DNA of 64,000 nucleotides from Nitrospira defluvii (GTDB lineage: Bacteria; Nitrospirota; Nitrospiria; Nitrospirales; Nitrospiraceae). The notes beneath the pieces are model-generated. The model saw only the letters and a program-made list of their open reading frames with translations, did no database searches and was not told the DNA's origin. The translations under genes and the position numbers were made by a program. This document shows, piece by piece, positions 1-64,000 of the stretch (position 1 is its first letter; every line of letters begins with the position of its first letter). Location: contig FP929003.1 in the NCBI GenBank assembly GCA_000196815.1, positions 4,177,501-4,241,500 of the forward strand. The letters run 5' to 3'.

Positions 1-1
1 C

Positions 2-2104
2 GAAGAGGCCGAACGGCTGCGCTTGGGGAAATTGGAGACACAACAAGCCGTGCTGCATGAGTTGGCGGAAGATCCGGCCATCCATAGCGGACACCCGCAG
101 CAAGCCTTCCCGGTCATTACCGAATATGCGGTGAGCACGTTTGCCGTCGAACGAGCCGGCATCTGGCTCTTTGACGAGCATCAGTCCGCATTGATCCTGC
201 AGGATCTGTTCGAAGCCACCCCCAAACACCATCTGCAGGGAACGACGCTCTCGACCGGTGAATACCCGGCCTACCTGCATGCGCTCGAAACCGAACCCTA
301 CTCGCTCGCGGCCCATGACGCGCAGACCGATCCCCGCACGAAGGAATTGACACCGTCGTACCTGACCCCGCTTGGCATCGTGGCCATGTTGGACGCCCCG
401 ATCCGCCGGCATGGTCGCGTGGTCGGCGTGTTATGCCTCGAACACATCGGTCCGGCCAGAGTCTGGACCACAGAGGAACAAACGTTCGCCGCCTCCCTGG
501 CCGCCATGGCGACCCTGACCCTGGAGGCGTCGGACCGCCGTCAGGCTCAAGAGGCGCTGGAGCACCATGTCCGTGAACGCACCGGCGAGTTGCGCCGGAC
601 GACTGCCCATCTTCAGACCATCATCGAAGAGTCCCCGCTGGCAATGATCGAATTGGACCAAGCGGGCCTCGTGACCACATGGAATGCCGCCGCCACCGCC
701 CTCTTCGGCTGGACTAAAGACGAGGTGCTGGGCAAGGAGCTCCCTTATGTGCCTCCCGGCCAGGAGGAGGTGTCGGAAGAATTGTGGACGGCAGTGATGA
801 GCGGCGCCGCACCGCGCAATCTCGAATTGCGCCGCCAGAAAAATGACGGAACCCTGGTAGATGTGAACATGTGGGGCAGCCTGCTCCAAGGTCCGGCAGG
901 CCAGGCGGTCGGCTCCATCGGATTCTTCGTCGATATCACGAAGCACAAACAACTCGAAGATCAGCTCCGGCAGGCCCACAAGATGGAAGGGATCGGCCGC
1001 TTGGCCGGCGGCGTGGCCCACGATTTCAACAACCTGCTCACCGTCATCAACGGGTGCGCCACGCTCGTGTTGGACCAGGTGCGGGCCGAGGATCCGCTTC
1101 GTCGCTCGCTGACCGAGATCCTGACCGCCGGCCAGCGGGCGGCGGCCTTGACCAGGCAGCTTCTGGCCTTCAGCCGGCGCCAAGTGTTGACGTTCCAGGT
1201 CTTCGACCTCAATGAGGCGCTCTCGTCCATCAGCTCTATGATCGAACGGTTGATCGGCGAAGACATCAGCCTGGTCAGAAATCTCGACTCGCGGCCCTGT
1301 ACCATTCGCGCAGACAGAGGACAGATCGATCAAGTGGTGCTGAATCTGGCCGTAAACGCCAAAGATGCCATGCCTACCGGCGGAACCCTCACGATGGCGA
1401 CGCAGGTTCTGCTGATCACACCGGACAGCCCCGTGCCCCATCCCGCATTACTCCCGGGAGCCTATGCGCACCTGTCGATCCGCGACTCCGGGCAGGGCAT
1501 GGACCGCACGACCCTCTCCCATATTTTCGAACCCTTCTTCACCACCAAAGAAGAAGGCAAAGGAACCGGACTGGGATTGGCCACGGTCTACGGCATCGTC
1601 AAACAAAGTCAGGGGTTCATCTTCGCCGACAGCAGACCAGGTGAGGGCTCGACCTTCGACCTCTACTTTCCGTTGGTCGAAGCGCCGCCGCTCGCTGCCG
1701 CGCCGGCACTCCCATCCCGGCCACACTGCGGGCGGGAGACGATCCTGCTGGTCGAGGATCAGCATGCCGTCCGGCTGCTGCTCACCCAGGCCCTGTCCGA
1801 TTACGGCTACACCCTGCTGGAAGCCTCCAGCGGACAGGAAGCGCTCCGCCTCGTCGCCGCCGCCCGCACCCCCATTCATATTCTGCTTACGGACGTCGTG
1901 ATGCCGCAGATGACAGGACCAGCCTTGGCCGAGCACCTGCGTCGGCAATGGCCCGGGCTACGGGTGCTCTTTATGTCGGGATATGCCGAGGGAAGCGTGT
2001 TACCGACGTTTCTCGCGGAACCGGGCACCGGCTTCATCCAGAAGCCTTTCCTCCCCACTGAACTGGCGCAAAAGCTCAGGGAATTGCTCGATCCCGCCAA
2101 GTAA
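2..2104 (+). CDS. Hybrid sensor histidine kinase (GAF-PAS-HisKA-HATPase-receiver), 5' partial
   Basis: The reading frame is open from the first bases of the window, so the true start lies upstream; a TTG at 23 is only the first possible start inside. Counting from that TTG, a GAF-like domain covers about residues 15-165, a short coiled linker follows, then PAS (about 200-310), HisKA with phospho-acceptor H333 in AGGVAHDFNNLL, and HATPase (N box LNLAVNAKDAM, G1 DSGQGM, F box IFEPFFTTK, G2 GTGLGLATVYG). A C-terminal receiver (about 575-690) carries the acceptor Asp in LLTDVVMPQ and the Lys of QKPF. It lacks membrane segments in the visible part and probably senses a cytosolic ligand or relays phosphate. 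The phosphate target is not encoded next to it. Confidence 0.93.
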   Translation, partial: EEAERLRLGKLETQQAVLHELAEDPAIHSGHPQQAFPVITEYAVSTFAVERAGIWLFDEHQSALILQDLFEATPKHHLQGTTLSTGEYPAYLHALETEPYSLAAHDAQTDPRTKELTPSYLTPLGIVAMLDAPIRRHGRVVGVLCLEHIGPARVWTTEEQTFAASLAAMATLTLEASDRRQAQEALEHHVRERTGELRRTTAHLQTIIEESPLAMIELDQAGLVTTWNAAATALFGWTKDEVLGKELPYVPPGQEEVSEELWTAVMSGAAPRNLELRRQKNDGTLVDVNMWGSLLQGPAGQAVGSIGFFVDITKHKQLEDQLRQAHKMEGIGRLAGGVAHDFNNLLTVINGCATLVLDQVRAEDPLRRSLTEILTAGQRAAALTRQLLAFSRRQVLTFQVFDLNEALSSISSMIERLIGEDISLVRNLDSRPCTIRADRGQIDQVVLNLAVNAKDAMPTGGTLTMATQVLLITPDSPVPHPALLPGAYAHLSIRDSGQGMDRTTLSHIFEPFFTTKEEGKGTGLGLATVYGIVKQSQGFIFADSRPGEGSTFDLYFPLVEAPPLAAAPALPSRPHCGRETILLVEDQHAVRLLLTQALSDYGYTLLEASSGQEALRLVAAARTPIHILLTDVVMPQMTGPALAEHLRRQWPGLRVLFMSGYAEGSVLPTFLAEPGTGFIQKPFLPTELAQKLRELLDPAK

Positions 2105-2150
2105 GGCACCGGAGGGAATGCGCAGGGGGACCGGAAGCACGCGCAGCGAC

Positions 2151-2837
2151 TTACCCGGGCAGGATCGCGTGGAAATGTTCGATGGAGGTAAACCGCACGG
2201 AAGGAACCGCGGAAGCCTGAGAGCTCGACCTGGAGCGGTGAAAAATCCGGCCGATCCCGAAATCTTCCGCCGCAGCCAGACATTGCTCATCGTCGTCGAT
2301 GTAGAGCGCCCGCGCAGGATCGAATCCGACCAATTGCCGGCAAGTCGGCCAATACTCCGATCGCATCTTGAGCCATCCCACCTCGAAGGCATCCACGATC
2401 CGATCGACATGCCGATCCAGCCCCGTCTTGGCGGTTTTCACTTCCACTCCTGCCCGATGCGCGTTCGTCAGGATCGTCACGCGCTTCCCCAATCGACGCA
2501 AGGACGAGAGAAACTCTTCGGCGTCGGGAAGAAACCCGATCATATGGTCGAGTTCGCGATGCATTGCCACCACATCGATGTCCACCCGCTCCGACCAATA
2601 GTGTAAATCCGTCCAGGCCAATTCCCCTTCGACGGAACGATACATGGCCATCAAGCAATCCCGGGCGGCCTCGAAGGTCAGCGCATGCTTCGCCGCATAC
2701 CGCCTCGGCAGTTCTTCCTCGAAGAAAAAGTTGTCGAAATGACGGTCGAGTAACGTGCCGTCCATGTCGAGCAACACGTCGTCGATCCGACTCCAATCGA
2801 CAGACTGATAGGCGGCTTCTGAGCGATTCGACAGCAT
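2151..2837 (-). CDS. yrfG: HAD-family hydrolase, GMP/IMP nucleotidase YrfG-like
   Basis: This 228-residue protein has the HAD motifs in order: DMDGTLLD near residue 24 (nucleophile and acid/base Asp), LTNAH (motif II), a Lys in GWLKMRSEYW (motif III) and YIDDDE (motif IV). The wording around these motifs (LLDMDGTLLD, FDN, YWSE, TGLD-H-D) follows the E. coli YrfG subfamily, which dephosphorylates purine nucleoside 5'-monophosphates. The assignment to that substrate is by family resemblance. It is convergent with the upstream kinase gene and divergent from der, with only about 60 bp between the two starts. Confidence 0.8.
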   Translation of the reverse strand: MLSNRSEAAYQSVDWSRIDDVLLDMDGTLLDRHFDNFFFEEELPRRYAAKHALTFEAARDCLMAMYRSVEGELAWTDLHYWSERVDIDVVAMHRELDHMIGFLPDAEEFLSSLRRLGKRVTILTNAHRAGVEVKTAKTGLDRHVDRIVDAFEVGWLKMRSEYWPTCRQLVGFDPARALYIDDDEQCLAAAEDFGIGRIFHRSRSSSQASAVPSVRFTSIEHFHAILPG

Positions 2838-2897
2838 CCTGGCAGTATACCGGAGACGGGCGCGGCAAGACGAGTCATTGTGTTCGGTGAAATCTCT

Positions 2898-4292
2898 ATG
2901 CTACCGTCGCGCACCATGTCACGCACCAAACAAACGCGCGGTCCTGTGGCACCGCTCTTCACCCTTGAGGGCGGCCGGCTGCCCATTATCGCCCTTATCG
3001 GGCGGCCCAATGTCGGGAAATCGACGCTCTTCAACCGCATTCTCGGCACGCGGGCGGCGATCGTGGACGATGTACCGGGCGTGACGAGGGATCGCAACTA
3101 CGCCGATTCGACCTATCGCAATCGCCGCTTCCGTTTGGTGGATACGGGAGGGCTGGACCCCACAGCCAGCGAAGGCATGTTGTCCCTGATCCGGCAACAA
3201 TCCCAACTCGCCATCGCCGAGGCGGATATTCTCGTCCTGGTTCTGGACGCCCGCTCAGGCCTGACGCCGGCCGACGAAGAAGTCGTACAAACCCTGCGCG
3301 GCTCGGATAAACCCGTCTACTACGTGATCAACAAAATCGATACCCCGAAGGCCGATCCGCTGGTCGCCGATTTCTATCGCCTCGGGCAGGAGCAGCTCTA
3401 TCCGCTGTCAGCCGAACATGGCATCGGCGTCGCCGAGTTGCTGGACGATCTCTTCTCGCACATGGCCGAGCCCCTCGACGAAGAAGCCACGAGCGACACG
3501 CCCCGCATCGCCATCGTCGGGCGTCCGAATGTCGGCAAATCCACCTTGGTCAATTCAGTCCTCGGCGAAGCGCGCGTCGTCGTGAGTAATGTGCCGGGCA
3601 CGACGCGAGACCCCGTCGATTCGGTCGCGACATTCAAAGACCGGCAGTACGTGCTGACCGATACGGCCGGCATCCGCCGCCGTGGTCGTGTGGAACGCGG
3701 CATCGAGGGCTACAGCGTCGCCCGATCCCTACGCGCCATCGGCCGATCGGACATCGCTGTGTTGCTGCTGGATGCGGAAGAAGGCGTCACCGAGCAGGAC
3801 ACCAAAATTGCGGGCCTCGTCCTCAAACAAGGACGCGCTTGCATTCTCATCGTCAACAAGTGGGACCTCAAGACCGACGATGTGCACGCGCGCGAGGCCT
3901 ACAAACAAGATCTTGAACGTCGCTTCCCGTTCCTCGCCTGGGCACCGGTGCTGTTCATTTCGGCGCTGGAGCAGGATTTTCTGCGCGGCTTGTTCGCCTT
4001 GATCGACCAGGTCTATTTCTCATTCTGTAAACGAGTCCCCACCGGCCCCTTGAATCAATTCTTTCAGGGTCTGCTGGAAGAACACCCGCTGCCGGTCAGA
4101 AAAGGAAAGCCGGCCAAAGCCAGCAAATCGGCATTCATGACGCAAGTTGCGACACGGCCTCCCGCATTCGCCCTCTTTGTGGGCCATCCCGACAATATGA
4201 CCCCGGCCTACCTCCGTTTCCTCGAAAACCAGATCAGAAAGGAATATCACTTCTCCGGCACGCCCATTCGACTGATGACCAGAAAAAAATGA
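2898..4292 (+). CDS. der: Ribosome-associated GTPase Der (EngA)
   Basis: Der is an essential double-GTPase that helps assemble the 50S subunit. Two complete G domains are visible, each beginning with GRPNVGKSTL and each followed by DTxG (DTGGLD, DTAGIR) and NKxD (NKID, NKWD) motifs; the C-terminal KH-like domain follows (from about residue 370). The frame can be extended to a GTG at 2880, but the ATG at 2898 is preceded by a GGTGAA at a suitable distance and is preferred; an ATG at 2916 is also possible. The N terminus carries about 30 residues before the first P loop, longer than in E. coli. Confidence 0.96.
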   Translation: MLPSRTMSRTKQTRGPVAPLFTLEGGRLPIIALIGRPNVGKSTLFNRILGTRAAIVDDVPGVTRDRNYADSTYRNRRFRLVDTGGLDPTASEGMLSLIRQQSQLAIAEADILVLVLDARSGLTPADEEVVQTLRGSDKPVYYVINKIDTPKADPLVADFYRLGQEQLYPLSAEHGIGVAELLDDLFSHMAEPLDEEATSDTPRIAIVGRPNVGKSTLVNSVLGEARVVVSNVPGTTRDPVDSVATFKDRQYVLTDTAGIRRRGRVERGIEGYSVARSLRAIGRSDIAVLLLDAEEGVTEQDTKIAGLVLKQGRACILIVNKWDLKTDDVHAREAYKQDLERRFPFLAWAPVLFISALEQDFLRGLFALIDQVYFSFCKRVPTGPLNQFFQGLLEEHPLPVRKGKPAKASKSAFMTQVATRPPAFALFVGHPDNMTPAYLRFLENQIRKEYHFSGTPIRLMTRKK

Positions 4293-4517
4293 GGCAGCCT
4301 TGCCGGGGCGCGACGCATTCGACACAATCGACGACATTTTCCTTCGCCCCCTTCGTTTCACCGCTCACGATTCCTTGAACATTTCGTAGATTTCCTCCCT
4401 TCTCGCCGCTCGACGCAATGGCCCACATCTTGCCTTTCCCTTCTGCATCCGAATGGCGCGACGACCGGACGCGCTGACCCCAAGAGGGACAGCCATAGCA
4501 GAGAGGAGCTCATCCCC

Positions 4518-4928
4518 ATGTCTATCGGACAACCAGATCTCGCCGCACCCGCCGCACCGACCTCGTCGGCCGGGACCGGCCTCCTCGTCCTTTCCATGGA
4601 CGGCCGAATTCTCCACATCAACGACCGGGCACGCGAGTTCGCGCACCATTTCATGAACGAGCCGCGCCGGCTGCAGACCACCGCGACCACACCACTCCGT
4701 CATCCGTTGATGGACCTGTTTCATGACGTCCTGGCCAATTTAGAGAAACACATCGCGGCAGAAGACTGGAGCCAATTCGAAATCACCCGCCTCGCCCGAT
4801 GGGGCGGCGGCACAGTGCGCCTCAGGGGATTCGGCATTCCAGACCAAGCCAGACGCCAGCAGTCACGTATGGTCCTGACTGTCGATCAACAGCCAGGCCC
4901 CTCCCCTGGTAACATTCAATCTTCGTGA
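4518..4928 (+). CDS. Small PAS-like sensory protein, unknown function
   Basis: A 136-residue cytosolic protein with a GAGGAG ribosome-binding site ahead of the ATG. The stretch LLVLSMDGRILHINDRAREF (about 22-41) is typical of the first strand and helix of a PAS domain, and a later strand pair (about 95-118) could complete a short PAS fold. There is no kinase, HTH or GGDEF domain attached. It may be a stand-alone sensor or a remnant of a larger regulator. No function is assigned. Confidence 0.6.
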   Translation: MSIGQPDLAAPAAPTSSAGTGLLVLSMDGRILHINDRAREFAHHFMNEPRRLQTTATTPLRHPLMDLFHDVLANLEKHIAAEDWSQFEITRLARWGGGTVRLRGFGIPDQARRQQSRMVLTVDQQPGPSPGNIQSS

Positions 4929-5121
4929 CGCACGGCCTCAGGCGATTCGCAGGTCACGAACGGCTTTCAACTTGACTCATGCGGATCAGCATGTTATTCG
5001 CACAGGAGACGTTGTACGCCACACGCGACAAGGCAGAAACCGGCCCGTTCCAGCTATGGGAGGTTTCTCCTCCACTCTTTCGGCGTCATACCATTCCGAT
5101 CAAGACGATGTAATAACCACT

Positions 5122-6132
5122 ATGGCTTACTCTACGAATTCCCCTCGGCGACTCCTCCTTCTCTCCATCCGGTTGGGCGCCTGTCTTATCCTGGCACAAC
5201 CAGCGTGGGCGGACACCGCCACACCCCTCATTGAACCGCCCCCGCTCGCTGAGTCCAGCGAACCGGTCGCGGAAGACAACCCTGAACCGGCAGTCGCTCC
5301 TGCGCCTGTGTCCCCTTCGGTTCAGATTTCCGGCGCGATCTGGCGGTCGAAACCAGGCATCGTGTTTCTGCAAACCCCGATCGGGCCGCTGTCGCTGAGT
5401 TCGAAATCCATCCTTCGCGATATCAAGCCCTCACAAAAGATCACCCTGTGGGTCCATGGTACGACCAGTGTCATCGACATCCTCGAGAGGGGTGTCGACA
5501 AACTCGTCCATCGGTATGTCACCGGCATGCCGAACTTTACCTCCCCTGAGAAAAACGCCGTCACACTCTGGACTCCGGACGGCGAACAATCCTTCACCCT
5601 CGGTGCATTTGAAACCAAAATCGCCGGACGCCAGGATCATCAACCATTGACCATCGAGGTCGATGGGGCAGGAACCATCAAGGGTCTGCACGATGTGCAG
5701 TTTGATCTGCAGGTCAATCAGCTGCCCCGCACAGCCTCGTCGCTGCATCTCCTGTTGAACGGCACGGTCTCGAAACTGAAGTCGAACTATGTGTTCCTGA
5801 AAACCCCTCTGGGCATCGTGACAGTCAGCGGAAAGACCGGTGTGCGGAACGCCAAGGTCGGGCAGGAGATGTCGGTGTGGATCCAGGATCGTCATGTAGC
5901 CATCGACCTGTATCAGGACGGTCTTACCAGTCCATCACGCCGGTTCCTCACCGGGCCGCTGGCCTACGGTTCCGACGCGCATGACACCCTCACTATGCAG
6001 GGGCCCGAGGGAGCCCAGTCCATTCCCCTCACGCAACGGCCGGCTGCTCTCGCAACCCTGAAGGAAGGGTTCCCGATCACCGTCGAACTCAACCAGCAGG
6101 GTGAACTCGTCGATATCCGACGAGTCAATTGA
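5122..6132 (+). CDS. Exported protein with two repeated beta domains, unknown function
   Basis: The frame is open from 4972, but the ATG at 5122 begins a clear signal peptide (basic start, hydrophobic LLLLSIRLGACLIL, cleavage after QPAWA), so this start is chosen; the mature protein is periplasmic. An acidic Pro-rich linker follows. Two copies of the same module of about 60 residues are visible: IVFLQTPIGPLSLSSKS...KITLWVHG near residue 75 and YVFLKTPLGIVTVSGKT...EMSVWIQD near residue 215. This is an internal duplication of a small beta fold. The family is not recognised and no catalytic motif is seen. Confidence 0.75.
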   Translation: MAYSTNSPRRLLLLSIRLGACLILAQPAWADTATPLIEPPPLAESSEPVAEDNPEPAVAPAPVSPSVQISGAIWRSKPGIVFLQTPIGPLSLSSKSILRDIKPSQKITLWVHGTTSVIDILERGVDKLVHRYVTGMPNFTSPEKNAVTLWTPDGEQSFTLGAFETKIAGRQDHQPLTIEVDGAGTIKGLHDVQFDLQVNQLPRTASSLHLLLNGTVSKLKSNYVFLKTPLGIVTVSGKTGVRNAKVGQEMSVWIQDRHVAIDLYQDGLTSPSRRFLTGPLAYGSDAHDTLTMQGPEGAQSIPLTQRPAALATLKEGFPITVELNQQGELVDIRRVN

Positions 6133-6200
6133 CACCCCTCCGTCGGCAGCTCGACATCCGGACGGCTTCTTGACAGTGCCCGACGCCCCCCGTAGACTCC

Positions 6201-6842
6201 GTGACGCGTATGGCATCACAGAAGAACAGTCGGCCGGAAATCCCCGACGGGCGCGGCGTCTCCCCCTCCACCTCCGCTCCATTCGATCAGCTGTATCGTG
6301 ATCACGTCGACGTGATGTACCGCTTTGCCTATCGGCTGTGCGGTGAAGCCGAGGCGGCCAAAGATCTGGTCCAGGAAACGTTTCTGAACGCCTATCGCGC
6401 GTACGACCGATTTCGTGGCGACGCACAGGTCTCGACCTGGCTGTATGCCATCGCTTCCCATGCCTGTCAACGTATGCGGCGGAAACGCAAAGGCGAACCG
6501 GAGCGCGAGTTATCTCTGACCGAATTCGTACCGACATCGGAGGGCGAGTTTTCCCTGCAGATCCCGATGGAGGGCCTCAGCCCTCAAGAAGCGCTTGAAA
6601 ACAAAGAACTGCGGCAGATACTCGATCGCGCCATCGCAAAGTTGCCGCGCAAATACCGGATGGTCCTGGTGCTCCGGGACATGGAAGGATTGAGCGCCAA
6701 GGAAGTGGGCAGCATTCTGGGGCTCAACGAACGGGCGATCAAATCGAGACTGCACCGAGCCCGCCTTTTTGTCCGCAAGGAACTCAGCGGCAAAGGATTG
6801 GCGGCAGAATTTCATCCGGACAGTACCACCGGGCCCCGATAG
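6201..6842 (+). CDS. RNA polymerase ECF-type sigma-70 factor
   Basis: This 213-residue protein has sigma region 2 (FDQLYRDHVDVMYRFAYRL, DLVQETFLNAYRAY, TWLYAIASHAC, about 28-93) and region 4 with its helix-turn-helix (LPRKYRMVLVLRDMEGLSAKEV...AIKSRLHRAR, about 140-197). It has no region 1 or 3 and is a typical ECF factor. The start is a GTG at 6201; the ATG at 6210 is an alternative. The next gene, 28 bp downstream, encodes a zinc-finger anti-sigma factor, so the pair probably forms an autoregulated switch. The inducing signal cannot be read from the sequence. Confidence 0.93.
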   Translation: MTRMASQKNSRPEIPDGRGVSPSTSAPFDQLYRDHVDVMYRFAYRLCGEAEAAKDLVQETFLNAYRAYDRFRGDAQVSTWLYAIASHACQRMRRKRKGEPERELSLTEFVPTSEGEFSLQIPMEGLSPQEALENKELRQILDRAIAKLPRKYRMVLVLRDMEGLSAKEVGSILGLNERAIKSRLHRARLFVRKELSGKGLAAEFHPDSTTGPR

Positions 6843-6870
6843 TTTGGTATAGTCAAGAAGAAGCACCGCC

Positions 6871-7170
6871 ATGGCTGATCGCGTACGCACATATCCAGGC
6901 ACCCGCACCCCCGCCCTCCACCAGGGTCACGGAAAACGAAATTGCGTGAAAGTGCTCGAACGGCTGTCTGCCTATCTGGACGACGAGCTTTCCGGCGACG
7001 TGTGTCAGGAAATTCGCGCCCACCTCGGCGACTGTCCGAATTGCGAAGTGTTTCTCGACTCGCTGCGCCAAACCGTGCAGCTCTGCCGAAACCGTCCTTC
7101 CCCGGCACTCTCCAAAAACGATCGTGCGAACCTCCGCCGGCAGATTTTGAAGGCTGCGGCAACGGCATAA
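6871..7170 (+). CDS. Zinc-finger (zf-HC2) anti-sigma factor
   Basis: This 99-residue protein has the anti-sigma zinc-binding pattern: a Cys at NCVKVLERLSAYLDDEL, then HLGDCPNC, giving the H-x3-CxxC core that clamps an ECF sigma factor. It has no transmembrane segment, so it is a cytosolic, ZAS-type regulator, in contrast to membrane-bound anti-sigmas. It follows the sigma factor gene closely, and the two are almost certainly co-transcribed and interact. The basic N-terminal 25 residues before the finger are unusual, so the true start could lie further in. Confidence 0.85.
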   Translation: MADRVRTYPGTRTPALHQGHGKRNCVKVLERLSAYLDDELSGDVCQEIRAHLGDCPNCEVFLDSLRQTVQLCRNRPSPALSKNDRANLRRQILKAAATA

Positions 7171-7176
7171 CCAGTC

Positions 7177-7662
7177 GTGATTGGCCCGATGATCACGCCG
7201 GCCGGGGCACAACCGGCAGAGGGGGCGAGAGACGAGTCACAGAGTGATCAGCGGCGGCGCTCGCCGCAAGGATATGTTCCTTCGATTTCAGACCGCCTCC
7301 TGCTCGCCCTTCTATTGACCTGCGGCGGAACCGGGGTCCTGCTCGCCCAGCCTTCAGAAACGCTCGACCACGGGCAAGCCATCTACCGTGCGCATTGCAT
7401 GGAGTGCCATGGCACAACCGGCAAGGGCGACGGGATCAAGGCCCCGTTTCTTTCCCCTCGACCGGGCAATCTCATCTCGGCGGCGACCTCTGTCAAAACG
7501 GATACAGAACTGCTCCGCACCATCGCTCAAGGGAAGCCCCGTACGGCCATGCCGGCCTGGAAGAACGTGCTGCCTGCCGAGGACCAGCAGGCCGTGCTCC
7601 AATACATTCGTTCCTTGGTCCGGTTTACCCGGCCACTCACTCCCCCTCCCCCGGGTCCGTGA
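7177..7662 (+). CDS. Class I cytochrome c, exported or membrane-anchored
   Basis: One haem c site CMECH lies near residue 72, followed by GKGDG, the usual glycine-rich turn of small class I cytochromes. A distal Met occurs in TAMPAW near residue 124, a good candidate for the sixth haem ligand. A hydrophobic segment (LLLALLLTCGGTGVLLAQ, about 41-58) serves as signal or anchor, and the rather long hydrophilic leader before it suggests the real start is downstream of the GTG at 7177. It sits 6 bp after the anti-sigma gene. A role as a small periplasmic electron carrier is inferred from the family. Confidence 0.82.
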   Translation: MIGPMITPAGAQPAEGARDESQSDQRRRSPQGYVPSISDRLLLALLLTCGGTGVLLAQPSETLDHGQAIYRAHCMECHGTTGKGDGIKAPFLSPRPGNLISAATSVKTDTELLRTIAQGKPRTAMPAWKNVLPAEDQQAVLQYIRSLVRFTRPLTPPPPGP

Positions 7663-7696
7663 TCTTGCATCGCCTCCGCACGCCCCCGCAATGTTG

Positions 7697-8625
7697 CCGT
7701 AAATATCCGACAGTCCATAGTAGCCTATGGACATGCAGACACCGACTCAAATCACACTGGCCTGGGAACTTGCCGCCCAAGGGCTCAGTCATACGACGAT
7801 TGCGGCGCATCTGGGACGACATCGGGAGACGATTGGGCTGTGGCTCAAAGGGATCGCGGCGGAGGGGCTCGCCGGATTTCTGGCGCGCCATGCGCAGGCG
7901 AAGAAGGGGCCCCGCCGAGCCCGGCAGATTCCCGCGACGATCAAGCGGCTGATCTGGGCGCTGCGCGTCCGCGAGCACGAGTGCTGCGGCCAGAAGATTG
8001 CCTATTTCCTAGAGCGGGAGCACCAGATCCGGCTCTCCGTACCGAAGATCTATGAGATCCTAGCCGAGAAGTACGTCATCCGCTCCAAGTGGCGCAAGAA
8101 TCAGCAACGAGGAACGGTGCCGACCGCCTCCGGGCCTCGGGCCGTCATTCAAATGGATACCGTGGCCTTTGGTGGGGTGTTTGCCTTCACGGGGATCGAC
8201 ATCTATACCAAGGAGGCCGAGGTGGTGCTGCGCCCGGCTCTGACCAGTGAGGATGGCGCGGTCTTTTTGCAGACGGCGATGATGCGCCGCTTTACGGGCC
8301 ATGTCGCGGTGTTGCAAACTGACGGAGGCCCGGAGTTCAAAGGCACCTTTGCCCAACAGGCCCGCGCTTATTGCGACCGCCATCGCATCGCCCGGCCGTA
8401 CAAGAAAAATGAACAGGCCTATATTGAAAGCTTCAACCGGACGTTGCGCAAGGAATGCTTGGGCTGAGGGACGTATCGCGCCGAGGAGCTGTCGCGCTTG
8501 ATGCCCACGGTGCACACGTTTCTCGACCGCTATCATTACCACCGGCCCCACTTGGGATTGTCGCCCCTACGGCCCCCACTTCAGGCCCCATCAACTCAGG
8601 AGGACCGACTGTCGGATATTTACGG
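7697..8625. mobile_element. IS481-family insertion sequence with perfect 19-bp inverted repeats
   Basis: A 19-bp sequence ccgtaaatatccgacagtc at 7697-7715 is repeated exactly in inverse orientation at 8607-8625, and the transposase gene fills the space between. Similarity outside these 19 bp breaks down, so the exact outer ends and any target duplication could not be fixed. The element lies between the cytochrome c gene and an exported-protein gene, in the same orientation as both. Its transposase is interrupted (next entry), so it is probably no longer autonomous. Confidence 0.85.
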
Positions 8626-8632
8626 AGAATAA
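7727..8632 (+). pseudogene. IS481-type DDE transposase interrupted by an in-frame stop
   Basis: An N-terminal helix-turn-helix (TTIAAHLGRHRETIGLWL) is followed by the DDE integrase core: first Asp in IQMDTVAFG, second in LQTDGGPEFKG, and Glu in YIESFNRTLRKECLG. A TGA at 8465-8467 ends the frame just after the last motif. Reading on in the same frame gives GTYRAEELSRLM, then FLDRYHYHRPHLGLSPLRPP and a TAA at 8630-8632, which is the normal C terminus of this family. One nonsense change (probably from TGG) has therefore split the gene, although all three catalytic acids remain in the first part. Confidence 0.88.
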
Positions 8633-8703
8633 TGCGCCCCTTTCACCTGAAAAGAGCCCCGTGGTACAGTGACATTCTTTTACTGCCACCGGAGGTCGTT
8701 CGC

Positions 8704-10425
8704 ATGATTCGCGGGAACCAGTTCCATCGACGACAGACCATTGCCATCGTGACCCTCGCGGTCTCTCTCGGTCTCTGGACCGGGACAGCCGAGTCGGCAC
8801 CGGCTACCGGCGGGAAGGGACATCGCCCAACCGCCTCCGCTAAGCAACCACCGGCGGTCCAGACCGCCGTCCGATATGCCGAAGCCCTTGCGCACGGCGA
8901 TCGCGTCACCGCCGGACAATTGGATTTTGCCTGCCAATACCGATACGTCGTTGCCTCTCCGGCGAAGGTGAAACAATTCGCGCCGGCCAACGACACGTCC
9001 TACGATTCCTGCTGGCAAACGCTGACCGATGCCTATGCGCCCATGCTCAAGCGGTCGGACATTGCCATGGATATCATTTGGCCGAGCACCGGCCCGCTGA
9101 TGTTTTTCGGCGACGATCTCCCGAGGGCGCCGGCCTCGACCTTCGTGGCCGACGTGCTGGGCACTTCCCCCCCCGGGAGCGGCCTTCATGTGACCGTCGT
9201 CGGCAGCCGCACCATTCCGTCCGGTTCGTTCCGCCTGGGACGCACCGGGAAAGTGCTCGGCGCTCCAACGACGCTGGTCCAACTATCCGTGCAGTATCAG
9301 GATCCCCTGACATCGCCGGTTACCTATGCCCCCGGCAACGTCAAGTGGACGAACACGATCAAGCGCCCGAGGCTGGCATTGAAATCCGTGACCACCCAGT
9401 GGGTCGTCTTTACCGGGCTGAAGCAGCATGGATTTCCCGGCGATACCGCCGTATTCAATCTGCCGGTCGCCACGCAGCCGGAAGCCCCGGGCATGATGGC
9501 AGACAAGATTCCGTTTGCCACGGAAGCAAGCCGAGCCCTGCCTGAGTCCCTGGCCTGGTGGGGACCGGACGATCAACCCGGCACGTTGACAGCCGCTGCG
9601 GCGCGCGCCGCCATCTTTCCCGATCTGCGCGACCGGGTGGCCTTACTCAACCGCGTCTTGCTCATCGACCCGAAGCAGCCGGACGCCCTGACGGTCCTGA
9701 CCCGCCACCTGTACAGCGTGTTGCTGCGTGAAGCCAGAAATAGCCATCAGGTGCCCATAAAGGATCCCGCCCTGGGCATCGTGGTGGATGAATTTTATTG
9801 GAACATTTATGCGCAGGGCGCCCGCCTGGATCTCTCGAACGGGATGGAAATGGGCGGTCTCTCGCAGCCGACCCCGGCAGACTTTCTCTATCGTCTGATC
9901 CCGGCACTTCAAACACTCGTTTCGGTCAGGCCGGAACAACTCGACAACCGGTTTCGACTAGGAATCGCCTACCGATGGAATAACGACCAGCTCCCCATGG
10001 TCGAGACCTTTGAATCCCTGGTAAAGGATATTCCCGAGCACCGGAGAACGCCCAAGTCCGAGGCCCTGCTTCAACTGGCCTGGTCCCGGATCAACAAGGT
10101 GTCCTGGAACCGGATCCTTCACGATACGGAGACGCCTCGGGCCTATGCCGATGCCGAGGCCGCCCTGGCACAGGCTGAACTTCCTCTCGATAAGTTTCTG
10201 GCCGAATATGCGATGGCCTACACCATGATCTTTTTGCCGAACTACGGGGACAAGGCCAAAATGCTCCAGCACCTCACCGAAGCCAAGCGGTGGTTCGACG
10301 AGGTACCCGGCAAGTCGGATGAGGTGTGGCGGTACTTCCTGCACTCGGAACTGCTCAAAGCCGTGCTGGACGCGGATCCGATGTTCCAGCCGATCCTGGC
10401 AACCGCCGCCGCCCCCCACGCCTGA
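8704..10425 (+). CDS. Large exported protein, unknown function
   Basis: The frame runs back into the insertion sequence, but the ATG at 8704 has a GGAGG about 8 bp upstream and starts a signal peptide (basic MIRGNQFHRRQ, hydrophobic core, cleavage near GTAESA), so this start is chosen (573 residues). The N-terminal part (about 45-330) is beta-rich. The C-terminal 240 residues are helical and rich in Leu/Ala, with spacing reminiscent of TPR-like solenoids (LLNRVLLIDPKQPDAL, LLQLAWSRINKVSW). No catalytic motif or known family is recognised. The insertion sequence ends only about 80 bp before the start and may have altered its promoter. Confidence 0.75.
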   Translation: MIRGNQFHRRQTIAIVTLAVSLGLWTGTAESAPATGGKGHRPTASAKQPPAVQTAVRYAEALAHGDRVTAGQLDFACQYRYVVASPAKVKQFAPANDTSYDSCWQTLTDAYAPMLKRSDIAMDIIWPSTGPLMFFGDDLPRAPASTFVADVLGTSPPGSGLHVTVVGSRTIPSGSFRLGRTGKVLGAPTTLVQLSVQYQDPLTSPVTYAPGNVKWTNTIKRPRLALKSVTTQWVVFTGLKQHGFPGDTAVFNLPVATQPEAPGMMADKIPFATEASRALPESLAWWGPDDQPGTLTAAAARAAIFPDLRDRVALLNRVLLIDPKQPDALTVLTRHLYSVLLREARNSHQVPIKDPALGIVVDEFYWNIYAQGARLDLSNGMEMGGLSQPTPADFLYRLIPALQTLVSVRPEQLDNRFRLGIAYRWNNDQLPMVETFESLVKDIPEHRRTPKSEALLQLAWSRINKVSWNRILHDTETPRAYADAEAALAQAELPLDKFLAEYAMAYTMIFLPNYGDKAKMLQHLTEAKRWFDEVPGKSDEVWRYFLHSELLKAVLDADPMFQPILATAAAPHA

Positions 10426-10436
10426 CAACACACGGA

Positions 10437-10473
10437 GCGGGGCGGTGGAGTCAACAGTACTCCACCGCCCCGC
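10437..10473 (+). terminator. Perfect 15-bp GC-rich hairpin after the exported-protein gene
   Basis: The arms at 10437-10451 and 10459-10473 are exactly complementary over 15 bp, with a 7-base loop (caacagt). It lies 12 bp after the stop codon at 10425, the usual place for a terminator. There is no T tract after it, so it may act as a Rho-linked or 3'-end-stabilising hairpin. Confidence 0.6.
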
Positions 10474-10552
10474 GCACTCCAGCCTCCGCCGCCTTGTCAA
10501 CCTGCGTACGCTGTGCTAACCATGTTCGTTCATCTTCTCCACGGAGGAGTCC

Positions 10553-10978
10553 ATGCCCGTCACGGCCCGATCCGCCAGCGTAAGTCAATGTGCCCTCATC
10601 GCGACCCTGATCGCGTCTCACTTCAGCTTGACCGGCTGTTCGATTTTCGGTGGAAGCACGCAGCCACTCATGGTCAATTCAGAGCCACCCGGCGCACAAG
10701 TCCTCATCAATGGCACCGTAGCAGGCACGACGCCGTTGCAGTATCAGGTCCCCCGAAGAGGAGACCTCACCGTCGAAGTGCACAAAACGGGATACCAGAC
10801 TCAGTCCCGAGTAACGGGCCGGAAACTCAGTAGCACCGGGATTGTCAATGTCATCGGGGGCGCAGTTTTCCTCCTTCCGTTGCTCGGACTGATTGCGCCG
10901 GGAGCGTGGGAACAGGACCCGTCCACTATCGGCATCACGCTCGAACCTGACACACGTCAGCCGGCCCAGGCGCCGTAA
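10553..10978 (+). CDS. PEGA-domain lipoprotein
   Basis: A GGAGGAG site precedes the ATG. The signal peptide ends in the lipobox LTGC near residue 29, so the mature protein is lipid-anchored. The next 65 residues form a PEGA domain: VNSEPPGAQVLINGTVAGTT, then a PRRGDLTVEVHKTGYQ segment. A glycine-rich hydrophobic stretch (about 98-118, VNVIGGAVFLLPLLGLI) may insert into the membrane. PEGA proteins are usually surface-layer or envelope adaptors. No partner gene is adjacent, and the alcohol dehydrogenase downstream is unrelated. Confidence 0.85.
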   Translation: MPVTARSASVSQCALIATLIASHFSLTGCSIFGGSTQPLMVNSEPPGAQVLINGTVAGTTPLQYQVPRRGDLTVEVHKTGYQTQSRVTGRKLSSTGIVNVIGGAVFLLPLLGLIAPGAWEQDPSTIGITLEPDTRQPAQAP

Positions 10979-11031
10979 CGAAGCAGGCTTCACAGCACCG
11001 AGGCGGCAGTTTTTTTAAGGAACACCCCATC

Positions 11032-12078
11032 ATGATCGACGTCCACGGATATGCCGCACTTGACGCTCAATCCCCGCTCACCCCGTTCAGATTTTCACGC
11101 CGCGAAGTGGGCCGGCATGATGTGTTGATCAAGATCCAGTACTGCGGGATTTGCCATTCGGATGTGCACCAGGCACGGGATGAATGGGGCGGATCACTCT
11201 TTCCGATGGTGCCCGGCCACGAAATCGTCGGCACCGTGGAAAAAGTCGGGGCCTCCGTCAAACAATTCACCGTCGGTCAAACCGTGGGGGTCGGCTGCTT
11301 CGTCGATTCCTGCCGGACATGCCCGGCCTGCAAGAAAGGCCTGGAGCAATATTGCGAAGGCCACCTCGCCTTCACCTATAACGGCAAAGAGCGGGACGGG
11401 GTCACACCCACCTACGGCGGATACTCCACCAAGGTCGTCGTCGACCAACGCTATATTGTGCGGATTCCCAAACGGTTGCGCCCTGAAGAAGCGGCGCCGC
11501 TCTTGTGCGCAGGCATCACCACCTACTCCCCGTTGCGACACTGGAGGGTGGGGAAGAAACACCGGCTCGCTGTGGTCGGGTTAGGCGGCCTCGGACACAT
11601 GGCCGTCAAGATCGGCACGGCACTCGGCGCCCACGTCACGGTCCTGAGCCACTCCGACAAGAAACAGGCCGATGCGAAGCGGCTGGGCGCACAGGCCTAT
11701 TACTCCACCGCAAAGGCGGAAACCCTGACCCGACTCTCCAAACAATTCGACTTCATTCTGGACACCGTGTCGGCGCCCCATGATCTGAATGCCTATCTGG
11801 AATTGCTGAAAACCGATGGCACCATGATTCTGGTCGGGGCTCCGGATAAGCCCGCAAAGCTCGACGCCTTTCCTCTGATCATGCGCCGACGGCGACTGGT
11901 GGGATCGTTGATCGGCGGGATCAAGGAGACTCAAGAGATGCTCGACTTCTGCGGCAAACACAAGTTCGGCGCAGATGTGGAAGTCATTCCCATCCAGCAA
12001 GTGAATACCGCCTACGACCGTCTTGTTCTCGGCGACGTGCGCTATCGCTTCGTGATCGATATGAGTTCCCTGACGTAG
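11032..12078 (+). CDS. Zinc-dependent NAD(P)-linked alcohol dehydrogenase (YahK/CAD type)
   Basis: This 348-residue medium-chain dehydrogenase has the catalytic zinc site CGICHSDVH...GHE (about 37-69), the structural four-Cys zinc lobe in DSCRTCPACKKGLEQYC (about 94-110), and the Rossmann motif GLGGLGHMAVK (about 184). The pattern matches the cinnamyl-alcohol-dehydrogenase/YahK branch, which reduces aldehydes using NADPH. That cofactor preference is inferred from the family. It is a single gene convergent with nirK, separated from it by a strong hairpin. Confidence 0.93.
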   Translation: MIDVHGYAALDAQSPLTPFRFSRREVGRHDVLIKIQYCGICHSDVHQARDEWGGSLFPMVPGHEIVGTVEKVGASVKQFTVGQTVGVGCFVDSCRTCPACKKGLEQYCEGHLAFTYNGKERDGVTPTYGGYSTKVVVDQRYIVRIPKRLRPEEAAPLLCAGITTYSPLRHWRVGKKHRLAVVGLGGLGHMAVKIGTALGAHVTVLSHSDKKQADAKRLGAQAYYSTAKAETLTRLSKQFDFILDTVSAPHDLNAYLELLKTDGTMILVGAPDKPAKLDAFPLIMRRRRLVGSLIGGIKETQEMLDFCGKHKFGADVEVIPIQQVNTAYDRLVLGDVRYRFVIDMSSLT

Positions 12079-12256
12079 CGCCTCGGATCCGACTCTCTCA
12101 GAGATGAGTCCCGACCAGTCGACCCGCATGGTCGAACAGGCACGGGCTTCCCCTCTATGTGCTCCCACTCAAATCGGGCGGGAACAGACCCCGTTTTCAG
12201 CGAATGCAGCCACTGAGAGCGGCTCACGAAAGTGGGAGAGTCGAACGAAACGGCAG

Positions 12257-12282
12257 GCCGGGCGGCCGCAAGGCCGCCCGGC
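12257..12282. terminator. Bidirectional hairpin between the alcohol dehydrogenase and nirK
   Basis: Arms at 12257-12267 and 12272-12282 are perfectly complementary (11 bp, almost all G/C) around a GCAA tetraloop. It lies 10 bp past the nirK stop codon and about 180 bp past the convergent dehydrogenase stop, so it can serve both. The U-rich tract expected of an intrinsic terminator is weak. Confidence 0.7.
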
Positions 12283-12292
12283 GAAGCCACCA

Positions 12293-13258
12293 TTACTTGG
12301 CAGGAGTCACAAACGGCATGAGCGGCAACTGCCGCGCATCCTTGTCCACCTTCAACAGTGCAATGGCACCGCGGAGGGCGTCGGTCAAGGAGTGGGTGAC
12401 GATCGGGTACACTCCGTCATTGTTATCCAGCACCATATCGAGGATCGCCGCGCCGGCAGGCGGGATCAGCTGCGTCTGCACGCCGCGCGTATGGTTGGCG
12501 GGATTGCCGCTTTCCCACACATCGTCCCAGATCTCGGCGATCGGATGGACCGCCGACACGTTGTTCGGTCCGGCATTCACGAAATAAAACCGAACCCGCT
12601 CTCCCGGCTTGGCGTCCAGGAAGTCGCCTCCCGCCTTGCTGTGCACGGGATCGTACCGGAAGACGGAGCCGTTAAACACCACATGCTGATACTTCCGGTC
12701 GAACATCCCATCGACATCGTCGGGATCCTTGAACAGTTCACTCTGCACCAGCACATACTCGCGATCGGCCTTCGGCAGCGCCTTGGGATCCTTGGGATCG
12801 ACGATAATGGCGCCCATCATGCCGCGCGCAATATGCTGAATCATGGGAGAGGCCCCGCAGTGATAGGCGAAGATGCCCGGCCATTTGGCCTTGAAACGAT
12901 ATTGCAGCGACTCGCCGGGACGCACTTCCTTGTAGTGCTCCAGGAAGTTGGTCTCCGCCGCGTGAAAATCCATGGAATGGGGGCGACCGTTGGTCTCGGG
13001 ATTCGTCAGTGAAAAGACGACCTCGTCGCCTTCCTGCACACGAATCACCGGACCGGGAAACTGACCGTTGAAGGTCCAGGCGTCATATGTATGGCCCTCG
13101 CCGTCCACGACAAGCTTGGTCTCCACGGCCGTCATGGACACTTCGACGACTTTCGCGAAGGCAGAGTCGACCGGTTGCATGGCCACGCCATACACCGAGG
13201 CCAATCCCAAGACCGTGCGAATCACAGATTGACGAAAGCGGGTGCTACGTACTGTCAT
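12293..13258 (-). CDS. nirK: Copper-containing nitrite reductase, AniA-like
   Basis: It reduces nitrite to nitric oxide in the periplasm. The frame extends to 13303, but the ATG at 13258 follows an AGGAGGAG site and starts a signal peptide cleaved near DSAFA, so it is chosen (321 residues). Two cupredoxin domains are present. Type 1 copper ligands are H94 (RPHSMDF), C134 (YHCG), H142 and M147; type 2 ligands are H99, H133 and H289 (VTHSL). The catalytic Asp is D97. H238 in VSAVHPIAEIWDDVW lines up with the catalytic His of the AniA subgroup (VSSFHVIGEIFD pattern). All functional residues are therefore kept. The gene is monocistronic, with a palindromic site upstream. Confidence 0.94.
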   Translation of the reverse strand: MTVRSTRFRQSVIRTVLGLASVYGVAMQPVDSAFAKVVEVSMTAVETKLVVDGEGHTYDAWTFNGQFPGPVIRVQEGDEVVFSLTNPETNGRPHSMDFHAAETNFLEHYKEVRPGESLQYRFKAKWPGIFAYHCGASPMIQHIARGMMGAIIVDPKDPKALPKADREYVLVQSELFKDPDDVDGMFDRKYQHVVFNGSVFRYDPVHSKAGGDFLDAKPGERVRFYFVNAGPNNVSAVHPIAEIWDDVWESGNPANHTRGVQTQLIPPAGAAILDMVLDNNDGVYPIVTHSLTDALRGAIALLKVDKDARQLPLMPFVTPAK

Positions 13259-13346
13259 AGTGCTGCGGCTCCTCCTGTTGAAAGTGAATGGGTATCGGTT
13301 CATTCAGAACCACAGGCAGGATACCGAATCATCAACTCAAACCAAT

Positions 13347-13360
13347 ATGACAATTGTCAT
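13347..13360. promoter_or_regulatory. Perfect 14-bp palindrome upstream of nirK, candidate operator
   Basis: ATGACAATTGTCAT reads the same on both strands and is flanked by near-symmetric AAT/GTT. It lies 89 bp before the nirK start, within an AT-rich stretch unlike the surrounding GC-rich sequence. It does not match the FNR/NNR core (TTGAT-N4-ATCAA). The regulator that would bind it is unknown. Confidence 0.45.
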
Positions 13361-13414
13361 GTTTTCAAATTACCTCAGGACACGTAGGCGTTCTCCTACC
13401 GCTCAGCGTACCGG

Positions 13415-14779
13415 CTAGCGCTTCGCAGCCAGTTCCTCAAAATAGTGCACAAACGCTTTCATCCCGCCTGAGGCCTGGCCCCAGTCGAAATATTCGTTCG
13501 GCGCATGGTAGCCGTGCTCGGGCAGGCTCAAGCCCATGAACAGAATCGGAACCTTCCAGGTTTTCTGCATCGTCACCACCGCACCGATCGAGCCGCCTTC
13601 GCGGATAAAGGCCGGTTCTTTGCCGAATCCCGCCTTCACGGCGCGCTTTACCGCATCGACGTACGGCCCCTCGAACACGCCACTGAACGGATGCAGCATC
13701 CCCTCGCGCTCGACCTTCACCTCAGGATTCAACTTGGCGACATGTTTCTTGAGCAGCGCAAAGGCCTTCTCCGGAGTCTGATTCGGTACGAGCCGCATGC
13801 TGACCTTCAGCTCCCCATGGCCCGGCACCACCGTTTTCACCCCCGGCCCATGGTAGCCGCCGACGAGTCCGTGCACCTCAAATGTCGGGGCGGCCCAAAT
13901 ACGACGCATGACCTCTGCCGGATCGTGGGTGCGAAGCGTCTTGAACCCGTAGGCCTGCTTGAACTTGCTCACCTGAAATCCAGACTGCAGGAAACTCTTG
14001 ATCTCTGCCTTGCTCGGCTCGACCACATCATCGTAGAAGCCCGGAATTTTCACCTTACCGGTCTTAGCATCCACACAGGCATGGACGATGTCCATCAACT
14101 CGGCCAGCGGATTACGCGCCGCGCCGCCCGTCACCCCCGAGTGGGCATCCTTGGAGCCGGTACGCAGGACGAGCCGCGCGCCGAGCAAACCGCGCAAGCC
14201 ATAGGGCATCGCCGGCTGGTTCTTGGACAGCCAGATCGTGTCCGAAATCACCACCGAGTCCGGGCGCGGGATCGCCGCCCGATTCTTGATCGCGGCCGCG
14301 AAACTTGGACTGCCGTTTTCCTCTTCCAGTTCCCACAAGAATCGCACATTGATGGGCACCCCCTGCTCCATCGCATAACGCGCGCCGAACAAGGCCGCCA
14401 ACGCCGGGCCTTTGTCGTCCGTCGCCCCTCGCCCCCGGTAGATGCCGTTGTCGTTCTGAAACGCAAAGGGGGCCTGTTTCCATTCCGGCTCCTGCGCCGG
14501 CTGCACATCCATGTGATTGTAGACGGTCACGGTTGGGTAACTTGGATCGACGGTCCATCCACCTGACACGACCGGGTAGCCCGGGGTCTCGACGATGTGC
14601 GTCTCCGCCCCGGCAGCCCGCAGATATTGCGCGGCCAATTCCGCCATCCGGCCCACATCCGGCGCATGCCGTGGATCCATGCTGATAGAGGGAATTTCCA
14701 CTGCCTGCCCGAGCATGTCTTCATAGCGCGGGCGAATATCCTTGATGTAAGTATCCAACTGGCGCTGCAAGTCGCTCAT
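13415..14779 (-). CDS. M20-family metallopeptidase (dipeptidase type)
   Basis: The start is the ATG at 14779, which has a GGGAGG site 7 bp upstream; the longer frame to 14887 lacks one. The 454-residue protein shows the M20 metal-site order: YNHMDVQP (first His and Asp), GRGATDDKG (bridging Asp), WELEEENGSPS (catalytic Glu and metal Glu), DTIW, and the C-terminal LPEHGYHAPNE with the last His. A dimerisation/lid domain lies between (about 190-310). This is the pattern of the cytosolic M20 dipeptidases. It is divergent from the next exported-protein gene, with only 55 bp between starts. Confidence 0.92.
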   Translation of the reverse strand: MSDLQRQLDTYIKDIRPRYEDMLGQAVEIPSISMDPRHAPDVGRMAELAAQYLRAAGAETHIVETPGYPVVSGGWTVDPSYPTVTVYNHMDVQPAQEPEWKQAPFAFQNDNGIYRGRGATDDKGPALAALFGARYAMEQGVPINVRFLWELEEENGSPSFAAAIKNRAAIPRPDSVVISDTIWLSKNQPAMPYGLRGLLGARLVLRTGSKDAHSGVTGGAARNPLAELMDIVHACVDAKTGKVKIPGFYDDVVEPSKAEIKSFLQSGFQVSKFKQAYGFKTLRTHDPAEVMRRIWAAPTFEVHGLVGGYHGPGVKTVVPGHGELKVSMRLVPNQTPEKAFALLKKHVAKLNPEVKVEREGMLHPFSGVFEGPYVDAVKRAVKAGFGKEPAFIREGGSIGAVVTMQKTWKVPILFMGLSLPEHGYHAPNEYFDWGQASGGMKAFVHYFEELAAKR

Positions 14780-14834
14780 CGCTGTGCCTCCCAATGATCG
14801 CCGGCGATTATATCGACTCGCAGAGGGAAAGCCT

Positions 14835-15356
14835 ATGAGGGCGATGATCGAAACAAAGAATGGTAGAATGCGCGCGATGATCCACAATGGCCCCCATATC
14901 CTGAATCGTCCTATCGCGAGGCTGCTCTTCGGCCTGACGGCGTGCCTGTTCCTTCATGGCGGCATGGCTGCCGCGCAAGAAGCCGTTACCGTGCAGGAAA
15001 TCCTGACCGATCCCGCGCTGTTCCACTTGCGGCAAATCACGCTGCGAGGGACAGTCCGCCACGTCCAGCCGCTCGATCCTTATGAGATCCCCGCCGGCTC
15101 AACCTGTTATGGCGGCTATCTCTTCAACCTGGAAGACGACACGGCCACGCTACCGGTCGCGGTCCCGGGACTCTGCGGGGTCCCGATGGTAAAGGACCCC
15201 GACGTAGAAGAGGGGGCGCGCGTGGCCGTAGACGCCACGGTCCAGGCCCCGAGCCATGGAGGGTATGCCCTGAGCTTCAAGGGCGGAAAGATCACCATGG
15301 ATCAAGAGGGCGTCGTGCAGGCCATTGCGAACCGGATTACGCCTCTGGTGGAATAA
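14835..15356 (+). CDS. Exported protein, unknown function
   Basis: The ATG at 14835 follows a GAGGGAAAG site; the next ATG at 14877 begins the tighter signal peptide and is an alternative. The hydrophobic core ARLLFGLTACLFLHG and the cleavage region GMAAAQE mark export. The mature part (about 115 residues) is beta-rich, with two Cys (STCYGG and GLCGVP) that could form a disulfide. The order, EILTDPALFHLRQITLRGTVRHVQPLD-like strands followed by a VAVDATVQAPSH strand, resembles an OB-type fold; this is an impression only. Its stop lies 3 bp before the next gene, suggesting co-transcription. Confidence 0.75.
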   Translation: MRAMIETKNGRMRAMIHNGPHILNRPIARLLFGLTACLFLHGGMAAAQEAVTVQEILTDPALFHLRQITLRGTVRHVQPLDPYEIPAGSTCYGGYLFNLEDDTATLPVAVPGLCGVPMVKDPDVEEGARVAVDATVQAPSHGGYALSFKGGKITMDQEGVVQAIANRITPLVE

Positions 15357-15359
15357 CTC

Positions 15360-16310
15360 ATGACGCGCCCTCTCCCCGAACATTCTCTCCGCCTCGTGAC
15401 TCCCGCTGAGACGCACGTCGGCTGGATCGGTACCGGCGTGATGGGCGCATCCATGTGCCAGCATCTCCACACCAAACAGTATCGACTGACTCTCTACACC
15501 AGGAACCGCAGCAAGGCGTCGCCGATTCTCGCTAAGGGCGCGACCTGGGCCGATTCCCCTCGTGCAGTCGCTGAGCAGACAGAGGTCGTGATGACGATGG
15601 TGGGATTCCCTCGTGACGTACGCGACGTATACTTCGGCGAGCAGGGTGTACTGGCAGGCGCACGGCCCGGCATGGTGCTGATCGACATGACCACCACCGA
15701 GCCGTCGCTCGCGCAGGAGATTGCCCGGGCGGCTCAATCACGCGGGGCCTTCGCCGTGGATGCGCCGGTCTCCGGCGGCGATGTCGGCGCGCGCAACGCC
15801 ACCCTCTCCATCATGGTCGGAGGGGCCACCAAAGCGGTTCAGGCCATCATGCCCCTGCTCGAATGCCTCGGCAAGAAAATCGTCTACCAGGGCGATGCAG
15901 GCCTGGGACAGCATACAAAGCTCTGTAACCAAATCGTCATCGCCGGCACCATGATCGGCGTGTGTGAGAGTCTCCTGTATGGCTACAAGGCGGGGCTGCA
16001 GTTAGATCGCATGCTGGAGTCGATCCGCGGCGGTGCGGCCGCCTGCTGGACACTCGACAATCTGGCGCCACGCATTCTAGCCCGCAATTTCGACCCTGGG
16101 TTTTTCGTCGAACATTTCATCAAAGACATGGGCATTGCGTTGGAAGAGGCGCGACGGCGACAGCTCTCCCTGCCCGGACTGACACTCGCGCATCAGCTCT
16201 ATGAACGGGTGCAGGCGCTCGGCCATGGCCGCGCCGGTACCCACGCGCTCATGCTGGCGCTGGAAGAGCTGTCGCATATCAATCCGACCAAGCCTTCGGC
16301 CTCAACCTAA
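15360..16310 (+). CDS. NAD(P)-dependent beta-hydroxyacid dehydrogenase (3-hydroxyisobutyrate/GarR family)
   Basis: This 316-residue cytosolic enzyme has the N-terminal dinucleotide motif GWIGTGVMGASM (about 21-32), the substrate-binding signature DAPVSGGDVGARNATLSIMVGG (about 137-158, shown in part), and the catalytic Lys in QHTKLCNQI (about 188). The all-helical C-terminal domain with KDMGIALEEA follows. The family oxidises short 3-hydroxyacids or reduces semialdehydes (tartronate, succinate or glyoxylate types). The exact substrate cannot be read from the sequence. It overlaps nothing and precedes a lipoprotein gene by 13 bp. Confidence 0.9.
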   Translation: MTRPLPEHSLRLVTPAETHVGWIGTGVMGASMCQHLHTKQYRLTLYTRNRSKASPILAKGATWADSPRAVAEQTEVVMTMVGFPRDVRDVYFGEQGVLAGARPGMVLIDMTTTEPSLAQEIARAAQSRGAFAVDAPVSGGDVGARNATLSIMVGGATKAVQAIMPLLECLGKKIVYQGDAGLGQHTKLCNQIVIAGTMIGVCESLLYGYKAGLQLDRMLESIRGGAAACWTLDNLAPRILARNFDPGFFVEHFIKDMGIALEEARRRQLSLPGLTLAHQLYERVQALGHGRAGTHALMLALEELSHINPTKPSAST

Positions 16311-16323
16311 CGACGGGAGTTGT

Positions 16324-17055
16324 ATGAAAGTCGTCTCTCTGTTCATTCCTCTGGTACTTCTGTTGTCGGTCACGTTGTCCGCCTGCACCGGAGCCCGCGG
16401 CTTGAACCGTCAGCTTCTGCAGGAATCGTTTCACGACCATCCCGAGGTGGTCACGGACCGCGATGTCGCATCCACCATGGCTTTGCAGGCGCAGTTACCT
16501 TCGCCCTATCGCCTGGCCGTGTTTTTCAAACACGAAGATTTTCCAAACCGCCCGGCGCTGCAACGGGTGGACTGGGTCAGTGCGGACGCCGACCGCGTGC
16601 AGCGGGCGCTCGCGCCCGTACAGGAAGAGGGCATTCTTCAGCAGAGTTTCCTGCTGGCGAACTCCACGGTCCAAGGGACCACATTCCGCGACATTCGCCT
16701 GGCCGCCGCCCGCTACAACGCCGATGCCATCCTCGTCATCGACGGAGCCTCTGCCGTCGAGCGATATAACAACGGTCATGCCGCCTGGTACGCCACCGGC
16801 ATCGGCGCCTACTTCGCCCACGGCACCGAAAGCCATGCATTGTTCATGATGGAAGGGACCTTGTGGGATGTCCGCACCGGCTATCTGTACGGCACGCAAA
16901 CAGCGGAGGGGGAAACGACCCTTATCGGCACGGCGCCATCGCTTGAGGACAAGACCGCAGTGGCCGAAGCCAAGGACGTGGCATTCGAACGGTTCGGCAA
17001 AGAACTCGCCGACACCCTGCGGCTCTTGAGAGACAAGCAACGCCTGTCCAACTGA
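16324..17055 (+). CDS. Lipoprotein, unknown function
   Basis: The ATG at 16324 follows a GGGAG site. A short signal peptide ends in the lipobox LSAC at about residue 21, so the protein is lipid-anchored in the envelope. The mature part (about 220 residues) alternates strands and helices, including YRLAVFFKHEDF, RYNADAILVIDGAS, a strand region HALFMMEGTLWDVRTGYLYGTQ, and a C-terminal helix. The DVRTGYLYG element is often seen in envelope proteins related to the LpoB/CsgG type, but identity is not claimed. Probably co-transcribed with the upstream dehydrogenase. Confidence 0.78.
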   Translation: MKVVSLFIPLVLLLSVTLSACTGARGLNRQLLQESFHDHPEVVTDRDVASTMALQAQLPSPYRLAVFFKHEDFPNRPALQRVDWVSADADRVQRALAPVQEEGILQQSFLLANSTVQGTTFRDIRLAAARYNADAILVIDGASAVERYNNGHAAWYATGIGAYFAHGTESHALFMMEGTLWDVRTGYLYGTQTAEGETTLIGTAPSLEDKTAVAEAKDVAFERFGKELADTLRLLRDKQRLSN

Positions 17056-17063
17056 GCAGCGGC

Positions 17064-17187
17064 GCGGGCACTCAAAATGGCGGTCGGGCGAGGCCGCAGC
17101 GAGTGAGAGGCTGAGGCGTACTCCTGGCAGTACGTCGAGGGCTTGAACGAAGCGAGAACGAAGCCCGAAGCCATTTTCAGTGCCCGC
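17064..17187. repeat. Long-hairpin palindromic repeat, copy 1 of 3
   Basis: The outer arms gcgggcactcaaaatggc and gccattttcagtgcccgc are nearly perfect inverse repeats. The interior carries the family core (ggccgcagcgag ... gtactc ... cagtacg ... gaacgaagcgagaacg). It fills the space between two convergent genes and ends one base before the porin-like gene's stop codon, so it may act as a transcription terminator for both. Confidence 0.8.
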
Positions 17188-18429
17188 TCACGGACTGTCG
17201 AAGGTCCAGAGAATGCCCAGCAACACCAGATGCTGATTCGGCGTCAGGCTCAGCACACCAGGCTGGACTTCCCCACGCCTGAAAAATCCTCCGCCCGCCC
17301 CGGTCGATTCGTCCCATCGATGTTCAAGCCGTAGCGTCGTGTTCGTCCACTTGTAGGGAATTCGATATTCAATCGTTGAGGTCACGGCCTTGACGAATTG
17401 CTCCGAACCGGTCCAACGGCCGTTCCGGTCCCAATAGAACTCCGGCCGGACCGCCAGAGCCCAAGGTCCGGTCACATGCCATCGCGCGACCACATTGCCT
17501 CCCATTACAAACGCCCTGGGATGTCCCGGACGATCGGCGATGTTTTCGGTCCCGATATCATAGGAAGCCGCAAATGTCAGGTTATCCCCTTTCCATTCGA
17601 CGATATGATTCGCGTAGAAGCGCCAGAATTGCAAGGCCGTGTTGGTCTGATCCGGCCCTCCGTAGACCGTCTGTGTCAGGGTGAGTTGCGGAGTCGCCTT
17701 GTAAGCCCACTGCCCCCCATAACTCGGTTGGTCGTTCGGATGCGACAGGTGATAGTACCCGTTAACGATAAACCCCGCGACCGTCAGCTTGTCGGTGACC
17801 GGATATTTCGCATTGACGCCGAACATCATGTAGGGCGTGTTGTCGGCAATCCATGACCGGGTGTAGTTCACATTGTCCTTGGCATAGAGCGATTCGTAGC
17901 CGATGAGGCTATTAAACAGCCCGGCGGTGATCGTGAGCCCCTTCCCCACCGGAGCCAGATAGGACACATTCGCGCGATGGATGTGCCGAAGCGTATCGGC
18001 CCCGCCGACCTCACGCTCACCCTGTAAAAACGCAAAGCGTTCGGAGTCGTAGCCGCCTTGCACGCCAAGCTCCATACCCCAACGGGATGATTCGGTCGTG
18101 TCTTTCCGAACATAGGCCAGGGCCATATTGGGCGCGAACTCATTGTGCCGTGCCGCAGTCGCGCGATTCCGCCAGAGGTGATTCTCGGGAAAGTTGGCAT
18201 TCACGACGTAGCCGACATCCAGGTAGGCTCCGTAATGCCAGAGGCTCGCTCCCGTCTGGCCAGAGGGTACGGAGCCCGGGTCGGCAGCAGCAGCCGACGC
18301 AAGCAGTGCCCAGGAGATGGCCAGCCACCCGCCACGAACGGTCCAATAACCCAACGCCGTCAGGAGAGCCATCCAGACAGGCTTATACGGATACCCCCTG
18401 ATCCTCATCTCAGGCCCACCGTTCGACAC
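17188..18429 (-). CDS. Outer-membrane beta-barrel (porin-like) protein
   Basis: The 413-residue frame starts with GTG at 18429; an ATG at 18408 is equally possible. A long signal peptide (hydrophobic GGWLAISWALLASAAAAD) is followed by alternating amphipathic strands ending in aromatic residues (LTITAGLFNSL, LTVAGFIVNGYYHL, LTFAASYDIG) and a terminal strand LVLLGILWTFDSP, close to the usual beta-barrel end. The domain organisation resembles Bbp2-type porins. It probably lets a small solute cross the outer membrane. It lies downstream of the hyf genes but with a 114-bp gap, so co-transcription is uncertain. Confidence 0.8.
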   Translation of the reverse strand: MSNGGPEMRIRGYPYKPVWMALLTALGYWTVRGGWLAISWALLASAAAADPGSVPSGQTGASLWHYGAYLDVGYVVNANFPENHLWRNRATAARHNEFAPNMALAYVRKDTTESSRWGMELGVQGGYDSERFAFLQGEREVGGADTLRHIHRANVSYLAPVGKGLTITAGLFNSLIGYESLYAKDNVNYTRSWIADNTPYMMFGVNAKYPVTDKLTVAGFIVNGYYHLSHPNDQPSYGGQWAYKATPQLTLTQTVYGGPDQTNTALQFWRFYANHIVEWKGDNLTFAASYDIGTENIADRPGHPRAFVMGGNVVARWHVTGPWALAVRPEFYWDRNGRWTGSEQFVKAVTSTIEYRIPYKWTNTTLRLEHRWDESTGAGGGFFRRGEVQPGVLSLTPNQHLVLLGILWTFDSP

Positions 18430-18543
18430 AATCTCCAGCGCACAGGGTACCCACAGTGGTACCGCTCGGAATCAGGGCACGATTAAAACCGAATTGCAGG
18501 GAGAAAGAAAATGAAAAGTGGAGACCGGCCGCAGGTCGACGCG

Positions 18544-19065
18544 TCAACTACCCGAGGCAGACTCATCCTGTCGAAGCTTCGCCAACACCGCTAGGATCTC
18601 CGCCGGGCGCGGGGGGCAACCGGAGATACGCACATCGACTGGAATATGCCGATCCACCGGCCCCGTCACGGCATAACTCCCTTTGAACATGCCGCAATTC
18701 ACGGCACAGTCTCCCAACGCGATGACGATCTTTGGGTCGGCTGTCGCCTTGTAGACATCTTTCAACGCACGCTCCATATTGACGGTCACCGGGCCCGTCA
18801 CGACCAGGGCATCGGCATGGCGCGGCGACGCCGCAATATGGACGCCGAAGCGCTCCACGTCATAGACCGGATTGGCCAGCGCATTCATTTCCATTTCGCA
18901 GGCATTGCAGGAACCCGTATCGACTTCGCGGATCGTCATCGAGCGCCGGAACGGCTTGGCCTTTTCGATGGCTTCCGGACCGATCGGCTCGGATGGCGCG
19001 GCTCCGACAGGATGTTGACCCGTCACGCTGCCGGTCTGAAGACTTTTCTTGAGGATGCGAAACAT
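18544..19065 (-). CDS. hyfI: HyfI/NuoB-like iron-sulfur subunit of the Ehr-type complex
   Basis: This small subunit carries the [4Fe-4S] cluster N2 of complex I and group 4 hydrogenases. All cluster ligands are present: two Cys in TGSCNACEMEMNA (about 51-54), one in LGDCAVNCG (near 120), and one in SGCPPRP (near 150). The final Pro-rich motif also matches. The protein (173 residues) is the last gene of the six-gene cluster and lies 70 bp after hyfG. It would take electrons to the interface with HyfG, whose metal site is missing. Confidence 0.9.
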   Translation of the reverse strand: MFRILKKSLQTGSVTGQHPVGAAPSEPIGPEAIEKAKPFRRSMTIREVDTGSCNACEMEMNALANPVYDVERFGVHIAASPRHADALVVTGPVTVNMERALKDVYKATADPKIVIALGDCAVNCGMFKGSYAVTGPVDRHIPVDVRISGCPPRPAEILAVLAKLRQDESASGS

Positions 19066-19135
19066 GGCGCCTCCTTGGCCGTCAGCAGTCAGCGATCAGT
19101 GTTCAGCTCGGAGCCGGCTGCTGAAGGCTTGTTTC

Positions 19136-20728
19136 TCACAGATCGTTTCCCGCGTAAGACAAGTTGAAACTCTTATTGATCAATGGAAAGTCCGGTACGA
19201 TATTGCCGAGCGCCGCCCATTGAATGGCCGGCCAATTCACGAAAGACGGATCGCGCACTTTGCAGCGATGAATCCGCCCTGCGTCCCCGGCCATGACGAC
19301 ATAGAGAATCTCGCCACGCCATCCTTCGACCGCCGACAGCGCCCATGCCCCCGGCTGTGGTTGGTGCATCGGCCGGGACACGAGCCGGCCCAGCGGGAGA
19401 CCACGGCGAACCTCGCGGATGAGACGGATCGATTCATGGATCTCATCCAGGCGTACCCGCATCCTGGCGCGCACATCGCCATAGCGGTAGAGGGCGACCC
19501 TCGGCTGCAGCACGTCGTACGCAGCAAAGGGTCGGTCTCGACGAAGATCCCGATCGATACCGGAGGCCCGGCCGACCACACCGATCACCGCATGGTCCCA
19601 GGCGATCCCTTCCGTGAGGATGCCGGTGTTCTCCAGCCGTTCCGTGAGCGAGGCGTTCGCGAACACAATTTTTTCAATGTCCGAAAAATCCTGCTCAAGG
19701 GCGTTCAGCTCCACCTCCACCTGCGCGAGCTGCAGGCCGGATAGATCGAGCGCCACTCCGCCGACACAATTGACGCCGCGCAGAAAGCGTGACCCGGTCA
19801 GGCGATCGTTGAGCTGCATGAGCTGCTCTTTCATCCGGCCGCAGTGGGCATGGGCCAGGGCATAGGCGGTGTCATTGCAGATGGCTCCCACATCGCCGAT
19901 GTGATTGTGCAACCGCTCCAGCTCCAGAAATAGCGTGCGCAGATAGCGGGCACGGGGCGAGACCTCCACGCCCTGCAACATCTCGACGGCCTGGCAATAG
20001 GCCAGGCTATGGCCGACGCTGGTATCGCCGGAAACCCGTTCGGACAACGGTACCGCTTCGGTCAACTGTTGCTGCTCGAACAATTTCTCAACGCCGCGAT
20101 GTTTCCAGAAATGGCGCACTTCGAGCTGCATGATGGGCTCGCCGGCCACCGAAAACCGGAAATGGCCTGGTTCAATGATGCCTGCATGGATGGGACCGAC
20201 AGGCACCTCGAACACCCCCTCACCATGAATTTTCCGGAAGGCATACTCTCCTTGCACCCGTCCCAGCACCCGATCCCAGGGAAAATCCCTTTTCAGCGGG
20301 TGGGACCCTTTCGGCCAATGTTCATGACGAACGAGCCGACGCAGATCGGGATGACCGATCGGAACCAGTCCGAACAGATCCCGAATTTCCCGTTCGTACC
20401 ATTTCGCCGCATGAAGGTGAGGCGTGATCGATGGAAATTCCCGCTCATCTCCATGGAGATCCGTCGCGAGCAGCAGCCAGTCTTTGCGTTCCGCCAACGT
20501 GAAGAGATAGCAGAGTTCGTAGCGTGCTTCGCGAGGGCGATGATCGACCGCCCAGAGCAGCGACAGCGATCCTCGCAACCCCGGGTTCGTATGCAGAAAA
20601 TGGGCGACCGTCGGCAGATCCTGCTTCTTCACCCTGAGCATCGGGACGCCGTGAACGGCGCACACCTCCGTGATGGCCTGCGTAAACGCCGCCTGCACCT
20701 GCTCGACCGCCGGACGCGCGTCGATCAT
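19136..20728 (-). CDS. hyfG: HyfG/NuoCD-like large subunit lacking Ni-Fe ligands (Ehr-type)
   Basis: This 530-residue fusion has a NuoC-like N terminus (about 1-160, including EREIRDLFGLVPIGHPDLR) and a NuoD/HycE-like C terminus. In hydrogenases the latter binds Ni-Fe by RVCGIC and DPCxxC. Here the first site reads ERVSGDTSVGHSLAY (no Cys) and the C terminus reads VPDFPLINKSFNLSY with no DPCxxC. All four ligands are absent, so hydrogenase activity is not expected. The rest of the family is well kept (LELERLHNHIGDVG, LTGSRFLRG). It is therefore an energy-converting-hydrogenase-related (Ehr) subunit, 4 bp after hyfF. Confidence 0.93.
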   Translation of the reverse strand: MIDARPAVEQVQAAFTQAITEVCAVHGVPMLRVKKQDLPTVAHFLHTNPGLRGSLSLLWAVDHRPREARYELCYLFTLAERKDWLLLATDLHGDEREFPSITPHLHAAKWYEREIRDLFGLVPIGHPDLRRLVRHEHWPKGSHPLKRDFPWDRVLGRVQGEYAFRKIHGEGVFEVPVGPIHAGIIEPGHFRFSVAGEPIMQLEVRHFWKHRGVEKLFEQQQLTEAVPLSERVSGDTSVGHSLAYCQAVEMLQGVEVSPRARYLRTLFLELERLHNHIGDVGAICNDTAYALAHAHCGRMKEQLMQLNDRLTGSRFLRGVNCVGGVALDLSGLQLAQVEVELNALEQDFSDIEKIVFANASLTERLENTGILTEGIAWDHAVIGVVGRASGIDRDLRRDRPFAAYDVLQPRVALYRYGDVRARMRVRLDEIHESIRLIREVRRGLPLGRLVSRPMHQPQPGAWALSAVEGWRGEILYVVMAGDAGRIHRCKVRDPSFVNWPAIQWAALGNIVPDFPLINKSFNLSYAGNDL

Positions 20729-20732
20729 ACGG

Positions 20733-22265
20733 TCACCTCACCACAATTACGTTGACGGCCCTGGTCAGCAGCGTCTGAATCGGCTCGGGAAGAACGAATC
20801 CAAGCCCCAACAACGCGACGATCATGATCATCAGCGGCACATGGCCGGCGGTCCACGACTCTCCCCGGGCGACACCGGCCGGGGGAGTGCCCCACACCAT
20901 GGCCCCGACGCGAAACATAAACCCGCCGAACAACACCACGGCAAAAAACAGAAACAGCGCGACGATGCCGAGGCTGCGCATCTCATCCGAGATCGTCATC
21001 GTCACAAACCGCCCGACATGCATCGTATCGGAGGAAAAGTCCTGCGCGGCCACCGCCGACACGACCAGCAACTCACTGACGAACGGCGAGAAGGGAGGTA
21101 ATCCGACCAACGCGCACCCTGCCACGAGAATCGCCACGGCAGTAATCGGCTGGGCACGCGCCAGCCCTCGCACCCCGTCGATTTCCAGGGTGTCGAATCG
21201 CCGATGGATATTGCCCGCGACAAAAAAGGCCAGCGCCTTGGCCACGGCGTGATTGAGCAGATGAAAGAGGCCGCCGAAGGTGCCGATCATCCCGCCGACT
21301 CCGAAACCGATCATGGCCAGCCCCATATGTTCGATGCTCGAATAGGCAAACAGCCGCTTGTAGTTGTGCTGAATCAGGATGAACAGGGAGGCCACGATGA
21401 ACGACAGCAGTCCGAAGGTGAGCAGCAGATTGCCGGTGAACTCCGGGGGAAGCGCCTGGTCCACCAGCGCCTTGCTGCGCAATACGGTATAGACCGCCAC
21501 CGTCTCCAACACCCCGGCCAACATCGCCGCAATCGGCGCCGGCGCTTCGCTGTAGGCATCGGGCAACCAGGTATGCATGGGAACCAGGCCCACTTTCGTG
21601 CCATAACCGACGAGCATGAAAATAAACGCCAGCTTGAGCACATTGGGGTCCAATTGGTTGGCCACGCCGATCAGCGCGGTCATATTGAGCGCCGAGCTCG
21701 CATCCCCCAGAACCCTCACAGAGGAGTAATAGGTGAGCACCACGCCGAAGAGCGCGAGGGCGATCCCCACCGAACAGAGAATCAGATATTTCCAACCGGC
21801 TTCGAGAGACTCCCGCCTGCGGAAAAATGCGATCAAGAAGGTCGTCGCCAAGGTGGTCCCCTCCAACGCCACCCACTGCACGCCCAGACTGTTCGCCACC
21901 GTCGCGGCGACCATCGCAAGCAGGAACATATGGAAGAGGAAGAAGAAGTGGCCGAGACGCTTCGGCGCGATGACGCCCCGGGCGACCCGATCGTCCATGT
22001 AGGACCACATGTAAAGGGAACAGGACAGGCCGATGGCCGTGATGATCACCAGAATAAAGTCCGAGAGCGCATCCACGTAGACAAAGCCGCCCAAGGTCGT
22101 CACCGACCCCTCGGCCAGTACCTGCCTCGTCAACGCCGTCTCGGCAACGGCCAGCGCCAGCATCGTCGCAAAGTTCACGACGTGTAGAACCCGGGCGCGA
22201 TGGATCACCAGACTGAGCAGACCGGCAAGTACCGGCCCTGTCAGCAGGACGATCACCGGCCACAT
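20733..22265 (-). CDS. hyfF: HyfF-like proton-translocating membrane subunit (NuoN/NuoM type)
   Basis: This 510-residue, very hydrophobic antiporter-like subunit contains about 14 predicted membrane helices. The conserved family elements include GYGTKVGLVPMHTWLPDAYSEA (Lys on helix TM7, pumping channel) and NHAVAKALAFFVAG (the second conserved Lys). It is one of two such subunits in the cluster and should move protons or sodium across the membrane, powered by the redox reaction of HyfG/HyfI. It starts 37 bp after hyfE. Confidence 0.92.
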   Translation of the reverse strand: MWPVIVLLTGPVLAGLLSLVIHRARVLHVVNFATMLALAVAETALTRQVLAEGSVTTLGGFVYVDALSDFILVIITAIGLSCSLYMWSYMDDRVARGVIAPKRLGHFFFLFHMFLLAMVAATVANSLGVQWVALEGTTLATTFLIAFFRRRESLEAGWKYLILCSVGIALALFGVVLTYYSSVRVLGDASSALNMTALIGVANQLDPNVLKLAFIFMLVGYGTKVGLVPMHTWLPDAYSEAPAPIAAMLAGVLETVAVYTVLRSKALVDQALPPEFTGNLLLTFGLLSFIVASLFILIQHNYKRLFAYSSIEHMGLAMIGFGVGGMIGTFGGLFHLLNHAVAKALAFFVAGNIHRRFDTLEIDGVRGLARAQPITAVAILVAGCALVGLPPFSPFVSELLVVSAVAAQDFSSDTMHVGRFVTMTISDEMRSLGIVALFLFFAVVLFGGFMFRVGAMVWGTPPAGVARGESWTAGHVPLMIMIVALLGLGFVLPEPIQTLLTRAVNVIVVR

Positions 22266-22302
22266 ACAGCACCTGCTCGCAGGTCATGCGTCATCGAGCG
22301 AC

Positions 22303-22968
22303 TCATTCCTTCAGCACCGTCAGCGTGCTGGTGTCCACGCTATCGAACGTATCCTGCAGCCGATGCGTGTAAATGCCGACAATCAACCCGGCCACCAGCA
22401 CATCGAAGAACACGCCCAATTCAACAATCAGCGGCATGCCGTACGCGGCCGCCGTGGCTCCCAGGAACACTCCATTCTCCATGACCAGGAAGCCGACCAT
22501 CTGCGTGATCGCCTTCTGCCGGGCGATCATGGTGAAAAATCCGATCAAAATAATGGCCAGCGCAATGGCCAGAGAATCGCGTGTCAGCAGGTAGCCGAGC
22601 GGAATGATGGGCTGCGTGATAAAGAAGGCGATGATGACCAACGCGCCGCAGATCAGCAGGCCCGCCGGAATGTTGATATTCATCCCCAGCTCGCGGGAGA
22701 CATTCAGACGCTCGATGACCTTCCGGAGAATGCGTGGCAGCACGATCACTTTGATGACGATCGTCAGGGCCGCCGCGAAATAGATGTGCTTATGTCCGGT
22801 CAGAAACGCGACGAGCGCGGCAGTCGCCGCCAGAAACGCGGACTGCAGCGCAAACAGATCCACACAGGCCGACAATCGACGCTGCGCCACGATGGCAAAA
22901 CAACAGAGCAGCAGCAGGACCGAGCAGAGATCGACGAGTTGTGAGCCCAATTGTGTCGAAGCGGGCAC
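22303..22968 (-). CDS. hyfE: HyfE-like membrane subunit (NuoK-related)
   Basis: A 221-residue integral membrane protein with about six helices. The region FFTMIARQKAITQMVGFLVMENGVFLGA contains the acidic Glu on a helix that matches NuoK's conserved Glu, part of the central channel of complex I. The N-terminal helices also follow HyfE. The gene lies 4 bp from hyfC and 37 bp from hyfF, so it belongs to the operon. Confidence 0.9.
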   Translation of the reverse strand: MPASTQLGSQLVDLCSVLLLLCCFAIVAQRRLSACVDLFALQSAFLAATAALVAFLTGHKHIYFAAALTIVIKVIVLPRILRKVIERLNVSRELGMNINIPAGLLICGALVIIAFFITQPIIPLGYLLTRDSLAIALAIILIGFFTMIARQKAITQMVGFLVMENGVFLGATAAAYGMPLIVELGVFFDVLVAGLIVGIYTHRLQDTFDSVDTSTLTVLKE

Positions 22969-22972
22969 CGCG

Positions 22973-23941
22973 TTACCCTTTCAGCGTATAGAAGAAGACC
23001 AGCGCGAGCAGCGACAGGATGAACGCCGCGCCCAGCATTTCTGGCACCCGAAACAATCGCAGCTTCGCGAACATCGATTCGATTACACCGATCACAAGCG
23101 CCAGCGCAGCGACTTTCCCAAGATAGACCAAGAGACCCACGGCGATCGCTGACGGTGCCAGACTCGTGGCGATACCCCATGGTGCAAAGACGTTCACGAT
23201 CAAGGTCAAGAACACCAGCAACTTGATGCCGGCCGCCCACTCCATCAACGCCAGGTAGCGGCCGGAATACTCGAGCAGCATGGCCTCATGGATCATCGTC
23301 AATTCCAGGTGCGTCGCGGGATTATCCACCGGGACACGACCGGTTTCCGCCAGCGTCACGATGAACAAGGCGGCCAGCGCCATCAAATGCGCGGGCGGAG
23401 CCACCACGACCCCTTCCATCAACGCGGACTGATGAACGATGGTGCTCAAATTCGTGGAGCCGGCGGTCAGCGCGATAGAAAGGATGGACAGCATCATCGC
23501 CGGCTCGGCCAGCGTCGCGACGATCGCCTCGCGGCTGCTGCCCATCCCTCCGAACGCCGATCCTGCATCGAGCCCCGCCAGGATGAGGAAGAAGGTCCCC
23601 AGCGCCAGTAGATAGACAAGCGCAATGATGTTCCCCGCGAAATTGAGCGGTGTGTGAGAGACGAACACCGGCATCAACAGCCCCGCCGCTACGGTCGAGG
23701 CAAAAACAATGTACGGAGCCGCGGTAAAAATCCAGGAGGTCGTCGAAGAAATCACCGGCTGCTTCCGGAACAATTTGGCCAGATCGGCGTAGGGCTGAAA
23801 AAGACTCGCCCCGCGGCGGCACTGCAGGCGTGCTTTGACCTTTCGGATCAGACCGACGACAAACGGAGAGAGAGCCAACAACAACGCGAGCTGAACGACG
23901 ACCAGCACGATAGGGATGAACGACTGCATAGCTCCCGTCAC
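22973..23941 (-). CDS. hyfC: HyfC/NuoH-like membrane subunit
   Basis: This 322-residue membrane protein belongs to the quinone-tunnel/anchor subunit family. The motif RVPVDNPATHLELTMIHEAMLLEYSG carries the Asp/Glu residues that NuoH places in the loop linking the soluble arm to the membrane arm. About eight helices are predicted. The start is a GTG at 23941; an ATG lies 12 bp downstream. Whether quinone binds is unknown, because Ehr-type complexes differ in this region. Confidence 0.9.
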   Translation of the reverse strand: MTGAMQSFIPIVLVVVQLALLLALSPFVVGLIRKVKARLQCRRGASLFQPYADLAKLFRKQPVISSTTSWIFTAAPYIVFASTVAAGLLMPVFVSHTPLNFAGNIIALVYLLALGTFFLILAGLDAGSAFGGMGSSREAIVATLAEPAMMLSILSIALTAGSTNLSTIVHQSALMEGVVVAPPAHLMALAALFIVTLAETGRVPVDNPATHLELTMIHEAMLLEYSGRYLALMEWAAGIKLLVFLTLIVNVFAPWGIATSLAPSAIAVGLLVYLGKVAALALVIGVIESMFAKLRLFRVPEMLGAAFILSLLALVFFYTLKG

Positions 23942-23993
23942 TCAATGATCGAACGACCAGGCACGACACCTACCCATATCCCGCCGGCGCTCT

Positions 23994-26021
23994 CTACCCC
24001 GCCCATAACAACAACAGCACCAGCGTCACAAAAATGTAGGTGAGATACAGATGGAGACTGCCGGCCTGAATGATGCGCAGCCGGTCGGCTGCCGCCAGCA
24101 GCAATGCCACCACCGGCCGATAGAGGTATTTCTCGAAGACCGGTTCAATGTGCGACTCGAAACGCTGATGCTTGATGAAGTACTTCGATTGCTCCAGAAA
24201 CTCCTGCTCCAGCTTCACCGTCGGCTGGTAGATGGTTTCAAAGACCTGCTTGATCGGTTGCGCGAAGCCGGTCGCGGTGTATTCCATGCGAGGCGTCAGA
24301 TTCAGCCCGCATCCCCAGGTCTTGTAATAGCGCGCGCCCAGCGCCTTCCCGAAGAGTCGGGCAATCAGCAGCCCCAACGCCCCCGCCACGACCAGGAGCA
24401 TGGCAAGCACCGGCGTCGAGATACTCGAAAATTCCACCGTCACCGGCGCCACCACCCAGCCGTCGAGCGCCAGCACCTGCGAACTGATAGCCGCACCGGT
24501 CAATGGAGCCGTAACCCGATCCAACAATGGGACAACCAGCATGGGCGCCAGCCCCAGCACAATGCAGAGCCCTGCCAAGAAGCCCATCCCGACCCGCATC
24601 GACCGGGGCACTTCCGTCGCATGGCGGGCATGGGAGCTGCGCGGCTGTGCCAGAAACGACATCCCGAACGCCTTCGCAAAACAAGCCAGCGCCAGCGCGC
24701 CCGTCAAAGCCAACATCGCGGCGGCAATCGGCAACATCAACTTCAGAAACAGGGTCGGCAGCTGGAAGCTGAGAAACAAACTCTGAAACACCAGCCACTC
24801 GCTGACGAACCCGTTGGTGGGCGGAAGGGCGGCGATGGAGACGGCGCCGACCAGAAAGAAGGCGCCTGTCCAAGGCATGCGCCGGAGCAAGCCGCCGTAC
24901 TCTTCGATCTGTCTCGTATGGGTGGCGAACTGTACCGCCCCCGCGCCGAGAAACAACAACGCCTTGAACGCCGCGTGGTTGATGGTATGGTACAGACCCG
25001 CCAGTAATCCGAGCGCAGCCAGTTCATGCAAGCCATAGGTGTGGAAGATCATCCCTGCGCCCATCCCCAACAGAATGATGCCGATGTTTTCCACACTGTG
25101 AAAGGCGAGCAGGCTCTTCAGGTCATGTTCCATCAAGGCATACATGACACCCAGGAGCGCCGACACCGTGCCGGCGACCAACAACGTGAAGCCCCACCAC
25201 CAGGGGAATTCCCCGCCCATGAAATCGAAGTACACCCGGATCAACCCGTAGATGGCCGTCTTGATCATGACCCCTGACATCAATGCCGACACGTGAGACG
25301 GGGCGGCGGGATGCGCGTAGGGCAGCCACACATGCAGCGGGACGATCCCGGCCTTCGCGCCGAATCCGATCAAGGCCGTGAAAAACGCGATCGATCGTAA
25401 TCCCTCAGGAAGTTGCTGGTCGGGGTGGCGAAACGCCTCGAAGGAGAAGGAGCCGGTTTCCTGGAAAAAAATCAAAAACGTGAGGATGATGAACGCGGTG
25501 CCGACGTGCGTCATGATGAGATAAAACAACCCGGCCTCGCGGACGCCGGGTTTCTCGTGCTCCGTCACAACCAGCACATAGGACAGCAGTGACATGACTT
25601 CCCAGAGGATCAGGAAGAAGAACCCGTTGTCGGCCAGGACCACCAGGGTCATGGCGAGCAAAAACCCGTTGAGGAGGGAGCCCATGGCGGCGATAGATGC
25701 CCGCCCATAGAGTTCTGCCAGGTAACCCAGCGCAAAGATGGATGCGGCAAGGCCGACCACGGAGATCGTGAGCACGAAGAACGACGCCAACGGATCGAGG
25801 CGGATTGCAACGCTGAGAAAGGGAATCGATGAATCAACGGAAGCGGTCCATGGCTCCGGCGCGAGAAGCCCCGCAAGCCCAAGGACCATACCGGCGAAAC
25901 CTGCCGCCGCCGCCAGCCCATGTGCGACGAGGTTCTGAATCCTCGCTTTCCCGGAAAAACATGGAGGAAGGATGACGCCGGCGATGTAGATCGCCAGCAG
26001 GCCGACAAGTAGAACGGTCAT
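23994..26021 (-). CDS. hyfB: HyfB-like large antiporter membrane subunit (NuoL/NuoM type)
   Basis: The frame reaches a TTG at 26057, but the ATG at 26021 (MTVLLVGLLAIYIAGV) resembles the family start and is preferred (675 residues). The core has the antiporter motifs FGAKAGIVPLHVWLPYAHPAAP and NHAAFKALLFLGAGAV with their Lys residues. A C-terminal extension from about residue 530 includes a soluble stretch (TRMEYTATGFAQPIKQVFE) and a last helix, as in HyfB. It is the first gene of the cluster and would form a proton-pumping module. No ferredoxin-like HyfA/HyfH gene lies nearby, so the electron entry point is unclear. Confidence 0.92.
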   Translation of the reverse strand: MTVLLVGLLAIYIAGVILPPCFSGKARIQNLVAHGLAAAAGFAGMVLGLAGLLAPEPWTASVDSSIPFLSVAIRLDPLASFFVLTISVVGLAASIFALGYLAELYGRASIAAMGSLLNGFLLAMTLVVLADNGFFFLILWEVMSLLSYVLVVTEHEKPGVREAGLFYLIMTHVGTAFIILTFLIFFQETGSFSFEAFRHPDQQLPEGLRSIAFFTALIGFGAKAGIVPLHVWLPYAHPAAPSHVSALMSGVMIKTAIYGLIRVYFDFMGGEFPWWWGFTLLVAGTVSALLGVMYALMEHDLKSLLAFHSVENIGIILLGMGAGMIFHTYGLHELAALGLLAGLYHTINHAAFKALLFLGAGAVQFATHTRQIEEYGGLLRRMPWTGAFFLVGAVSIAALPPTNGFVSEWLVFQSLFLSFQLPTLFLKLMLPIAAAMLALTGALALACFAKAFGMSFLAQPRSSHARHATEVPRSMRVGMGFLAGLCIVLGLAPMLVVPLLDRVTAPLTGAAISSQVLALDGWVVAPVTVEFSSISTPVLAMLLVVAGALGLLIARLFGKALGARYYKTWGCGLNLTPRMEYTATGFAQPIKQVFETIYQPTVKLEQEFLEQSKYFIKHQRFESHIEPVFEKYLYRPVVALLLAAADRLRIIQAGSLHLYLTYIFVTLVLLLLWAG

Positions 26022-26542
26022 CGTTGCAGTATGAACCTCAAGGAAGATACCCCACAACCAGACACAGAATGCATTCGATCACTCCCCCTGGTCTTCGAGA
26101 TGTGAACCGGAAAATCTTGACAGCCTCTAGGAACCCTAAAACATACGGTTTGACACATCAACCGATAACCGAAAAGCGACCGTGCACGACGGCCATAACG
26201 CAGAACCCGCGCATCCATTTCATGCGAATTCAGGTTCCCCCGTGGGACCGTGTCGGCTCCAATCGGACCGGCCTCCTCATGCCGTTCATGTGATGGAGAA
26301 GGGGAGGCACCAGTGGCGCAATCGCCTTGCCGATATAGGCCTGCGAGAGACTGCCGATTGCATGATAAAAAGTGAGGATTCCGACCGTTAGATGGGTGAG
26401 TTCCGGAAACATCTCCGATGTCAGATTCAGCCGCATGCAGACACTGGAGAAAAGGCCGGTGTAATGACGACATGGAGGACGCTCAATGCAGCAGAATGGC
26501 TGACCCATCGGTGTTGGGCGCTTCGCCCCTCTCACTCCCGCT
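26022..26542. other. Intergenic stretch before hyfB with no convincing gene
   Basis: About 520 bases separate hyfB from the cupredoxin gene. The hyfB promoter must lie here, but no clear -35/-10 pair was picked out. A minus-strand frame at 26230-26430 encodes 66 residues with one hydrophobic stretch (HLTVGILTFYHAIGSLSQAY). It has codon use like a gene but no ribosome-binding site, so it may be a remnant. Confidence 0.4.
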
Positions 26543-27472
26543 TCAATGCTCCTGCTTGTGGATCATCGGATCGATTTCCCGCTTCGTTTCTTCGAGCACG
26601 TTATAGCGATTGTACGGATGCTCCATCACCTCGTTGGCATAGAGCCGCCCCGTCGGCGCCGGGACGCCGATGGTGGCGCCAACAGTCCCCCTTGGAGTAA
26701 TGGTGACCGTCTGCTCAACAGTCGCCCTGATGTAGGGATGCCAGACAACCAACTTATAGGTGCCCGGCGGCACATCGGTCAGGGTAAACCGGCCATGCTC
26801 GTCGGTCTTGGCAAAATACGGATTGGTGACGGCCAGTCCCCAGCTCTCCATGTAGGCATGGAAGCCGCATTGCATGACGAAGATCCGGCGACCCTTGCTG
26901 AGATTGACCAATTGCTTCATCGGCGGGCCGGCCATATGTTTGTGGTACATCCCGGCATCGCTGCGATCTTTCAGATTGCGCGGGTGTTGCGGATTCATCG
27001 GCAGCGGCACATTGAACAACACGCGGGCACCTAATTGGGACGTTTCATAAGCCTGAATGTCGTGCATGACGGGATCCATGTTGACCACTGTCACAGATTG
27101 ATCGTCCCGCACAACCGTGGTGAACGGTTCGAAGAGGCAGTCTTTCGCATCGATTTGCGGTACGCTCCCTTCGCTGAAGGATTTGCCCTTGTCGATCCCT
27201 TCCAGATAAACCACCACGTCGCGAAACTCGCCCCCAGGCCCGACCTGGAACGGTTGCAGGATGCGCCAGCCTCGCCCATCCGAAATGCGCCCGCAGTAGA
27301 ATTGGTCCGGCAAGGTCGTGAGGTTGTACCCCTTCGGCTTGGGGACAGTCCCTTCGAGCTTGACGGTGCCCGTAAGAGTCCCACCCTCTGAAACCGTGAT
27401 TGCGTCATAGGCCCAGACGACTTCTCCGCACATGGTCGCAACAAGCAGCAAGACAGTCATGGCGTAATACAT
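26543..27472 (-). CDS. Exported cupredoxin-type protein with C-terminal carboxypeptidase-regulatory-like domain
   Basis: The ATG at 27472 follows a GAGGAG site; the longer frame runs through a repeat and is rejected. The protein (309 residues) begins with a signal peptide cleaved near VVWAYDA. The region around residues 130-210 matches a type 1 copper site: His in PVMHDIQAYE and the Cys-His-Met trio in MQCGFHAYMESW. A beta-sandwich regulatory domain follows (about 225-280, GRFTLTDVPPGTYKLVVWHPY). The layout suggests a periplasmic redox or copper-binding protein. It is not part of a known pathway here, but the gene lies between the hyf cluster and a repeat. Confidence 0.78.
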   Translation of the reverse strand: MYYAMTVLLLVATMCGEVVWAYDAITVSEGGTLTGTVKLEGTVPKPKGYNLTTLPDQFYCGRISDGRGWRILQPFQVGPGGEFRDVVVYLEGIDKGKSFSEGSVPQIDAKDCLFEPFTTVVRDDQSVTVVNMDPVMHDIQAYETSQLGARVLFNVPLPMNPQHPRNLKDRSDAGMYHKHMAGPPMKQLVNLSKGRRIFVMQCGFHAYMESWGLAVTNPYFAKTDEHGRFTLTDVPPGTYKLVVWHPYIRATVEQTVTITPRGTVGATIGVPAPTGRLYANEVMEHPYNRYNVLEETKREIDPMIHKQEH

Positions 27473-27565
27473 ATGAGGGCTCTCCTCTACCAGGTTTCGG
27501 AAAAACTCATTTTGAGTCCCAAAGCCACCACAGATACGCGGTGTGGGACGACGTTGAACAGCCTC

Positions 27566-27690
27566 GCAGGATGCGCAAAAAGGCCGTCCAGCAAGGCCGC
27601 AGCGAGCACAGGGGCGAATCGTACTCTTGCGGTACGGTGAGCCGCTGAGCGATGCAAGAACGCCGCTGGCGGACTTTTTCCGCATCCTGC
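27566..27690. repeat. Long-hairpin palindromic repeat, copy 2 of 3
   Basis: The ends gcaggatgcg (27566) and cgcatcctgc (27690) are perfectly complementary, followed inward by caaaaaggcc/ggactttttc. The interior core caaggccgcagcgag ... cgtactc ... cggtacg ... gatgcaagaacg is shared with the copies at 17064 and 36260. It lies between the start of the cupredoxin gene and the stop of a small TPR-like gene. Confidence 0.85.
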
Positions 27691-27716
27691 TACAGCGTCA
27701 TACAGCGATGTTCTGT

Positions 27717-27956
27717 TCATAGCAGAGATTGCAGCGGTCGGCCCGTTCGACGTCGGCAGCGGGCGATGCCTTCACGAGCTTTGAGATTGTTCGGATCGGA
27801 GTCCAATACCGCCTTCCAGTTAAATTGAGCTTCTTCATGCTGGTCTAGTCTTTCAAGTAGGAGAGCCAAATCACACCGTGAGGCGAGATCGGTGGGAAAG
27901 ACCGTCAGCACTTCTTGCAATTCAGCCAGTCGCACCATCCAAGACTCATTCAACAT
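27717..27956 (-). CDS. Small TPR-like protein
   Basis: This 79-residue protein contains about two helix pairs of TPR type (SRCDLALLLERLDQHEEAQFNW, VLDSDPNNLKAREGIARCRR). It begins with an ATG that overlaps the stop of an upstream small frame (next entry). It may bind another protein or be a cut-down member of a TPR family. The function is unknown. Confidence 0.6.
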   Translation of the reverse strand: MLNESWMVRLAELQEVLTVFPTDLASRCDLALLLERLDQHEEAQFNWKAVLDSDPNNLKAREGIARCRRRTGRPLQSLL

Positions 27957-28113
27957 GGGAGTCCTTGCTCACTTTCTGGGTGGAGAGGAACATGCAAGCC
28001 GGCACGCGATGAGCGGTCCCCATCTGAGGACAATCGAATGATGCCCGGACAACCGGCAGTCCTCCATACGCCGCGACCAACAGAATGAGCACAATGGCGA
28101 TGTCGAACGTCAA
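27946..28113 (-). CDS. Possible 55-residue exported peptide, unknown function
   Basis: A TTG-started frame encodes a peptide with a signal-like hydrophobic segment (DIAIVLILLVAAYGGLPVV) and two Cys in the mature part (SFDCPQMGTAHRVPACMF). The stop codon overlaps the start of the TPR-like gene by 11 bp (ATG inside the end of the frame), which suggests translational coupling. No strong ribosome-binding site is visible before the TTG, so the start is weak. It is also possible that this frame is non-coding. Confidence 0.35.
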   Translation of the reverse strand: MTFDIAIVLILLVAAYGGLPVVRASFDCPQMGTAHRVPACMFLSTQKVSKDSHVE

Positions 28114-28471
28114 GAGTTCAAGGGGATTCCCATCCCCAGGTACACGGTTGCGACGATAACACGAGCTCGACTCGCCCAGTCGCGTCTTCAGGCGCGGCTA
28201 TGCACATCTGCTCAAGGCACGTCGCAACGCATGGCATGAGATATTGCAGGGAAGATGCCTGCGGTCACTGTCTGCGGCCATTCAATGAGAGCATGAAAGA
28301 AATAGCCTACTTACGAGCGGGAGCGGATGCTCCTTGTAGCTAGCGCAAGCCTGTTTTCGCCACCATCTGCAGGACTTGCAGATCATCCCGCAGCGCCGGC
28401 GGCGGGGTCTGCAAATATTGCAGCCAGACATCGGACCTGCTACTGCATGGGAGATCGCAACGTGGTGAGCG
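28114..28471. other. Intergenic stretch, no gene seen
   Basis: No frame in this stretch combines a start, a ribosome-binding site and gene-like codon use. It lies after the stop of the NtrC-family regulator gene and before the small exported frame, and should hold the terminator of the first and the promoter of the second. No strong hairpin was found. Confidence 0.4.
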
Positions 28472-29830
28472 TTAGGCCCGGATGCCGTACTCTTTGATCT
28501 TGTACTGCAACGCACGGAGGCTGATGCCGAGGAGTTTGGCCGCTTTCTCTCGATGATTCGTCACTTCGGCCAATGTCCGTTGGATGACATCCCGTTCGAT
28601 CTGTTCCAGGGGCGTCCCCAGCGTCACGAGCATCGTGCGGGCATCCTCCTTGCTGGCCTGGATTTCCTCCGGCAAGTGTTCGGGCTGAATCATGGCATCT
28701 TTCACCGTGACCACCAGCCGCTCCATGAGATTTCGGAGCTGGCGAATATTCCCGGGCCAGGCATAGAGGCGGAGCAACCGCATGGCGTCGCGTGACACCT
28801 CCTTTGGCTCGCGGCGATACTGGGTCGAGAAGGCGATCAGAAACCGGTTCACGAGCAGCGGGATATCTTCGGCACGCTCGCGCAGGGGCGGCAGGTGGAT
28901 CGGGACGACATTCAATCGATAGTAGAGGTCTTCGCGAAAGTCACCCTGCTTGACGGCTGCTTCGAGATTGCGATTCGTGGCGGCAATGATCCTGGTATCA
29001 ACCTTGATCACCTTGGTTCCGCCCAGGCGTCTGAATTCCTTCGTCTCTAAGACACGAAGGAAATCCACCTGCGATTTTAAAGAGAGCTCGCCGACTTCAT
29101 CCAGAAGCAGCGTTCCCTCATGGGCGAGTTCGAATCGCCCCAGCTTCGTGGCCATCGCTCCGGTAAACGCCCCTTTGTCGTAGCCGAACAGTTCACTTTC
29201 AAACAGGTTCTCTGGTAACGCGCCGCAGTTCAGCGTGATAAACGGTCCGTTCGCCCGGGCACTCCTATGATGGATCGCCCGGGCGACAAGTTCCTTTCCG
29301 GTCCCGCTTTCCCCCGTCAGTAACACCGTGACATCGCTCTCGGCCACCATCTCAACCATGTTGTAAACGCGCCGCATCGGCTCGCTGTCACCGACCATCT
29401 GATCGAAGCGTGTGCGTGTGTCCAGGCGGCTCTTGAGCTGCTTGTTCTCCGTCGCCAGCGCATGGCGATCCAGCGCCTTCTCGACCACGATGGGAAACCG
29501 CTCGCGATCGATGGGTTTCGTGAGGTAATCGTATGCGCCACATCGCATGGCCTCTACTGCCGTATCTATCGAGCCATACGCCGTCATGACCACGACTTCC
29601 GTCTCCGGCCACTTGGCCTTCAGGCGACGAAGAAACTCCATGCCGCCGATCCCGGGCATCTTGAGGTCGGTCATCACCAGATCGGCCGGGGCGGCCTCAA
29701 GCTCTTCCAGCGCTTCTTCTCCTGTCCCGGCCCCGCGCACGCGGTGACCTTTTTTTTCAAGAAGCGTCACTAACGCGCCACGAATATTGACCTCGTCGTC
29801 TACGACGAGAATATGTGCCCCTTGCGTCAT
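28472..29830 (-). CDS. Sigma-54-dependent response regulator (NtrC family)
   Basis: The domains are REC (about 6-120, acceptor Asp in LVMTDLKMPG), an AAA+ ATPase (about 140-380, Walker A GESGTGKELVARAIH and the sigma-54 contact loop GAFTGA), and a Fis-type HTH at the C terminus (AAKLLGISLRALQYKI). It activates sigma-54 promoters on phosphorylation. The start overlaps the stop of the upstream kinase gene by 4 bp (ATGA), so the two form one operon. The target promoters are unknown. Confidence 0.95.
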   Translation of the reverse strand: MTQGAHILVVDDEVNIRGALVTLLEKKGHRVRGAGTGEEALEELEAAPADLVMTDLKMPGIGGMEFLRRLKAKWPETEVVVMTAYGSIDTAVEAMRCGAYDYLTKPIDRERFPIVVEKALDRHALATENKQLKSRLDTRTRFDQMVGDSEPMRRVYNMVEMVAESDVTVLLTGESGTGKELVARAIHHRSARANGPFITLNCGALPENLFESELFGYDKGAFTGAMATKLGRFELAHEGTLLLDEVGELSLKSQVDFLRVLETKEFRRLGGTKVIKVDTRIIAATNRNLEAAVKQGDFREDLYYRLNVVPIHLPPLRERAEDIPLLVNRFLIAFSTQYRREPKEVSRDAMRLLRLYAWPGNIRQLRNLMERLVVTVKDAMIQPEHLPEEIQASKEDARTMLVTLGTPLEQIERDVIQRTLAEVTNHREKAAKLLGISLRALQYKIKEYGIRA

Positions 29831-31224
29831 GATCCCACCGCAACACTCTGCTGATGATCGACAGCAACAGGAAATTGCATGACCACCTGGGTGCCGTTTC
29901 CCGGCACACTTGTCACATGAATGGTCCCGCTATGATCCTGCATAATCCGGTAGGCGATCGCGAGGCCGAGCCCTGTTCCACCCGACTTGGTCGTATAGAA
30001 GGGCTCAAACAGTCGCGGCAGATCTTCCTGCTCAATACCGATGCCCGTGTCGCTCACGACAATCTCTACCCAGCGCTTCCCTTCCTCCGTGCGTTCTTCC
30101 GTAGCAATACTGCAACGCCCACCGTTCGGCATGGCATGGAACGCGTTGACGACGATGTTCACCAACACCTGGCTGATTTGCGTCTCATCACCCAGCACCG
30201 GAGACATGTCCTTGCTCACCCGTTGCTCAAGTTGAATCTTACGCTCCTCCGCTTCGAACCGCATGAGCGCCACGATGTGTTCGATCAAGGCGGGCAAATC
30301 CACCGCATGGAGACCCATGGAGCCGGGTCGCGCGAACTTCATGAAGTTATCGAGAATCACCGACAAGCGGCGGCATTCGGCATTCAACACGCGGAGGTAA
30401 TACGCGGCCTGCTTCGCCGGCCCCCCCTGCTCTTTGAATTCTTCCTCAAGGAGATGCAAATTCAAATCGATCGCGCTCAACGGATTGCGCAACTCGTGCG
30501 CCACCCCGGCAGACAGGGTATGCAGAGCCGCCAGTTTTTCCGCAACCCGGACTCTCCGTTCAAGAGCCAACCATTCCGTGACGTCCTGTGCCTGGAGGAT
30601 GACGCCGGCGGGCCGTCCATCGTCTCCGGTCAACTCGGCCGTACTGACGCGGATGGTGTGCAGGGTTCGATCGCGGCTTTCATAAGGCAAATCTTTCTGA
30701 CTCATGTGCCGATGGATCCGCAGCGCTGCATCAAGCGCCCCGCGGATGGTATCGCCCTCCGTAAAGACGGATTCGTACGAGTGGCCCAACAAGTCGAGCG
30801 ACGCACGTTTCAACACCGCCTCAGCCGAGGGATTGACGGCCGTAATAATGCCGCTGCGGTTCAGCGTCAGGACACCGGTTGGAATGCTCTCGAGGATATT
30901 GCGCGCCAGCCCCTTCACTTCTTCGAGGGTTCGTAGGGTGCTGTCATAGTGCAGAAACGTGATGACCGCGGTGATCCCGATCGCACTCACCAGAAACACG
31001 AGGAGCGCCACAAGCGTCAAGTCGCGGCGCGACTGCCAGAGCGCTGGAAACAAATCCGTCGGAACCGTCTTGCCTTGAGTGACGCCCTGCAGGAGAAGTT
31101 TCTCTTGTTCCAGGCTGAAGAGCAGGATGACGGACACGACCAAAGCCAAAATCAACAGCACCGCCGCGATCAACCGATAGGGAGCCCTTCGAAGGAGAGC
31201 GGCTTCAGGAATAGGTCTAAACAT
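29827..31224 (-). CDS. Membrane sensor histidine kinase, cognate of the NtrC-family regulator
   Basis: This 465-residue kinase has two transmembrane segments (about 17-39 and 73-95) with only a short (about 34-residue) periplasmic loop, a PAS domain (about 105-220), HisKA with the phospho-acceptor His in AGVAHELRNPLSAI, and HATPase with N box, F box and SGGTGLGLAIAYRIM. A small loop between the helices makes direct sensing outside the cell limited, so the PAS domain is probably the input. The 4-bp overlap with the regulator gene supports partnership. Confidence 0.94.
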   Translation of the reverse strand: MFRPIPEAALLRRAPYRLIAAVLLILALVVSVILLFSLEQEKLLLQGVTQGKTVPTDLFPALWQSRRDLTLVALLVFLVSAIGITAVITFLHYDSTLRTLEEVKGLARNILESIPTGVLTLNRSGIITAVNPSAEAVLKRASLDLLGHSYESVFTEGDTIRGALDAALRIHRHMSQKDLPYESRDRTLHTIRVSTAELTGDDGRPAGVILQAQDVTEWLALERRVRVAEKLAALHTLSAGVAHELRNPLSAIDLNLHLLEEEFKEQGGPAKQAAYYLRVLNAECRRLSVILDNFMKFARPGSMGLHAVDLPALIEHIVALMRFEAEERKIQLEQRVSKDMSPVLGDETQISQVLVNIVVNAFHAMPNGGRCSIATEERTEEGKRWVEIVVSDTGIGIEQEDLPRLFEPFYTTKSGGTGLGLAIAYRIMQDHSGTIHVTSVPGNGTQVVMQFPVAVDHQQSVAVGS

Positions 31225-31332
31225 ACCTGCGTCCTATAGGAAGACCCGAGCAGGATTTCATGCTACCACGCAGGATTGGGGCTGTATAGCCGAACGGTCT
31301 GGGAACCGAGGGCAACCACCGCGCGGCTGAAC

Positions 31333-33012
31333 TCATCCCAGCATGACGCGGCGATCGACATATTCTCCGATGGAAGGGTCATTGGTGACGAAGATCACAG
31401 ACCACGTTTCCTCTTTTGAACAGAGTCGCCGCAGCAGAATCTGCCTCAGATCCGGCTCCATGTTATGGAGCGTCCCGTCGAAGACAAGCAATTGCGGCCT
31501 CGTGACGATCGCGCGAGCAACCAGAATGCGAAGAATCTGACTCTTCGTGAAGAGCTTCCCCCCTGCCAGAGCCGGGGTTTCCAGGCCCTGCGGCAATCTA
31601 TCGGCTTCCTCATCTAATTCCGCGAACTTCAGCGCCCAGCGAAGGTCTTCGAACCGGACGGACGGGCGTCCGAGTGAGACGTTTTCCTCCAGTGTCCCGC
31701 CGAACAACGTCAGATGCGAATCGAGAACCAGCGCGCGGGCGGCATTGATATCATCCATGGTCATATCGCGCAGATCCACATCGTTGAATCGAACCACCCC
31801 GGTGGTCGGGCGAGAGAGACCGGCCAGCAAGAGGGCGAGGGTGGACTTGCCCGTGCTGGTGTGAGAAATGACCGCCACCTTTTCCCCGGGTGCCACCTCC
31901 AAGTTGAACCCCTTAATGATCGGTGGGGAGTTGGGATAGGCAAAGCCCGTGTCTTTGCACGTCACTCGCAGTCCGTGGATGGCGGGATCGGGTAACTGTG
32001 CGAATGATGCCTCCGCTCTCAGATCATCTTTCGGAAGAGAGAACACTCGCGTCAGCTCATCGAAGGACGTCAAGATATAGGTCACGGCATAGACTCGACG
32101 CGTCACCGTATCGAGATTCAGAAGGAGCGTGCCGACGATCACTTCTGCGGCGACGAACTGACCGAGCGTGATCTGCCCGATCGATAGCAGCCATCCGCCC
32201 ATGCCGATCATGCCGCTATGGCAAATCGCCTCCCAGATCACCGTGCTGATATACTGGCGCCAGGTCAGCACCCCTGAGCGAGTCCTTCGCGCCGCAAGGT
32301 ACGACTCCAGCAAGCGGTCGGTTTTATTCAGCAGCAACGGGGCGCTCTGGGTGGCCTTGAAATGAAGGCGATTCTGCGCAATATCCTGCATCCAGGTCAT
32401 GAGATCGTAATGGTGCTGTGAGACCGTCTGCGTCGCTCGAACCCCTCCTTGCCCGGAGGTGAATTGCACCAGAGCAAATCCACCGAGCAGGAAAGCGTTG
32501 TACACAAGGAAATACGGATGATAGACCACGAGAATCACCATCCCCGTAGCACCTGAGATGAACACGTTGATCAGGTCCACCAGCACAACCACCACGGCGC
32601 GCGGCAATAATTCCGCTTCTCCAAAGTAGTTCGCGTAGCTGGGCACGAACACTTCTTCCCGTACCCGGGGCAAGTGCTCCGTCATGGCGAGAGCGATACG
32701 GGTGTAGAGCCGCTGAAAGAGTATTTCCGTTGCGCTCGTCTGAAAGACCCGGAAGAAGCCGATGAAGAGGAGTCCGATCAGAATGATCAACGTGAGGGTG
32801 ACGATCATGACCGGCTCGATCGAAAACGCAAATGTGCTGACGAGTTCCTGCACGGTCAGGGGAACGACCAGGGAAAAGAGAGCGATGGCCAAGGCGTAGG
32901 AGACGATGAGAGTGAGGACGCGCTGTTCGAGGCCGATCACCAGCGCCAGCCGGGAAACTTCCCCCCAGAAGGTGCTGCGAACCGGCTTCAGCTCTAAATA
33001 GCGACCGGGCAT
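31333..33012 (-). CDS. ABC transporter-like protein with degenerate ATPase motifs
   Basis: A 559-residue half-transporter with five or six membrane helices (about 25-330), then a nucleotide-binding domain. The Walker A is altered (SHTSTGKSTLALLLAG, no Gly at the first position) but keeps GKST. The signature normally LSGGQ reads FTKSQ. Walker B ends in LLVFDG, so the catalytic Glu after the Asp is Gly. The switch His region reads FVTNDPS with no His. Known degenerate ABC sites bind but barely hydrolyse ATP. This may be a single degenerate homodimer or work with a partner not in the window. The start has a GAGAGG site. Confidence 0.85.
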   Translation of the reverse strand: MPGRYLELKPVRSTFWGEVSRLALVIGLEQRVLTLIVSYALAIALFSLVVPLTVQELVSTFAFSIEPVMIVTLTLIILIGLLFIGFFRVFQTSATEILFQRLYTRIALAMTEHLPRVREEVFVPSYANYFGEAELLPRAVVVVLVDLINVFISGATGMVILVVYHPYFLVYNAFLLGGFALVQFTSGQGGVRATQTVSQHHYDLMTWMQDIAQNRLHFKATQSAPLLLNKTDRLLESYLAARRTRSGVLTWRQYISTVIWEAICHSGMIGMGGWLLSIGQITLGQFVAAEVIVGTLLLNLDTVTRRVYAVTYILTSFDELTRVFSLPKDDLRAEASFAQLPDPAIHGLRVTCKDTGFAYPNSPPIIKGFNLEVAPGEKVAVISHTSTGKSTLALLLAGLSRPTTGVVRFNDVDLRDMTMDDINAARALVLDSHLTLFGGTLEENVSLGRPSVRFEDLRWALKFAELDEEADRLPQGLETPALAGGKLFTKSQILRILVARAIVTRPQLLVFDGTLHNMEPDLRQILLRRLCSKEETWSVIFVTNDPSIGEYVDRRVMLG

Positions 33013-33110
33013 GAGAGCCTCTCAGGAAGCACGCCGTCCCGGATCGCGCCGCACAGGTACAACGTGATGAGGGACAGTCTCGCTGCGAGCAGGAGAGAGG
33101 AGCGAACCAT
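32994..33110 (-). CDS. Possible 38-residue membrane peptide ahead of the ABC gene
   Basis: An ATG at 33110 follows an AAGGA site 5 bp upstream and encodes a short peptide with a hydrophobic stretch (LLLAARLSLITLYLCGAI). Its end overlaps the ABC gene start by about 19 bp, as for coupled genes. The peptide is too short to judge by homology, so it is a tentative call. Confidence 0.35.
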   Translation of the reverse strand: MVRSSLLLAARLSLITLYLCGAIRDGVLPERLSCPVAI

Positions 33111-33118
33111 GGGGATCC

Positions 33119-33307
33119 TTACTGTCTTGGCTTCGCTGGCCTTGTGATAAATCCTCTTCGCTTGATCAAACGATTCAAGCATTCGGAGCAGAGCTCTTGC
33201 CGGCTGAGGTCGTTGAAGCATAGCTGGACAGAGCGCCTGGCGCAGCGCTCGCAATACATGATCACGGCGGATTGTCGATCATTCGAGATCACAGAAGACT
33301 CCTTCAC
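33119..33307 (-). CDS. Small zinc-ribbon-like protein A, unknown function
   Basis: This 62-residue protein has two CxxC knuckles: YCERCARR (about 18-21) and LCSECLNR (about 40-43), with the Cys spacing of a zinc ribbon. A GTG start is preceded by a long GGAAGGAGGGAAGGAGA tract. It is a paralogue of the next protein upstream (33326-33514), sharing CERC, a central F-[ND]-x-x-S segment and LC-x-x-C. The two are adjacent in the same strand, so one probably arose by tandem duplication. Confidence 0.65.
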   Translation of the reverse strand: MKESSVISNDRQSAVIMYCERCARRSVQLCFNDLSRQELCSECLNRLIKRRGFITRPAKPRQ

Positions 33308-33325
33308 TCTCCTTCCCTCCTTCCT

Positions 33326-33514
33326 TCATTCATGCCTGGGGATGACCCGGCTTGTCCCCTCAGGCAACTCAGCCTCACGCAGAAGAGACCATGCCTGCTG
33401 CCACCTCATGCGCTCGAAGCAATTTTCGCAGAGCAGCAGTTTGCTCCACTGGTCGAACATGAGCCGCCCGTCGGTTCGACCGCATCGCTCACAAGGATGA
33501 TCCGTCGGTTCCAT
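33326..33514 (-). CDS. Small zinc-ribbon-like protein B, unknown function
   Basis: A 62-residue protein with the knuckles PCERCGRTD (about 8-11) and LLCENCFER (about 29-32), again a short zinc ribbon. Its ATG follows an AGGA at about 10 bp. It lies immediately upstream of its paralogue. Such proteins may act as nucleic-acid or protein-binding adaptors, but nothing in the surroundings shows which. Confidence 0.65.
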   Translation of the reverse strand: MEPTDHPCERCGRTDGRLMFDQWSKLLLCENCFERMRWQQAWSLLREAELPEGTSRVIPRHE

Positions 33515-33738
33515 AACTTCACATTCCTATTCCGATCCGTTCATTTGAATAATGCGACTATTCCACTACTGGCCTAAGCAACTCGTATGCCTTACTGTCC
33601 AGGCCAGGAAATATATTGGATCTATGAGGGTTTGGACCTATGAGCCGACTCACCCACATCGCCGCAACTCTGATCCAACGAGCATTCAGGAGGTAGTTCT
33701 GCAAAAATTGCACGTAGGCTTAGAGTAGGAGTGGCATC

Positions 33739-33990
33739 GTGCCCATGGAAAGAAACAGCAATGCTCACGACCGCTGCCCGACGCTCGAAGAAGTCTGCGT
33801 ACTTGAGGCGTGTTGCCGTGGCTGCGAGGGTTACTGGTATTTGCCATCCATACGGGCATACGGATGGACGGAGAACCATTCCGGCAAATCAGGCTGGGCG
33901 TGGGAGGAAGGGGCCACCGGCGAGATCGTCATGGATTACTTACGCACATCTCCCAACACACACCAGAGACGGCGCGTGCCGGATTTCTGA
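33739..33990 (+). CDS. Possible small Cys-rich protein, unknown function
   Basis: A GTG start at 33739 has an AGGAG site at 6-7 bp. The 83-residue peptide has Cys at CPTLEEVCVLEACCRGC, which could bind metal, followed by Trp/Tyr-rich sequence (GYWYLPSIRAYGW). It overlaps by 55 bp the 3' end of the convergent DUF1566 gene, so its C terminus may be wrong. The evidence is the ribosome-binding site and Cys pattern only. Confidence 0.4.
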   Translation: MPMERNSNAHDRCPTLEEVCVLEACCRGCEGYWYLPSIRAYGWTENHSGKSGWAWEEGATGEIVMDYLRTSPNTHQRRRVPDF

Positions 33991-34436
33991 TCGGTCACAG
34001 CCTGACCGGAGAAGAAACTTTGCTGCCAGGCGACGATATCGTCTTTAGGATGGGGCGTGGCCGTCCAGTAGATGCCGGACTTGATATTGCGAAAGGGATG
34101 ACCCGCCGGTAGCGAGGGATCCTGCTGATCCAGATCGACCAGCGTCTTGATTTCGTCGATGCTCGGCGCGCGCCAGCCCTGCTTCCCACCGACGGTTTTC
34201 GTGGCGCATCGGGCGATGGACCGGTCCCACACATCGAAGACATAATCCGGCTCCCGCTCCCAGACCAGGCCGCTCACAGCATCTTTCACCGCCTCCCCGT
34301 CCAGGATCAGCACAAATCGCGAGGAACTTTCCTCAGCATAGACATGGCCCGGCATCGTACCGGCCCAGAGGGAGAACAGAACGGCAGAAACCCGGCAGCA
34401 GAGCCATACGATTCGCATGCGGGCAGTGTGCACCAT
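33936..34436 (-). CDS. Exported DUF1566-type protein
   Basis: This 166-residue protein has a hydrophobic N terminus (WLCCRVSAVLFSLWAG) and a cleavage-like region near VYAEE, so it is probably exported. The mature domain shows the DUF1566 pattern: LVWEREPDYVFDVWDRS, GWRAPSIDEIKTLVD, SGIYWTATPHPK, and a closing TRRLWCVLG. These domains are common in surface or lectin-like proteins. The ATG at 34418 is an alternative start. Confidence 0.75.
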   Translation of the reverse strand: MVHTARMRIVWLCCRVSAVLFSLWAGTMPGHVYAEESSSRFVLILDGEAVKDAVSGLVWEREPDYVFDVWDRSIARCATKTVGGKQGWRAPSIDEIKTLVDLDQQDPSLPAGHPFRNIKSGIYWTATPHPKDDIVAWQQSFFSGQAVTDQKSGTRRLWCVLGDVRK

Positions 34437-34478
34437 GCTTGAGCGCTTTTCAAGGATGGGAGTGGGAAGCGGAACGTG

Positions 34479-35207
34479 CTACCAGTCCAGCCGCCGGTAT
34501 TGCCGCCTCAGCAGCATCGCACCCCACAACAAGGCCAGCAGCATCAGCGCCGTGCCGATCCCATAGGCCAGCTTCGCCAGACGATGGTCGTAGGGCAGCC
34601 AACCGAGCATGGTGAGAAGGTTGTTCCAGTCGTGCGCATCGACTTCTTGGCCGGTAAATCCGCCGAGCAGGATGAGGTCCATCGCGCGGGCATCGTTGAT
34701 ATAGGGTGCGACGTCCATGAAGTTTTCCGCCGTCCACCAGAGGGCGACCGAGCCGCCGAACGGATCACGCGTCTTGACGAGAAACGTGACTAGACAGATC
34801 AGCGGCATGAGGATCTGTCCGAGGCTGCCGCCGAGGATAGTCATGAATCGTCCGAAGGGCATGAACAACAGATGGCCGGCTTCGTGGAACGGCAGGTTCA
34901 CCAGGTGCAAAAACGAGTCGCCGGTGTCATTCGTATCGAGCGGTGTAGTTACGAATCGCCAACCCCAGACCACCAATAGCAGGAAGACCAGCACCCGCCC
35001 GGCGAAATAAAACGGGTTGACCGACTCCTCGGTCGTGAACAGCCAATCCTTGGCAAAATTCGGCCAGCGAGATTCGCGCACCGGCTGGCGCCGATTCATC
35101 GATGGACTGGGTCGTGAGGCCGAGGCTATCTTGGCGAAGATCATGCCGCAGCGAGCGCAATCTATCCTCCCGTCTCCCTGTTCCCATCCACATTTTTGAC
35201 AACGCAT
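34479..35207 (-). CDS. Zinc-ribbon membrane protein with HExxH motif
   Basis: A 242-residue protein. Its N terminus has two CxxC pairs (RCQKCGWEQG and DCARCGMIF), a zinc ribbon. A linker leads to four or five membrane helices. The central NLPFHEAGHLLFMPFG (about 106-121) contains HExxH, the zinc-protease core; a third ligand has not been found, so protease activity is unproven. The gene lies 3 bp after the site-2 protease gene at 35211-36167, which points to a shared task in membrane-protein handling. Confidence 0.7.
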   Translation of the reverse strand: MRCQKCGWEQGDGRIDCARCGMIFAKIASASRPSPSMNRRQPVRESRWPNFAKDWLFTTEESVNPFYFAGRVLVFLLLVVWGWRFVTTPLDTNDTGDSFLHLVNLPFHEAGHLLFMPFGRFMTILGGSLGQILMPLICLVTFLVKTRDPFGGSVALWWTAENFMDVAPYINDARAMDLILLGGFTGQEVDAHDWNNLLTMLGWLPYDHRLAKLAYGIGTALMLLALLWGAMLLRRQYRRLDW

Positions 35208-35210
35208 CGG

Positions 35211-36167
35211 TCAGCGCAGAATGAACGGCTCCCAGGAGAAGGTCACGGCAAAGATGAGCAAGGCAATCCACCCGATCAGTACACGGGCGGTCCCCAATTC
35301 GCGACCGGGATTTCGCACCGGCGGATGAGCCAACCCCATCAGGCCGGCAAGTCCCACCCACAAGAACCACCCCTTCCAGCCCAACCAGCCGAATACCATC
35401 AGGATCGGCACAAGGGCGACCGCCACACTGCGTTGTCGATCTCCCAAGAGGGCGTAGGCGACATGTCCTCCGTCGAGCTGGCCGATCGGAAGCAGGTTGA
35501 GCGACGTAATGAAGAGCCCGAACCAGGCGGCAAACCCCACCGGATGGAGCACCACGTCTGCGGTAGGAGAGAGCGGACCGATCACCACCCACGACGCGAA
35601 CTGAAGGAGAAGCGGTTCGCCCAGGTGCATGCCATAACTGGTTTGAATCGGCACCACCGTGGAAAGCCGGAGGCCGATCACGAGGGCAACCACCGCGACG
35701 ACAAACCCCGCGATCGGACCGGCGACCCCGATATCGAACAGGGCCCGACGATCCGTCAACGGCGCCCGCATCCGGATGATCGCTCCGAACGTGCCGACGA
35801 AATGTGGTAATCCCGGCACGAACAGCGGCAGCGACGTCGGCACACCATGGATGCGCGACAACACATAGTGGCCCAGTTCATGCGTTACCAGAATACCCAG
35901 CAGGGTGGCGGCAAACGGAACACCCCGCCATAACGAGCCGGGATCATCGACCAGAAAATTCCACGGGCCGACGAGCGGATTGGTGTTGGTTTGGTAGGCC
36001 CCGGCCCAGAGGACGGTAAAGACGGTGAGCAGAAACAGGAGCGCCGGAAGCATCCATGCAGAGAACTGCGGGCGTTCCTCTTCCCATTCGTCCTCGTCAC
36101 TCTCCTCGGGCGAGAGGCTAATCAGTTCGTCCGGAGACCGCGGCTGCTCCGAGTCGTCACGGTTCAT
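35211..36167 (-). CDS. Site-2-protease-type membrane metalloprotease (M50 family)
   Basis: This 318-residue protein has an acidic cytosolic N terminus and about six helices. HELGHYVLS (about 97-105) carries the zinc-binding HExxH, and NLLPIGQLDGGH (about 225-236) supplies the third ligand (the NPxxG/LDG element of M50 proteases). It thus has a complete active site. Family members cut transmembrane helices of regulators. It is transcribed just ahead of the zinc-ribbon HEAGH protein. The substrate is unknown. Confidence 0.88.
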   Translation of the reverse strand: MNRDDSEQPRSPDELISLSPEESDEDEWEEERPQFSAWMLPALLFLLTVFTVLWAGAYQTNTNPLVGPWNFLVDDPGSLWRGVPFAATLLGILVTHELGHYVLSRIHGVPTSLPLFVPGLPHFVGTFGAIIRMRAPLTDRRALFDIGVAGPIAGFVVAVVALVIGLRLSTVVPIQTSYGMHLGEPLLLQFASWVVIGPLSPTADVVLHPVGFAAWFGLFITSLNLLPIGQLDGGHVAYALLGDRQRSVAVALVPILMVFGWLGWKGWFLWVGLAGLMGLAHPPVRNPGRELGTARVLIGWIALLIFAVTFSWEPFILR

Positions 36168-36259
36168 GCCAGGCCTCCAGCCCTACCAGATTGGTGAACA
36201 AGACTTTCGACATCCCAAGAACAGCCCGGGAGGTATCGGAGATACCATCATAACAACCT

Positions 36260-36384
36260 GCAGGGTGGTCAAAAATCCGTCCGGCAAGGCCCCAGCGAGT
36301 GAAGAGGCGAATCGTACTGTGAGTCGTACATTGAGCCTCTGAACGATGCGAGAACGCTGCCGGCAGACTTTTTCAACACCCTGC
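36260..36384. repeat. Long-hairpin palindromic repeat, copy 3 of 3
   Basis: The arms gcagggtggtcaaaaatcc and the inverse of the end (tttttcaacaccctgc) pair with few mismatches. The core (caaggccccagcgag ... cgtact ... cgtac ... gatgcgagaacg) is shared with the copies at 17064 and 27566. It ends at the stop codon of the HTH/metallo-beta-lactamase gene, so it may terminate transcription there. Confidence 0.85.
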
Positions 36385-37220
36385 TAAGAGTAGAACGGAT
36401 TGTGGAGTAACTCTTCACGAACCGTGGTGGCCGGTCCATGTCCCGGGAACAGCCTTGTGTCAGGAACCAGCGTCAGTACCTGCTTCCGGACCGATTCCAG
36501 ATGGGTCTCATAGAGCCCGGCTGGATTGGAGCGACCGATGGAGCCGGCAAACAGCGTATCCCCCACAAAACAGATCGGGGCACCGGCCTGTTCAACACGG
36601 TAACAGACCCCGCCCGGTGTATGGCCCGGCGTGGGCATGAACCGCACAGTCAGCCCGCCGACCTGCAGCGTCTCGCCTCCCTGCGGCACGTGCAGCAGCT
36701 GTTGCGCCGGACGCCAGCTCAAGAGATCGAGATCGTCAGAGCCAAGATAGACCGGGACCGGGTAGGCCTTCAGGATCGCCTCAATTCCCTCGGCATGATC
36801 GGAGTGACCATGCGTCAGACAAATCGCCCGCAGGCGCAGATTCCGCCCGGCGAGAACCGCCAGCATCCCGCCGGCGTTGTACGCAGTATCGACCAGCACG
36901 GCCTCTCCGCGATCATGAACGACATAGCCCTTGACCTCATACCCGCCGATCGACCCGAACACGGTCTCCACATGCGGCAGAGACGAAGGGAACGCCTCAG
37001 GGGTCCAACCATCCACCACCTGCGCCAGCGGTTCCGCCCTCAGCCCGAGCGCCTTGGCCACAGCCCGGACCTGTTCGCGACTCCGTGGCGATTGCCCCCG
37101 CTCCAGGTCACTCACTTCGACTTCAGACAAGCCACTCGCACGCGCGACATCGACAACCGACCGCTGCTGCCCGTTGCGAGCCTTCTTCAGAATATCGCTG
37201 AGTTCGTCTTCAAGAGGCAT
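36384..37220 (-). CDS. XRE-type HTH fused to a metallo-beta-lactamase-fold hydrolase
   Basis: The ATG at 37220 follows a GGAG at 7 bp; the frame to 37247 is not needed. The N-terminal 65 residues have an XRE-type HTH (VVDVARASGLSEVEVSDLERG). The rest is an MBL hydrolase: THGHSDHAEG (motif 2), PGHTPGG (motif 3), VGDTLF (motif 4) and PGHGPATT (motif 5), which together supply all zinc ligands. This layout of glyoxalase-II-like hydrolase plus DNA-binding head is unusual. It may be a regulator that senses a metabolite, or simply an enzyme with a co-opted HTH. Confidence 0.85.
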   Translation of the reverse strand: MPLEDELSDILKKARNGQQRSVVDVARASGLSEVEVSDLERGQSPRSREQVRAVAKALGLRAEPLAQVVDGWTPEAFPSSLPHVETVFGSIGGYEVKGYVVHDRGEAVLVDTAYNAGGMLAVLAGRNLRLRAICLTHGHSDHAEGIEAILKAYPVPVYLGSDDLDLLSWRPAQQLLHVPQGGETLQVGGLTVRFMPTPGHTPGGVCYRVEQAGAPICFVGDTLFAGSIGRSNPAGLYETHLESVRKQVLTLVPDTRLFPGHGPATTVREELLHNPFYS

Positions 37221-37253
37221 AGGAGTCTCCGGCCTAAGCACGAACAAACGCGT

Positions 37254-38702
37254 TTAACTCTCCGGTACCAGCGTAATTTCCTTCACTTCACCGAAACTGG
37301 CCAACACTTTCGACAGGGCCTCACCGGATCCGACGGCCAGAATCCGCAGCCGCTCGGGATTAAAATGGGCCTTCGCCGCCCGTTGAATATCCTCTTTCGT
37401 CAGCTTCACCACCTTGTCGCGGATCTGCTGCAGCCAATCTTTCGGCAACCCGTCATACTCAAGATCCATCAGCCGCCCCACAATGCTCGAGGCGCTGGTG
37501 AATGAGAAGACGAACGAGTTCACATAGGCTTCCTTCGCTTCTTCCAATTCGGTGTCGGTCACCGGTTCATTGCGCATCCGTTCCATGTTGGCCACGAACC
37601 GGTTCACCACTTCCTGAGTCGAAGACAGCTTGGTTTCGGCGCGCATCAGCCAGACGCCGTCGTCGTACACACTGGCCCGTAGACCGCTGCCGACGGAATA
37701 GGCCAGGCCGCGCTTCGTGCGCACGTCGTTGAAGAGCCGGCTGCGGAACGAACTCCCGCCCAGGATGTCGTTGGCGATCGCGACCGCTACGTAATCGGGG
37801 TCGGTTTCCTTGATGGTCAGATGTCCCACCCGCAGGTGAGTTTGCGATGTGTCCTTGTTCACGAACCGTACGAGACCGGTCTTGGCATCGGTCTCGGACA
37901 CCGCGGGAATCGTGACGGCGGGCACGTTGCCCTTGGTCCAATCGCCGAAGGCCTCGCGCAACAGGGCTAACATGTCGGCCTTCTCGAAGTCGCCGGTCAC
38001 GCCGAGGATGATGCCGTTGGGATGAACGGTCCGCTGATGAAACGCCACCAGATCTTCGCGGGTGATCGCATCGATCGAACGAACCGAGGTTTCACGGGCA
38101 CTCGGATGGGTTGAGCCATAGAGCAGCTTGGCGAACTCCCGCCCCACGATCGACCCGGGACTGTCCTGCCGCCGCCTGATGCCTTCCAGCGCCTGCAATT
38201 TCGCCAACTCCACCCGGCTCTGTTCGAAGGCCGGCCGTCGCAACAGATCGGCGAAGATCTGCAGCCCGCGCCTCAGATCTTTCTTCAGCACATCGAGAGA
38301 CGCCGCCCCGGACTCTTTCGCAAATCCGATCGACATCGAAGCCGCCAATTGTTCGAGCGCTTCATCGACCTCATCGGGGGACATTGCGGCCGAACCGCCC
38401 GTGCGCATCACCGCCCCGGTCATGCCGGCCAGTCCAACCTTGTCCGCCGGGTCCAACCAGCTGCCGGTTCTGAGCGTGGCATTGACCGTCACCAGCGGGA
38501 GTTCGTGATCTTCGAGCAGATAGACCACCATGCCGTTTTCCAGCACCACACGCTCCGCATCCGGAGGGTTAAATTCCACCGTCGGGAACCGCATCGTGCG
38601 AGGATCGTTCGACGTCGGGTCCGCCGCCAATCCCACCGTCGCTTGCAACAGGAGCATGAACACCATGGCAACACACGACATCCGTCCCATCGCTTTCCTC
38701 AT
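37254..38702 (-). CDS. M16 peptidase-like protein, inactive partner
   Basis: The frame starts at 38762, but the ATG at 38702 has a GAGAGGA at 7 bp and begins a signal peptide ending near VGLAADP, so it is preferred (482 residues). It has the two-lobed M16 fold (LEDHELPLVTVNATLRTG, and the paired FVNKDTSQTHLRVGH region). The position of the usual HxxEH reads VGLAGMTGAVMR, with no His or Glu, so it has lost zinc binding. It lies just after the active partner. Such pairs often act as heterodimers in the periplasm. Confidence 0.88.
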   Translation of the reverse strand: MRKAMGRMSCVAMVFMLLLQATVGLAADPTSNDPRTMRFPTVEFNPPDAERVVLENGMVVYLLEDHELPLVTVNATLRTGSWLDPADKVGLAGMTGAVMRTGGSAAMSPDEVDEALEQLAASMSIGFAKESGAASLDVLKKDLRRGLQIFADLLRRPAFEQSRVELAKLQALEGIRRRQDSPGSIVGREFAKLLYGSTHPSARETSVRSIDAITREDLVAFHQRTVHPNGIILGVTGDFEKADMLALLREAFGDWTKGNVPAVTIPAVSETDAKTGLVRFVNKDTSQTHLRVGHLTIKETDPDYVAVAIANDILGGSSFRSRLFNDVRTKRGLAYSVGSGLRASVYDDGVWLMRAETKLSSTQEVVNRFVANMERMRNEPVTDTELEEAKEAYVNSFVFSFTSASSIVGRLMDLEYDGLPKDWLQQIRDKVVKLTKEDIQRAAKAHFNPERLRILAVGSGEALSKVLASFGEVKEITLVPES

Positions 38703-38734
38703 GACAATTCCTCTCTCCGCTTCACGCGTCACAC

Positions 38735-38753
38735 GATACGCTTCACGAACGAC
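38735..38753. repeat. Single copy of the GATACGCTTCACGAACGAC repeat
   Basis: GATACGCTTCACGAACGAC occurs here in the gap upstream of the inactive M16 gene, and in nearly identical form at 49709-49723 and 59732-59757. No inverted partner is seen near this copy, so it is probably a solo end of the short inverted-repeat element described below. Confidence 0.6.
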
Positions 38754-38758
38754 GGGCC

Positions 38759-40330
38759 TCATCGGGTCACCTCACCCACCGCCGCCATTTTCTTGTCTTG
38801 TGCCTTCTTGACCAGGACACCGACCGTCCGGTTCGGCTTCGTCAAATACTGGGCGGCCACCCGCTGTACGTCGGCCGGTGTGACGGCCGCGATCCGGTCA
38901 CGTGCGCTCAGCACATACCGCCAGGTGCCGGCCACGGTCTGATAAAAAGCTAACTGTGAGGCGAGGCCGCTGTTCGAACGCAGGGATCGCACCAGATCCG
39001 CATCGAGTCCATTGAGTACCCGCTCGAACTCCTTGGCCGAAATCGGCTCGGTCTTCAGCCGGTCGAGTTCCTCGTAAATCGCGGTTTCCACTTCCGTCAC
39101 GCTATGGGGCGCAAGCGGGGTCGCCGCGATCACGAACAGGTTCGGGGCGCGGACGCCGGGATAATTCGTATCGGACAACACCGAAGCCGCCAGTCGCTTA
39201 TCGCGCACGAGCGTGCTGTACAACCGGGACGTCACGCCCTCGGTCAACACTTCGTCGATCACATCGAACACAAAATCGTCGGGATGGCCGATGGTGGGTT
39301 TGTGATAGCCGATCGCCAACGCGGGCTCCGCATCGAATTCGATTTCGACACGCCGCTCACCGCGTTGCGGCGGCTCCTCCGTCACCAGGGATGGAATGGG
39401 AGGCGCGGCCGGAATTTTTCCGAAGGTCTGCTCGATCAACGCAATGACTTCTTTCGGATTGATGTCCCCGACAATCGCCACTGTCGCGTTGTTCGGTCCG
39501 TAATAGGTCTTGAAGAACGCCTCTGTCGCCGCCGGCGTGAGGGACAGGATGTCCGAGCCCCAGCCGATGGTCGGCACCCCGTATTGATGCGCCTGGAACG
39601 CGGTGGAAGTGAACGTTTCGTAGAGCAGGCCGTTCGGACTGTCATCCGTCCGGAGCCGCCGCTCCTCCATGACCACACCCCGCTCCTTATAAAATTCGCG
39701 CAGGACCGGATGCGCCATCCGGTCCGACTCCAGCGCCGCCCAGAGCGGCAACCGGTTGGCCGGCAGACTGATGACATAGCGTGTGATGTCTTTGCCGGTC
39801 GACGCATTCAGACCGACGCCGCCGTGACGCTGATAGAGCAACGCCATTTCATTGCCCACCACATACTCGCCCGCCTTCTCCTGCAGTTCTTTGAAACGCC
39901 GCTGCAGCTGTTGGACCGTCTCGGAGAGAGCCGGAGTCTTGCCCTCCGCCTGCGCGCGGGCGGCCTCTTCACGTTCACGCCGGTCGAGCTCGGTGCCGAC
40001 CATCGCCAAATCGTCCAGAACGGCTTGCTCCCGCTCATAATCTCGTGTGCCGACCTTCCGCGTGCCTTTGAACGCCATATGTTCGTACAGATGCGCCAGG
40101 CCGGTCTGGCCGACCTGCTCATTCACCCCGCCGACCCCGAACGTCATGTTGACGCTGACGATCGGCGCCTGGTGCCGTTCCACCATCAACACGGTCATCC
40201 CGTTGGCAAGCTTGTGCTCGATGACCCGGTCGGCCAGGCTCGGGGACCCGGCCTGACCCGGCACGGCTGCCGCAAGCACTCCGGCCAGGATAAGCGCACC
40301 CATTGTTCTCGCCCCTGTGATGCTGATCAT
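38759..40330 (-). CDS. M16-family zinc peptidase, active partner
   Basis: This 523-residue protein starts with a signal peptide (MGALILAGVLAAAVPGQA). Its catalytic site is intact: HLYEHMAFKGT (HxxEH, about 81-85), with the downstream Glu located in the following helical region, as in pitrilysin. A second lobe lies from about residue 275 (GDINPKEVIALIEQTFG). The start overlaps the gph stop by 4 bp. The following gene is its inactive paralogue. It probably degrades peptides in the periplasm. Confidence 0.92.
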   Translation of the reverse strand: MISITGARTMGALILAGVLAAAVPGQAGSPSLADRVIEHKLANGMTVLMVERHQAPIVSVNMTFGVGGVNEQVGQTGLAHLYEHMAFKGTRKVGTRDYEREQAVLDDLAMVGTELDRREREEAARAQAEGKTPALSETVQQLQRRFKELQEKAGEYVVGNEMALLYQRHGGVGLNASTGKDITRYVISLPANRLPLWAALESDRMAHPVLREFYKERGVVMEERRLRTDDSPNGLLYETFTSTAFQAHQYGVPTIGWGSDILSLTPAATEAFFKTYYGPNNATVAIVGDINPKEVIALIEQTFGKIPAAPPIPSLVTEEPPQRGERRVEIEFDAEPALAIGYHKPTIGHPDDFVFDVIDEVLTEGVTSRLYSTLVRDKRLAASVLSDTNYPGVRAPNLFVIAATPLAPHSVTEVETAIYEELDRLKTEPISAKEFERVLNGLDADLVRSLRSNSGLASQLAFYQTVAGTWRYVLSARDRIAAVTPADVQRVAAQYLTKPNRTVGVLVKKAQDKKMAAVGEVTR

Positions 40331-40977
40331 AGGAAAAGCTCCATCAGTTCCTCCGGTCGTTCAATAAACCAATCGGGCTGACAGGCGGCCATCTTCTGAC
40401 GGTTGCCCATGCCATACCCCACCGCACAGACCCGGATGCCTGCATTGTGACCGCCGTTGATGTCGTTGGTGCTGTCGCCGACCAGCACCGTGCGGTCCTT
40501 CTCGACTCCGAGTTGTTCCATCACATGCACCAGCATGCCGGGCTCGGGCTTAAGACCGAACCCGTTGTCGCCGCCGACCACATAGACAAAGTGTTGCGGA
40601 CCAAGGCCCTTCAAAATCACGTTGGCATATTCGATCGCCTTATTGGTCGCCACGGCCTTGGGCTTGGCGGAGAAGTGGGTGAGGACCTGGTCGATCCCCG
40701 GATAAAACGAGGTGCGATCCAGGCAATGTTCCAGATAATGTCCCCGAAAGACTCGAAGCGCTTCATCGTACAAGTCCTTGTTGCCTTCGCCGACCGCCAG
40801 CCGCAACAGCTTCTTCACGCCGTCGCCGACGAATCCGAAAATTTCCTCCTGCGGGCGCTCCGGCACACCCAGATCGCGCAACGTCAAATTGACGCTGTCG
40901 GCGATATCCCATTTCGACTCGATCAAGGTGCCGTCGAGGTCGAAAATCAGCAAATCGATCTCTGCCTTCTTCGTCAT
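40327..40977 (-). CDS. gph: Phosphoglycolate-phosphatase-type HAD hydrolase
   Basis: The 216-residue protein has HAD motif I FDLDGTLIES (about 12-21), motif II VATNKA, motif III Lys in FGLKPEPGML, and motif IV VGDSTNDINGG. A helical cap follows motif I, as in Gph. The family removes phosphate from 2-phosphoglycolate, a by-product of DNA repair and of oxygenation in CO2 fixation. Other small phosphoesters are possible substrates. It overlaps the M16 gene by 4 bp and the upstream exported-protein gene by 4 bp, so it sits in an operon. Confidence 0.88.
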   Translation of the reverse strand: MTKKAEIDLLIFDLDGTLIESKWDIADSVNLTLRDLGVPERPQEEIFGFVGDGVKKLLRLAVGEGNKDLYDEALRVFRGHYLEHCLDRTSFYPGIDQVLTHFSAKPKAVATNKAIEYANVILKGLGPQHFVYVVGGDNGFGLKPEPGMLVHVMEQLGVEKDRTVLVGDSTNDINGGHNAGIRVCAVGYGMGNRQKMAACQPDWFIERPEELMELFL

Positions 40978-41555
40978 TCTCGTGCCTTTCGCAACTCGGC
41001 CTGCAAGGCCGCCAACGACTCATGGCGCACTCCGTCCTTCTCGTCTAACATGGCCTGCCGGACCACGTTCAGCATCCGCTTCTGACCGACATGGGGCGGG
41101 AGAATCGGTTCCATGATTTTCCATCGTGCCCCCTGCACCTTCACACGGACACGCACCTGCTCCGTGCCCGGTTCCGGCACGAACCCGGCCGTATCCAAGT
41201 ACATGACGCCCAGCACATGAAACTCCACCGGCACCAATACCTCCAACCTGTTCACAATCTCCCACTGGCGAAAATCGTCCGGCACCGTGAAGCCGTTGAT
41301 GACGATGACTTTGCCCCAAGCCGGCTCTTCCTTCCAGTCCACGAGGCCCGCCACCGCCTCGAAGGAACCGGCATCCAGCCGCACCCCCTTGTTGTCGAGA
41401 GCAAAGTATTTCTCCACCACCTTCGCTGGAGAATGCGACACCGCATTGGTTTGAGCCAAGCCCGGAGTCGCAGAAGCCGACAGCAGAAGCACTGCCGCGA
41501 TAAACGTGATGAACACACTACGCCGTGGACTGTTCATGCGACTACGCCACCTCAT
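40974..41555 (-). CDS. Exported protein, unknown function
   Basis: This 193-residue protein has a signal peptide (VFITFIAAVLLLSASATPGLAQ), then a small alpha/beta domain with a conserved-looking core (KVVEKYFALDNKGVRL, EFHVLGVMYLDTAGF, VRVRVKVQGARWKIMEPILPPHVG). Its ATG at 41537 is an alternative start. The end overlaps gph by 4 bp, and its start overlaps the pyk stop region. The fold resembles the NTF2-like superfamily at its C terminus, but this is not certain. Confidence 0.75.
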   Translation of the reverse strand: MRWRSRMNSPRRSVFITFIAAVLLLSASATPGLAQTNAVSHSPAKVVEKYFALDNKGVRLDAGSFEAVAGLVDWKEEPAWGKVIVINGFTVPDDFRQWEIVNRLEVLVPVEFHVLGVMYLDTAGFVPEPGTEQVRVRVKVQGARWKIMEPILPPHVGQKRMLNVVRQAMLDEKDGVRHESLAALQAELRKARE

Positions 41556-42993
41556 GCAATTTCATCAGATTCGTCCCGCCCGGCTGTCCGATTCTGGTGC
41601 CCGACAAAATGACGATCCGTTGCCCGCTCCGTGCCAGTCCCTCGGCCTTCAAGCACCGCTCAGCCTCGTTGACCCGCTCATCGGTCGTTGGAATCTGCGG
41701 CACGGTGCGGGGAAGGACCCCCCAATACAACGCCATCTGCCGGCGGACCGTCTCGAACGGCGTCAACGCGATGATCGGCGCAACCGGACGTTGCTTGGAA
41801 ACCAGCCGGGCCGTGGTCCCCCGTTCACTGAAGGCGACGATCGCACTCGCGCCGATCGTCGCCGCCGCTGAATAGGCCGACAGCGAGATGGCTTCCGGAA
41901 TAGAGTCCTGCCCCTGCTCGCCCTGCGAGCGACGGACAAAACAGGGCCCCGTTTCGACTTCGGCCGCCCGGATGATCCGATCCATCACCTGCACGACTTC
42001 CACCGGGTAATGGCCGACGGCCGTTTCCGCGGAGAGCATCACGGCATCGGTGCCGTCGAACACGGCATTGGCCACATCCGACGCTTCCGCCCTGGTCGGC
42101 CGCAGATGTTGCGTCATGGACTCGAGCATCTGCGTCGCGGTGATCACCAGCCGTCGTTGGCGATTGGCCGTCGCGATGATGCGCTTCTGCAACACCGGCA
42201 CGGCTTCCGGGCCGAGTTCAACGCCCAAATCTCCGCGCGCCACCATGACCCCGTCGGCATGGGCGAGAATGGCCTCCAGGTCCGTCACCGCCTCCTGCCG
42301 CTCGATCTTGGCGATCACCGGCACGTCGCCGCCGCATTCGGCAATCAATTCCTTGGCGGCCATGATGTCCTGCGCTCCACGGACAAAGGATAACGCGATA
42401 TAGTCCACGCCCTGCGCCACGCCGAAACGCACATCGTCCCGGTCTTTCTCCGTCAGGGTCGGAGCGCTCACGACCGTGCCGGGCAGATTCATACCCTTAT
42501 GAGACGTCACACGTCCGCCTGCCACCACGGTACACTCTACCGCACCATCCACGATTCGATCCGCCGTCAATTCCACCAAACCGTCATCGATGAGTATTTT
42601 TGCCCCTGGCCGAATGTCCCTGGTCAGCGCCTGATAGGTGACAGGGATATCCTGCACCGTACCCGTGGCGAGCACCGTCCTGGCGCCGATCTGCCCGCCG
42701 GATCGCAAGGACATCGTCCTCAGCCGAACTCGCTGACCGGCGATGAGCTCCAGCGCGCCGTCGATCTCGCCGACGCGAATGCGCGGCCCCTGCAGGTCCT
42801 GGATGATCGCAATCGCCACCCCGTGGCGATCGGCCGTGTCGCGAATCGTCTTGATCGCTCGCCCATGCGAGTCGTGCGTGCCGTGGGAAAAATTCAAACG
42901 GGCTGCATCCATGCCGCTTCGAATGAGCTGCTCGAGCACAACGACGCCATCGCTCGCCGGACCAATGGTGCAGACGATTTTCGCTTTTCGCAT
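41542..42993 (-). CDS. pyk: Pyruvate kinase
   Basis: The ATG at 42993 (MRKAKIVCTIGPASDG) is the classic start; the longer frame to 43131 is rejected. This 483-residue enzyme makes ATP and pyruvate from phosphoenolpyruvate. The catalytic motifs RLNFSHGTHD, the Lys in VIAKIERQEA, and GDLGVELGPEAVP are present, followed by the monovalent-cation site region (TATQMLESM). A C-terminal allosteric domain spans about 350-470. It is divergent from the phosphofructokinase-like gene (next), which suggests a joint control of glycolysis. Confidence 0.95.
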   Translation of the reverse strand: MRKAKIVCTIGPASDGVVVLEQLIRSGMDAARLNFSHGTHDSHGRAIKTIRDTADRHGVAIAIIQDLQGPRIRVGEIDGALELIAGQRVRLRTMSLRSGGQIGARTVLATGTVQDIPVTYQALTRDIRPGAKILIDDGLVELTADRIVDGAVECTVVAGGRVTSHKGMNLPGTVVSAPTLTEKDRDDVRFGVAQGVDYIALSFVRGAQDIMAAKELIAECGGDVPVIAKIERQEAVTDLEAILAHADGVMVARGDLGVELGPEAVPVLQKRIIATANRQRRLVITATQMLESMTQHLRPTRAEASDVANAVFDGTDAVMLSAETAVGHYPVEVVQVMDRIIRAAEVETGPCFVRRSQGEQGQDSIPEAISLSAYSAAATIGASAIVAFSERGTTARLVSKQRPVAPIIALTPFETVRRQMALYWGVLPRTVPQIPTTDERVNEAERCLKAEGLARSGQRIVILSGTRIGQPGGTNLMKLHEVA

Positions 42994-43201
42994 GGCGCTG
43001 TGCTTCTGTCTTGACAAGATCAGCCCGGCACACCATCTTGTACGTGACCGGTGAGGCTCGAGGCATCCGTGATTCGGTCGGCAACGGATCATTCTAACAA
43101 ACCCGCCACCATGCCGCAAAAGAACATCCACTTACTTTTCAGGGATCCACCATGCTCAGCCGCATTAAAATTTACTTACGAACCGGCACGCGAGGCCACG
43201 C

Positions 43202-45541
43202 ATGAGCGCTTCGGACAGTCAGTCAACCGATCAGTTACACTTTGTCACGATGCAAGGCTTGCTGGCCTACGGTGAGGCCCTCGCGCAACGCACATCCGGC
43301 GAGAGGTTCGTGCTGCCGCCTCCCCCGCCGCCTGCTGCCGACCGGCTGTCCCGCGCCGAAGAGGCGACCGGCCTGATCAGAACCTTCATCCAACAAGCGC
43401 AGGCCGGTCTGCCCAGCGCCGAGGCCTATCGCACGGCACGCCAGGCCGTCATAAGCGACGCGTGCGGAGGCGACCCGCTGGTCTTCTTTGCCGCCTGGAA
43501 CCGGCTCCTGGCTCGCGGCGAACTCGCCCCATTGTATCGCGCGCCGATCGGCGCCACGCAGAAGCCAGCGCATCGCCGCCCGGTCGCCATCGTGCCACGC
43601 ACTCAATTGACCCCACAGTTGGCCGAGGGCCGTATTGTCCTGGATCTGGGTGATGACCGGTTCTGGCTGCTTCCCCGCGACCTCGGCGACCGCACGCTGT
43701 TTCTCACGATGCGCCACGGGGTCTCGGAAGTCGAGAGCAAGACCCATCGAGTGGGCCGGCGGCTGGCCAATGTCCTGGATGCCGACCGCGGGATACCCAG
43801 GGCGGAGGCCGTCGGCGCGGCCCTGGCTCGAATGGTGGGCGTGGTGGGACAGCAATTGGGTTATCTGCAGTTGCGCAACTATCTGGATCCGCGCACGTTC
43901 CTGCATCTCATCAGCCATAGTCCGAACACGGAACAACTCTGCCGGCGCATCACGAAGGCCTTGATTCGCGACCGGACGGATGCCGTGCATCCCCACATCG
44001 AGGCCACGTTGGAGTCGCAAGATTTCGGCTGGGTCACCGGCATGGAAAAACAGGCGGAGATCGACATGGCCGCGCAGGCCTTCGGCGTCGATGCCAAGAC
44101 CGCCAAGCGGCTCATCAAACATCCCTTCTATAGCTATCCGGGCGGGCATTCGTTCTTCGATCTCTATATCGACGTGATCGACGGACTACACCGGCTGGGC
44201 CGTGCCCATCCCGGAGAAGTGCTCTGCCTCTATACCCACAGTTCGACCCTGCGCGCGCTGCGTATCTATCTGGACCCGCGTCCGTTCCGCGAAGCGTTTT
44301 CCGAATTCGGCGAATACAAGGAGGGACAGGACAATGTGGTCCTCCTCACGCTGGAGAACGGTAAACTCTCCGGTTACTCCACGGCCGTCGGCCTGATTGA
44401 AAGTGAACGGGTCGCCCGCGAAGCCTGGGTGACGGTCGAGCGGGAGCGGAGCCAGCGCGTCACACTCAAGCCTCAACGCATCAAGCGCCTCCTGGCACTC
44501 GTGTCGGGCGGGGATTTCGGCGGCGGCGGGGCGGCGCTGAAAGAATTGCGCGTGACCGGAAACCGCTTCGGCCTGGAGGTCTTTTTTGTCCGGCACGGCT
44601 TCCTCGGATTGGCGAACAACTGGATCGATCCCGTCACGGAGGAAGACACCCGCGGCATGGGCAGCCATGCCAGCAGCCCCATCGGCAGCAGCCGTTTCGA
44701 AGATTTCAAAGATGAAGAGGTTCAACGCGCCGCCATGCGATCTCTTGCGCCCTATCTCGCAGACTCGGCGCTCGTGGTGCTGGGAGGTGACGGCAGCCTG
44801 CGAGGCGCCCGGGCGATTCACGAGACCTACGGGGTGCAGGTCGTCGGCATTCCCGGCACCATCGACAACAACATCGCCGGCACCACCTCCCTGGGGTTTC
44901 ATTCGGCCATCGCGCTGGCCAATCAATCCATTGAATCCCTCAAGGCAACCAGCGCGGCCATGGGCAGCATCTTTTTCGTGGAGGTCATGGGCGCGGGGTC
45001 CGGCCACCTGGCACTGGCCTGCGCCTATCAGGCCCGGGCGGAAGGGATCCTCGTGAATGAACATCCCGATCCCGATGCCTACATTGAAGAGATCGTCCTG
45101 GGCACGTTGAAACGCACCTTGGGTGTGCCCAACAAGAGCCACATCTTTGTCGTGGCGGAGCGAACTCCCCACCGGCACCACCGGGAGGGCGGAGTCCATG
45201 GGCTGGTCGACTATGTGGCCAACACCATCGCAACCTGGCCGCAACGTCGGGAGAAGTCCGGCCACTATGCATTGGCCACGGCCACGAAGGCGACGATCCT
45301 GGGGCATACGCTCAGGGGCGCCCCCCCGACGCCGGAAGATAAAATGATCGCGCAGCATCTCGCCTACGAAACCGTCCGCAGGCTGGTCGAACAACCGGAC
45401 ACGATCGTCGGCTGCATGGTGGCGTACCACGATTCCAACCGCCTCGAAACGATTCCCCTCCACGCCGTCGCGCCCAAACCGTTCGACTGGGAGTTGTTTA
45501 CCCGCATGCACGGGACGGAGTTGGCCCCCGACAGGGTCTAG
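43202..45541 (+). CDS. Histidine-phosphatase/6-phosphofructokinase fusion protein
   Basis: This 779-residue protein has an unrecognised N-terminal part (about 1-160), a histidine-phosphatase domain, and a PFK-1-type domain from about 428. The phosphatase has the RHG motif (H172) and a second His in LYTHSSTLRAL (H346). The PFK domain keeps VVLGGDGSLRG (528) and PGTIDN (551); Gly residues at both indicate ATP over pyrophosphate as donor. Odd points are GGDFGGGG (usually GGDAPGMN), DNN (usually DND) and EVMGAGSGHLAL (usually EVMGRHAGWLAL). It could both make and remove fructose 1,6-bisphosphate, or the phosphatase could regulate the kinase. The true function is unknown. Confidence 0.88.
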   Translation: MSASDSQSTDQLHFVTMQGLLAYGEALAQRTSGERFVLPPPPPPAADRLSRAEEATGLIRTFIQQAQAGLPSAEAYRTARQAVISDACGGDPLVFFAAWNRLLARGELAPLYRAPIGATQKPAHRRPVAIVPRTQLTPQLAEGRIVLDLGDDRFWLLPRDLGDRTLFLTMRHGVSEVESKTHRVGRRLANVLDADRGIPRAEAVGAALARMVGVVGQQLGYLQLRNYLDPRTFLHLISHSPNTEQLCRRITKALIRDRTDAVHPHIEATLESQDFGWVTGMEKQAEIDMAAQAFGVDAKTAKRLIKHPFYSYPGGHSFFDLYIDVIDGLHRLGRAHPGEVLCLYTHSSTLRALRIYLDPRPFREAFSEFGEYKEGQDNVVLLTLENGKLSGYSTAVGLIESERVAREAWVTVERERSQRVTLKPQRIKRLLALVSGGDFGGGGAALKELRVTGNRFGLEVFFVRHGFLGLANNWIDPVTEEDTRGMGSHASSPIGSSRFEDFKDEEVQRAAMRSLAPYLADSALVVLGGDGSLRGARAIHETYGVQVVGIPGTIDNNIAGTTSLGFHSAIALANQSIESLKATSAAMGSIFFVEVMGAGSGHLALACAYQARAEGILVNEHPDPDAYIEEIVLGTLKRTLGVPNKSHIFVVAERTPHRHHREGGVHGLVDYVANTIATWPQRREKSGHYALATATKATILGHTLRGAPPTPEDKMIAQHLAYETVRRLVEQPDTIVGCMVAYHDSNRLETIPLHAVAPKPFDWELFTRMHGTELAPDRV

Positions 45542-45582
45542 CCCGGATGATTCATGAATGCCGTTGCGAAGCGTTCGAAACT

Positions 45583-45648
45583 GAAGCCCACCGGGGCTTC
45601 TCGCGGGGCGCACGGCGCGATGAGATAGATCGCGCCACGTCTGTGCGC
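45583..45648. other. Structured intergenic region with two hairpins
   Basis: GAAGCCC-ACCG-GGGCTTC at 45583-45600 is a perfect 7-bp hairpin 42 bp after the fusion gene's stop. A second, larger one follows: outer arms gcgcac/gtgcgc (45608-45613, 45643-45648) enclose ggcgcgat/atcgcgcc (45614-45621, 45629-45636). They may form a terminator pair or a small RNA. The rest of the 277-bp gap to the ribonuclease gene shows no gene. Confidence 0.45.
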
Positions 45649-45818
45649 GCCGGCGAGTTGGTGAGCCGGCCGGTTCTTGATATCGCCATCCATGCCAGTC
45701 CGTCGAGGAGGCCGAACGAGAACAGCTCCGCCGGGCGAGAGGATCGGACGGCGTAGCACGTTGACCCCTCCCATGTGACATGTTAGGGTCGTCCTGTTGA
45801 TGCCACCGGTTGCGAATC

Positions 45819-46283
45819 ATGATGTCCATTCGACGCATCACACGGCTTCTTCTCTGGCTCAGCGCCACAGTCGCGCTCTCTCTGGGCGTCTCCTTCGCGG
45901 CAGAACCGGGCCAGACATTCCTCGATGCGCCGACCCCGACCCTCACACCGGTTCCTGATCAGACGCCGCAGACGCAGAACGGGTCGATCCGCGCCGGACC
46001 CCCGACCACCACGCGCAGCGACCAAACATCCATACCACTCTTCGCGCGAGAGACGCTAAGCGCCATTGAGACGCGACACGGCGAGCCGCCGCCGGGATAC
46101 ATCGGTGGACGCACCTTTCAGAATCGTGAACGTGTACTGCCCCGCGGGCGTTATCGCGAGTACGATGTGCACCCCAAGGTGCCGGGAAAGAATCGAGGCG
46201 CTGAACGGATCGTCATTGATCAACGCACCGGCAAGGCCTATTACACCGCCGACCACTACCGGACATTTGTTCCGATGAATTGA
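45819..46283 (+). CDS. Exported guanyl-type ribonuclease (RNase Sa/barnase family)
   Basis: A signal peptide (RLLLWLSATVALSLGVSFAA) is followed by a Pro/Thr-rich linker, then a ribonuclease domain (about 75-154). The sequence FQNRERVLPRGRYREYDV ... GAERIVID ... GKAYYTADHYRTF matches Streptomyces RNase Sa, with the catalytic Glu (E114), Arg (R130) and His (H147) all kept. The enzyme cuts single-stranded RNA after G. The next gene, 6 bp downstream, encodes its likely inhibitor, a barstar. The enzyme may act as an anti-competitor toxin or in nutrient scavenging. Confidence 0.88.
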   Translation: MMSIRRITRLLLWLSATVALSLGVSFAAEPGQTFLDAPTPTLTPVPDQTPQTQNGSIRAGPPTTTRSDQTSIPLFARETLSAIETRHGEPPPGYIGGRTFQNRERVLPRGRYREYDVHPKVPGKNRGAERIVIDQRTGKAYYTADHYRTFVPMN

Positions 46284-46289
46284 GGAGAC

Positions 46290-46826
46290 ATGTCGCTCAT
46301 TGCCCTCCAATCGATCAAGAAACCCTGGGCGCATCTCCTGGTGCATGCCGAAGGGGAGGCGCTCGATAAACTTCTCTCCGTCCCCGCGCACTTCGTCACC
46401 AAAACCATCTCCGGCAAGAAATGTAGAACGAAGGCGGGCCTGCTGGATGAATTCAGCCGGGTCTTCTCGTTTCCGGACTACTTCGGCCACAACTGGGATG
46501 CCCTCGAAGAATGTTTGGCCGACTTGGACTGGCTTCCGGCCAAGGGTTACCTCGTGGTGGTGACCGAAGCGGATCAAGTGCTGACCAAGCCGGACGAAGA
46601 AGACGACTTTGAAACCTTCGTTGAGATCTTGAGCGAAGCCGGTGAAGCCTGGAGCCTGAAGGAATCCGACGACGCGACGGGAGACGGCCTGCCGTTTCAC
46701 GCCGTGCTGGCCGTCTCCGATCGCCATAAACGGAGCCGCCACAATTGGTTCGCGCCGCCGTTGGCCATGGAACGCAAACCCTCAAAGTCCGGGCCGGCCA
46801 AGGGCGCCAAAAAACCCGCGCGGTAG
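46290..46826 (+). CDS. Barstar-family ribonuclease inhibitor
   Basis: A 178-residue cytosolic protein with the barstar core KCRTKAGLLDEFSRVFSF and YFGHNWDALEECLADLDWL (about 44-88), which holds the Asp/Glu face that plugs the ribonuclease active site. A GAGGAG site precedes the ATG. The C terminus is a basic tail (ERKPSKSGPAKGAKKPAR), unusual for barstars, which are about 90 residues. The gene is coupled to the ribonuclease gene; together they form a toxin/immunity-like pair. Confidence 0.88.
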   Translation: MSLIALQSIKKPWAHLLVHAEGEALDKLLSVPAHFVTKTISGKKCRTKAGLLDEFSRVFSFPDYFGHNWDALEECLADLDWLPAKGYLVVVTEADQVLTKPDEEDDFETFVEILSEAGEAWSLKESDDATGDGLPFHAVLAVSDRHKRSRHNWFAPPLAMERKPSKSGPAKGAKKPAR

Positions 46827-46862
46827 ATAGTCGACTCAATCCATTTACGCCAGGAGGTTACG

Positions 46863-47270
46863 ATGGGACTTCTCGATCAACTCGGACAGGCGGCAGCCGG
46901 CATGATGGGGGGCGGCGATAAGAACCCTGTGATGCAAGCCGTGCTCGGACTCCTCGGGCAGAATAGTTCCGTCGGCGGGCTGAGTGGACTCGTGCAGGCG
47001 TTTCAGAAGAACGGCCTGGGAGATATCGTGAATTCCTGGGTCGGTACAGGAAAGAACCTGCCGATTTCTGCGGAACAGATCCAGCAGGGCTTAGGCGGCG
47101 ACCTTCTGAAGCAACTGGCGTCTCAGGCGGGATTGAGCTCGGAAGCAACCGGGGGCCAATTGGCCAATCTGCTTCCCGGGCTCATCGATAAGCTGACCCC
47201 GGACGGCAAGATGCCGGACACCACCTTGATTGAACAGGGATTAAATCTCTTGCGAGGAAAACTCGGGTAA
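46863..47270 (+). CDS. YidB-like (DUF937) protein
   Basis: The ATG has an AGGAGG site 6 bp upstream. This 135-residue protein has the DUF937 pattern of Gly-rich amphipathic helices: GLLDQLGQAAAGMMGGG, VLGLLGQNSSVGGLSGLVQAF, GLGDIVNSWVGTGKNLPIS, and a closing PDTTLIEQGLNLLRG. Known relatives are small soluble proteins of unknown activity. A hairpin lies 9 bp after its stop. Confidence 0.85.
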   Translation: MGLLDQLGQAAAGMMGGGDKNPVMQAVLGLLGQNSSVGGLSGLVQAFQKNGLGDIVNSWVGTGKNLPISAEQIQQGLGGDLLKQLASQAGLSSEATGGQLANLLPGLIDKLTPDGKMPDTTLIEQGLNLLRGKLG

Positions 47271-47279
47271 GACTCGATG

Positions 47280-47305
47280 CCCGGCACTCGTTCCAAAGTG
47301 CCGGG
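47280..47305 (+). terminator. Hairpin after the YidB-like gene
   Basis: Arms cccggcact (47280-47288) and agtgccggg (47297-47305) are exactly complementary over 9 bp, with an 8-base loop. It lies 9 bp past the YidB-like stop and is followed by a convergent gene's end. The T tract is short, so its strength is uncertain. Confidence 0.6.
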
Positions 47306-47322
47306 TGACCTTCGGCTCCAGA

Positions 47323-47565
47323 CTAGCAGAGGGACCACAACCGCCCCATCACCCGTTGTGCCCACCGCGTCAGTCCCCAGGAGAGGTCGTGCATGCGGGA
47401 GAGCAGCCAAACTCTCGGCGTAACGACTTTTCCCACGCTTGCGCTCAACGACGTGAAATGATCGCCACAGAGCCCATGCGTTTCACTGGGATCCTCCAAC
47501 GGGAATTTCTCCCGCAGAAACGCCGGCTTCCCATCTCGCACACACCAGGCACAAAGCACTTTCAC
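47323..47565 (-). CDS. CxxC mini-protein A, unknown function
   Basis: The GTG at 47565 has a GGAG at 7 bp, and begins the shared start MKVLCAWC. The 80-residue protein shows KVLCAWC, LREKFPLEDPSETHGLCGDH: three Cys and a His that could bind zinc or iron. The last 40 residues contain several Trp. It is a paralogue of the protein at 47801-48031, with the same pattern MKV-[IL]-C-x-WC ... REK ... ETHG-x-C-x-DH. The function is unknown. Confidence 0.65.
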   Translation of the reverse strand: MKVLCAWCVRDGKPAFLREKFPLEDPSETHGLCGDHFTSLSASVGKVVTPRVWLLSRMHDLSWGLTRWAQRVMGRLWSLC

Positions 47566-47800
47566 AGCATTACTCCGTTCGTTGCGATACGGCCAGCCAC
47601 ATTGAAGGCGCAAGAGTCGCACCAGCGGGCAGCGACCGAGAGGTATTCAATGTTTTCAGCAGGATCGTTCGCGTGAGCCGGAACGATTCTGTCCGGTACG
47701 GCCGTCAACCGCGTGGCATTCCGGCAGCGAGTGACGTTTTTTGTCGTTCCAGGTTGGAAAACCCAAACGCGAGGGCGAGAACAACTCCGCAAGCATCTAA

Positions 47801-48031
47801 TCATTCATAATAGGCCACGGCGGCCAGATCGCTTCGACGGACCACGACAGATTCATGGCGCGGGAGCGAGCCTTCATTATATCCGGGCACCAGTGGATCC
47901 CGGGCGACACTCATTCTCTGGAGGTGGTCGGAGCAGATTCCGTGGGTCTCGCGCAAGTCGGCGAACGGAGCCTTTTCACGGACCACCCCGGATCGGCCCT
48001 CACCCTGACACCAGGAACAGATCACTTTCAT
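47801..48031 (-). CDS. CxxC mini-protein B, unknown function
   Basis: The ATG at 48031 follows an AGGAG at 7 bp. The 76-residue protein has KVICSWCQGEG, REKAPFADLRETHGICSDHLQRM: the same CxxC plus ETHG-x-C-x-DH arrangement as its neighbour. It may be a small metal-binding or redox adaptor. Both genes lie on the strand opposite to hemL, divergent from it. Confidence 0.65.
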   Translation of the reverse strand: MKVICSWCQGEGRSGVVREKAPFADLRETHGICSDHLQRMSVARDPLVPGYNEGSLPRHESVVVRRSDLAAVAYYE

Positions 48032-48298
48032 CGTGTTCTCCTACGCAGTGATACCCAAGACTCAGCAAGACCTACGCCATATCGTCTGACGCCCCTAACT
48101 CTTTGTTTCTCTGTCGTAACATTGCCATAGCGCACCCTGGAGATAGAGAGGGTGTATCTATTCAGATAACGTGATGTATCGAATCAGAACCTGACATAGA
48201 TGTGACCTTCACCTCTTGGAAGAACGTGCACAATTGACCGTTTTTATTTTCCCGTGGTAGGTTTGGCGCCCCAACTCACGGCTCGATGAAAGAGGCCC

Positions 48299-49582
48299 AT
48301 GAAAACACAACGATCGGAACAACTCTTCGCAGACGCGCAACTCACCATTCCCGGCGGGGTGAACAGCCCGGTTCGGGCCTTTCGCTCAGTAGGCGGGCAA
48401 CCTCGTTTCATCGCACGCGCCAAAGGCTCACGGCTCTACGACGTCGACGGGAATAGCTATATCGACTATGTCCTGTCCTGGGGACCGATGATTCTCGGCC
48501 ATGCGCCGGCGACCGTCACCAAGGCCATTCAACAGGCCGCGGCAAACGGGACCAGCTACGGCGCGCCGACCGAGTTGGAAATTCACCTGGCGACGATGAT
48601 TCGCGAGGCCCTGCCGTCCATGGAGATGGTCCGTCTGGTGAGTTCAGGGACCGAAGCGGTCATGAGCGCCATTCGAGTCGCCCGCGCCTACACGAAACGC
48701 GACGGCATCCTGAAGTTCGAAGGTTGTTATCACGGCCACAGCGACTACCTCCTGGCCAAGGCAGGGTCAGGTCTCACGACGCTCGGCATTCCCGACTGTC
48801 CCGGTGTGCCGGAAGACTTCACCAAGCACACGTTGACCGCACCCTATAACGACCTGGCCACCACGGAAAAACTGATCAAGAAGCATTACCGCCAGCTCGC
48901 CTGTGTCATTGTCGAACCGATCGCCGGAAACATGGGCGTGATTCCGCCCTCGCCGGAGTTCTTGCACGGCCTCCGCAAGCTGACCGATGCTCACGGCATG
49001 TTGCTGATTTTCGACGAGGTCATCTCAGGATTCCGCGTGCAATACGGCGGCGCGCAAACGCTCTACGACATCAAACCTGATCTCACGATCCTGGGGAAAA
49101 TTATCGGCGGAGGACTTCCGGTGGGTGCTTACGGCGGCGCGAAAGACATTATGAAGATGATTGCCCCGTCCGGACCGGTCTATCAGGCAGGCACGTTGTC
49201 GGGGAACCCGCTGGCTGTTACGGCCGGCATCGAAACGCTGAAGCGCCTCAAGAAACCAGGCACCTACGAACAGCTCGAACAGCGTTCGGTGGCCCTCTCG
49301 GAGGGATTGGGGAATGCCGCGCGAAAGGCCGGGGTTCCGCTCACGCAAACCCGCGTCAGTTCAATGATGTGCGCGTTCTTCACTCAGGGGCCGGTCACGG
49401 ATTGGGCCTCGGCCAAGAAAGCCGACACCAAGGCGTACGCGAAGTTCTTTCATCAGATGCTGGACGCCGGGATTTACCTGGCCCCGTCGCAGTTCGAAGC
49501 CGCGTTCGTGTCCGTAGCCCATACGCCCAAAGACATCGACCGCACGATCAGCGCCGCTCAAGCCGCGCTCAAGAACCTCTAA
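48299..49582 (+). CDS. hemL: Glutamate-1-semialdehyde 2,1-aminomutase
   Basis: HemL converts glutamate-1-semialdehyde to 5-aminolevulinate, the first committed tetrapyrrole precursor in the C5 pathway. The 427-residue protein has GGVNSPVRAF at the start, the fold-type I PLP-binding features GCYHGHSDYLL and LIFDEVISGFRV, and the PLP-binding Lys within LGKIIGGGLPVGAYGG. A GTLSGNPL motif follows. It would feed haem and sirohaem for the cytochromes. The gene is monocistronic. Confidence 0.96.
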   Translation: MKTQRSEQLFADAQLTIPGGVNSPVRAFRSVGGQPRFIARAKGSRLYDVDGNSYIDYVLSWGPMILGHAPATVTKAIQQAAANGTSYGAPTELEIHLATMIREALPSMEMVRLVSSGTEAVMSAIRVARAYTKRDGILKFEGCYHGHSDYLLAKAGSGLTTLGIPDCPGVPEDFTKHTLTAPYNDLATTEKLIKKHYRQLACVIVEPIAGNMGVIPPSPEFLHGLRKLTDAHGMLLIFDEVISGFRVQYGGAQTLYDIKPDLTILGKIIGGGLPVGAYGGAKDIMKMIAPSGPVYQAGTLSGNPLAVTAGIETLKRLKKPGTYEQLEQRSVALSEGLGNAARKAGVPLTQTRVSSMMCAFFTQGPVTDWASAKKADTKAYAKFFHQMLDAGIYLAPSQFEAAFVSVAHTPKDIDRTISAAQAALKNL

Positions 49583-49617
49583 CACGGAATTGAGAGCCCA
49601 GGCGGCGCTCGTCTCTC

Positions 49618-49730
49618 GTGAAACGTCGTTCGTAAAGCCACTTCCGTATCTGAAGCGATACGAATTGCATCCATTCGGATACAGACCCGGTATCCGGACC
49701 GGACCCAGCGCTTCACGAACGACGGTTCAC
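49618..49730. repeat. Short inverted-repeat element (GTCGTTCGTGAAG family), miniature copy
   Basis: The 20-bp arms at 49618-49637 and 49711-49730 (read inward, GTGAAACGTCGTTCGTAAAG and GTGAACCGTCGTTCGTGAAG) match at 18 of 20 positions. About 73 bp lie between them, with no gene. The arms share their GTCGTTCG core with the element enclosing the four-helix-bundle gene at 59325-59757. Confidence 0.65.
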
Positions 49731-49743
49731 GATTCACGACCGT

Positions 49744-49977
49744 TTACTCGTCGTCGTCCTCGTCGTCCATCTCCAACGCTTCCTGCCGCTTCTGTTCTTC
49801 CATCGCGTTGTGCAGGAGCATGCGGACAAACATCGAATAGAGCGAGCCTTTTTCCAACGTCCCACCGGGGGGAATCGCAATCTTGCCTTCCTTGATCATG
49901 CGATCCATCCAGGCCTTCTGATCCGGAGCGATCAAGATCGGCACCTCGACCAGCCCCACTTTTCCAAACATATCCAT
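49744..49977 (-). CDS. Conserved small cytosolic protein, unknown function
   Basis: This 77-residue protein begins MDMFGKVGLVEVPILIAPDQK and ends with a run of Asp/Glu (EMDDEDDDE). The ATG has an AGGAG at 8 bp. A central amphipathic helix (GSLYSMFVRMLLHNAMEEQK) is present. It is acidic and soluble, and looks conserved rather than random, but no family is recognised. Confidence 0.55.
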   Translation of the reverse strand: MDMFGKVGLVEVPILIAPDQKAWMDRMIKEGKIAIPPGGTLEKGSLYSMFVRMLLHNAMEEQKRQEALEMDDEDDDE

Positions 49978-50166
49978 GAGCGGCTCTCCTGTAGTAGTTC
50001 GTAAAATGCCCTTAAGAGCGAATGGTTTATAGCTGATAGGACGAGAAGAAGAGCGTCCGAAACCCTACCATTCGCTATTGGCCATCAGCCATAAGCGCTG
50101 CATCCGAGGGGCATTTGAGCACGCGGTTTTTCGGCTTGTCAACCGCAGCCATCAATGATCGTCGCA

Positions 50167-50182
50167 TGGCACAGAGCGTGCT
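50167..50182 (+). promoter_or_regulatory. Possible sigma-54 (-24/-12) promoter
   Basis: TGGCACAGAGCGTGCT has GG and GC dinucleotides exactly 10 bp apart, as in the TGGCAC-N5-TTGC consensus, but the -12 element has G in place of T. It lies 35 bp before the nuclease gene start. The NtrC-type regulator at 28472-29830 could act here, though no enhancer was found. Confidence 0.3.
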
Positions 50183-50217
50183 TCGTCCGACCCCGAACAT
50201 CCGGAGGACGTCTTTCC

Positions 50218-50847
50218 ATGCCGCACAGAAACGAACGTGTTGCCCGCCTGCTCAGCCAGTTCACGCTGCTGTTATTAGTCGCCTCACCCGCCTCGCCCGC
50301 CATCAGTGCCGTGGAAGAAAGCCGTTCCACCCTGCATACCTATACGCCGGCAACCACCAACGATCCGGGGCCGTTTCACTGCAACGACTGTTGGGGGGTG
50401 AAACCGGAGCAACGTCAGCCGCTGCCCCAACATCAGACGCCACGGTATCGGCGTGGTCATCATGAGCGGGGGCCTAGACCGCACAAGAATCCTTTCGCAA
50501 AAAAATCTCGTTTCCACAGCCGTGGCCTTCGGTCCCTTCCCCGTCACGCGCTGTCGATGGGAGGATTCGAGCGGACCGTGGAACCCTGGCAAGTCCGAAC
50601 CGTCGATGGCGATACGATCCGCTACGGCACCGATCGCATCCGCATTCGTGGATACAACGCGCCGGAGATGTCGGAACCTGGCGGCCGGGAAGCTGCCATC
50701 AGGCTGGAGCAATTGATGCAGGAGGGAACCATCGACATCGTTCCCCACGGCCGCGATGTCTACGGCCGCACCCTGGCCGATGTCTTCGTGAACGGACAGA
50801 ACGTGGCCGAGGTGATGACAGGGGAGGGGTTTGGGCGGAGGGGGTAG
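50218..50847 (+). CDS. Exported thermonuclease-type (SNase) nuclease
   Basis: The ATG at 50218 has a GGAGG at 9 bp and begins a signal peptide ending near PAISA; the frame to 50155 is not needed. The 209-residue protein has a long unfolded Pro/His-rich linker (about 35-120). The SNase domain follows: TVDGDTIRYG (calcium Asp), RIRIRGYNAPEMSEPGG (the Arg and Glu of the active site), and GRDVYGRTLADVFVNG (second catalytic Arg). It hydrolyses DNA and RNA in the periplasm or medium. Confidence 0.85.
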   Translation: MPHRNERVARLLSQFTLLLLVASPASPAISAVEESRSTLHTYTPATTNDPGPFHCNDCWGVKPEQRQPLPQHQTPRYRRGHHERGPRPHKNPFAKKSRFHSRGLRSLPRHALSMGGFERTVEPWQVRTVDGDTIRYGTDRIRIRGYNAPEMSEPGGREAAIRLEQLMQEGTIDIVPHGRDVYGRTLADVFVNGQNVAEVMTGEGFGRRG

Positions 50848-50917
50848 CGGATATGTGAAGCATCCTACGTGCAACGCCGAGACTAGATGGGGCAGGTGAA
50901 TCCCGGCGTGTCATTGG

Positions 50918-50970
50918 TTGACCGCGTGGCAGCGCTGACGTACAATTTGTACGATTAGTGCAATTCGTAC
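50918..50970 (+). promoter_or_regulatory. Promoter and operator of the toxin-antitoxin operon
   Basis: TTGACC (50918-50923), a 17-bp spacer, and TACAAT (50941-50946) form a good sigma-70 promoter. Two 13-bp near-palindromes, GTACAATTTGTAC (50940-50952) and GTGCAATTCGTAC (50958-50970), lie over the -10 and just after it, 18 bp apart, about two helical turns. This is the expected binding arrangement for antitoxin dimers that shut off their own promoter. The first gene starts at 50995. Confidence 0.8.
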
Positions 50971-50994
50971 TTCTAGCGTGAGAAAGAGGTCCCC

Positions 50995-51249
50995 ATGGCT
51001 CATCTGCCGGCCAGTAAAGTCAGAGAAGGATTCGCAGATACGATCAATCGCGCAGCCTATGCAAAAGAACGTGTCGTGGTGCGTCGACGCGGAAAAGAAG
51101 TTGCTGCGGTGGTGCCGATTGAAGACCTGCGACTCCTCGAGGAATTGGAAGATCGTGTCGATCTTGTTGATGCCCGCGCGGCGCTGGCCGAGACGAAGAA
51201 AAAGGGCGCTAAGTCATTGGATGCGATAATCAAGGATCTTGACCTCTAA
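50995..51249 (+). CDS. Antitoxin of the Phd/YefM family
   Basis: This 84-residue protein starts MAHLPASKVREGFADTINRA, with the typical DNA-binding strand-helix element, VVVRRRGKEVAAVVPIEDL, and a C-terminal charged helix that would wrap the toxin. It has a GAGAAAGAGG site. It neutralises the RelE-type toxin next to it and represses the promoter described above. The two stops/starts are 5 bp apart. Confidence 0.9.
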   Translation: MAHLPASKVREGFADTINRAAYAKERVVVRRRGKEVAAVVPIEDLRLLEELEDRVDLVDARAALAETKKKGAKSLDAIIKDLDL

Positions 51250-51254
51250 CCGAC

Positions 51255-51512
51255 ATGTCCTACTCGGTCCTCCTCGCCCCGCCAGCGGAACGGCAGCTTC
51301 GCTCTTTCCCTTCGGTCATTCAAAAGCGTCTCGTCAAACGTATAAAGGCATTGCAAAACGATCCGCGCTCGCCGGGCGTCAAGAAACTCGCCGGCAAGGA
51401 TGATTTGTACCGCATCCGGGAAGGCGACTACCGAATCATCTATATGATTCGCAACACAGACCTGGTCATTCTTATCCTCAAGATCGGGGATCGAAAAGAA
51501 GTCTACCGGTAG
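51255..51512 (+). CDS. RelE/ParE-family toxin
   Basis: An 85-residue basic protein with the RelE/ParE fold: SVLLAPPAERQLRSFPSV, the helix RLVKRIKALQNDPRSPGVKKLAG, then DLYRIREGDYRIIYMIR (Arg and Tyr of the active face) and VILILKIGDRKEVYR. RelE-type members cut mRNA on the ribosome. It follows the antitoxin gene, so the two form one operon. Confidence 0.9.
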   Translation: MSYSVLLAPPAERQLRSFPSVIQKRLVKRIKALQNDPRSPGVKKLAGKDDLYRIREGDYRIIYMIRNTDLVILILKIGDRKEVYR

Positions 51513-51753
51513 CCTGCGGTGCCGCAAAACGGGTCAGGCTCTCTACCCCCTGATCTTATGGATATCAAACCCGTGCAGACAAAGAAGGCGTGCTCTATCA
51601 AACACATATTGTCAGTGTCCTGCACAAGTTCGTAGCAGGTCGGCTCACAGAAAAATCATTACATCTAACAACGCGTTGAAGCGGACGCGCCAAGGAGAAT
51701 AGAGCGAACGGTTGATCCTTACTATTAATCAGCCCAACCTAACGGAGTATGCC

Positions 51754-52529
51754 ATGGAGTTCGTCAAGATCTACAGCACGGCAGTCCCCAATGCCGTCAA
51801 AACTCTCGACAAACGAGTTGCGATCACCCCGCTCATGGCGAGAGTAAAGTCCGACAGCATCAAAGCTTCCCTCGCCCTCATTCAGAGCCACGGAGAGCTC
51901 AATTTCTGGGATTTTGGTGTTCGCGCCCCCCGCAGCTCTCAGCTGATGACTCGGTAAAGATCATCTGCGGCACCACCTGCTATTCCGGCACCATCATTCG
52001 CATAATCAATGATCCATCCGGAGAGCTCGGCGACCAGCTTGGTTGGGCCCGACAGTTCAAAGCGCCTTGGAAAAATGTCTGTGCCGTATCTATCAACTCA
52101 TTCGCTCCACTCAGCACGGCAGAGATCAAGGCAATTACCGATCATGCCCGGAAAATCTCAGATAACTTCTACGCATCACTGCCACCAACCCGAAAGCCAG
52201 AAGCATTAATTGAAGGCAGAATCATCGAGCTGACCTTATCAATCTATGAGAGGGACCCTGATGCCCGCAAGGCGTGCCTCAATCATTATGGCAGGCGGTG
52301 CCAAGCATGTGATTTGGACTTTGGCGAGACATATGGCGATCTCGGGCAGGGTTTTATTCACGTGCATCACATCATACCTCTCTCTAAAATTCGCTCAGTG
52401 CATGTGGTTGATCCAATCAAAGACCTAGTTCCAGTTTGTCCAAACTGCCATGCAATGTTACACATCAATCAAGGTGAGCCTTTATCAGTAGAGCAGCTTC
52501 GAGACATATTGGTTCGCGAGGGAACCTAG
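51754..52529 (+). pseudogene. HNH endonuclease with a frameshift in a C tract
   Basis: An ATG at 51754 with a CGGAG site opens a frame MEFVKIYSTAVPNAV... that ends at 51957. A second frame (from about 51925 to 52529) continues the same protein: SADDSVKIICGTTCYSG, then ACDLDFGETYGDLG and the HNH core VHVVDPIKDLVPVCPNCHAMLH. The change of frame falls at a run of six C at 51926-51931; seven would join the two with VRAPPQLSADDSVK. The gene is therefore split by a 1-base loss, either real or a sequencing error. It lies just after the toxin-antitoxin pair and may have arrived with it. Confidence 0.8.
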
Positions 52530-52687
52530 CAAGTCCTTCAAGTCTTCATGACTCGTGGTGCAGCTTAATTCAAGCGTTATGCGATCAATGGTCAGTGACA
52601 GGGTTCGGCCTTGCAATCGCACTGACGCTGGTTCGCCCCTCCTAGCCTGGTTTTTGCTTGGCCTGATTTAAACGTGACCGACCTGCC

Positions 52688-53230
52688 ATGCCTCATCCCA
52701 CTGAACTTTTCACGCCCCGACTTCTAATCCGACAATGGCGGCCATCAGACCTCGAGCCATTCGCCGCGATGAATGCCGATGTCGATGTCATGCGCTATTA
52801 TCCAACGCTGTGGAGCAGAGAGCAGAGCGATGCATTTGCCTATCGAGTCATGCGGCTTATCGACGAGCGCGAGTGGGGTTTCTGGGCGGTTGAGGAACGG
52901 GCGTCGGGCCGATTCATCGGCTTCTTGGGGCTACATGTTCCCTCCGACAAGCTCCCGTTTTCTCCCTGCGTGGAAGTCGGCTGGCGCCTGGCCAAATCGT
53001 ACTGGGGCCTGGGTTATGCCACGGAGGCCGCGCAATCGGCCATTGCGTTCGGCTTTCAACAACTTCATCTGGCGGAGGTCGTGGCCTTCACCGCCATCAC
53101 CAACCTGAAGTCGCGTGCCGTGATGGAGCGCCTCGGGATGCAGTTCGACTCCGAGTTCGACCATCCTCAAGTGCCCGTCGAATCCGTGCTGCGCCGACAT
53201 GCGCTGTATCGTCTTCGCTCGCCTGAATAA
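52688..53230 (+). CDS. GNAT-family N-acetyltransferase (RimJ/RimL type)
   Basis: This 180-residue protein starts with TPRLLIRQWRPSDLEPFAAM, as in RimJ/RimL enzymes, and has the acetyl-CoA binding loop YWGLGYATEAAQSAI (about 99-113) and the last helix pair NLKSRAVMERLGM. Members acetylate the N-terminal amino group of ribosomal proteins or small molecules. The substrate is unknown. It stands alone. Confidence 0.88.
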   Translation: MPHPTELFTPRLLIRQWRPSDLEPFAAMNADVDVMRYYPTLWSREQSDAFAYRVMRLIDEREWGFWAVEERASGRFIGFLGLHVPSDKLPFSPCVEVGWRLAKSYWGLGYATEAAQSAIAFGFQQLHLAEVVAFTAITNLKSRAVMERLGMQFDSEFDHPQVPVESVLRRHALYRLRSPE

Positions 53231-53408
53231 GCCTGCCATTCTCTTGGGTTTCGAGTATTGCCGCTCATCTGTTGTGAATTGATCTCACCCAGTCGCAAGA
53301 TCCTGCCTCTTGCCTTGGTTCTGACAATTGACTGCACTTCATCGTAGAATTCGCCGCGATCCTGAACCGGATACGCCAGTATCAACTTGCCGACAGGAGG
53401 ACCAACCC

Positions 53409-53852
53409 ATGCGAAGAGTCTCGCTTCATCTTTACTTCCCGATGTGCATGGCGTTGTTGCTCACAGCCTGCGTCACCTCCCCTATGCCGGAGGAGATGCG
53501 CCGCCGCGCCGAGCAAAACCGATGGGAGCTGACACATTGGGGTGATCGTTCGGTTCCCTACGGCGACGACGGAGAACCCGTGATCCTCTCGTTCAAGGAT
53601 GGGAGAGTGTCAGGCCATGCCGGGTGCAATCGTTATAGTGCGGCCATTGTCTTCGGACCTCGCAGGGGCGAGCTGAAGGTTTCTCCCGGCATCACCACTC
53701 GCATGGCCTGCGAGCCCCGGCACATGGAGTTTGAAACATCGTTCATCCGGGCGTTTGAAGCCTCGACTCGCTACCGCCTGGATGGCGAAAGCTTGTCATT
53801 CGAAAGCGACATGGCCCCGCCCTTGGAGTTTTACCGTCGCCCGCTGGACTAA
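53409..53852 (+). CDS. META-domain lipoprotein
   Basis: The ATG at 53409 has an AGGAGG site 8 bp upstream; the longer frame is not used. The signal peptide ends with the lipobox LTAC near residue 20. The mature part has the META-domain pattern: RWELTHWGDRS, SFKDGRVSGHAGCNRYSA, and ITTRMACEPRHMEFE, with Cys residues as usual in HslJ-like proteins. These envelope proteins are linked to heat-shock and toxic-compound tolerance. The activity is unknown. Confidence 0.82.
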   Translation: MRRVSLHLYFPMCMALLLTACVTSPMPEEMRRRAEQNRWELTHWGDRSVPYGDDGEPVILSFKDGRVSGHAGCNRYSAAIVFGPRRGELKVSPGITTRMACEPRHMEFETSFIRAFEASTRYRLDGESLSFESDMAPPLEFYRRPLD

Positions 53853-54108
53853 TCTGAAACTCTCGACCTTTCTTGCCGATACGGACCAGAATTGATTCAC
53901 TCTCCCACCTCTTTTCTCCAATACCGTATCCCTTTCGATACGACAGGGTATCGCTTCTGATACCGAGCTGAGCACCCCGCACCGCCCGTTCCACTTTGCG
54001 GCTTCGCTCACCCCGCGCAGAATCGATATCCCTCAACGCGGCTCTTTCTCATCACACTCCGGCATCGGTTTTGCTCGCTGAAAACAGTAGTGACTGGAGC
54101 TTCACATC

Positions 54109-54657
54109 ATGGCGGCTGTGGCCCTCAACGCTCTCCTCCCTCCTGGCTTCCCCATCGCAGTTCTGTTCGGCGGCGACCAGCTCCCATCTCATGCAATCGA
54201 GCGCACTGCCGCGGCACATCAACCGATCGACGGGACGCAAGGCAGATCCGAGCCACTAACTCGGCACTGGCTCACGTTCGTAGACCGCTGGACAAAGGAG
54301 AAGCACCTAACCCTCGACTTACTGTTTCCCGTCGCGCATGGAGGAGCACTCGCAGTCAGTCTCTGGTGGGTCTGGGCGACGTTGGGGCACCCGTTCCACC
54401 CCGCCTGGATCGCAGCGCCGCTTGCGATGATATTGACGGCCGACTGGACGGAACAACTCATTCAACTGGTGCAGCGCCGCCAGTACCTCCCCCCAACTGA
54501 GCATCGAATTCAGAGCCTGTGGGTCCGGATTTCCAACTGTGCGACGACCATCAAGCTGTGGCTCACCTTAGGTTTCTACGTCAGCCTGGCTGGACTCATC
54601 GTCAGAATGATACTCACCCTCTCAGATCGTCGTTTGATGACCGACACCGGCGAATGA
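54109..54657 (+). CDS. Integral membrane protein, unknown function
   Basis: This 182-residue protein starts at an ATG and has about three hydrophobic segments (LDLLFPVAHGGALAVSLWWVW, PAWIAAPLAMILTADWTEQ, LWLTLGFYVSLAGLIVRMIL). The N-terminal 50 residues are soluble. No motif is recognised. The start is not supported by a strong ribosome-binding site, so the gene is a fair but not certain call. Confidence 0.55.
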   Translation: MAAVALNALLPPGFPIAVLFGGDQLPSHAIERTAAAHQPIDGTQGRSEPLTRHWLTFVDRWTKEKHLTLDLLFPVAHGGALAVSLWWVWATLGHPFHPAWIAAPLAMILTADWTEQLIQLVQRRQYLPPTEHRIQSLWVRISNCATTIKLWLTLGFYVSLAGLIVRMILTLSDRRLMTDTGE

Positions 54658-54862
54658 TGAGGAAACGAAACGTTGCCCGACTCCGTACAGTTCTCTCCGT
54701 TTATGCTATACGCATTGCCGAGCTGTGTTGTGGGAGATCCACAGCAAATGAACGGGGAATCAGTCCCATTTGCTTTCTCTCGTCACCACCTCATGCTGAG
54801 GCTGCGCAAGAGATCAGTCTCAGAGGTGTGAGACGCGGGGGGAGCCCAACGAAGGAACCACC

Positions 54863-55543
54863 ATGCCCAATCCCGCCACCTATCAATTCAACCTGCCGCA
54901 ACGAGGGCGTCCGTCCGATGTCATGCTCAACGAGGTCTGGTACCCCGGCATTCAAGCCTATTGGGAGCACAGCACGTCGAGCCGCATCTTCGATGCGATC
55001 CTGGGGATCAAAGCGGTGGTCATTCACGCAACGGCCGGATCGAGTTCAGCCGGGGCCATCTCGGTGATGCGGGACGGCAAAGCCTCGTTTCACTGGTTGT
55101 TGCCGGATGAAGATGAGCCCCAGCATGGGCAACTGGTGTGGGCCTGTGCGCCGGAAGCCAGAGCCGCCTGGCATGTCAGGAATGCCTGTTCGCACCCAGG
55201 CATCAACGACGGCGCCGACAAGGTCAACCACTGGTCGCTCGGGATCGAGGTGGTCAACCGTCAGACAGGCGGCGATCACTTTTCCGATTGGCAGATCCAG
55301 GCCACCGCGCAGATCGTGCGCTACTGCTGGGCCAAATACCCCAACCTCAAGCACGTCGTGTCCCACGCGAAGCTGGACCCGACGCGGCGTAGCGATCCGG
55401 GCACGGCCTTTCCCTGGGCACGCCTCAAGAAACTCGTACTCACACCGGATGCCGACGATGGGGTTCCGTCAGTCGCGTTGGATGCGCAACCGGCCTCCTC
55501 CATAAAATCGACCACCGACCACGAGGGCTGTTGCCACGGATGA
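54863..55543 (+). CDS. N-acetylmuramoyl-L-alanine amidase (Amidase_2 family)
   Basis: The ATG has a GAAGGAA site. The 226-residue protein has the Amidase_2 zinc site: VVIHATAGSS (first His, about 52), the second His in VVSHAKLDPTRRSDPG (about 168), and the typical DPG at the end of the motif. The central NHWSLGIEVVNRQTG matches the family. It lacks a signal peptide, so it may be cytosolic, secreted by another route, or phage-derived. It cuts the peptide bond between muramic acid and L-alanine. Confidence 0.85.
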   Translation: MPNPATYQFNLPQRGRPSDVMLNEVWYPGIQAYWEHSTSSRIFDAILGIKAVVIHATAGSSSAGAISVMRDGKASFHWLLPDEDEPQHGQLVWACAPEARAAWHVRNACSHPGINDGADKVNHWSLGIEVVNRQTGGDHFSDWQIQATAQIVRYCWAKYPNLKHVVSHAKLDPTRRSDPGTAFPWARLKKLVLTPDADDGVPSVALDAQPASSIKSTTDHEGCCHG

Positions 55544-55669
55544 CAGGAACTCGAACCCCTGTGGTCCGAACCCAGACTCGCACTCGTCACGACGCATCCG
55601 GCAGATAGCGGAGCGCGGCCGCGGTTGCCACATGGCACCGGGCCACGCATCCGTTCGACACATTCCGAC

Positions 55670-56080
55670 CTACTGCGTCACGCCCGGGATCGGTCCGTAC
55701 GGCGTATAACAGGCGCAGGGCAACCCACCGTCCACGGGCTGTGCCAAACGGCAGGTCCCGACTTGCGTCACACAGGTCGCCGTTCGTCTTGGGACGCCTC
55801 GGAAGGACAGCGTCTGTTCTGAATTTGTCGCAGCGACCGGTGTCGCCTGATTCCCGTTCTGGCGCGGTTTCGCCAATTCACTCCGCACCGCTTCCGACAT
55901 GACCTGTACCGCTTCATCATGAATCGTATACGTGACGCACAGGCGATTGATTTCGTCCACCCCGAAACCCTTTTCCTTCATCCCGATCATGTCCTGGCTG
56001 CTGCAGGTGTGCTGGGCGACACAGCCGGTAAAGAGCACCAGGATACCGATGGAGCCCAGCATGGTATACAAGTGTTTCAT
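55670..56080 (-). CDS. Lipoprotein, unknown function
   Basis: The ATG at 56080 follows a perfect AAGGAGG at 8 bp; the frame to 56164 is not used. The signal peptide ends in the lipobox FTGC near residue 20. The mature part (about 116 residues) has several Cys (HTCSSQ, RLCVTY, ATCVTQVGTC, LPCACYT), probably disulfide-bonded. A repeated QVGTC/PCACYTPYG end resembles other small envelope proteins. No function is known. Confidence 0.72.
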   Translation of the reverse strand: MKHLYTMLGSIGILVLFTGCVAQHTCSSQDMIGMKEKGFGVDEINRLCVTYTIHDEAVQVMSEAVRSELAKPRQNGNQATPVAATNSEQTLSFRGVPRRTATCVTQVGTCRLAQPVDGGLPCACYTPYGPIPGVTQ

Positions 56081-56400
56081 GGCTGATCCTCCTTTCGGAG
56101 CGTCCCTCGCGGGATAATTTCCGCGATCAGTTTCATTCGCGTACGGTCGTTGTCTTCCCTTCACTCAGAGGAGCAAGGAACAGGCCAAGAGCCCAACTTT
56201 GCACGTATTACATCGAAGCCATTGAAACAAGGTCCTTCGAATCTCGCGGGTGCAAGGGCTCCTGTATCCCATCCGATATACCAGCGAATCGGTCGGTGTG
56301 GTCACCGATTCACTCGTGGGCCGATCCCGCGAGGAGGATGTCCCTTGACGCTGGCCATAGGAATCATTGAAAGTTGAAGAACCATCTTGTGAGGCGCCCG
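56081..56400. other. Intergenic stretch between two divergent genes
   Basis: About 320 bp between the lipoprotein (minus) and the SGNH hydrolase (plus). It must hold both promoters. A hairpin GAATCGGT/ACCGATTC lies at 56286-56311. No gene is convincing; a plus frame at 56150-56377 has no matching ribosome-binding site. Confidence 0.4.
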
Positions 56401-57144
56401 ATGCACGCACGGTTCGCTCCTGCCATCTGCTGTCTTACCTTGTGGCTTGGGTCCGTTCTGTCTCCCCTGGGTTCCACGCTCACCGCCGCCGACCACATCA
56501 AAGCGGCGATGCCCACCCCTCAAACCCAATCCTGGTGGTCTACGCGTCATGCGCGCGCCGTGGCCCGCCTTCAGCAGGGCCCTGTCGATCTGTTGTTCAT
56601 CGGAGATTCCATCACGCAGGGATGGGAAGAGGATGGCCGACGGGTCTGGGATACGTTTTACGGGCGCCGCCGGGCAGTGAACCTGGGATTCAACAGCGAT
56701 CAGACCGACAACGTCCTCTGGCGGCTCCACCATGGCGAAATCGACGGCATCACCCCCAAACTGGCGATCGTGATGATCGGCACCAACAACACGACGATGC
56801 GGGAAGATCCTCCTGACCATACCGCTGCCGGAATCCAGGCGGTCCTGACCACGTTGCGCTCTCGCCTGCCACAGACGAAGATCTTGCTACTGGCACTGTT
56901 CCCGAGAGGCGCGTCCTCCGACGATCCGAATCGGCTGGTGAATCAGGCCGTCAACGAACGATTGCGGGGCTTCGCCGACCAGCGCCACGTGTTTTTCCTC
57001 GACCTGGGCCCGCATTTTCTCGACAAGGCAGGACGACTCTCCGGGGATGTCATGCCGGACGCCTTGCACCCCAATGAACGCGGCTATCGCCTATGGGCCG
57101 AGGGCATGGAAGACCTGGTTAAGAAGCTCTTGGAGGAACCCTGA
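56401..57144 (+). CDS. Exported SGNH/GDSL hydrolase
   Basis: The ATG at 56401 has a GAGG at 8 bp. The 247-residue protein starts with a signal peptide (ARFAPAICCLTLWLGSVLSPLG). The four SGNH blocks are in order: IGDSITQGW (catalytic Ser), LGFNSDQ (Gly region), IGTNN (Asn), and DALHPNERGY (Asp and His). Known relatives cut acetyl or acyl esters from sugars or lipids (PAF-acetylhydrolase type). The substrate is unknown. Confidence 0.9.
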   Translation: MHARFAPAICCLTLWLGSVLSPLGSTLTAADHIKAAMPTPQTQSWWSTRHARAVARLQQGPVDLLFIGDSITQGWEEDGRRVWDTFYGRRRAVNLGFNSDQTDNVLWRLHHGEIDGITPKLAIVMIGTNNTTMREDPPDHTAAGIQAVLTTLRSRLPQTKILLLALFPRGASSDDPNRLVNQAVNERLRGFADQRHVFFLDLGPHFLDKAGRLSGDVMPDALHPNERGYRLWAEGMEDLVKKLLEEP

Positions 57145-57418
57145 CGGGGTCACTCTAAAGGGGCTGCGAACTTTCCCGCCTCTCACCTCGCGAGTCGCAA
57201 GAGCGCTGTTTTTCCCGGCAGATCTGCGACCTGCTTCGCCCCGCTTATGCAAAACTTTACGCTTTGCTTGGCAAGTCTCACCTCTTCCTCAATACTAAGT
57301 CACAGCATCGGTCGCTCACTGACCAGGCCCGAAACTCTTTCCCTCCCGGTTCCGCCCCGACGTTCCGCCTGAGGGCGGCTATGACTTGGAGGCACGCCTC
57401 AACGATCGGAGCCTCTGC

Positions 57419-58657
57419 ATGAAGTCTCGTCTGACCGCGGCCCTGATCGGCGTGGCGCTCACGCTGGCCGGGTTACTGGTCCTTGAAGGGTTATCGCGAG
57501 CCCTGCTCACGGCGCAGGCCGATCTGACCCCGGAACAGCCGGACTGGTATCGATACACGCCGGATTTGGGGTGGGAACGTCGCCCGCACTTCAAGGGACT
57601 GGTGGCGGGAGAGGTGCATCGGCATGAGCCCGCTCGATATCTGCGTGAGTTCGATGCGCAGGGCTTCTTCGCCGTCGATACGGAACAGATCGGCCCGACG
57701 ACGCGTAAGGGCATCCTTGCGATCGGCGACTCCAATACCTTCGGCTGGGGTGTGCCGACTCGCAATGCGTACCCGGAAGTTCTGGACGATCTTCGCGCGG
57801 ACGCCGACGTCATCAACCTGGGCGTGAGCGGATACTCCTCCTTGCAGGGTTATGCCTCGTTGATCAAACATTTCGACAGGGTGCGCCCCGATGTGGTGAT
57901 CGCCTCGTTCAGTTTCAACGATCGTCGGGTCGTGCCGTCGGATGCGGCCGCCGATAGTCATGAGAAATTCGAGCGGGAAGCGCAGATGCATCGATTGGAC
58001 TTCAGAGAAAAAATCTATCTGTACCGGGGACTGCAACGCCTCCTGGTCAAATTACATTTGATCAAAAGCAGCGGCGACGGCAGCACGACCGTTGACGCAA
58101 GAACAGCGCCGACCCGGGTCTCGCCTGACCAATACCAGCAGAATCTTGAGCGCATCGCGCAATTCTGTGAGGAACGGCACGTGCCGCTGGTCTTCGTTGC
58201 GTTTCAGGATAATCCGGCGCACTCCGAGCATCTGCGGGCAGGCATCGCCCATTTGAATGCCGGTCGGCAGGACCAGGCCGAAGCGGAACTGCGGATTGCC
58301 GTGAACATGGAGAATTGGTTCTCGGATCTCGCCAGGAAATACCTCGCCGTAGTCCTGGAGCAACGCGGAGCGACAGAAGAAGCGACGATCACGGCGAGCC
58401 TCACCCTCCCTGCCTGGAAACTGACCCACGGCGGGAGGCCGCTCCGCCTCGACAGTGAGTACAACGACATCGCGCGAGCCGTCGCCCGCCGGCATGGCGC
58501 GATCCTGGTCGAAGCCGGTCAGGTCCTCGCCCAGGATGCGAGTCTCTACCTCGACCTCGCCCATCCGGATGAACGCGGCCACCGCATCGTGGCGACGCTG
58601 GTGAATAATGCTCTCGACAGCCTGCTCCACCCGCCCCAGGTCGCAGCCCAGCCTTGA
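57419..58657 (+). CDS. SGNH/GDSL-like membrane-anchored hydrolase
   Basis: The ATG at 57419 has a GGAG at about 7 bp. The 412-residue protein has an N-terminal hydrophobic anchor (LTAALIGVALTLAGLLVLEG), then a SGNH domain: AIGDSNTFGWG (catalytic Ser), NLGVSGYSS (Gly), SFSFND (Asn), and a last block DLAHPDERGHR with Asp and His. A helical insertion lies between (about 250-320). It may remove acyl groups from envelope polysaccharide. It follows the first SGNH hydrolase gene, so the two may work on related substrates. Confidence 0.85.
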   Translation: MKSRLTAALIGVALTLAGLLVLEGLSRALLTAQADLTPEQPDWYRYTPDLGWERRPHFKGLVAGEVHRHEPARYLREFDAQGFFAVDTEQIGPTTRKGILAIGDSNTFGWGVPTRNAYPEVLDDLRADADVINLGVSGYSSLQGYASLIKHFDRVRPDVVIASFSFNDRRVVPSDAAADSHEKFEREAQMHRLDFREKIYLYRGLQRLLVKLHLIKSSGDGSTTVDARTAPTRVSPDQYQQNLERIAQFCEERHVPLVFVAFQDNPAHSEHLRAGIAHLNAGRQDQAEAELRIAVNMENWFSDLARKYLAVVLEQRGATEEATITASLTLPAWKLTHGGRPLRLDSEYNDIARAVARRHGAILVEAGQVLAQDASLYLDLAHPDERGHRIVATLVNNALDSLLHPPQVAAQP

Positions 58658-58808
58658 GTCAATGACACCGGTTGGTAGCCTCAACGTCCGAACGTTGGTG
58701 GAAATTACGTTCATTGCTCGACACGTCGTCACTCCGCCCATGAGATAGGGAATAGGCGGGGCAACAACGGTGGGAACAGGCCTTTGCGGAGGGAGAGGCG
58801 AGGAGGGC

Positions 58809-58922
58809 TTACGGTTTCTTCTTTTTTTTGTCGGAGGGATTATCGGAAAAAAGCAACCAGGCGAGGACGACGAAACCGATCGCTACCCCAGTCACTGCCA
58901 ACCATGTGCCGAGTTTGTCCAT
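58809..58922 (-). CDS. 37-residue membrane protein coupled to ybgC
   Basis: An ATG at 58922 overlaps the ybgC stop codon (TAATG) and is preceded by GAGGAG in the ybgC end. The peptide has one transmembrane helix (WLAVTGVAIGFVVLAWLLF) and a Lys-rich tail (PSDKKKKKP). This is the pattern of a small single-pass protein like CydX/YbgT-type helpers, though no homology is claimed. The coupling and ribosome-binding site support it. Confidence 0.65.
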   Translation of the reverse strand: MDKLGTWLAVTGVAIGFVVLAWLLFSDNPSDKKKKKP

Positions 58923-59323
58923 TAGCTCCTCGTGTCTGGAGGTCCTTGTAGCGCAGCCAGAGTGGGTTTGTCGAGCCGCTTTATTTTCAACTGTTCATCC
59001 ACGGCCACTAGCTTGGCCGACCCTTCGACCACCACGCGCCCACTTGTCCGTTCTCTCATGACATGGGCGAAGGTGAGAGAAGCCTGGCCCATCGCCGCGA
59101 GGTCCGTATCGATGGTTAAGGTCTCACCATAACGGGCAGGTGACCGATAGTCGAGTTCGGCATGCACAACCATAAACTGCGTCCCGCCGTCCCGTAACTC
59201 TGCAACCGAGAGGCCCCGCTCTTCGAGATAGTGCGTACGCGCCCGCTCGAAATACTTCAGGTAGTTGGCGTAGTACACCACCCCGCCGCAATCGGTGTCT
59301 TCGTAATAAATGCGAATCTCCAT
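58922..59323 (-). CDS. ybgC: YbgC-family acyl-CoA thioesterase
   Basis: This 133-residue hotdog-fold enzyme has the active-site motif YYEDTDCGGVVYYANYLKYF (about 6-25), with the Asp that attacks the thioester. It hydrolyses short-chain acyl-CoA. In many bacteria ybgC precedes the tol-pal genes, but here tol genes are absent from the window. The stop overlaps the start of the small membrane protein gene. Confidence 0.92.
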   Translation of the reverse strand: MEIRIYYEDTDCGGVVYYANYLKYFERARTHYLEERGLSVAELRDGGTQFMVVHAELDYRSPARYGETLTIDTDLAAMGQASLTFAHVMRERTSGRVVVEGSAKLVAVDEQLKIKRLDKPTLAALQGPPDTRS

Positions 59324-59324
59324 C

Positions 59325-59757
59325 GTCGTTCGTATCTCGTGAAACGTATCTCGTCAGAGCCGTTTGATGAGATTTCTGAGCATCTTGGACTCATGGTCGA
59401 GTCGCTCCAGAAGCTCGTCTCGCTGAGCGACCATAACGAATGCGAGGTCGTGAGCGATTTCAACGTGAGTTTCCAATTCAGCACAAGACCCAAGCGCGAC
59501 ATAGAGAAATTGTCGGTATTCCGCATTATGCTTCCGATTAAATCCCTCCGCTATATTTGAGGGAATGGATACCGCTGCGCGACGCATTTGGGACACCAAC
59601 CCGTAGATTTCTTCCTTGGGGAACCCCTTGGTGGCTCGATAGACATCGACCACGATACTCTTCCCCAGCTTCCATATTTCAAGATCCCGAAAATTTCGTA
59701 TCTTTTCCATCCGGACGCCTGGGCCCAACGAGATACGCTTCACGCTTCACGAACGAC
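59325..59757. mobile_element. Four-helix-bundle cassette framed by 30-bp inverted repeats
   Basis: The 30-bp arms at 59325-59354 and 59728-59757 are inverted copies: GTCGTTCGT, a variable 5 bp, GTGAA, one variable base, CGTATCTCGT. The arms match at about 24 of 30 positions. They enclose one gene and touch its stop codon, so gene and repeats form one unit. The shorter element at 49618-49730 has related arms but no gene. No transposase is inside, so any movement would need one from elsewhere. Confidence 0.65.
59354..59710 (-). CDS. Four-helix-bundle protein (S23/avd-like family)
   Basis: The ATG at 59710 begins the family start MEKIRNFRDLEIWKLG; the frame to 59743 runs into the right-hand repeat and is not used. 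The 118-residue protein shows RDLEIWKLGKSIVVDVYRAT, PKEEIYGLVSQMRRAAVSIPSNIAEG, and EYRQFLYVALGSCAELETH, typical of the family found in 23S rRNA insertions and as stand-alone genes. It forms a positively charged four-helix bundle. The function is unclear. Confidence 0.88.
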   Translation of the reverse strand: MEKIRNFRDLEIWKLGKSIVVDVYRATKGFPKEEIYGLVSQMRRAAVSIPSNIAEGFNRKHNAEYRQFLYVALGSCAELETHVEIAHDLAFVMVAQRDELLERLDHESKMLRNLIKRL

Positions 59758-59763
59758 TGTCGG

Positions 59764-61020
59764 CTAGAGACTGAGGACGGGAAACTTCGGCAGCGAGGAC
59801 TCGCTCACGCCGGTGAGTTTCATGACCACATCGGACAGCTGCTGCACGCGTTCGGCTTTGATCGCCTCAAACCCGTGGCCCAGCACCGCGTGGTTGGCGG
59901 CGTCGAAAAGCGGTTTCATTTTGGGCCAATCACGAAGAAACGCCTGTCCCATCTGATCGCCCAGACCGGCCAGGGCCCTGAACTGGCTCTGCAACGGAAG
60001 CTTGTACTTGCCGTCCACATCGTCCAGATAACAGGTGCGGCAGGTGTCTCGCATCGCGTCGGGCAATTGCTCCGGCTGCACATCCCAGGTCTTAATCTTG
60101 TACTGTTTGAAGAGTTGCCGCTGGGCGCAGGCTTCCATCGCACGCACGAGCGCCACCATGGCCCGCTCATAATCATGATCCACGTGGGCGCGACGATGGG
60201 CATGCGCGAGCAGATCGAGCACCACCCCTTCCTTCACGTCGGCGGGATCCAGCACCAGCTTTTCCAGGAATCCGTTATTGGCCTTGATGAACGGCAGGAG
60301 CGCCTTTAACCCGGGCGGCCCACCCCAGAGCGACGCCATGTCGAGCGCCTTCAACGAGGTCTTCAGTTTGTCCCATGCCTGGCGATAGTGAAACTGCTCC
60401 CACAACCCATACCCCGATGCCAATTCGCCGAGGGCACGATAGAGGGGCTTTTGTCCCCCACTCACGCGAGCTTCCAGCGTATGAAACAGCGTGGCGGCGG
60501 CTCTGAATGAACCATGATTAAAGGCGTCGCTGGCCTCACGGCGCACCACGACCGCCGACTCATCCCAGGGATTCCCTTGCAACCAATGCTTGGACAACCC
60601 GCCGATCGCGATCGCCTCCCCCTCTTCGCGACCCTCCGCATCGACCAGACTGATGACTCGCGATGTCCAGGGCTGGCTCACCGTCGCCAGCGCCGCGGCC
60701 ATAGCAGGGGTGGCACCGGTCAAATCGACCACGACCTCACCCACCTGCACGGCCCAGTTTCTGAAGAGGTCGTGAATAGATCGCGACAGGGCCTGATGAC
60801 AGGCGATGACGTCGGCCGGATCGGGCGTCACCACCCAATCCCAGCGCTTGGGCATCTGCTGCACCAGCGGTTGTACTGCCTCCTCTACCTGCGCCTTCGC
60901 CGATTCCGGCACGAAAAAGCAGAGCAATTCCGGCTGCAGCCGGTTGATCACATAGGCGGCGAGCGACGGCGCGTCGGTAAAGGCCAGGATGAGCGCTTTG
61001 ACAGGAGTATCCGCAGGCAT
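59764..61020 (-). CDS. Orphan CARF-domain protein resembling the CRISPR-associated Cas02710 family
   Basis: This 418-residue protein has an N-terminal Rossmann-like part (LILAFTDAPSLAAYVINRL, then VVVDLTGATPAMAAAL at about 97-111), the pattern of CARF domains that bind cyclic oligoadenylates (compare DxTGGTKxM). A helical C-terminal half follows, with AHRRAHVDHDYERAMVALV containing R277-x4-H282, the HEPN ribonuclease signature, and ACAQRQLFKQYKIKTWDV, typical of Cas02710. No CRISPR array or cas gene was found in the window. It could be an RNA-degrading effector activated by a second messenger from another locus. The family call is by motif only. Confidence 0.68.
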   Translation of the reverse strand: MPADTPVKALILAFTDAPSLAAYVINRLQPELLCFFVPESAKAQVEEAVQPLVQQMPKRWDWVVTPDPADVIACHQALSRSIHDLFRNWAVQVGEVVVDLTGATPAMAAALATVSQPWTSRVISLVDAEGREEGEAIAIGGLSKHWLQGNPWDESAVVVRREASDAFNHGSFRAAATLFHTLEARVSGGQKPLYRALGELASGYGLWEQFHYRQAWDKLKTSLKALDMASLWGGPPGLKALLPFIKANNGFLEKLVLDPADVKEGVVLDLLAHAHRRAHVDHDYERAMVALVRAMEACAQRQLFKQYKIKTWDVQPEQLPDAMRDTCRTCYLDDVDGKYKLPLQSQFRALAGLGDQMGQAFLRDWPKMKPLFDAANHAVLGHGFEAIKAERVQQLSDVVMKLTGVSESSLPKFPVLSL

Positions 61021-61162
61021 GACCGCGGACTATACCACTGCACTCCGGTTGCTTCAATGAACGACGCTTCTTGCACAATCCTTGACGCTCCGGGCAAAGG
61101 CGCATAGACTTCCGCGTGAATCATGAGACAGCACCGCTGATCGCGACGGCTGAGGAGGTGCA

Positions 61163-61597
61163 ATGACCTGGTGGCTCTGGGCCTTTCTGGGACTGTTTCT
61201 GCTCGGCAGCGAAATCGTCACCCCCGGCGGGTTTTACATGTTGTTCTTCGGGATCGGGGCGCTGGTTGTCGGCGCGCTGGTCGGCCTGGGCATGATTCAG
61301 AGTGAATGGATGTCCTGGCTCCTGTTTTCGGTCTTCTCCGTCGCTTCCCTCGTCATCCTTCGTCCTCCGCTCCGCCGTCTCATGACGGCCGAGCGGGACG
61401 ACGTCTCACCGGTCGATACCATGGGCGGCGAAACGGCCATCGTTCTGGACGACGTTCCTCCCGGCGCCACGGGCAAGGCGGAATGCCGGGGCAGCACCTG
61501 GAATGCGCACAACGCCGGCGACAAACCGCTGCTCAAAGGACAACGCAGCCGCGTCGAGCGCGTGGACGGCATCACCCTGTGGATCAAACCTGAATGA
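61163..61597 (+). CDS. NfeD-family membrane protein
   Basis: The ATG has a GAGGAGG site. This 144-residue protein has two or three helices (WLWAFLGLFLLGSEIV, MLFFGIGALVVGALVG, WLLFSVFSVASLVIL) and a C-terminal OB-like domain (GGETAIVLDDVPPGA ... VERVDGITLWI). It precedes a stomatin-like (SPFH) gene by 12 bp. In other bacteria such pairs form membrane microdomain complexes that control proteolysis. Confidence 0.9.
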   Translation: MTWWLWAFLGLFLLGSEIVTPGGFYMLFFGIGALVVGALVGLGMIQSEWMSWLLFSVFSVASLVILRPPLRRLMTAERDDVSPVDTMGGETAIVLDDVPPGATGKAECRGSTWNAHNAGDKPLLKGQRSRVERVDGITLWIKPE

Positions 61598-61609
61598 GGT
61601 CGCACCATC

Positions 61610-62563
61610 ATGGAGGATAGCGGAATGCCAGGCGGACTCTGGGTTGTTATTTTCCTTGCAGGCCTCGTCCTGCTCGTCATCTCAAAAACCGCGCGTGTGG
61701 TGCCGCAACAGAGCGCCTACGTCGTCGAGCGGCTGGGCCGGTACTCACGGACACTCGGCGCGGGGTTCCACATCCTGTGGCCGTTCCTCGACAGTGTGCA
61801 GTACAAACACTCCCTGAAAGAAACCGCCATCGATATCCCCGAACAGATCTGCATCACACGCGATAACGTGCAGGTCGGCGTCGATGGGATTTTGTATTCG
61901 AAGGTGTTGGACCCGCAGCGTGCCTCCTACGGCATCAGCGACTACCGCTTCGCCATCACGCAGCTCGCTCAGACCGCGCTCCGTAGCGAGATCGGCAAAA
62001 TCGAACTCGACCGCACCTTCGAAGAGCGCACCAACATCAACAGCCAGGTCGTGAATGAGCTGGACAAGGCCACGGAACCATGGGGCGTGAAGGTGCTTCG
62101 GTACGAGATCAAGAACATCACGCCACCGAAAGACGTGCTGGCCGCGATGGAAAAGCAGATGCGGGCCGAACGGGAAAAACGCGCGGTGATTCTGACCTCC
62201 GAGGGCGAACGCGACGCCGCCATCAACCAGGCGGAAGGCGAGAAGCAACAGGTCATCAAGGCGTCCGAGGCGAAGAAGCAACAGCAGATCAACGAGGCCG
62301 AGGGCGCAGCCTCCGCGATTATGGCCATCGCGAGCGCCACGGCAGACGGACTCCGCAAAGTCGCCGAATCCACGCAAATTCCAGGCGGCTACGAAGCCGT
62401 GCAGCTGCGCGTCGCCGAGCAGTACATCACCAAGTTCGGGGAACTGGCCAAAGCCAGCAATACCCTTGTACTCCCCGCCAACGTCTCCGACGTCGGCTCG
62501 ATGCTGACGCTGGCGATGAACATGATCACGAAACGGTCTTCGCCCACATCTCCGGGAAAGTAA
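61610..62563 (+). CDS. SPFH/stomatin-like membrane protein (QmcA type)
   Basis: The 317-residue protein has an N-terminal transmembrane segment (GGLWVVIFLAGLVLLVI), an SPFH/band-7 domain (VVPQQSAYVVERLGRYSRTL, RDNVQVGVDGILYSKVLDP), and a long coiled coil (about 165-240, REKRAVILTSEGERDAAI, EAKKQQQINEAEG). It pairs with the NfeD gene upstream. Members form large membrane rings that hold FtsH-type proteases or shape lipid domains. Confidence 0.92.
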   Translation: MEDSGMPGGLWVVIFLAGLVLLVISKTARVVPQQSAYVVERLGRYSRTLGAGFHILWPFLDSVQYKHSLKETAIDIPEQICITRDNVQVGVDGILYSKVLDPQRASYGISDYRFAITQLAQTALRSEIGKIELDRTFEERTNINSQVVNELDKATEPWGVKVLRYEIKNITPPKDVLAAMEKQMRAEREKRAVILTSEGERDAAINQAEGEKQQVIKASEAKKQQQINEAEGAASAIMAIASATADGLRKVAESTQIPGGYEAVQLRVAEQYITKFGELAKASNTLVLPANVSDVGSMLTLAMNMITKRSSPTSPGK

Positions 62564-62617
62564 GAGGCGTCTGCGGTCGTTTGACAGTGACTCGGGGCTT
62601 CCCTACAATTCCGGACG

Positions 62618-63196
62618 ATGAAAGAATTTGCCATCAAGGCCTTCGACGACAGCGCCGAGATCAAGCGGCGCTTCGCGCGGGACCATGCCGACCGAATCGT
62701 GCTGGTCGCGCAGCTCATCGGCCGCGCGTTTCAAACGGGACATAAAGTCTTGCTCTTCGGCAACGGCGGCAGTGCCACCGATGCCGCGCACATCGCCGCC
62801 GAATTTGTCGGCCGCTATAAGCGCGAGCGCGCCCCGTTCCCGGCGATTGCCCTTGCCACCGACATCGCAGCCATCACCTGCATTGCCAACGATTACGGCT
62901 TCGAGGAGCTGTTCGCCCGTCAGGTTCACGCACACGGGCAGCGTGGAGATGTGGCGATCGCGATCAGCACCAGCGGCAACTCCCCCAACGTGCTGAAAGG
63001 GGTCGAGGCGGCCACATCGCTGGGACTGACCACCATCGCCTGGACCGGCGGGTCGGGGGGTAAGTTGACCGGCATGGTGGACCACGCCTTCGTCGTGCCT
63101 TCCACGCTGACCGCCCGCATTCAGGAAAGTCACATCACGTTGGGCCATGTACTCTGCGAACTCATTGAGGATCACGTTCTTGCCAACCCGGCGTAA
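62618..63196 (+). CDS. gmhA: D-sedoheptulose-7-phosphate isomerase (SIS domain)
   Basis: This 192-residue enzyme makes the heptose phosphate that starts the ADP-heptose (LPS core) pathway. It has the SIS sugar-phosphate motifs LLFGNGGSATDAAHIAAEF (about 46-64), ISTSGNSPNV (about 110-119), and the C-terminal QESHITLGHVLCELIE with the catalytic His/Glu. It supports an outer membrane with heptose-containing LPS. The next gene starts within its 3' end. Confidence 0.92.
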   Translation: MKEFAIKAFDDSAEIKRRFARDHADRIVLVAQLIGRAFQTGHKVLLFGNGGSATDAAHIAAEFVGRYKRERAPFPAIALATDIAAITCIANDYGFEELFARQVHAHGQRGDVAIAISTSGNSPNVLKGVEAATSLGLTTIAWTGGSGGKLTGMVDHAFVVPSTLTARIQESHITLGHVLCELIEDHVLANPA

Positions 63197-64000
63197 GCGT
63201 CCCACTGTAGCCTCCGCGCCCTCTGCGATCATCCGGCCGATCGATGCATCGCGCCTGAAGACTTATCCGCTCCAGCGTCGGCACAGCAAGGTGCAAGTCT
63301 CCAACTTTGCCAAGGTCTGGACGAAGGGGCGATCGTTCGCGCGTTTTCTGGACTCACTCCCCGATATCCTGGCGGTCAAAACGTTGCGCGAGGTGGCGCA
63401 GGCCATTGCCACAGCCCATCGCAACGGCCGGCCGGTGATCGTCGGAATGGGCGCCCATGTGGTGAAAGTCGGGCTCGGCCCGCTCCTCGTCGATCTGATG
63501 AAACGTGGCATCGTCACCGCGCTCGCCATGAACGGAGCGGTCATCATCCATGACTTCGAACTCGCGTTTATGGGGCACACGTCCGAAGAAGTGGACGCGG
63601 AGATCGACTCCGGCCGATTCGGCATGGCGGAAGAAACCGGCCGCATGCTCAATGAAGCGATCACCCTGGGCCTGAAAGAAGGGCAGGGGCTTGGCGAATC
63701 GCTCGGCTCTTACATCCATCGACGCAAACAGCAATTTCCGCATCGAGTCACCAGCCTGCTGGCCACCGGCTTTCGGCTGGGCCTTCCCGTCACCGTGCAC
63801 GTGGCCGTCGGAACCGACATCATTCACATGCATCCGTCCGCAGACGGCGCCGCGATTGGAGCTGGTTCGCTGCTCGATTTTCGCCGCCTGGCAGCTGTTG
63901 TCTCCGAAATGGAAGGCGGGGTCTATCTCAATCTGGGGTCGGCCGTGATCCTGCCGGAGGTCTTCCTGAAAGCCGTCTCGCTCGGACGCAACCTCGGTCA
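63180..64000 (+). CDS. Conserved protein of the heptose locus, 3' partial, function unknown
   Basis: A frame runs from a TTG at 63180 (overlapping the end of gmhA) to the window edge, so the C terminus is missing. It has VIVGMGAHVVKVGLGPLLVDL, ALAMNGAVIIHDFELAFMGH, TSEEVDAEIDSGRFGMAEETG, TVHVAVGTDIIHMHPSADG and YLNLGSAVILPEVFLKA. The pattern resembles a family found after gmhA in other bacteria (deoxyhypusine-synthase-like fold). The start is uncertain: the GTG at 63291 is another choice. Its location suggests LPS-related work. Confidence 0.7.
   Translation, partial: MPTRRKRPTVASAPSAIIRPIDASRLKTYPLQRRHSKVQVSNFAKVWTKGRSFARFLDSLPDILAVKTLREVAQAIATAHRNGRPVIVGMGAHVVKVGLGPLLVDLMKRGIVTALAMNGAVIIHDFELAFMGHTSEEVDAEIDSGRFGMAEETGRMLNEAITLGLKEGQGLGESLGSYIHRRKQQFPHRVTSLLATGFRLGLPVTVHVAVGTDIIHMHPSADGAAIGAGSLLDFRRLAAVVSEMEGGVYLNLGSAVILPEVFLKAVSLGRNLG

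Follow-up and report, generated by a model that had tools for sequence, protein, structure and literature searches.

Ehr-type Hyf complex of Nitrospira defluvii and its Patescibacteria relatives: candidate stages in a stepwise loss of redox centres

Introduction

Ehr complexes combine a group-4-like large subunit that lacks the NiFe-ligating cysteines with a small subunit and antiporter-like membrane subunits (PMC6349859, PMC10284858, PMC7305129, PMC12542776). An earlier description of hyfBCEFGI in Nitrospira treats it as a putative group 4 hydrogenase (PMC5596200), and loss of the CxxC pairs was reported in comammox Nitrospira (PMC7305129). The Nitrospira complexes have since been named Ehr (PMC10284858, PMC10432482), with those of comammox Nitrospira placed near group 4f (PMC10284858), and a further report describes the motif loss in a canonical nitrite oxidiser (PMC12542776). 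A CxxC-less Nitrospira hyfG of the Ehr class is thus not new, having been in print from 2020 to 2025 (PMC5596200, PMC7305129, PMC10284858, PMC12542776). Passages of Jaffe et al. 2020 (PMC7304191) likewise describe Ehr without NiFe cysteines in Patescibacteria (CPR), monophyletic within the CPR, and the CPR members of the present set are in all likelihood these proteins; the same passages make no mention of N2 ligand loss, ATP synthase adjacency, or kinship with Nitrospirota. Earlier reports of N2 loss in the CPR or of atp adjacency may exist beyond the open-licence literature searched. New here are the joint Nitrospirota–CPR clade, the difference in ferredoxin domain, the loss of N2 ligands in the CPR, and the atp and kdpA neighbours.

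Hydrogenase 4 and formate hydrogenlyase (FHL) of E. coli (HyfA-J, HycA-I; 7z0s) share the subunit frame B, C, E, F, G, and I with the complex encoded in the window (the whole stretch of 64,000 nucleotides of Nitrospira defluvii DNA analysed here), which, in contrast to them, lacks HyfA, HyfD, HyfH, HyfJ, the NiFe ligands, and the C-terminal extension of the large subunit. The sulfane sulfur reductase MBS of Pyrococcus has also lost its NiFe site while keeping the pump; however, it retains two of the four NiFe cysteines, has a three-Cys proximal cluster and further clusters, and is without the glutamate of the E21 type, the equivalent of which HyfG retains as E186 (PMC7684303). HyfG has no cysteine at any of the four NiFe columns and HyfI has four N2 ligands, which sets the complex apart from MBS/Mbx. 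Complex I is comparable in its NuoB/C/D/H/K/L/M-like parts, but the hyf cluster contains neither NuoI nor the NADH module genes (NuoE/F/G), the CxxC of HyfI is of the hydrogenase type, and the quinone-site His and Tyr of NuoD align with Ile and Gly in HyfG. Mrp antiporters, in which antiporter-like subunits operate without redox centres, are proposed as the working analogue, although they lack a NuoB/C/D-like arm and none of the six hyf genes encodes a small subunit of the MrpE/F/G type.

The hyf gene cluster

The genome of the nitrite oxidiser N. defluvii is a single contig of 4,317,083 bases. Six adjoining ORFs on the minus strand, all open and in the order hyfB-C-E-F-G-I, run from 26021 down to 18544 in the window:

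23994..26057, minus strand: hyfB, NuoL/MrpA-type antiporter-like subunit (NCBIfam PRK06521, hydrogenase 4 subunit B, above cut-off)
22973..23941, minus strand: hyfC, NuoH-like membrane anchor (Pfam NADHdh, 5.9e-50)
22303..22968, minus strand: hyfE, NuoK-related membrane subunit (NCBIfam PRK11492, hydrogenase 4 membrane subunit, 6.6e-29)
20733..22265, minus strand: hyfF, NuoN/M-type antiporter-like subunit (NCBIfam hydrogenase 4 subunit F, 7.6e-129, under the curated cut-off)
19136..20728, minus strand: hyfG, large subunit fusing NuoC- and NuoD-like parts and lacking NiFe ligands (Pfam Complex1_30kDa and Complex1_49kDa)
18544..19065, minus strand: hyfI, NuoB-like small subunit with one [4Fe-4S] site of the N2 type (Pfam Oxidored_q6, 5e-33)

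The hyfB gene can be read from a TTG at 26057 (687 aa) or from an ATG at 26021 (675 aa, a length common to many relatives), the latter probably being the real start. As the preliminary description of this locus had stated, no HyfA or HyfH ferredoxin gene lies within the cluster. The genome search for a separate HyfH or NuoI that it proposed returned Fer4_7 matches only outside the window, the two best of which (574070 and 198627) adjoin the two complex I NuoD loci.

HyfG: a replaced nickel site and a conserved pocket

HyfG was aligned with E. coli HyfG, HycE, and NuoCD, and three segments are counted to its pocket:

20009..20041, minus strand: HyfG L1 motif ERVSGDTSVGH, residues 230-240; Ser233 and Thr236 replace Cys1 and Cys2
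19139..19204, minus strand: HyfG L2 motif NIVPDFPLINKSFNLSYAGNDL, residues 509-530; Ser524 and Gly527 replace Cys3 and Cys4, at the protein end
20153..20203, minus strand: HyfG loop PVGPIHAGIIEPGHFRF, residues 176-192, including H181 and E186; present in 59/59 Nitrospirota sequences and 0.98 conserved in the CPR

Relative to E. coli HyfG and HycE, VCGIC has become VSGDT and DPCYSC has become NLSYAG, so the claim that all four nickel cysteines are missing stands. The protein terminates three residues past Gly527 (...GNDL), and the C-terminal maturation extension is absent. Among the 59 Nitrospirota HyfG sequences, none has a cysteine in the L1 window; G234 and D235 are invariant, S233 and T236 occur in 58 each, and LSYAGND is kept with few changes. 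Given this invariance, the pocket is a maintained site, the product of neither decay nor error. A sequencing error hiding CxxC pairs, one of two refutations that had been named beforehand, is ruled out by the occurrence of the same pocket (SGDT ... LSYAGNDL) across the 59 sequences; the other, a second HyfG with intact ligands, fails because, apart from hyfG, PF00346 matches just two complex I genes of the NuoD type in this genome.

The frame of the protein is hydrogenase-like and hydrogenase names persist in databases, which could be taken to mean that the complex does act as a hydrogenase through unusual Ser/Thr ligands, or else is a decaying relic of one. Both ideas are very improbable: the first is opposed by the missing maturation extension and by the absence of HypD (PF01924) from the genome (G000), as from 55 of the 61 genomes searched, including most hyf-bearing relatives, and the second by the invariant pocket and the six open reading frames. 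The CxxC pairs, Hyp maturation (HypD), and HyfA/HyfH of group 4 [NiFe] hydrogenases are all wanting, and since NiFe ligands, maturation extension, and HypD are missing together, the complex is not an ordinary hydrogenase. Its identification as an Ehr-type complex, made from the letters of the DNA at the outset, is supported by these same absences and by the presence of a small subunit and antiporter-like membrane subunits, and by sequence the complex belongs to the group 4 hydrogenase/complex I superfamily.

Of the solved relatives, HycE of the E. coli formate hydrogenlyase (7z0s_E) comes closest to HyfG in both sequence and fold, its match to the AlphaFold model being the best (TM 0.90). The prediction covered HyfG alone, and because segments 161-210 and 512-530 fall below pLDDT 50 the model is uninformative on the pocket, the geometry of which was set aside. 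From profile positions, E186 appears to align with E21 of MbhL, a glutamate with a role in proton reduction (PMC7684303); by virtue of this correspondence, a route for protons into the pocket may be retained.

The small subunit and the membrane arm

18616..18909, minus strand: HyfI N2 ligands C53, C56, C120, and C150 (sequence comparison)

HyfI thus keeps every cysteine of its cluster, as first supposed, and the four ligands are Cys in all 55 complete Nitrospirota sequences. A further cysteine, C124, lies four residues past the third ligand in Nitrospirota only; this position is Gly in the CPR, in relatives that retain the four NiFe cysteines (4-Cys relatives), and in E. coli.

Of the lysines and glutamates said to be retained along the ion path of HyfB, HyfC, HyfE, and HyfF, nearly all are present: E153, K235, K266, and E420 of HyfB (numbered from the TTG start), E146 and E224 of HyfC, E135, K224, and E398 of HyfF, and, in all groups, E164 (MEN) of HyfE. 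The exception is the TM8 lysine of HyfF, the position of which is occupied by T255. A second glutamate of HyfE, E183, is kept in Nitrospirota and the 4-Cys relatives and is Gln in the CPR sequences shown, bar the divergent L190 (Glu) and L192 (Asp); both HyfE positions were read by eye, the columns of the automatic HyfE–NuoK alignment being meaningless.

The strict conservation of the N2 ligands argues for a redox or cluster-dependent role in Nitrospirota. A soluble low-potential carrier (ferredoxin or flavodoxin) might donate electrons directly to N2 of HyfI, from where they would reach a quinone or another small acceptor inside the HyfG chamber, with proton pumping coupled to the transfer. 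In the reverse direction, menaquinol and the proton-motive force would serve to reduce ferredoxin, which the reductive TCA cycle could use. N2 may itself be the reactive site, like the proximal cluster of MBS. Such an N2-based redox pump is a serious possibility, though a rather doubtful one. The retention of E186 and H181, the closeness of the fold to the redox enzymes FHL and complex I, and the precedent of proximal-cluster catalysis in MBS after loss of its NiFe site (PMC7684303) all speak for it. However, HyfH/NuoI and a fused ferredoxin domain are both lacking, Ile and Gly occupy the places of the quinone-site His and Tyr, and the HyfI cluster has four cysteines with normal CxxC spacing, as opposed to the three-Cys cluster of MBS.

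A clade shared with Patescibacteria

Relatives were collected by one scan of genome contigs with the HyfG alignment, from which the best 80 of 527 were taken; other phyla may be missing. Within these 80, the closest relatives outside Nitrospirota are Patescibacteria (CPR), at 43–49 percent identity, and a few 4-Cys proteins come from Planctomycetota (including Jettenia) and one Bacillota MAG. All CPR sequences derive from metagenome or single-cell assemblies. In a tree of the Nitrospirota, CPR, and 4-Cys sequences plus E. coli HyfG/HycE, computed by a quick method with the ligand columns removed and showing some long branches, Nitrospirota and CPR group together as a single Cys-less clade (SH-aLRT 99) that excludes both the 4-Cys relatives and the E. 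coli proteins. The monophyly of the Cys-less clade, with 4-Cys relatives outside it, implies a single loss of the NiFe site among the sequences sampled. As delimited by these alignments, the clade is narrower than Ehr, having its own invariant pocket (SGD[TS] ... LSY[AST]GND) and no ferredoxin subunit.

The 4-Cys relatives (L199, L200, and L201) possess a HyfI of 239–263 aa with a fused ferredoxin domain containing two CxxCxxCxxxC motifs. HyfI of the window, by comparison, is 173 aa long, has none of these motifs and no C-terminal ferredoxin domain, and is left with a single cluster site, N2. The CPR members differ from other Ehr in having lost the ligands of this site as well: in 22 of 23 loci three or all four N2 positions hold another residue, mostly Asp or Thr (patterns such as DCDD, TCDD, DADD), and only the Azambacteria locus L126 has all four. 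A [4Fe-4S] cluster with all-Asp ligation is not expected.

The CPR operons nonetheless retain the order hyfIBCEFG, and the antiporter Glu and Lys residues are held in both the Nitrospirota and the CPR clades: in the CPR, the E/K/K/E series of HyfB, the glutamate and lysine of HyfF, and the glutamates of HyfC are kept, except that one CPR HyfC has Asp at the second Glu. Among CPR HyfG sequences, the three pocket segments are conserved at 0.98, 0.87, and 0.92, against 0.69 for the remainder; between CPR and window HyfG, two segments stand at 0.98 and 0.89 and L1 at 0.59, against 0.44 for the remainder. From these alignments the CPR complex is apparently a complex-I-like machine without a redox centre.

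This has a bearing on the proposed N2-based redox pump, since relatives that lack the N2 ligands still conserve the pocket and its shared role is therefore unlikely to be electron transfer from N2. It also weakens the earlier suggestion that the complex couples an electron transfer other than that of H2 to pumping, which is further strained by the presence of one Fe-S site and no electron-input module. A non-redox, ion-exchange role becomes at least as likely as a redox one, given that the CPR sister complex keeps pocket and ion path without the ligands.

Two CPR loci have features of their own. HyfI of the divergent locus L192 lacks the N2 ligands, yet its C-terminal extension has one CxxCxxCxxxC, which may be left over from the ferredoxin domain. 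The Patescibacteria MAG G062 carries, besides its hyf operon, a second complex-I-like cluster (L198) with a NuoI-like protein and a NuoB-type subunit that has the tandem-Cys motif GLACCAIEM.

Genomic neighbours

In 8 of the 25 CPR genomes having both genes, atpG lies at most 10 kb from hyf, while most CPR hyf loci are away from atp. The binomial probability of this proximity is about 1e-6 at a background of 3 to 4 percent; counted by lineage (five lineages of an assumed fifteen) it is about 6e-5. In CPR genome G072 (L204), a gap of 188 bases separates the full operon atpIBEFHAGDC from a co-oriented hyfIBCEFG behind it, and the same atp-then-hyf order is found in L124, L131, and L143 as far as their contigs extend. 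Elsewhere, hyf follows atpG-atpD-atpC (L190), is inserted within the atp genes (atpG-hyf-atpD in L135, atpD-hyf-atpC in L186), or adjoins an atp cluster facing it (L191). The c-subunits of two CPR atp operons (L204 and L205), read by eye, are without the ES/ET motif of the Na+ type, and for this reason the ATP synthase there looks to be H+-type. A permease beside some CPR hyf operons could not clearly be called NhaD and is instead MamN/ArsB-like.

The gene kdpA follows hyf in 9 Nitrospira genomes, although KdpA is absent from the window's own genome. No oxidoreductase was found as a constant neighbour of hyf in the Nitrospirota and CPR loci examined, a further point against an N2-based redox pump.

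An arrangement in which formate dehydrogenase (FDH) feeds electrons to the complex has been proposed for Ehr of other phyla and for Nitrospira hyf (PMC6349859, PMC5596200). Within Nitrospirales, hyfG is indeed present in 26 of 28 genomes with an FDH alpha subunit (TIGR01591, over cut-off) and in 8 of 33 without one (Fisher 6e-8, kinship ignored). However, the FDH gene of N. defluvii lies about 2.4 Mb from hyf and, having NuoE-like and (by size and place) NuoF-like partners of its own, looks like a self-sufficient NAD-linked enzyme. Well-assembled genomes contain hyf without FDH (G029, G043, G049, and G057) or FDH without hyf (G008 and G012), and no locus read has an FDH gene beside hyf. With the co-occurrence, strong as it is, confounded by kinship and the loci far apart, FDH was set aside as a fixed partner, and the arrangement is considered improbable.

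The remaining neighbours in the window are the following:

17188-18429: gene for a BBP2-type outer-membrane porin, next to hyfI on its downstream side, found in the same place in about ten relatives
26543-27685: predicted exported protein with a carboxypeptidase-regulatory-like domain and a Cys-X2-His-X3-Met stretch (QCGFHAYM), blue-copper-like by eye
27487-27693: repeat some 207 bases long, dispersed in the genome
28472-31224: response regulator of the NtrC/AtoC type with an AtoS-like histidine kinase, both upstream of hyf

The ORF at 26543-27685 adjoins hyf in L044, L050, L055, and L057 too; its real start is probably further downstream, because the repeat overlaps its 5′ part. Queried against the genome, 27470-27700 has 44 matches; 11 of these extend over all or almost all of the repeat, at 96–100 percent identity. 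The NtrC/AtoC-type regulator also stands beside hyf in L044, L055, and L056. The sigma-54 promoter that such a neighbour suggests for hyfB was rejected, as the window contains a single -24/-12-like match, at 50167, and more would be expected by chance. In three Nitrospirales hyf clusters (L050, L053, and L057), a second hyfF-like gene encodes a third antiporter-like subunit.

Gated cation/proton exchange as a possible function

The loss of N2 ligands in the CPR with the pocket kept, the antiporter residues shared by both clades, and the ion-handling neighbours (atp and kdpA) lead us to favour gated cation/proton exchange for the Nitrospira complex, tentatively and as only slightly more probable than an N2-based redox pump. 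Protons would be moved against cations through HyfB, HyfF, HyfC, and HyfE, with an existing ion gradient as the drive, the whole acting as an Mrp-like exchanger that balances H+, K+, or Na+. The HyfG pocket (H181, E186, S-G-D-T, and LSYAGND) would serve as a proton or ligand gate instead of a metal catalytic site and would be mechanically coupled to the membrane arm via the conserved GPIHAGIIEPGHFR loop, leaving N2 in Nitrospira as a structural element or redox sensor. The main point against cation/proton exchange, as far as can be judged from sequence, is the strict conservation of N2 in Nitrospirota; moreover, the CPR complex may have acquired a new function after transfer, and its role need not then hold for that of the window. 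The lack of MrpE/F/G-type subunits in the operon, the missing KdpA of this genome, and the position of most CPR hyf loci away from atp also count against cation/proton exchange.

Implications

Taken with the adjacency to ATP synthase, the loss of N2 ligands in the CPR suggests that ion movement by such machines can do without electron transfer. It is close to an even call whether redox centres were shed stepwise, the NiFe site and ferredoxin domain first and N2 next in the CPR, where the complexes (behind, inside, or beside atp) would be redox-free ion movers with the NuoB/C/D arm as gate, the window complex then being a one-cluster intermediate. How complex-I-type machines couple chemistry to ion movement is a long-standing question, and, if the stepwise loss is real, the series from 4-Cys relatives through the one-cluster complex of the window to the ligand-free complexes of the CPR would make it possible to test directly the part played by the peripheral arm once electrons are removed. 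CPR bacteria without respiratory chains would gain a candidate device for handling ion gradients, and the genes that annotations of nitrite oxidisers still call hydrogenase 4 would have a role other than that of a hydrogenase.
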